IMG/VR virus record: IMGVR_UViG_3300047562_000283
Span: 1-20,738 of that record
Length of the DNA stretch: 20,738 nucleotides
Source: a virus
Direction: 5' to 3' (one strand)
Part shown: one piece after another, positions 1 to 20,738 of the stretch
Layout: each line of letters starts with the position of its first letter
How positions within the stretch are numbered: position 1 is the stretch's first letter
Program-made: the position numbers and the translations under genes
The notes under the pieces: model-generated
What the model was told of the DNA's origin: nothing
Seen by the model: the letters and a program-made list of their open reading frames with translations, nothing else
Database searches by the model: none

Positions 1-18
1 AGGTACTTCGGTCCTTAA
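1..18 (+). CDS. C-terminal end of upstream gene (partial; scaffold position)
   Basis: Frame 1 gives RYFGP followed by TAA at 16-18, two bases before the next ATG. Only five codons are visible, so the product cannot be identified. In T7-like genomes the scaffolding protein gene lies directly upstream of the capsid gene, so a scaffold is a position-only inference. The alternative is that this is a chance stop and that frame 3, also open to the window edge, is the real coding frame. Confidence 0.25.
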   Translation, partial: RYFGP

Positions 19-20
19 CA

Positions 21-125
21 ATGACTCAAGTCGAATTGGATGCCCGTGTACGGGAACAGCAAGCTCAACAAAAAGAGCAGAAGTTGAAGTATCGCGGCGT
101 TGCTTACACACCGAAAACTAAATGA
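21..125 (+). CDS. 34-aa small protein with a YRG motif (DUF4278-like)
   Basis: ATG at 21 follows the preceding TAA by two bases and opens a 34-codon ORF ending in TGA at 123-125. The N-terminal two thirds are a very polar, probably helical stretch rich in Gln, Glu, Lys and Arg. The C-terminal third reads KLKYRGVAYTPKTK. The L-x-YRG-V-x-Y core resembles DUF4278, a short uncharacterised family found in cyanobacteria and their phages; this is pattern recognition, not a search result. The start has no clear SD but has the ACAATG context seen at several other starts here. The frame is open to the window edge, so this could instead be the C-terminus of a longer protein. Its function is unknown. Confidence 0.5.
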   Translation: MTQVELDARVREQQAQQKEQKLKYRGVAYTPKTK

Positions 126-131
126 TTAAAC

Positions 132-164
132 GGAGTCAGGCACCTCAGAGTCGGACCTGGCTCC
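132..164 (+). other. Stem-loop upstream of the capsid gene
   Basis: GGAGTCAGG (132-140) pairs with CCTGGCTCC (156-164) as nine pairs with one G-T, around a 15-base loop. It starts seven bases after the stop of the 34-aa ORF. No T-tract follows (next bases TATTGACTA), so it is not a convincing intrinsic terminator. It may be an mRNA processing or stabilising element. Confidence 0.4.
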
Positions 165-268
165 TATTGACTATCGGCCTCTACGGAGACACCCGCTAGT
201 CATTGACAGTCTGGAGAGACAGACAAATTGATAACGCTGAATGCCAATGAACTTCTTTCGTTGGAATT

Positions 269-288
269 CCTAACCGGTTAGGGAGACA
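269..288 (+). promoter_or_regulatory. Palindrome plus T7-like initiation box
   Basis: CCTAACCGGTTAGG (269-282) is a perfect 14-bp palindrome; its right end runs into GGGAGACA (281-288). TAGGGAGA matches the start of transcripts from strong T7 promoters. The feature could be the capsid promoter of the phage polymerase or a short hairpin at the 5' end of the capsid mRNA (five-pair stem, CCGG loop). The resemblance is visible in the sequence; the function is inferred. Confidence 0.35.
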
Positions 289-315
289 AGTAAACCTTTT
301 CTCTCTTTTCTAACA

Positions 316-1332
316 ATGGCTAACGCCGTACAATCCGTATTGGGTACGCTTAATAAAGCTGTATCCAGCACCTCTGGTGCAAATGCATACGATACTAAGT
401 ATGCAACTTATCTGAAGCTGTTCTCGGGCGAGATGTTCAAGGCGTATGAAAGCGCCACTATTGCTCGTGACACCATCATGCGTCGCACCCTGAAGAACGG
501 GAAGTCGATGCAGTTCATCTTCACTGGCCGCATGCAGGCTGGTTACCACGTGCCTGGGACTCCGATCCTGGGTTCTGGTGATCCCCCGGTGGCTGAGAAG
601 ACCATCGTCTGTGACGACCTGCTGATCTCCAGCGCGTTTGTCTATGACCTTGATGAGACTCTTGCTCACTATGAGCTGCGTGGTGAGATCTCCAAGAAGA
701 TCGGTCATGCCCTTGCTGAGGCTTATGACAAGAAGATCTTCCGCATGATCGCCAAAGCTGCTCGTGAAGCTCACCCCATCACTGCCGCTCCTGGCCCTGA
801 GCCCGGCGGTAGCGTGATCCAACTGGGTGTGCAGAAGGAGTATGACGCTCAAGCTCTGGTGGATGCCTTCTTTGAAGCTGCTTCCATCATGGATGAGAAG
901 AACGTTCCCAAGGCTGGCCGTCACGCTGTGCTGGCTCCTCGTCAGTACTACGCTCTGATCAGCCAAGTTGATTCCAACATCCTCAACCGTGACTTCGGTG
1001 CTTCTCAGGGCAACCTGAACAGCGGTGAAGGTCTCTATGAGATCGCTGGTATCAGCATCAAGCGTTCCAACAACCTGCCTTTCCTGGCCGGTAGCGTTGC
1101 TGCTGTCCAAGGTGAGAACAATGATTACTCTGGTGACTTCAGCACCCACTGTGGTCTGATCTACCAAAAGGATGCTGCTGGTGTGGTTGAGGCCATTGGT
1201 CCTCAAGTGCAAGTAACCAACGGTGACGTGAGCGTGCTCTACCAGGGCGACGTGATCGTGGGCCGTCTGGCTATGGGTTGCGGCACCCTGAACCCTGCTG
1301 CTGCTATCGAGCTGCAGTCGGCTCGTTCCTGA
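316..1332 (+). CDS. Major capsid protein (T7 gp10-like)
   Basis: The product is 338 aa, close to T7 gp10A (about 344 aa), and reads as a cyanopodovirus major capsid protein of the HK97 fold. It forms the icosahedral shell. The start MANAVQSVLGTLNKAV and the body (DTIMRR near 55, GTPILGSGDPP near 82, DDLLISSAFVYDLDE near 100) fit this group, as does its place before the tail tubular genes. Codon use is strongly biased (Leu CTG, Lys AAG, Arg CGT/CGC) from about codon 35 onward, unlike the downstream genes, as expected for the most abundant virion protein. No SD precedes the ATG; instead there is a pyrimidine-rich tract and the context ACAATGG. The gene ends with tandem stops TGA TAA, so a T7-style readthrough or frameshift product is not evident. 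A 300-codon antisense ORF over the gene is a codon-bias artefact. Confidence 0.95.
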   Translation: MANAVQSVLGTLNKAVSSTSGANAYDTKYATYLKLFSGEMFKAYESATIARDTIMRRTLKNGKSMQFIFTGRMQAGYHVPGTPILGSGDPPVAEKTIVCDDLLISSAFVYDLDETLAHYELRGEISKKIGHALAEAYDKKIFRMIAKAAREAHPITAAPGPEPGGSVIQLGVQKEYDAQALVDAFFEAASIMDEKNVPKAGRHAVLAPRQYYALISQVDSNILNRDFGASQGNLNSGEGLYEIAGISIKRSNNLPFLAGSVAAVQGENNDYSGDFSTHCGLIYQKDAAGVVEAIGPQVQVTNGDVSVLYQGDVIVGRLAMGCGTLNPAAAIELQSARS

Positions 1333-1350
1333 TAACTGAGGTAACTGACA

Positions 1351-1530
1351 ATGGCTGCTTCTGTTGCTAAGGGTGATAACGGCGTCTGCACTACTGACGC
1401 TGTGCGTATCTCTGTTGCCAAGACCCGCAAGGGTTACGGCAGTGCTGTGGCTGACTCTGCTGTGGCTTCGACCACCAAGGGTCTGCGTACCGCATATCCC
1501 GGCGTTGAGTGCAATATCGCCAACGTCTGA
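1351..1530 (+). CDS. 59-aa capsid-companion protein, candidate decoration protein
   Basis: This ORF begins MAASVAKGDNGVCTTDAV and ends NIANV with TGA at 1528-1530. It lies 18 bases after the capsid stop and just before the intrinsic terminator, so it would share the capsid transcript. Its codon use has the same bias as the capsid gene (AAG, CGC/CGT, CTG, GGT/GGC), which argues that it is genuinely translated, and at a high level. The protein is basic, rich in Ala, Val, Ser, Thr and Gly, with two cysteines (residues 13 and 54), no membrane segment and no motif I recognise. Some cyanopodoviruses such as Syn5 carry extra small capsid-surface proteins, so a head decoration or cement role is a reasonable inference. 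The start has the ACAATGG context shared with the capsid gene. Confidence 0.75.
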   Translation: MAASVAKGDNGVCTTDAVRISVAKTRKGYGSAVADSAVASTTKGLRTAYPGVECNIANV

Positions 1531-1543
1531 TCAACTATGAATT

Positions 1544-1571
1544 GGGGGCCACATCGGTCCCCTTTTCTTTT
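1544..1571 (+). terminator. Intrinsic terminator after the capsid operon
   Basis: GGGGGCC (1544-1550) pairs with GGTCCCC (1556-1562) around a five-base loop, giving seven pairs with one G-T, followed at once by TTTTCTTTT (1563-1571). It sits where T7 has its main late terminator, just after the capsid gene. Partial readthrough would lower tail-gene expression relative to capsid. Confidence 0.88.
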
Positions 1572-1579
1572 CAACCACG

Positions 1580-1585
1580 TATAAT
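1580..1585 (+). promoter_or_regulatory. Possible host-type -10 box (TATAAT)
   Basis: A perfect TATAAT lies 11 bases before the ATG of the tail tubular A gene and just after the terminator. Nothing resembling TTGACA lies 16-18 bases upstream (the region is the terminator arm and T-tract), and transcription from it would give an almost leaderless mRNA. It could be a weak host promoter or chance. Confidence 0.2.
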
Positions 1586-1596
1586 GCTATCGTGAT

Positions 1597-2214
1597 ATGA
1601 GCTTTCCTACTTCTTTAGTAGCTACCGAACTAGCTGCCGTAAATCAAATACTCGGAGCAGTAGGACAGGCTCCTGTCACTACTCTCGATAATACTAACCC
1701 TGATGTCTCCATAGCTTATGGGACACTGCTTGATATAAGTCGTGAAATCCAGGGTGAAGGTTGGAGTTACAACAGAGAATTTGAATATCCATTTGCTACT
1801 GACAACAACAACCAAATTCTTATTCCCTCAAACGTCCTCAGTATTGATCTGAGTGCTGTACCTGAGAATGCGGGAGTAGATTCTGTTGTCCGTGATGGTA
1901 AGTTGTATGATAAAACCAATCACACTTTTAGCTGGGAAACTAGTCCTGTTCTGTGTGATGTTATTTGGGGTTTTGATTTTGTAGATATCCCTCAACCTAT
2001 TCGAGATTATATCGTTGCACGTAGTGCTACTACTGCTTGCATCAAAATGGTGGGTGATAAGGATCTCTACACGATCCTTACCCAACGTGAAGCTGTTAGT
2101 CGTGCATCTGCTGTCGAATTTGATTGCAACGAAGGTGATTATTCAATCTTTGGGTTTCCCAATGGAATGAACTATTACACCAGCTATCAACCCTATCGTT
2201 CATTGATCCGCTGA
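1597..2214 (+). CDS. Tail tubular protein A (T7 gp11-like adaptor)
   Basis: The product is 205 aa, close to T7 gp11 (196 aa). It belongs to the gatekeeper/adaptor ring that joins the portal to the nozzle in podoviral tails. The N-terminus ELAAVNQILGAVGQAPVTTL, with the following DISREIQGEGWSYN, is the typical family opening: a helix that packs in the ring, then the segment with the conserved Gly-Trp. The C-terminal helix region (near DYIVARSATTACIKMVGD) also fits. No SD is present; the ATG is the first after the terminator. Only one base separates its TGA from the ATG of the tail tubular B gene, so the two are probably translationally coupled. The codon bias is much weaker than in the capsid gene. 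Confidence 0.92.
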   Translation: MSFPTSLVATELAAVNQILGAVGQAPVTTLDNTNPDVSIAYGTLLDISREIQGEGWSYNREFEYPFATDNNNQILIPSNVLSIDLSAVPENAGVDSVVRDGKLYDKTNHTFSWETSPVLCDVIWGFDFVDIPQPIRDYIVARSATTACIKMVGDKDLYTILTQREAVSRASAVEFDCNEGDYSIFGFPNGMNYYTSYQPYRSLIR

Positions 2215-2215
2215 T

Positions 2216-4651
2216 ATGGCTGCAATCTCACAACGTATTCCTAATTTTCTTGGTGGCGTATCACAGCAAACTGACAACCTTAAATTTCCAGGACAAGTCA
2301 GAGATCTAATTAATGGATACCCTGAACCAACTTTTGGTCTTTTGAAGCGGCCCGGTGCTCGGTTTGTTGCAGAACTGAAAGATGCTGCAGGTACTCTTGT
2401 CCCACCATCCTCTCTCACTGACGCCAAGATCTTCTCCATCTTCCGTGATGATCAAGAGCAGTATCTGGTAGCAATTATTGGTAATCAAACACCTTCGTCT
2501 TCTAATGAGATTAAGGTTTGGAACCTTGCCAATGGAGCACCAGTTACTGTCAACTACACTGGTTCGGCTAAAGATTATCTGGATGCTGGTAAGCAAGACT
2601 TTGAGACGCTTACCATCAATGACTATACTTTTATTGTTAACAAAAGTAAGACTGTTGCAACTCTAGCCGAACCTTCCTATACCGCTGGTACTAAAGCCAC
2701 TATACGTGTACTGTCAGTTGAGTACAGTGCAGAGTATAAGGTCATTATTAATGGTACTACGTGCTCTGTTGTCACTAGAAACAGCGACACTCCTGGTACG
2801 ACACCTACCCGAATCCTCAATTATGAGGACATCCTCAATGACCTTAAGACCCAGATTGATAGCAAAGGAATCTCTGGTCTTACTGTAACCAAAGTTGGTA
2901 ATACGCTAGAGCTATCTCGTACATCAGCCTTCACAATCGAAGGCATTGGTGGTAAAGGTGGTGATGCTTTATTTGTTTTCCAAGATACAGTTGAAAACAT
3001 TTCAAAGCTACCTTCTAAGTCAGTTGCCAATCGTGTTGTTCGCATTGCCAACACCAATGCTTCAGAGGATGATTACTTTGTTAAATTCATCGCAGATAGC
3101 AGTGGTAATGGTTATTGGGAAGAATCACGTGCTCCTGATGTTAGTGCCGGACTTGATCCAGCAACTATGCCTCATGAGCTTGTTCGTGAAGCTAATGGTA
3201 CTTTCACATTTAGAGCTGTCTCTTGGGAAGAACGTCTTGTAGGGGATTACGATTCAAATCCAGACCCGTCATTTGTTGGAGAAAAAATCTCTCAGTTATT
3301 CTTTTACAACAATCGACTGGGTTTCCTTACAATTGAGAATGTTGTTCTCAGCCAAGCTGGTGATTACTTTAATTTCTTCTCTTCATCAGCATTGACTGTT
3401 ATTGCTTCTGATCCTGTTGATATTGCGTGCTCAAGTGTTCGACCTGCTGTTCTGCATGCTGCCATACCGGTAGCTCAGGGTCTTGTACTCTTTAGCCGGA
3501 CTCAGCAATTTATTGTAACCGCAGATGGTGGTGTTATATCGCCAACAACTGTCAGCATCAAGACCATTTCCAACTATGAAATGGATCCACAGAATAAACC
3601 CGTTGACATGGGAACGACTGTGGCATTTATATCTAAGATCACTTCCTATACACGTGTCTTTGAGATGGAGACTCGTGGTTCTGATGACAGCCCTATTGTT
3701 GTTGACATATCCAGGCTTGTACCTGAATGGATTCCTAGCAGTGTTGACCAAGTAGTTAGTAGTCCTCAGAATTCTCTGATGTCACTTGGCTACAGTGGTT
3801 CTAGAACTCTTTACCTATTTAGATTCTACTCTACAGGTGAAAAGCGGGAGATTCAATCTTGGTTTAAGTGGCAGCTTTCTGGCAACGTATTGCACCATAC
3901 GATTAATGAAGACACGATGTGGGCCGTCACATCACAAACCAATAGTGTTGTCCTACAGCGTATTGATCTTATTCAAAGCCCTGAAGCATCTATTATCCAA
4001 ACTAAAGACGGTCTAAATGTTGATCCACGACTCGACATGTGGAAGCTGGATCCAACTCGTTCTTATGATGCAGGGACAAATAAGACAAAGATCTACTTGC
4101 CTTACAAGCATGATCCATCTCTGACGCCATGCATTGTCGCTGGTAAGCCAATTACCGAAGGCTCTACATTCCTTGATATTGGTTTTCTGTTATTGCCAAC
4201 CGCAGTCAGTACTGATGGTGGAGGTGACTACGTTGAAATTGAAGAGCAGGATCTCACTTCTGATAATATCATTGTTGGTTACCTCTATACCATGGAAGTA
4301 ACTCTCCCTGAGTTATTCTTCCGTTCCGGTGACACCCAACAACTGACTGACTATGCAAGCTCTCTTGTCCTTTCACGTTTAAAATTTAGTGTTGGACTTG
4401 TGGGTGACTTTTCATTTCTAGTCCAAGCCAGAGGGCGTAGTGATTGGGAAGAAGTCTTTTCTGTGATTGATGCAGACTATTATGTCGCTAATGATGTACC
4501 ACTTGCATCATCAAGGATCTTTACTTTGCCTCTTCATCAACGTTCTGAAAATATGAAACTAAAACTACAAGCATCAGGACCATTCCCAGTGAGTCTTATT
4601 TCTCTCTTGTGGGAAGGTCACTATGCTACTCGCTACTACTCTAGGAGGTAA
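2216..4651 (+). CDS. Tail tubular protein B (T7 gp12-like nozzle)
   Basis: The product is 811 aa against 794 in T7 gp12. It forms the hexameric tail nozzle to which fibres attach and through which DNA leaves. The opening AAISQRIPNFLGGVSQQTD and the following region (residues about 20-50, with NGYPEPTFGLLKRPGARF) are the family hallmark. The rest is beta-rich without membrane segments; a further recognisable piece is the KISQLFFYNNRLGFL region near residue 360. The start overlaps the end of the preceding gene region by one-base spacing. The last two sense codons are AGG AGG, which also form the Shine-Dalgarno of the next gene. No frameshift is seen. Confidence 0.95.
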   Translation: MAAISQRIPNFLGGVSQQTDNLKFPGQVRDLINGYPEPTFGLLKRPGARFVAELKDAAGTLVPPSSLTDAKIFSIFRDDQEQYLVAIIGNQTPSSSNEIKVWNLANGAPVTVNYTGSAKDYLDAGKQDFETLTINDYTFIVNKSKTVATLAEPSYTAGTKATIRVLSVEYSAEYKVIINGTTCSVVTRNSDTPGTTPTRILNYEDILNDLKTQIDSKGISGLTVTKVGNTLELSRTSAFTIEGIGGKGGDALFVFQDTVENISKLPSKSVANRVVRIANTNASEDDYFVKFIADSSGNGYWEESRAPDVSAGLDPATMPHELVREANGTFTFRAVSWEERLVGDYDSNPDPSFVGEKISQLFFYNNRLGFLTIENVVLSQAGDYFNFFSSSALTVIASDPVDIACSSVRPAVLHAAIPVAQGLVLFSRTQQFIVTADGGVISPTTVSIKTISNYEMDPQNKPVDMGTTVAFISKITSYTRVFEMETRGSDDSPIVVDISRLVPEWIPSSVDQVVSSPQNSLMSLGYSGSRTLYLFRFYSTGEKREIQSWFKWQLSGNVLHHTINEDTMWAVTSQTNSVVLQRIDLIQSPEASIIQTKDGLNVDPRLDMWKLDPTRSYDAGTNKTKIYLPYKHDPSLTPCIVAGKPITEGSTFLDIGFLLLPTAVSTDGGGDYVEIEEQDLTSDNIIVGYLYTMEVTLPELFFRSGDTQQLTDYASSLVLSRLKFSVGLVGDFSFLVQARGRSDWEEVFSVIDADYYVANDVPLASSRIFTLPLHQRSENMKLKLQASGPFPVSLISLLWEGHYATRYYSRR
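4643..4648 (+). promoter_or_regulatory. Strong ribosome binding site inside the end of the nozzle gene
   Basis: AGGAGG lies five bases before the ATG at 4654 and is a perfect Shine-Dalgarno. It is made of the two terminal Arg codons of the nozzle gene. It stands out because most genes in this window lack an SD. Confidence 0.8.
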
Positions 4652-4653
4652 TA

Positions 4654-5541
4654 ATGGCGTGGCCTGTAATTGGTGCTGTATTAGGCCTTGGAGCAAGCGT
4701 GGCTGGCGCTGTTGCTCAAAATCAACAAACTAGTCAGCAACGTGCTGATGTTGATCGTCAATTGGATCAGCAGTTTGCACAAGATAAAAAGGTCTATGAG
4801 TATAACTGGGAACAGTCCCTCCGTGAATATGAGTACCTTCTTGAAGGTATTAATATCAAACGAGCTGAAGAGGAGTCTGTTGGTCAGCTCAAAGATCAGT
4901 TAGCTATTGATCAATATAATTTCAATAAGGCTAGTCAAGATTTCACATTCCTGAATGACCTTCGTCAGTTTACTGAATCTGAAAAGATCTACGGTAAACA
5001 GCTAAGCTTCAATCAAATTGCAGCTCAGCAAGCAGCTAGTGCTGAACGAGATAAGCTTCGTGAAACACTAATTGCCTCATCCTTTGAGAACCAAGATATG
5101 GTTGTAGAACTCCTTCAACAAGAAGGTGCTCTGCAAGCTCGTGGTGTTTCTGGTAGAAGCGTAGGTCGACAATTACAGGGTGCTATGGCCGCGTTCGGTA
5201 GGAACCAGGCTGTGTTAGCTGAAAGTCTTGTTAGTGCTCGTCGACAGACTGGTAAAAATCTTGAGCGTATCGATATTGAGAAATATGGTGCCGACATTGC
5301 TGCTGATGCTAATCGTATGCTGATGCCCATGAAGGGTCCAGATCTTCCTGTTCCCTATCGTACACCTAGAGCTACATTCCAAGATCCATTGGCACCTCAA
5401 CGTGGCCCAGAACCTATACGTGGTGTCAATACAGCAACACGAGCAAGTGGCCTTGGTATCGCTGCTACTGGACTTGCTGCAACTATTAATGCTGGCAATC
5501 AGATTTATAACTTCTATAACCCCAAAAGTCCTATTATCTAA
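4654..5541 (+). CDS. Internal virion protein (T7 gp14-like)
   Basis: This 295-aa protein is in the position of T7 gp14 (196 aa), the outer-membrane part of the ejected core complex. Residues 3-21 (WPVIGAVLGLGASVAGAVA) form a hydrophobic Gly/Ala-rich helix. Residues about 22-150 are a Gln/Glu/Lys-rich, probably coiled-coil region. Residues about 155-200 hold the family-like stretch GVSGRSVGRQLQGAMAAFGR. A second Gly/Ala-rich apolar segment lies near the C-terminus (about 265-282). The protein would be packaged in the head core and ejected to make a channel in the outer membrane; this comes from T7 knowledge. The start is fixed by the perfect SD. It is about 100 residues longer than in T7, which is usual for cyanophage homologues. 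Confidence 0.85.
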   Translation: MAWPVIGAVLGLGASVAGAVAQNQQTSQQRADVDRQLDQQFAQDKKVYEYNWEQSLREYEYLLEGINIKRAEEESVGQLKDQLAIDQYNFNKASQDFTFLNDLRQFTESEKIYGKQLSFNQIAAQQAASAERDKLRETLIASSFENQDMVVELLQQEGALQARGVSGRSVGRQLQGAMAAFGRNQAVLAESLVSARRQTGKNLERIDIEKYGADIAADANRMLMPMKGPDLPVPYRTPRATFQDPLAPQRGPEPIRGVNTATRASGLGIAATGLAATINAGNQIYNFYNPKSPII

Positions 5542-5557
5542 TCTCGGAGCATACTAA

Positions 5558-8500
5558 ATGGAGCCAAGGAAATACAGAGGGTACGCCCAAAGTACTGGCT
5601 TTAACCCAATTCGTGTTCCTGATACTGTTAGTCGAATTGCTCGTCAAGGAGATCGTACTCTACGGAGTATGCAAGCTGTCCAAGACCAGCTCGCTAGCAA
5701 TCAGTCGAATTACATCAGCGGTCTGGAACGGAAACAACGTGTTGAAGATCAGAACCGTGATGAAGTCTTTAATTTCAATGAGCGCCAACGTAGACGTGTC
5801 TTCGATGATGAGATGCGTGTTCTTCAACGTCAACAAGGTATCGATCCTGGAAGTCGTATTGGTGATCTAGAAGCCCTTGCTCAATTCTCCAAGACTGTTG
5901 CAGAAGTCACTGCTGACATTGGTAAGCGTCAGAGTGAAAATGCAATGTGGGATGAGTACAGCAAGACCTATGAGTTTGGTTTACCTATTGATCGGCTTGA
6001 AGCTCAGGAAGCTGGGTACCAAGCTCTTGCTGAGACTGATGAGCGTATTCAAACCGTAGCTGACCGTATGCAGGCCAATGGAGCACCTCCAGAAGCTGTT
6101 ATGTCTCTACGTAAGGTTTCCGGTTCAAGGGCCGTTGGACAGGCACGTGCGTTGGCTGAGATGGCTGCAATGCACTACGGACCGTGGCTTGAGAAGCAGT
6201 TTTCTCAGGACAATCGTACTCAAATTGAATTGAACGGTGAAACGTTCACTCCTGCTGAGGTTGCAAACGATCCTGTCAAGCGTGCTGCTGCCACCTCTGT
6301 TCTGTGGAAGAACTACCTCACTGGTAATAACCTAGTTGGTCTTAGCCCTGCTTTACTTGCTCCTGCTTTCAAGCAGATGAAGATGGCAGAGCAACAGCAA
6401 CTGGCTGAAGCTCGTACTGCCTACGCTATTGCTGGATCTGAGCAGATGCTTGATGAAGCAAAGGCGGCTGCTATCCCTGCATTCAAGACAAATCCCGGTC
6501 AAGCTTTTACCACCCTTGTTCAAAGTTATGCAAGGAGTCTTGATCAACGTGGACAACCTCTAGGGTTCACTGCTGGTCGTCAAAAGGCAATGGATTACCT
6601 GCGCCTTGCTATTGACACCAACGATGTAACACTTGAGACTCTCGATGCCATTGAGGACTTCCCAACCCCTCATCAACCAAATCGTACTTGGGGACAGTTG
6701 TATGGTCCTGAACTACGTAAGCTACGTGAAGAGGTTGAGAATAACTACATCGAGGATTCCCGTAGGCAAGATTCTGTTCTGCAACAAGATGGTAAGCGTT
6801 GGGCTGATGACGTCCTAAAGGAGATCTCTGATAACCCACAAAGTGAAGAGACGCTAAAGCGCCTCGTTAAGTACAGTCTTGATACCTTCGGTTTCGTTGA
6901 TGATCGTCTTCAGTACTACGTCAACAACTACTCAACAGAAAAGATTGAAGCCGAACGTCTGAATGATGAGTTTGAGAAGCTTGCTCAGGCTAATCGACTC
7001 ACGCTGGATATGGTCACTGATCCACGTGTTCCGTTTGCAGTACGTCAACAGTGGCAGAACATTGCTAAGCAACAGTCAGATGCCCGTGCTCAGACTGGTG
7101 ATTTCAAAGTTGCTAATGAGGCTATCGAGAATGCCATTCTTGCTGCATCACAGTACAACAGTGCAACTGGTGATCCTAAGCACTACACTATACCGCTAGC
7201 AATTGCCGAAGCGAAGGCACGCTTCAATAGCATTGTCTCCACCCTAATCCAATCAGGCAAAGCAACTCCTGATCAAGCTGCACAACAAGCTCTTCAGCAA
7301 GTTATCACTGATATTGGCGATGGAACGTCTGGTAGGTTTGAGTATAGCCGAACGGATCAAAGAGGTTTTGTTAATATCGGCTTTGATGGCTACGGTTCTA
7401 CACGTCAATCAGTTAATGACGCTACTAAGCACTTAGATGCAATCAAAGCTAAGTTTGCTGGTGGTGGCGGTGTTGCATCCCTGGATCGATTCGCACTTAT
7501 TCCCCGCAATACACTTGAGGCTATCAACAAGCAAAGAAATAGCCCGAATGTTCAACCTCCTGCTGTAGCTAACTACATTTCGGAGCTACTTGGTGGAAGG
7601 GTCAGTTCTTTTGAAGTCCTCAACCGTCAATTAGTAGCACAGGGTTTTGACCCTCTCCCTACACCTGAGCCCCTTCAGCAAGTCGAGCGTGTCATCTCTC
7701 CTGAGCTTCGTCGCTTGCTTCTGTATAAGCCCAGCCCACGGCGCTCTATGCGTGCCTATGCTGGTATTGGTAATTACAATCCAGCACTTGTTCCTAAAGG
7801 CTACGGTCAGCTTATTGCTGAAGTAGCAAGCTCTAACGGTGTTGACCCTGGGCTGTTAGCTGGCCTTGTTCAGGTGGAAAGTAATTTTAACCCTAATGCT
7901 GTCTCTCGAGCTGGCGCTACAGGCTTAGGTCAATTAATGCCTGGAACTGCGGCCGGGCTAGGTGTTCGTAATATTCGTGATCCCCGAGAAAACCTTCAAG
8001 GAGCTGCTCGTTATTTACGGCAGATGCTTGATCAGTTTGGTGGGGAGTTAACATCTGGCCTTCGTGCATACAATCAAGGACCAGATAATCAACAACGTTA
8101 TCCCAATGGTGTCTCTGATGAGGCACGTTCTTACCCAACCAAAGTTCTGCGTGCTGCAGCATCATTTGGTTTTAATCCCAACGGTGGTTCTGTGTGGCGT
8201 AATACAGCCACTATGCGCCCAAAGTTGGTGTACCGTATTGATAGTATTGGACCCACTTCAACTGGACCCCACCTTGATGTAAAGGATACTCAAGGAGGAA
8301 TGTTTGGCCGTTACGATCTTGATAAGTATATCGAGGTTGAAGTAGGAGGAAGTAGGAAGCCACTCAGTACGGTAATCACTGACGATCAGGCTGCACACCG
8401 TAGACGTGGTTCACATGGTATTGACTTTGCATATCCAAAAGGTACGCCTGTCTTCTTGAAGAATGGAGCGCAAGTCATCTCCAATTCGCCTACTGAACAT

Positions 8501-8569
8501 GGCGACAAACTGGTCATCCAATTACCTGATGGCCGTACATTCTCTTTCCTACATGGTCGTAAGGTCTAA
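5558..8569 (+). CDS. Internal virion protein (gp15-like) with lytic transglycosylase and M23-like domains
   Basis: The product is 1003 aa against 747 in T7 gp15. It lies in the gp15 position between the gp14- and gp16-like genes. Residues 1-740 are a long, charged, mostly helical region without membrane segments, as expected for a core/ejection-tube protein. Residues about 745-870 are a soluble lytic transglycosylase domain: VESNF holds the probable catalytic Glu774, followed by GATGLGQLMP (786/796-795 region) and AYNQGP (837-842). It would cleave peptidoglycan so that the ejection tube can cross the wall. Residues about 890-1003 read as an M23-like domain in permuted order: GPHLD (903-907), HGIDFA (953-958), KGTPV (961-965) and FLHG (997-1000). 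T7 carries its transglycosylase in gp16 instead. GGAG lies eight bases before the ATG. Two bases separate its stop from the next gene. Confidence 0.88.
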   Translation: MEPRKYRGYAQSTGFNPIRVPDTVSRIARQGDRTLRSMQAVQDQLASNQSNYISGLERKQRVEDQNRDEVFNFNERQRRRVFDDEMRVLQRQQGIDPGSRIGDLEALAQFSKTVAEVTADIGKRQSENAMWDEYSKTYEFGLPIDRLEAQEAGYQALAETDERIQTVADRMQANGAPPEAVMSLRKVSGSRAVGQARALAEMAAMHYGPWLEKQFSQDNRTQIELNGETFTPAEVANDPVKRAAATSVLWKNYLTGNNLVGLSPALLAPAFKQMKMAEQQQLAEARTAYAIAGSEQMLDEAKAAAIPAFKTNPGQAFTTLVQSYARSLDQRGQPLGFTAGRQKAMDYLRLAIDTNDVTLETLDAIEDFPTPHQPNRTWGQLYGPELRKLREEVENNYIEDSRRQDSVLQQDGKRWADDVLKEISDNPQSEETLKRLVKYSLDTFGFVDDRLQYYVNNYSTEKIEAERLNDEFEKLAQANRLTLDMVTDPRVPFAVRQQWQNIAKQQSDARAQTGDFKVANEAIENAILAASQYNSATGDPKHYTIPLAIAEAKARFNSIVSTLIQSGKATPDQAAQQALQQVITDIGDGTSGRFEYSRTDQRGFVNIGFDGYGSTRQSVNDATKHLDAIKAKFAGGGGVASLDRFALIPRNTLEAINKQRNSPNVQPPAVANYISELLGGRVSSFEVLNRQLVAQGFDPLPTPEPLQQVERVISPELRRLLLYKPSPRRSMRAYAGIGNYNPALVPKGYGQLIAEVASSNGVDPGLLAGLVQVESNFNPNAVSRAGATGLGQLMPGTAAGLGVRNIRDPRENLQGAARYLRQMLDQFGGELTSGLRAYNQGPDNQQRYPNGVSDEARSYPTKVLRAAASFGFNPNGGSVWRNTATMRPKLVYRIDSIGPTSTGPHLDVKDTQGGMFGRYDLDKYIEVEVGGSRKPLSTVITDDQAAHRRRGSHGIDFAYPKGTPVFLKNGAQVISNSPTEHGDKLVIQLPDGRTFSFLHGRKV

Positions 8570-8571
8570 TT

Positions 8572-11500
8572 ATGACATATAGTCCACTCAGCACTGAGTT
8601 GCATGGTACGCCTGCAGCCTCTGTTGATCCTATCGCTTTAGAACGAGCGCAAGCTCAGATCAATGAAATTAACTCCATTGAAGAGCAACGTAAACGTGAC
8701 GAAGAAGAAAAGCAAAGACAAGAAGCAGAACTAGACAAGCAAGTACAGCAGCAATCACAGCAGCAGAACTCACTTGGTCAGATGGCTGCTACCACTTTGC
8801 AACGAGGCATCGAAGTACCGACTGCTCTTGTTGGTGGTACTATTGACTTTGTAGAAGGTATTGGTCAACGTTATAACATACCGTGGTTAGAGTTTCCAGA
8901 TCAATGGGAACCACAAAACACTACCACCCTTGGTAAGGCTCTTCGTTCCATCAGTGAAGTTGCTGTCCCCACAGTTGTTCTTTCTGCTTTAACCCGTCGT
9001 GGTGTCAATGCTGGTGCCACACGTATTGCTGGTGCAGAACGTGTTGCTAATGCACCAAAGATTGCAAAGTATCTTGGTAATGCCGGCCTTGATGCTGCTT
9101 CAGGTGTGGCTGTTGATTATGTCAGCCGTCAATCTGAAGATCATAATGCCATGGGTATCCTTAAGAAGAACTTCTTCCCGTGGATACCTGACAACATTGC
9201 CACACTTGACTCTGACTCTCCTGATGTCAAGCGTGCAAAGAATGTCTATGAAGGTGTAGGCCTTGGCCTTGCTGTTGACCTTCTTGGAGCCGGTATTAAA
9301 GCTGCTAAGTCAGTCTTTAAGTCCTCTGATGGTACGACCTATATCCCTAAAGATCAGCAAGCTAAGCAGCATTTTGAAGGTCTAGCTCAACGATCTGGTC
9401 CTCCTAAGTCTGATGATCCTGCTTCGGATTATGTGATTCGTTCGGTTGATAATCGAGAGCGTGTCACTGATGAGTGGGCTGAGCAGCAGTTCGCTAAGGA
9501 TCCTGATGGTCTTCAAGGTCCACACCCTGCTGTGAACTCCCCTATGTACGACGAAACAGAGCGTGCAGTGTTGGGTGTTCGTCAAGATGCTATCCCTCAG
9601 AACCTAGTTGATGGTGCTCGTATCTATCGCAATGAAGGCACTGTCAATGGCCGTATGGCTACTGTTATGACTGAAGCAGCCCAGAAGAATGGGCTTGAAG
9701 TTGATAACCTTCAGAAGCGTACCCTTGTTCAAGATACTGTCAAAAGCATCAATGAAACTGGTGACTTCCAAGCTGTTGTAAACGGCGTCCGCATCTCTAA
9801 AAAGGAGATGATCGAAGCGGCTGATCCAATGGTTCAGCAGATCATCAATCCAAACATGGATGTCGCTGCCGTCAAGAGTCTTTTTGATGATGGTAGGTCA
9901 CTAGAAGGTATCTCGCAAACTCGTTATATCAACGACCGTCAGTATGCTGCTGCAATGAGAGCTACTAAGCAACTCATTGATCAATATATTGGTCTTGATA
10001 CAGCACGTGCTTCTGCTCGTCTCCAGACAACAATGGCTGGTGAAGTAGCTGATATTGCACAAGGTGCTCGTCTTGTATGGAATGAAGTTGACACCACCCG
10101 TCAGCAAGAAATGATTTTCGACAAGATCGAATTTCTGATGGCTGAGATGGGTATCAACAAGTATGTCTCTGGTTGGTCTCTTAACAATAAGAAGGCCTGG
10201 GATCAAGTCATGAAGGAAGGTGATCCTGCTTCAATTCAACGCTTTGCTAAAGAAGCTGAAGCTGAGATCACCCAAGCTACTGCTGAGCGTATTGCTAAGG
10301 CAAAGGAGTTTGTATCTAGCCTCCAAGAGATCAAAGCTAGTAATCCTGAATTCCTTAAGCCCCTTATTGAAGCCTATGAGCTTACCGGTGGCAAGGTTGA
10401 CACGATTGATCGTCTTAATAAGTGGTTCCAGAACTCAACAGGTTTCTGGAAGAAAGCCTTCCTTGATGGTGAACCTGAAGTCCCCAGTGTCGTTGTACAG
10501 GGCCTCTGGGGCACGTTGTATAACTCGGTACTTAGCTCAACCCTAACCCCCCTCAAAGCCTTCACTTCGAACCTCACAGCTCTATTTGCTAAGCCTGTTT
10601 CAATCCTTGGTGGATCGATCATCGGTGGTGACAAGGAGACCTTCCAACGTTCGTTGGTACAACTAGGTAATCTTGGTGAAACCCTCCAGAAGGCAACTCA
10701 ACACTTCGGCTTTATCCTTAAGAAGTCCATCGAGAACCCTGATGGTGTCAGCTATGCAATGCGTGAAGACGTTGCTATCAAGAATGCTGACACTCTAATG
10801 TTACTTGAAAACGTTGCTAAGGCAAAGGCAGCACAAGGTGAGATGGGACCAACAGTTGTTGTTGGTATTGCCAAAGCACTTCATGATTTCAATAACCATC
10901 CTTGGGTCAGATATAGCGCCAACCTGATGACTGCAGGTGATGGTTTTGTTCGTAGTGTCATGGCCAACTTTGAAGCTCGTGGTCGTGTTTACGATGAAAT
11001 GGCTCGTGAGACAGGTGGTGTCATTGACCACGCTGCTCTCAATAAAGCACAAGCAAAGCTCTATGCAGAGATGTTTGATGCTAACGGCATGATCACTGAT
11101 AAGGCTGTTGAACATGCTAGTCGTGAGATTGCCATGAACCTTGATTCACCTGCTGTTCAAGGTTTATCGGCACTTCTTAACCGTTACCCTGCTTTTCGTC
11201 CATTTGTGATGTTCCCACGGACATCAATGAATGTTCTTAGCTTTGCCCATAAGCATAGTCCCTTGGCTCTTGCATTTGGTGAATCCAATCGCATTCTGAA
11301 TGCAAAGACTACTGATGAAATCAACGAGATTATGAAGTCTCGTGGAATCACTGACTTCTCCAAGCAACAGTGGGATCAAGTCGTTGCTGAAACCAAAGGG
11401 CGCATTGCTCTTGGCACTATTACCACAATGACTGCTTTCATGCTTTATTTGAGCGGTAGTCTGAGTGGCAACGGTCCATACGATAAAGAAGCACGGAATG

Positions 11501-12465
11501 CATGGACAAAGGCCGGCTGGCAACCTCGTTCTATCCGTAACCCTGTTACTGGTGAATGGCACAGCTATGACTCCTTTGAACCATTCTCTACCTACCTTGC
11601 TCTTGTCGCTGATATTGGTGACAACGTAGGTCATCTTGGCTCTGCAACAACTGAAGATCTCTCTAGGAAGCTTGCATTCGCCTTCTCTATGAACATCACT
11701 AACAAATCATTCCTGCAGGGCCTCACCCCTCTGAATGATATGTTGTCTGGTGATGAAGCAGGTTTCCAACGCTTCCTTGCCTCACAAGCTAATAACTTGG
11801 TTCCGTATGCAAGTCTCCGTAATCAACTTGGTCAGTTGATGTCCCCTGGCCTGCGTGAAGTTGATAATGAGTTTCAACAGCATGTTCGTAACCGCAATGC
11901 TTGGGTTGATGCATTCTCTCCAGAGACTGCTCTCCCTTATGCTCGTGACTTCATTGATGGCTCAAGGATTCGTGATTACGATCCGATGACCCGTATCCTC
12001 AATACTGTACTCCCGTTTAAAACAAACCCATCTACTGAACCTTATCGTCAGTGGTTGATCAAGACAGGCTTTGAAGCCATGCCTGTGTTGAAGAAGAGTA
12101 CAGGTGGTATTGATTACACGCCTAGAGAACGTGAGCTGATTGCATCCTACATGGGTCAATATGGTGATCTCCCCAGAAAGCTCACAAAGTTGATGAATAG
12201 AAAAGATCTTCAACGTGATCTTGAATTCTATACTAATCAACGTCGAGACTTTAATGTTTCCAGCGATCAGTTGGACCTCGCTAAGAGTCGTGTCCATGCA
12301 GCTATCCGTAAGGAATTCACTGCTGCTAAGAATCGTGCTGAAGCTGTCATGTATGCAGAGTATCCCAAACTCCGTCGTGATGCTGCTATTAAGTCTGTCA
12401 AGGAGAAAGCACAGCAACGAGGTGACTACGATTCAGTTCAACGTCTTCTTGCAATACCTAAGTAA
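8572..12465 (+). CDS. Internal virion protein (T7 gp16-like ejection protein)
   Basis: The product is 1297 aa, near T7 gp16 (1318 aa), and follows the gp15-like gene by two bases. T7 gp16 spans the inner membrane and pulls in the first part of the genome; the same role is inferred here. Residues about 22-66 are a Glu/Gln/Lys-rich coiled coil. Apolar Gly/Ala helices occur near 80-95, 125-135 and 225-245. A long apolar segment lies near 644-690 (GLWGTLYNSVLSSTLTPL onward), with another near 950-965 (TTMTAFMLYLSGSLSG). The segment HPWVRYSANLMTAGDGFVRS near 771-790 looks like the conserved core of cyanophage homologues. No transglycosylase motif is seen at its N-terminus, unlike T7, matching the transfer of that activity to the preceding protein. 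No clear SD is present. Confidence 0.85.
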   Translation: MTYSPLSTELHGTPAASVDPIALERAQAQINEINSIEEQRKRDEEEKQRQEAELDKQVQQQSQQQNSLGQMAATTLQRGIEVPTALVGGTIDFVEGIGQRYNIPWLEFPDQWEPQNTTTLGKALRSISEVAVPTVVLSALTRRGVNAGATRIAGAERVANAPKIAKYLGNAGLDAASGVAVDYVSRQSEDHNAMGILKKNFFPWIPDNIATLDSDSPDVKRAKNVYEGVGLGLAVDLLGAGIKAAKSVFKSSDGTTYIPKDQQAKQHFEGLAQRSGPPKSDDPASDYVIRSVDNRERVTDEWAEQQFAKDPDGLQGPHPAVNSPMYDETERAVLGVRQDAIPQNLVDGARIYRNEGTVNGRMATVMTEAAQKNGLEVDNLQKRTLVQDTVKSINETGDFQAVVNGVRISKKEMIEAADPMVQQIINPNMDVAAVKSLFDDGRSLEGISQTRYINDRQYAAAMRATKQLIDQYIGLDTARASARLQTTMAGEVADIAQGARLVWNEVDTTRQQEMIFDKIEFLMAEMGINKYVSGWSLNNKKAWDQVMKEGDPASIQRFAKEAEAEITQATAERIAKAKEFVSSLQEIKASNPEFLKPLIEAYELTGGKVDTIDRLNKWFQNSTGFWKKAFLDGEPEVPSVVVQGLWGTLYNSVLSSTLTPLKAFTSNLTALFAKPVSILGGSIIGGDKETFQRSLVQLGNLGETLQKATQHFGFILKKSIENPDGVSYAMREDVAIKNADTLMLLENVAKAKAAQGEMGPTVVVGIAKALHDFNNHPWVRYSANLMTAGDGFVRSVMANFEARGRVYDEMARETGGVIDHAALNKAQAKLYAEMFDANGMITDKAVEHASREIAMNLDSPAVQGLSALLNRYPAFRPFVMFPRTSMNVLSFAHKHSPLALAFGESNRILNAKTTDEINEIMKSRGITDFSKQQWDQVVAETKGRIALGTITTMTAFMLYLSGSLSGNGPYDKEARNAWTKAGWQPRSIRNPVTGEWHSYDSFEPFSTYLALVADIGDNVGHLGSATTEDLSRKLAFAFSMNITNKSFLQGLTPLNDMLSGDEAGFQRFLASQANNLVPYASLRNQLGQLMSPGLREVDNEFQQHVRNRNAWVDAFSPETALPYARDFIDGSRIRDYDPMTRILNTVLPFKTNPSTEPYRQWLIKTGFEAMPVLKKSTGGIDYTPRERELIASYMGQYGDLPRKLTKLMNRKDLQRDLEFYTNQRRDFNVSSDQLDLAKSRVHAAIRKEFTAAKNRAEAVMYAEYPKLRRDAAIKSVKEKAQQRGDYDSVQRLLAIPK

Positions 12466-12474
12466 TAGGCAATC

Positions 12475-13740
12475 ATGGCTATCACACAGAATACCTACAC
12501 AGGGGACGGATCTACCGTCCTCTTTTCTTTTACCTTTCCATATTTAGAGACTACTGATATCAAGGTGACACTTGACGGTAGTGTTACAACTGAATACTCC
12601 TTAGCCAACGCCACTACTATTGAATTTGATTCAGCACCTGCCAATGGTGTTGCCATTCGTATTTACCGAGAGACTGATGATGCGACTTTGGCAGCTACGT
12701 TTTATCCAGGTTCTGCCATTCGTTCTCAAGATCTTAATGAGAACTTTACGCAAAATCTCTATGTAACGCAGGAATCAAACCGAGATGCAAGTGCTGCTAA
12801 TGTTACAGCTAACAGTGCTTTAACTGCTTCAGCGGCAGCTACCAGTACAAGTAATACTGCATTAGCTCAAAGTACTGCAGCACAAACTGCGAGTGCGACA
12901 GCAGTTTCTACGGCAAATGCAGCTACCGCTACTGCTAATACTGCTTTATCACAAGCTTCAGCAGCAGTTGCTACAGCCGATACAGCAAATGCCAACTCAA
13001 CTGCAGCGTTGAATGCAGCGGCTGAAGCGCTTGCTTATGTAATTGTTGCGAACATTGCTGCTATTCCAGGTTCACCAAATAATGGTGATGCTGTACGTGT
13101 TACAGATTCTACGGGTATTGAGAGTTTCACACCCCTTAGTGGTGTTCCTGTTGGATTTGTTGGTGATTCTGGTCTAACGGCTGAGATTTATTATAGTACT
13201 CCATCAAGTAGTTGGGTGTGGGTACGTTATTACGCTGGTGATCCTGAGAATCGGTATGCTTCGGCTGCTGATATGACACAAGCACAATCCGATATTCTTG
13301 GTCTTGATAGCCAGAAGTTGGATGTAACGACAGCAGCAAGCACGTATCAGACACAGGCTGGGATGAGTAGTTATGTGCCTACGTCTGATATTGACGTTAC
13401 AGTCCAAAGCTACGACGCAGATACGGTTAAGCAAGACGTTCTACCGACGTTTACTGTTGCTACACGCACTACTGAACGGACTATTACAGCAGGTTCATTT
13501 GACCTTGCTACTGGTAACTTGTGGACTGTTGGAGCCATTACTGTTCCTAACCCCACCAATGCTGCTGCTGGTCAAACTGGAGCTATTCGGATTACTGCTG
13601 GTCCTGTGGTGTGGTCTTCTAACTTCAAGTTCCCTGGTGGTACTGCACCGACGATTGCTACGTTCCCAGCGATCATTCCGTATTACGTACAGGATAGCTC
13701 AACGATCCTGATGGGTAATGTTGTTGAGGGTATTGCGTGA
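12475..13740 (+). CDS. Tail fibre protein (T7 gp17-type N-terminus)
   Basis: The product is 421 aa. Residues 1-100 match the virion-attachment domain of T7-type fibres: MAITQNTYTGDGSTVLFSFT, the FPYLETTDIKVTLDG strand pair and the ending RSQDLNENFTQNLY. Residues 101-190 are a low-complexity Ala/Thr/Ser/Asn coiled coil (repeated TANTA, ASAA type units), the trimeric shaft. Residues 200-300 are beta-rich with the YQTQAGMSSYVPTSDIDVTV and VQSYDADTVKQDV pieces common in cyanophage fibres. The C-terminal 100 residues form a beta cap ending MGNVVEGIA. It is shorter than T7 gp17 (553 aa) and lacks an evident receptor knob, suggesting that it acts as an adaptor for the adhesins encoded downstream. 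A terminator-like hairpin lies within codons 10-19. Its TGA shares a base with the next ATG. Confidence 0.88.
   Translation: MAITQNTYTGDGSTVLFSFTFPYLETTDIKVTLDGSVTTEYSLANATTIEFDSAPANGVAIRIYRETDDATLAATFYPGSAIRSQDLNENFTQNLYVTQESNRDASAANVTANSALTASAAATSTSNTALAQSTAAQTASATAVSTANAATATANTALSQASAAVATADTANANSTAALNAAAEALAYVIVANIAAIPGSPNNGDAVRVTDSTGIESFTPLSGVPVGFVGDSGLTAEIYYSTPSSSWVWVRYYAGDPENRYASAADMTQAQSDILGLDSQKLDVTTAASTYQTQAGMSSYVPTSDIDVTVQSYDADTVKQDVLPTFTVATRTTERTITAGSFDLATGNLWTVGAITVPNPTNAAAGQTGAIRITAGPVVWSSNFKFPGGTAPTIATFPAIIPYYVQDSSTILMGNVVEGIA
12502..12531 (+). terminator. Terminator-like hairpin inside the tail fibre gene
   Basis: GGGGACGG (12502-12509) pairs with CCGTCCTC (12515-12522), eight pairs with one G-T, around a five-base loop. 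TTTTCTTTT (12523-12531) follows directly. Loop size and the nine-base T-tract are the same as in the terminator at 1544-1571. It encodes the fibre motif GDGSTVLFSF, so protein constraint may explain it. Alternatively it may attenuate transcription into the adhesin region. Confidence 0.45.
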
Positions 13741-16583
13741 TGAATAATGGTGAACAGTTCTTTAATACATCAGCCGCTGGTGGGTACACCATCTCTAGAT
13801 CCGTCCGTTTCAACAGCAGTGACAGTGCCTACTTGTCCAGAACCCCCGCATCAGCCGGCAACCGCAAGACGTGGACCTGGGCGGGATGGGTGAAAAGGAG
13901 CGGGACTGGTCAGTTTAATGAGCTTTTTAGTGTAGGTTCAAATAACTTCGACCTTCTCTTCAACAACAACGCCATTGAGATATATGAATATGATGGTGTA
14001 AGTACGTTATGGCAGCGGACAACAACTTCGGTCTATAGAGACTTTTCTGCTTGGTACCACATAGTTCTTGCTTACGACACAACGCAAGCAACTGCCGCGA
14101 ACAGAGTCAGGTTGTACGTCAACGGGACAGAAATTACTGTATTTTCTACAAACACTAACCCAACTCAAAACAGGGATGGCTATGTCAATGACACTATTGC
14201 TCATTACAGCGGAAGGCAGGCTGCTAACAACCGTTATTTAGATGCTTATTTGGCCGACATCCACTTCATCGACGGCCAAGCGTTAGACCCCACCAGCTTC
14301 GGTGAGTTCGACGACAACGGCATCTGGAACCCGATTGAATACGCCGGCACCTACGGCACCAACGGCTTCTACCTCCCCTTCTCCGATAACAGCACCGCCG
14401 CCGCATTAGGAACGGACACCAGTGGGAATGGGAATGATTGGACGCCGAACAACCTAAGTGTATTAAGTAAAAGTGGATATACAGGACCTAAATACTCGGG
14501 GAACGGCACTTTTACTTCTGGGCAGTCGTGGATTTGGACTCCCAATTGGCACCGATGGTTTGATGGAGATTTAACAACATTCGGAGATGCCTATGCCTAC
14601 TACGGGACCTCTACTTCAACACTAAATTTCCCCACACCTATAAGTGGATCGGTTATACGTTTTTACGCTGAGAATCCTTCTCAACCGGGAACAGGCGCCG
14701 ATGTCAATGGCACAACAATGTATGTAAGGCTTAATGGTCAAGCTGCCATTGCCTTAACATTCACATCCTCTGGTACAGCTCCAAATGCCGTTGGTTGGAC
14801 AGATGCGATTTCTATACCAGGCTCAAGCTTAACTCAACTTATTGTTTACCACTCTGCTCCTGTACATAGGCACATACGGATATACGGTGTAGAGGTTGAC
14901 TCTGTACTTCTAGAGGAAGTCACACTAGCTGACGTTGACACAGACTCCCTCGTAGACGTACCCACCAACGGCACCGAGACGGATACGGGTGTTGGTGCTG
15001 AGGTGAGGGGAAACTATTGCACTTGGAATCCGTTAGACAACCAGGGGCTGACACTTACCAACGGCAACCTCGACGTTTCTTGGAATACCAATAGCTGGTA
15101 TAACGTAAAGGCGGCTATTGGAGTTAGCACCGGCAAGTGGTACTACGAATACACTGTAAATAGTGGTGCAAGTTCTCAGATTATAGGGTTATTTGCGACA
15201 ACCACTGCTTTTCCTGCCGTTGGCGGCTTTGGTTATATGACAGTTTCCGCATCGGGCTGGGGCTATCAGCTAGATGGAAATAAGTCTAATAACGGCTCAT
15301 TTACGAATACAGGTACAACAGCAGGGGCTGGCGACTTGATCATGGTTGCCTATGATATGGACGCCGCAAAGGTCTGGTTCGGAGTAAATGGTGTTTGGCT
15401 GAACAGTGGCGATCCGGTGACAGGAGCAAATGCTGCTTTCAGCAACCTTTCTGGCACTCTTGCTCCGGCTATTTCAATGTTTGGCGCACAGAGCGGCTCA
15501 TTAAATACAGGCCAACGCCCCTTTGCCTACACCGCCCCCAGCGGCTTCAAGGCACTCAATACTGCATCTTTACCCGCCCCGACGATTGAAGACCCGTCCA
15601 CGGTGATGGATGTTGCTCTTTATACGGGCAATGGCAGTACGCAGACTATTTCGGGGTTGGGGTTTAGCCCGGATTTGGTGTGGATCAAGAGCAGGAGTTC
15701 TGCTTATAGTCATGCCTTATTTGATATTGTTCGCGGAGCAACTAAGCAGCTAAGCTCGGATAACACTTCGGCAGAAGCTACCTACGTCAACTCTTTTACT
15801 GCTTTCAATTCTGATGGGTTTTCAGTCGGGTCTGATGCCATCGTTAATAATTCATCGTCAACATTTGCCGCTTGGAACTGGGACGCCGGCAGCTCCACCG
15901 TCTCCAATAACGATGGCTCCATCACTACGAGTCTGAGAGCATCGCCTTCGAGCGGATTTTCCGTGGTGAGCTGGAGCGGAGTGAATGGTTCCAATGGCAC
16001 TATCGGTCATGGCTTGGGAGTTGCCCCGCAATTTGTCATTTTAAAAAACCGTGGCACTGCCGACAACTGGCGTGTCTATCACATCAGCGTTGGTGCAACT
16101 GGTTTTCTGCAACTTGCTAGCACTGGAGCAACAGTTACCTCCGACGAGTTTCAAAATACTTCGCCAACCTCAACAGTGTTTTACCTGCGTGGCAATACGT
16201 GGAACGCCGCAAATAATAACTACGTCGCCTACTGCTTCGCCCCAGTCGCGGGCTACAGCGCGTTCGGCAGCTACACCGGCAACGGCAGCACGGATGGTCC
16301 GTTTGTTTATACCGGACACAGAAGCCGGTTCGTTCTAATCAAGAGCGCTGGCAGTGGTGATCGTTGGACGATTCAGGACACCAGTCGCAGCCCTTACAAC
16401 GCATCAACTGACACGCTCGCGCCCAACTTGAGCAACGCCGAGCTGGCCAACGCCTTCAATCTAGACATTTTGAGTAACGGCTTCAAAGTGCGGAACACGA
16501 ACAGCGGCCACAACACCAATGGAGTCACCTATATCTGGGCAAGTTTTGCTGAGAACCCCTTCCAATACGCCCGCGCACGCTAA
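13740..16583 (+). CDS. Large multidomain adhesin (LamG, discoidin-like, SPRY-like)
   Basis: The product is 947 aa from the ATG at 13740, which overlaps the fibre stop as TGATG; an in-frame GTG at 13737 is a less likely start. Residues about 18-185 form a LamG/concanavalin-like domain (SVRFNSSDSAYLSRTP, WTWAGWVKRS, RVRLYVNGTEI). Residues about 250-390 are a galactose-binding/discoidin-like module (FDGDLTTFGDAYAYYG, IRIYGVEV). Residues about 425-585 are SPRY-like (GKWYYEYTV, KVWFGVNGVW). Residues about 622-947 hold repeated modules of phage adhesin type starting ALYTGNGSTQ and FGSYTGNGST, with FSPDLVWIKS, VAPQFVILKN and SRFVLIKSAG as repeated strands. The role is probably binding of host surface glycans. 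GC content alternates between high (14270-14420, 14940-15080, 16230-16500) and lower blocks, suggesting mosaic assembly. A structural protein is certain in type; the receptor is unknown. Confidence 0.82.
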   Translation: MNNGEQFFNTSAAGGYTISRSVRFNSSDSAYLSRTPASAGNRKTWTWAGWVKRSGTGQFNELFSVGSNNFDLLFNNNAIEIYEYDGVSTLWQRTTTSVYRDFSAWYHIVLAYDTTQATAANRVRLYVNGTEITVFSTNTNPTQNRDGYVNDTIAHYSGRQAANNRYLDAYLADIHFIDGQALDPTSFGEFDDNGIWNPIEYAGTYGTNGFYLPFSDNSTAAALGTDTSGNGNDWTPNNLSVLSKSGYTGPKYSGNGTFTSGQSWIWTPNWHRWFDGDLTTFGDAYAYYGTSTSTLNFPTPISGSVIRFYAENPSQPGTGADVNGTTMYVRLNGQAAIALTFTSSGTAPNAVGWTDAISIPGSSLTQLIVYHSAPVHRHIRIYGVEVDSVLLEEVTLADVDTDSLVDVPTNGTETDTGVGAEVRGNYCTWNPLDNQGLTLTNGNLDVSWNTNSWYNVKAAIGVSTGKWYYEYTVNSGASSQIIGLFATTTAFPAVGGFGYMTVSASGWGYQLDGNKSNNGSFTNTGTTAGAGDLIMVAYDMDAAKVWFGVNGVWLNSGDPVTGANAAFSNLSGTLAPAISMFGAQSGSLNTGQRPFAYTAPSGFKALNTASLPAPTIEDPSTVMDVALYTGNGSTQTISGLGFSPDLVWIKSRSSAYSHALFDIVRGATKQLSSDNTSAEATYVNSFTAFNSDGFSVGSDAIVNNSSSTFAAWNWDAGSSTVSNNDGSITTSLRASPSSGFSVVSWSGVNGSNGTIGHGLGVAPQFVILKNRGTADNWRVYHISVGATGFLQLASTGATVTSDEFQNTSPTSTVFYLRGNTWNAANNNYVAYCFAPVAGYSAFGSYTGNGSTDGPFVYTGHRSRFVLIKSAGSGDRWTIQDTSRSPYNASTDTLAPNLSNAELANAFNLDILSNGFKVRNTNSGHNTNGVTYIWASFAENPFQYARAR

Positions 16584-16595
16584 TACTAACTAATT

Positions 16596-17114
16596 ATGTT
16601 CGTACTAAATGGAAAGCCCCTAGCACTTGATAGGGCATTTACAACTGAAGATGGCCGTCAATTCCCAGCTAACTGGCTTCGACTGGCTACACCTGAGGAG
16701 CGTGCGGCGGTAGGTATTACTGAAGAACCTGATCCTATCGTTAACTACGATCAACGCTTCTATTGGGGACCAAATAACCCTAAAGATCACGCTCAACTGG
16801 TTGAACAGTGGACAGCAACTATCAAACAAACTGCTGGTTCTTTACTTGCTCCTACTGATTGGTATATCACCCGCGCTTCTGAGACAGGCCTAGCTGCCCC
16901 TCAGAGCGTCCTTGAGCGTCGTTACTTAATCCGCTATCTAAGTAACAACAAAGAGGCCTACCTGGAGGCTACAGAGACCACTGACGAGCTTGCTGCATAC
17001 GTTACTGGTCCTGAGTTCAACGTTTGGGAAGAAATCCCCCCTGAAACTACCAACACCTTTACCTCTAATTCGGTCTCAGGTCAGTTCGGTAGCGATACCA
17101 TTACCTTTGAATAA
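16596..17114 (+). CDS. 172-aa protein, possible fibre-assembly or adhesin-associated protein
   Basis: The product begins MFVLNGKPLALDRAFTTEDG and continues with a PANWLRLATPEERAAVGITE segment (residues 24-43), then a Tyr/Trp-containing turn (RFYWG, 53-57). A helical middle region (about 62-135) is followed by an acidic, Thr/Ser-rich tail ending DTITFE. The N-terminal arrangement resembles small proteins near phage fibre genes, some of which are tail fibre assembly chaperones. This is a family-style impression only. It has no signal peptide or membrane segment. It lies 12 bases after the large adhesin and two bases before the next gene, so it belongs to the same operon. No SD is visible. Confidence 0.6.
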   Translation: MFVLNGKPLALDRAFTTEDGRQFPANWLRLATPEERAAVGITEEPDPIVNYDQRFYWGPNNPKDHAQLVEQWTATIKQTAGSLLAPTDWYITRASETGLAAPQSVLERRYLIRYLSNNKEAYLEATETTDELAAYVTGPEFNVWEEIPPETTNTFTSNSVSGQFGSDTITFE

Positions 17115-17116
17115 TC

Positions 17117-17314
17117 ATGCTTACTATCTTTGGCCTTAAAGTGTCCTATGAGGCACTTGTTTTCTTTGGACTGTTTATCGGTTCTGAGATCGTTGGAGCA
17201 TCTAAGCTCCGTGAAAATAGCATCGTACAAGTCATTCTTCGTGTTGTAGAAGCATTGAAGCCTCATCGTACTGAGGATGACAAGATCCAAAAGATTAAGG
17301 ATACCCTTAAGTAA
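17117..17314 (+). CDS. 65-aa single-span membrane protein, holin-like
   Basis: The protein opens MLTIFGLKVSYEALVFFGLF and has one hydrophobic span at about residues 10-28, followed by a charged amphipathic C-terminal half (EALKPHRTEDDKIQKIKDTL). Size, single span, charged tail and position downstream of the fibre genes match T7 gp17.5, the 67-aa holin. Sequence identity with T7 cannot be claimed, so the holin function is inferred from layout and topology. A holin would let the endolysin reach the cell wall at lysis. An alternative is a small membrane protein unrelated to lysis. Its ATG follows the previous TAA by two bases. Confidence 0.7.
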   Translation: MLTIFGLKVSYEALVFFGLFIGSEIVGASKLRENSIVQVILRVVEALKPHRTEDDKIQKIKDTLK

Positions 17315-17334
17315 TCACTATCTAATTACGAACA

Positions 17335-18030
17335 ATGGAATTTCAGATTAAACCTGATGGTCTTGGCGGTGCTCTAAAGGCTACTATTATTGATTCAATC
17401 CCAGTAGATCTTGGTGCAGCTAGTGTAACCATTGATAACGTAACTCTGCCTGCTACTCTGACTGTAGATAATACAAATGCAGAGGCAGTTCCTGTAAGTG
17501 ATGCTGGTGGTACTCTTTCGATTGATGATGGTGGCTCTTCAATCACTGTTGATGGTCCGCTAACTGATGCTGAGCTACGTGCTACTGCTCTTAGTGTAAC
17601 TGGTCCTTTGACTGATACTCAACTGCGGGCAACTGCAGTTCCTGTGTCTGGACCGTTGACTGATGCTCAACTCCGTGCATCTGGTGTTGCAGTAACAGGT
17701 CCGCTGACTGATGCTCAACTTCGTGCTTCAGCCCTTACTACAACCACTACTGTACCGAGTCGTACACCTACCACTACAAGTATAGCTGGTACTGCTAGCA
17801 GCACTTTGTTGGTAGCTTCTAATGCTTCCCGTAAAGGTCTGATGGTAAGCAATATCAGCACAAGTAAGTTGTATCTCTCCTTTAGTAATCCTGCAACTGT
17901 TGCTAATTCTTTTATGGAGATGCAACCTGGAGCATTCTTGCTGTTGGATCAACAACTGATTGTAACCAATGCAATCTATGGCATTTGGACTAATGCAAAT
18001 GGTGCTTGCCAAGTAACGGAGTTCGTCTGA
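17335..18030 (+). CDS. Fibre-like protein with 16-residue tandem repeats
   Basis: The product is 231 aa. The N-terminus (1-70) is beta-rich and may anchor to the tail. Residues 74-137 are four tandem 16-residue units of the type GPLTDAQLRASGVAVT, an acidic, Leu/Arg-containing repeat seen in phage fibre and baseplate-type proteins, probably a trimeric stalk. A Thr/Ser linker (about 134-152) leads to a C-terminal beta domain of about 80 residues (ASRKGLMVSNISTSKLYLSF to ACQVTEFV) that looks like the capping domain common in cyanophage fibres. The stop overlaps the next ATG (TGATG at 18028-18032). The start has ACAATGG and no SD. The role is probably structural, in the host-recognition complex. 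Confidence 0.75.
   Translation: MEFQIKPDGLGGALKATIIDSIPVDLGAASVTIDNVTLPATLTVDNTNAEAVPVSDAGGTLSIDDGGSSITVDGPLTDAELRATALSVTGPLTDTQLRATAVPVSGPLTDAQLRASGVAVTGPLTDAQLRASALTTTTTVPSRTPTTTSIAGTASSTLLVASNASRKGLMVSNISTSKLYLSFSNPATVANSFMEMQPGAFLLLDQQLIVTNAIYGIWTNANGACQVTEFV
17554..17745 (+). repeat. Four tandem 48-bp repeats coding GPLTD units
   Basis: Four consecutive 48-bp units start at 17554, 17602, 17650 and 17698. Each encodes GPLTD(A/T)(E/Q)LRA(T/S) followed by a variable, mostly Val/Ala/Ser/Thr end. The DNA copies differ mostly at synonymous positions, so the repeat is old and held by protein selection. Confidence 0.85.
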
Positions 18031-18389
18031 TGGCTGTGTATCTACCAGCGCCAGAAGGTGATAAAAGTCCTGGTGTTGCTTCTGGTGGTTTAAAAGGTCA
18101 GTATTTGCGTAAAGCTTCTGACCTTGATTACGATACAGACTGGGAAGATGTAGTCGCTGGAGAAGGTGGCGGTGGTAGCTCTGCAACTAATTTGAGTTAT
18201 GACGCCGCTACCAGAACGATTGCTAGTGATACAGGTGCTGATGCAACACTGCCGTTAGTCACTGATAGTGAGGCTGGTCTTGTTCCTGCTACTGGTGGTG
18301 GAACGACTAACTTCCTGCGTGCTGATGGGACGTTTGCTGCACCACCTAGTTCACCAGTCATCAATCCTTTCTTACTAATGGGGGCATAG
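18030..18389 (+). CDS. Small fibre linker protein
   Basis: The product is 119 aa, starting MAVYLPAPEGDKSPGVASGG. The ATG at 18030 shares its A with the preceding TGA, so I prefer it over an in-frame ATG at 18006 that lies inside the upstream gene. The segment LKGQYLRKASDLDYDTDWED (22-41) and the later ATLPLVTDSEAGLVPATGGG with NFLRADGTFAAP (about 73-104) are motifs usual in phage tail fibre shafts, where they link modules. The glycine-rich stretch between them is likely flexible. It is probably a short fibre or adaptor subunit. It ends four bases before the next ATG. Confidence 0.7.
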   Translation: MAVYLPAPEGDKSPGVASGGLKGQYLRKASDLDYDTDWEDVVAGEGGGGSSATNLSYDAATRTIASDTGADATLPLVTDSEAGLVPATGGGTTNFLRADGTFAAPPSSPVINPFLLMGA

Positions 18390-18393
18390 ACAA

Positions 18394-18723
18394 ATGGCAT
18401 TTACTTACAAAGTACTGGGACAAAGCGCCCCAAGCGCACTGACCAACACAGACTTATACACTGTTCCCGCATCGAAATCAGCAGTGGCATCAACGCTTGC
18501 GGTTTGTAATCGTGGAGCCTCCACTTCAATTCGCGTTGCAGTAAGACCTGCAGGAGCGACGCTTGCTAATGAACATTACATCATCTACAACGATGTGCTG
18601 AATCAAAATGATTCGGTGTTTTTGACAATCGGTGTGACGATGGCAACCACTGATGTAATGACAATTTATGCGGGCACCGCAGATCTATCTTTTAGCTTGT
18701 TTGGATCGGAGATAGATGTATGA
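18394..18723 (+). CDS. Small beta-sandwich tail protein (fibre cap type)
   Basis: The product is 109 aa with the pattern MAFTYKVLGQSAP, LYTVPASKSAVASTLAVCNR, RVAVRPAGATLANEHYIIYN and a final FSLFGSEI. This layout recurs in many cyanophage and other marine phage genomes as a small stand-alone tail protein, with alternating beta strands and no helix. It probably caps or decorates a fibre. Its last four bases overlap the ATG of the LRR gene (ATGA), so it is translationally coupled with it. The family function is not established to my knowledge. Confidence 0.75.
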   Translation: MAFTYKVLGQSAPSALTNTDLYTVPASKSAVASTLAVCNRGASTSIRVAVRPAGATLANEHYIIYNDVLNQNDSVFLTIGVTMATTDVMTIYAGTADLSFSLFGSEIDV

Positions 18724-20405
18724 GCACTCGCAGGTTAAACCAATCCAGAATCGCCAGTAAGAAGTTTAAGCCTGCTGGTCTTTGGGTGCGCAATCCATCG
18801 TGGCCGACGCTTACAGAACCTGCTGCAACTGATCAAAAACTGGTTGGTCTTTATGCGGTGTTTGAAGACGTTGGCGATTCTAATGTTGCGTCAATCAATT
18901 TTAACGACACTTATACGATTGACTGGGGCGATGGAACTTCCGATGTTTCTGTTATCAATAACCAAGAGCACGTCTATTCGTTTTCTAATGCAAACTTATA
19001 CGATGCAACCGTAACGCTAACTGATTCCACAGATACCATTACACGGAATAATCACGGATATAGCAATACAGATAAGATGCGTTTTTATCGCATACAGACG
19101 ACAACAGGATTAGCTGAAGGTCGTTTGTATTATGTGATTAACGCAACGCAAAACACTTTTCAAGTGTCTGAAAACGTTGGTGGTAGTGCAGTTACACTAA
19201 CCAATGACGGATCAGCTTCACTGCTTCCATATAAAATTGCAACGATTGTAGCGGAAGCAGATGCTGGATCTACAGTCACAAGAATTGAATTAAATAGAAA
19301 ACTTGGGATATTTAATTATGACAGTGTTACTAACTGGTTGGATTTAGTTGTTGCAGCGCCTAATTGTACGAATTACAACCAAACCAACAACGTCAACCTA
19401 CCGCGTTTGATGGAAAGACTTAAGATCATAAGTCTTGCCAACACAGTAACAGATCTTGCCATCTTGGTTGATGCGCATAACGTTAGAGAGTGCGAGATTC
19501 CTCTGTTTACATACACAGGAACCAGCCTTCAAAATCGACACAGACAATGTTTCAACCTAAGAGTGGGTCCATATTATGACACCTCATCCGTCACTGATTT
19601 TAGGACTTGGTTCTCAAATTGCAATAGCTTAGAGCGAATCCCTCGGTATAACACTTCATCAGCAACCCTTACGGACAGCATGTTCCAAAACTGCTCGTCA
19701 TTGAAAACCATCCCTCAAATGGATTTTCAAAATGTCACGTCAATGAGCAGTATGTTTAATGGATGTTTTGCCCTGGAGAAACTTCCCGAATTTAACATGT
19801 CTAGCTGCACAAATGCGGCCGCCTTGTTTGCTAATTGCCTCAATTTGCGTGAAGTGCCAGCTTTAGACGTATCAAGCGTTACCAACGCTCTAGCCATGTT
19901 TTCCAGTTGCAACTCCCTTCAATACTTGCCACCGTTAGATTTTTCTAGCGCTACAACCCTACAAAGCGCATTCCAGAGCTGCATTTCTCTTCGCGCTGTA
20001 ACAATAACCACGTCTTCAGCATTGACTAATTGCAACAATATGTTTAATAATTGCGTGTTAATGACACATCCACCAGTATTCGATACATCAGCGGTAACAA
20101 ACATTAGCGGCATGTTTAGGAACTGTAGTTCACTAACAGAAATACCAGACTTTGATTTCAGCAGCGTTACAACAGTTGATGGCACTACATTCACCAGCAA
20201 TCGCTCACTACGTCGCATCCGCATGACAGGTCTTGGCGTCAGTTTTTCCGTAGCAAACTGCTCGCTTTCATCCGATGCACTTAACGAGATTTACACCAAT
20301 CTCCCAACAGTAACCAGCAAGACCATCACAGTGTCTGGAAACTATGGTGTTTCAGGCGATGACCCAACCATTGCCACCGCAAAAGGCTGGACCGTATCTG
20401 GCTAA
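18720..20405 (+). CDS. BspA/DUF285-type leucine-rich-repeat adhesin with PKD-like domain
   Basis: The product is 561 aa. Residues about 40-95 begin a PKD-like fold (YTIDWGDGTSDV, EHVYSF). Residues about 100-168 are a module of the type NNHGYSNTDKMRFY, LYYVINATQNTFQVS and GGSAVTLTNDG, apparently inserted into the PKD fold, which resumes with PYKIATIVAEAD and TRIELNRK. Residues about 296-492 are eight 24-residue BspA/DUF285-like leucine-rich repeats (MFxNCxSLxxIPxxDxSSVT), with Cys at 301, 325, 349, 373, 397, 421, 445 and 469. The C-terminus caps the solenoid. Such repeats are known in bacterial surface proteins and in some phage tail proteins, so host binding is likely. The start overlaps the previous stop (ATGA). 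No signal peptide or anchor is present, which fits a virion protein rather than a cell-surface protein. Confidence 0.82.
   Translation: MSTRRLNQSRIASKKFKPAGLWVRNPSWPTLTEPAATDQKLVGLYAVFEDVGDSNVASINFNDTYTIDWGDGTSDVSVINNQEHVYSFSNANLYDATVTLTDSTDTITRNNHGYSNTDKMRFYRIQTTTGLAEGRLYYVINATQNTFQVSENVGGSAVTLTNDGSASLLPYKIATIVAEADAGSTVTRIELNRKLGIFNYDSVTNWLDLVVAAPNCTNYNQTNNVNLPRLMERLKIISLANTVTDLAILVDAHNVRECEIPLFTYTGTSLQNRHRQCFNLRVGPYYDTSSVTDFRTWFSNCNSLERIPRYNTSSATLTDSMFQNCSSLKTIPQMDFQNVTSMSSMFNGCFALEKLPEFNMSSCTNAAALFANCLNLREVPALDVSSVTNALAMFSSCNSLQYLPPLDFSSATTLQSAFQSCISLRAVTITTSSALTNCNNMFNNCVLMTHPPVFDTSAVTNISGMFRNCSSLTEIPDFDFSSVTTVDGTTFTSNRSLRRIRMTGLGVSFSVANCSLSSDALNEIYTNLPTVTSKTITVSGNYGVSGDDPTIATAKGWTVSG
19620..20195 (+). 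repeat. Eight tandem 72-bp LRR units
   Basis: Eight units of exactly 72 bp (24 residues) can be aligned on a Cys codon with no insertion or deletion. DNA identity between units is low while the protein pattern is kept. Confidence 0.8.
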
Positions 20406-20408
20406 CAC

Positions 20409-20414
20409 AGGAGA
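20409..20414 (+). promoter_or_regulatory. Shine-Dalgarno AGGAGA
   Basis: AGGAGA lies six bases before the ATG at 20421. It is one of only a few clear SD sequences in the window and supports independent initiation after the adhesin genes. Confidence 0.6.
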
Positions 20415-20420
20415 CTAATC

Positions 20421-20624
20421 ATGGAAGACACACGAGGTTTCTACAAAAACGACAACGGTACGCTGCTATGCGGTCCAAACTTTGTATTGAACGCCAATTA
20501 CGAACTAAGAAAAGAAACAAAAGACGATCACACCTATCCAGTGGATGGTTGGTATTGGTTTGACGGCAGGCAACAGGCTCTTGATTTCTTTGGAATAATC
20601 GAAAATGACTATCAAACTCCTTGA
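20421..20624 (+). CDS. 67-aa small protein of unknown function
   Basis: The product opens MEDTRGFYKNDNGTLLCGPN and includes YELRKETKDDHTYPVDGWYW, ending with an aromatic FFGIIENDYQTP. It is polar, with aromatic residues in the second half and no membrane segment. Its appearance is that of the small conserved proteins found after adhesin genes in cyanophages, but I do not know a function. A good SD fixes the start. Its end overlaps the next ATG by 20 bases. Confidence 0.7.
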   Translation: MEDTRGFYKNDNGTLLCGPNFVLNANYELRKETKDDHTYPVDGWYWFDGRQQALDFFGIIENDYQTP

Positions 20625-20738
20625 CGTTATTAAACACTACAAGGGGTTGCCTCATCAAAAGCAAGCCATTGAGGCTCTAGAGCATCTTCTAGGGTCTTAT
20701 GGTTTGTCTGGTGATGCAGAGTGGGTAAAGCTATGGCG
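20605..20738 (+). CDS. N-terminus of a further protein (partial, possible cell-wall enzyme)
   Basis: An ATG at 20605 opens a frame with no stop to the window edge, 44 codons: MTIKLLDVIKHYKGLPHQKQ, then a helix AIEALEHLLG and ending EWVKLW. The short YKGLPHQ-x-x-A helical segment resembles N-terminal modules I associate with cyanophage cell-wall enzymes, but the catalytic part is outside the window, so function is only a guess. It overlaps the previous gene by 20 bases, with only a weak SD-like GGAA upstream. Confidence 0.55.
   Translation, partial: MTIKLLDVIKHYKGLPHQKQAIEALEHLLGSYGLSGDAEWVKLW

Follow-up and report, generated by a model that had tools for sequence, protein, structure and literature searches.

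Sequence evidence for a circularly permuted M23/LytM-like domain with altered metal ligands in a cyanopodovirus ejection protein

The gp15-like ejection protein encoded in the viral DNA studied here ends in a domain that, judging by its sequence, is almost certainly a permuted homologue of M23 (LytM) peptidases. Taken as a whole, the observations are best explained, and with good probability, by a circularly permuted M23/LytM domain that belongs to a lineage with HxD in place of HxH, underwent a further Ser/His change in cyanophages and would play the part of a wall-opening peptidase. The permutation was proposed in a first-pass annotation of the same DNA; reversed-order profile matches, a rotation scan, column shuffles and a homologous permuted branch now support it.

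The gp15-like protein and its neighbours

The analysed stretch of 20,738 nucleotides (hereafter the window; IMG/VR virus record IMGVR_UViG_3300047562_000283, positions 1 to 20,738, one strand) carries the structural genes of a T7-like cyanopodovirus. They include genes for the major capsid protein, tube, nozzle, gp14-like, gp15-like (1003 aa) and gp16-like (1297 aa) proteins as well as tail fibre genes. The features surrounding the domain are as follows.

4654..5541, + strand: gp14-like internal virion protein, upstream neighbour; weak match to Pfam T7_gp14 (E 0.0095), below the cut-off
5558..8569, + strand: gp15-like internal virion (ejection) protein, carrier of the domain; ORF of 1003 aa, full-length match to phrog_24152 (E 8e-95)
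7811..8113, + strand: SLT lytic transglycosylase domain, residues 752-852 of the gp15-like protein; Pfam PF01464 (E 3.6e-24)
8572..12465, + strand: gp16-like internal virion protein, downstream neighbour; ORF; the P60 and S-CBP1 genes at this position carry the annotation internal virion protein

The gp15-like protein is similar to its counterparts in Synechococcus phages P60, S-CBP1 and DSL-LC07, and its gene matches P60 gp33 and S-CBP1 gp35 in position and neighbours. Like T7 gp15, it is encoded after the nozzle gene, between the gp14-like and gp16-like genes. The gp14-like gene is placed as in P60 and DSL-LC07, and a Pfam scan of the gp16-like protein returned no match.

Three further ORFs of the window deserve a mention. 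The first (13737-16583; 948 aa), in which a SPRY domain and DUF7483 (E 4e-109) were recognised, probably encodes a tail fibre or adhesin. The second, of 231 aa (17335-18030), contains a repeated unit about 17 residues long (V-GPLTDAQLRA). The third (18720-20405; 561 aa) contains four DUF285 (leucine-rich-repeat-like) stretches, which is unusual in a phage tail region.

Layout of the domain

The domain and its motifs map to the window as follows.

8207..8566, + strand: whole permuted M23-like domain, residues 884-1003; from IMG/VR relatives, alignment A2 (61 sequences) and the AlphaFold2 model (pLDDT 90.4)
8219..8338, + strand: residues 888-927, counterpart of the C-terminal M23 half (GQxIGxxG...STGPHLHFE...xDPxxYL), placed first in this domain; second hhalign alignment
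8270..8284, + strand: HLDVK, residues 905-909; His905 corresponds to the first His of HxH, and Asp907 replaces the second, a zinc ligand
8354..8554, + strand: residues 933-999, counterpart of the N-terminal M23 half (ITSxFGxR...HxGxD...YAH), placed last in this domain; first hhalign alignment, Pfam M23 profile 3-51
8396..8398, + strand: His947, invariant, at the position of the canonical FGxR Arg; candidate replacement ligand
8411..8425, + strand: S-H-G-I-D, residues 952-956; Ser952 at the position of the HxGxD His, Asp956 at that of the canonical Asp ligand, His953 variable
8552..8554, + strand: His999 of FLHG, equivalent by hhalign to the catalytic His of the YAH strand; the protein stops four residues later

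The outer limits of the first module (888-927) are our own reading, the aligned part being 893-909. Within the protein, STGPHLDVK starts at residue 901, HRRRGSHGID at 947, GTPVF at 962 and SFLHG at 996. The first-pass annotation had placed TGPHLDVK (902-909) before HGID, and both the sequence and the coordinates of this arrangement were correct, as was its remark that the protein ends just after FLHG, since the stop follows RKV. In the relatives scored for FLHG, the domain also closes the gp15-like protein, which ends 2-5 residues past the motif.

Reversed order of the M23 halves

The likeness to M23 is not fortuitous: M23 was the commonest Pfam family found among the relatives of the domain (31 of 61). 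As a single sequence, the window domain scores 16.5 bits against a cut-off of 28.7, and the match covers only the first M23 half, in a 48-residue stretch near the C-terminus. We attribute this low score to the permutation. As a consequence, PHROG gives the protein no function, and databases label its relatives as tape-measure or hypothetical proteins. Matches to Ntox37 (E 0.02-0.2) were below the Pfam cut-off and confined to a few members, so they were ignored.

Homology to PF01551, for which the Pfam gathering score is not reached, was found by hhalign. A profile of 61 relatives was compared with a canonical M23 profile built from 85 domains, taken from phages and bacterial genomes; the outcome was a pair of alignments that follow each other in the opposite order to M23. 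In the first, slice residues 60-126 align with M23 columns 17-90 (probability 92, E 5e-7); in the second, slice residues 20-36 (893-909 of the protein) align with columns 110-125. The hhalign probability against M23 was 92-96 for the cyanophage group and 98-99 for the permuted relatives described below. The canonical order, HxGxD before HxH, is reversed in all relatives.

A comparison with normal and permuted M23 profiles had been envisaged in the first-pass annotation; once the M23 profile was rotated, the Viterbi score rose from 43.1 to 56.9, peaking only if the breakpoint lies at about M23 columns 90-114, around the loop that connects the YAH strand with the GQxIG strand. Column shuffles reached at most 50.95 for the first half of the query and 52.68 for the moved half of the template (n=300 each), against 56.9. 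The HxH-type half alone scored 30.1 against M23, with a shuffle maximum of 21.2 (n=300), and in the cyanophage group this match lies mainly on the six columns of STGPHL. These sequence comparisons place the new ends in the YAH-GQxIG loop, so that the domain starts with the HxH half and finishes with the HxGxD-YAH half.

A second permuted branch in tape-measure proteins

A weak match led us to a tail protein of Moraxella phage Mcat23, in which the motifs read ...LVGISGNSGTSTGAHLDIR...KITSDFGLRKAP...DHRGIDYA...LLHL. The same permuted order was observed at the C-terminus of ORF75 of Acinetobacter phage Ab105-2phi, near the N-terminus of a protein of Synechococcus phage S-EIVl annotated as 'peptidase M23 family', and at the start of a 208-aa protein in G194, a genome of the phylum around a Pseudanabaena genome. 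In IMG/VR, relatives of this tape-measure-type profile are encoded on more than 300 stretches.

Seven representatives of the tape-measure type scored 82.1 against the linear M23 profile and 116.7 against the rotated one (E 1e-20), with a shuffle maximum of 90.8. Their first half alone reached 45.8 (shuffle maximum 21.6), and the reversed second match spans M23 columns 105-135 (31 columns) with a probability of 94-96. Three models, Pfam M23 (E 1e-5), NCBIfam MepM and PHROG 7767, hit the Moraxella domain in two separate segments apiece. The best PDB match of the tape-measure-type profile (A4) is the M23 protein 3slu (E 1e-10), and this alignment, too, consists of two segments, the order of which is reversed.

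A4 aligns with the cyanophage profile (A2) from end to end, without any change of order (probability 97.5, E 6.7e-12), which makes the permutation of the window domain secure at the level of sequence. The profiles thus point to one permuted lineage common to the cyanophage domain and siphophage tape-measure proteins. Its pattern within a single domain, STGxHLD...FGx[RH]...xxGxD...LH, is present in the window domain. The two branches share the order, HxD and full-length homology; they differ in that the Acinetobacter/Moraxella domains keep the HxGxD His and FGxR Arg and belong to siphophage tape-measure rather than podovirus ejection proteins, where they are annotated only as tape measure or tail.

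The Moraxella and Acinetobacter tape-measure proteins carry permuted M23 mid-protein or at the C-terminus (L313, 661-5049; L318, 964-3396; L321-L403). Short stand-alone proteins that begin with it are encoded at L316 (1225-1851, minus strand; 208 aa) and L319 (2980-3726; 249 aa, from S-EIVl). The PHROG tape-measure families 3519, 1506 and 10030 match the permuted domain in part.

Conservation and the putative metal site

IMG/VR scans with three different queries returned 52, 124 and 99 relatives, from which 89 distinct domain sequences were aligned. They are the basis of the conservation counts, which, like the ligand counts, are HMM-based; alignment A2 comprises 61 of them, 36-88% identical to the window domain. 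Positions invariant in 89/89 include H905, L906, D907, V908, K909, H947, R950, S952, G954, D956, G962, F997 and H999. Judging from this alignment, H905, D907, H947, S952, D956 and H999 are the invariant ligand candidates of the cyanophage group.

Of 128 columns, 26 are near-invariant, and these include all five positions (5/5) that match M23 ligands and catalytic histidines (905, 907, 952, 956 and 999; hypergeometric P 2.5e-4). Pairwise dN/dS between the window and its two closest relatives is 0.07 and 0.04, and the range given for dN/dS is 0.04-0.09.

The altered ligand set reported earlier, with PHLD for PHxH, proved general: HLD occurs in 89/89 relatives. HxD replaces HxH in all permuted members, that is, 89/89 in the cyanophage group and 7/7 representatives of the other branch. 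By comparison, 33/33 canonical M23 control domains have HxH, and these were found mostly through their HxGxD half, so there was little selection for HxH. The cyanophage branch has two further replacements, Ser for the HxGxD His and His for the FGxR Arg (89/89 each); both motifs are intact in the tape-measure branch. Since HxD is common to both branches and Ser952/His947 occur in the cyanophage branch only, the ligand change looks stepwise in the alignments.

The first-pass annotation also described a His three rather than four residues before the Asp. This spacing holds for His953 and Asp956, but His953 is not a shifted ligand. This position has His in 69 of the 89 distinct relatives, Tyr in 10, Phe in 9 and Asn in one, which rules it out as a displaced HxGxD ligand; the residue four before Asp956 is Ser952. 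The expectation that the histidines and aspartates would be conserved holds for H905, D907, H947, D956 and H999 and fails for His953. Of the three canonical zinc ligands, the cyanophage domain keeps only Asp956 unchanged, and the His of the YAH strand is retained as His999 (89/89). D907 and H947 are putative metal ligands.

Predicted structure

The AlphaFold2 model computed with alignment A2 has a pLDDT of 90.4, a pTM of 0.82 and eleven elements. This alignment-based model was used throughout, the single-sequence version reaching a pLDDT of only 63. In our reading of the strands, the modelled elements follow one another as expected of an M23 domain with its chain opened behind the YAH strand.

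A Foldseek search of the PDB with the model gave nothing at E <0.6 and no M23 among the top 50, and VIA-align, run on the Foldseek shortlist, gave no M23 chain. Its best matches were LecB-type lectin-like sandwiches with Z up to 4.6, which we ascribe to a widespread sandwich arrangement; matches this weak carry little meaning. Both programs work in chain order, so their outcome neither supports nor refutes a permuted LytM fold in the model; this is the main gap in the analysis.

Neighbouring wall hydrolases and canonical counterparts

The SLT domain lies just upstream of the permuted M23-like domain as its glycan-cutting partner. Among relatives, this upstream hydrolase is exchanged between SLT, Glucosaminidase and Phage_lysozyme2 (the last, in P60, just under its cut-off), and the last domain stays constant. 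One of the three kinds was recognised in the window and in 6/7 relatives scanned; in the remaining one, L125, the domain scan recognised no upstream glycan hydrolase. The exchange is seen between window positions 7811-8113 and L006, L049, L055, L064, L160 and L171.

Canonical M23 domains occur in comparable places. Synechococcus phage S-SRP01 has the same architecture, Glucosaminidase followed by a C-terminal M23, but its M23 is canonical. Mastigocladus phage CHP58 (with a weak SLT match) and Anabaena phage A-4L (PDB 9k2v chain E by sequence match) have a canonical M23 within the protein at the same gene position. All three M23 domains show the ordinary order and intact ligands, whereas the window domain is swapped and altered. 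Compared with M23/LytM (PF01551) in general, the window domain retains both profile halves, the HxGxD Asp, the first His of HxH and the YAH-strand His, but its halves are swapped, HxD and a Ser replace HxH and the HxGxD His, and it scores below the Pfam cut-off.

Permutation is also known in another cell-wall peptidase superfamily, where the LRAT-like and YaeF groups are circularly permuted NlpC/P60 (PMC6403190), but these have an unrelated cysteine peptidase fold.

Possible function and alternative explanations

In T7 and its relatives, the peptidoglycan hydrolase is part of the ejection proteins, and its location may shift to the gp15 homologue, K1E being an example (PMC8954989). Because of this placement, the neighbouring glycan hydrolases and the canonical M23 at the same slot, the best reading of the two domains is a wall-opening pair. 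After adsorption, the gp15-like protein would be ejected into the periplasm, where the SLT, glucosaminidase or tail lysozyme domain would cut glycan strands and the permuted M23 domain would then cut peptide cross-links. The metal ligands might be Asp956 and Asp907, possibly joined by His947, and the catalytic residues would be His905 and His999. Together, a glycan cutter and a peptide cutter could open the wall for the DNA tunnel.

The first-pass annotation had left the choice between a metal-altered peptidase and a peptidoglycan-binding remnant. The former is favoured because all active-site-equivalent positions are invariant and dN/dS is low. Most likely, the domain is a putative virion-borne peptidoglycan endopeptidase with an altered metal site, and we lean, if only slightly, towards predicting an active metal-dependent peptidase.

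The main rival is a permuted M23 fold that does not cut but binds peptidoglycan or regulates, positioning the neighbouring glycan hydrolase on the wall. EnvC and NlpD offer a model for it: they are degenerate, M23-related LytM domains in the ordinary order that have lost their zinc ligands and act without cutting. The window domain, too, has lost zinc ligands, with substitutions at two of the three (Ser for the HxGxD His, HxD for HxH), and the adjoining glycan hydrolase is swapped freely while the permuted domain stays. Such a role is nevertheless rather unlikely. The replacing residues, in contrast to EnvC and NlpD, are invariant and do not drift (89/89), both catalytic-type histidines are kept along with an invariant His at the FGxR position, HxGxD is intact in the tape-measure-type members, and in S-SRP01 the slot is filled by a canonical M23 with intact ligands.

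Two other explanations concern the permutation itself. A true M23 N-terminal half (933-999) could follow a beta segment of other origin whose likeness to STGPHLHFE is coincidental, as might be argued from the six matching columns in the window's group and from the sequential fold search, which listed no M23. This is very unlikely, given that 0/300 shuffles reached the observed score, that the tape-measure members match M23 well beyond those columns and that homology between the two families extends from end to end without a change of order. Circular permutations usually arise through tandem duplication, and the domain could accordingly consist of tandem M23 remains, the end of one and the start of the next, with their partners elsewhere. 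Alternatively, since ejection proteins are multimeric (PMC8954989), the site could be completed by domain swapping between ring subunits. We give little credence to either variant: the gp15-like protein contains no other M23 half and Pfam found none in ten other window ORFs, the short L316 and L319 proteins carry one permuted copy each, and the window domain was modelled with confidence as a single unit.

On the preferred reading of a permuted peptidase, the cyanopodovirus ejection and siphophage tape-measure proteins could represent an undescribed permuted M23 lineage of virion-carried wall peptidases, although we advance this tentatively. Its metal site would contain Asp: His/Asp/Asp in the tape-measure branch and Asp/Asp with a relocated His in the cyanophage branch. 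A full-text literature search found no report of a permuted M23, but most subscription journals were outside its coverage, so novelty is not proven.

M23 peptidases are among the commonest wall-cutting enzymes of bacteria and phages. The invariant HxD and Ser/His changes offer a clean, testable case of a rewired metal site, for which the canonical M23 in the same slot of S-SRP01 is a natural control.

Distribution

A scan of genome contigs with the cyanophage profile gave no cellular relative. A search with the A2 profile through the phylum to which a Pseudanabaena genome belongs (386 genomes) found one true permuted match, the G194 protein encoded at L316. In BFVD, the domain model matches P60 and, more weakly, H6WFX6, a virion protein of the cyanomyovirus S-TIM5 (E 1.2e-4). 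Judging by the latter match, the permuted domain may also occur in myoviruses.
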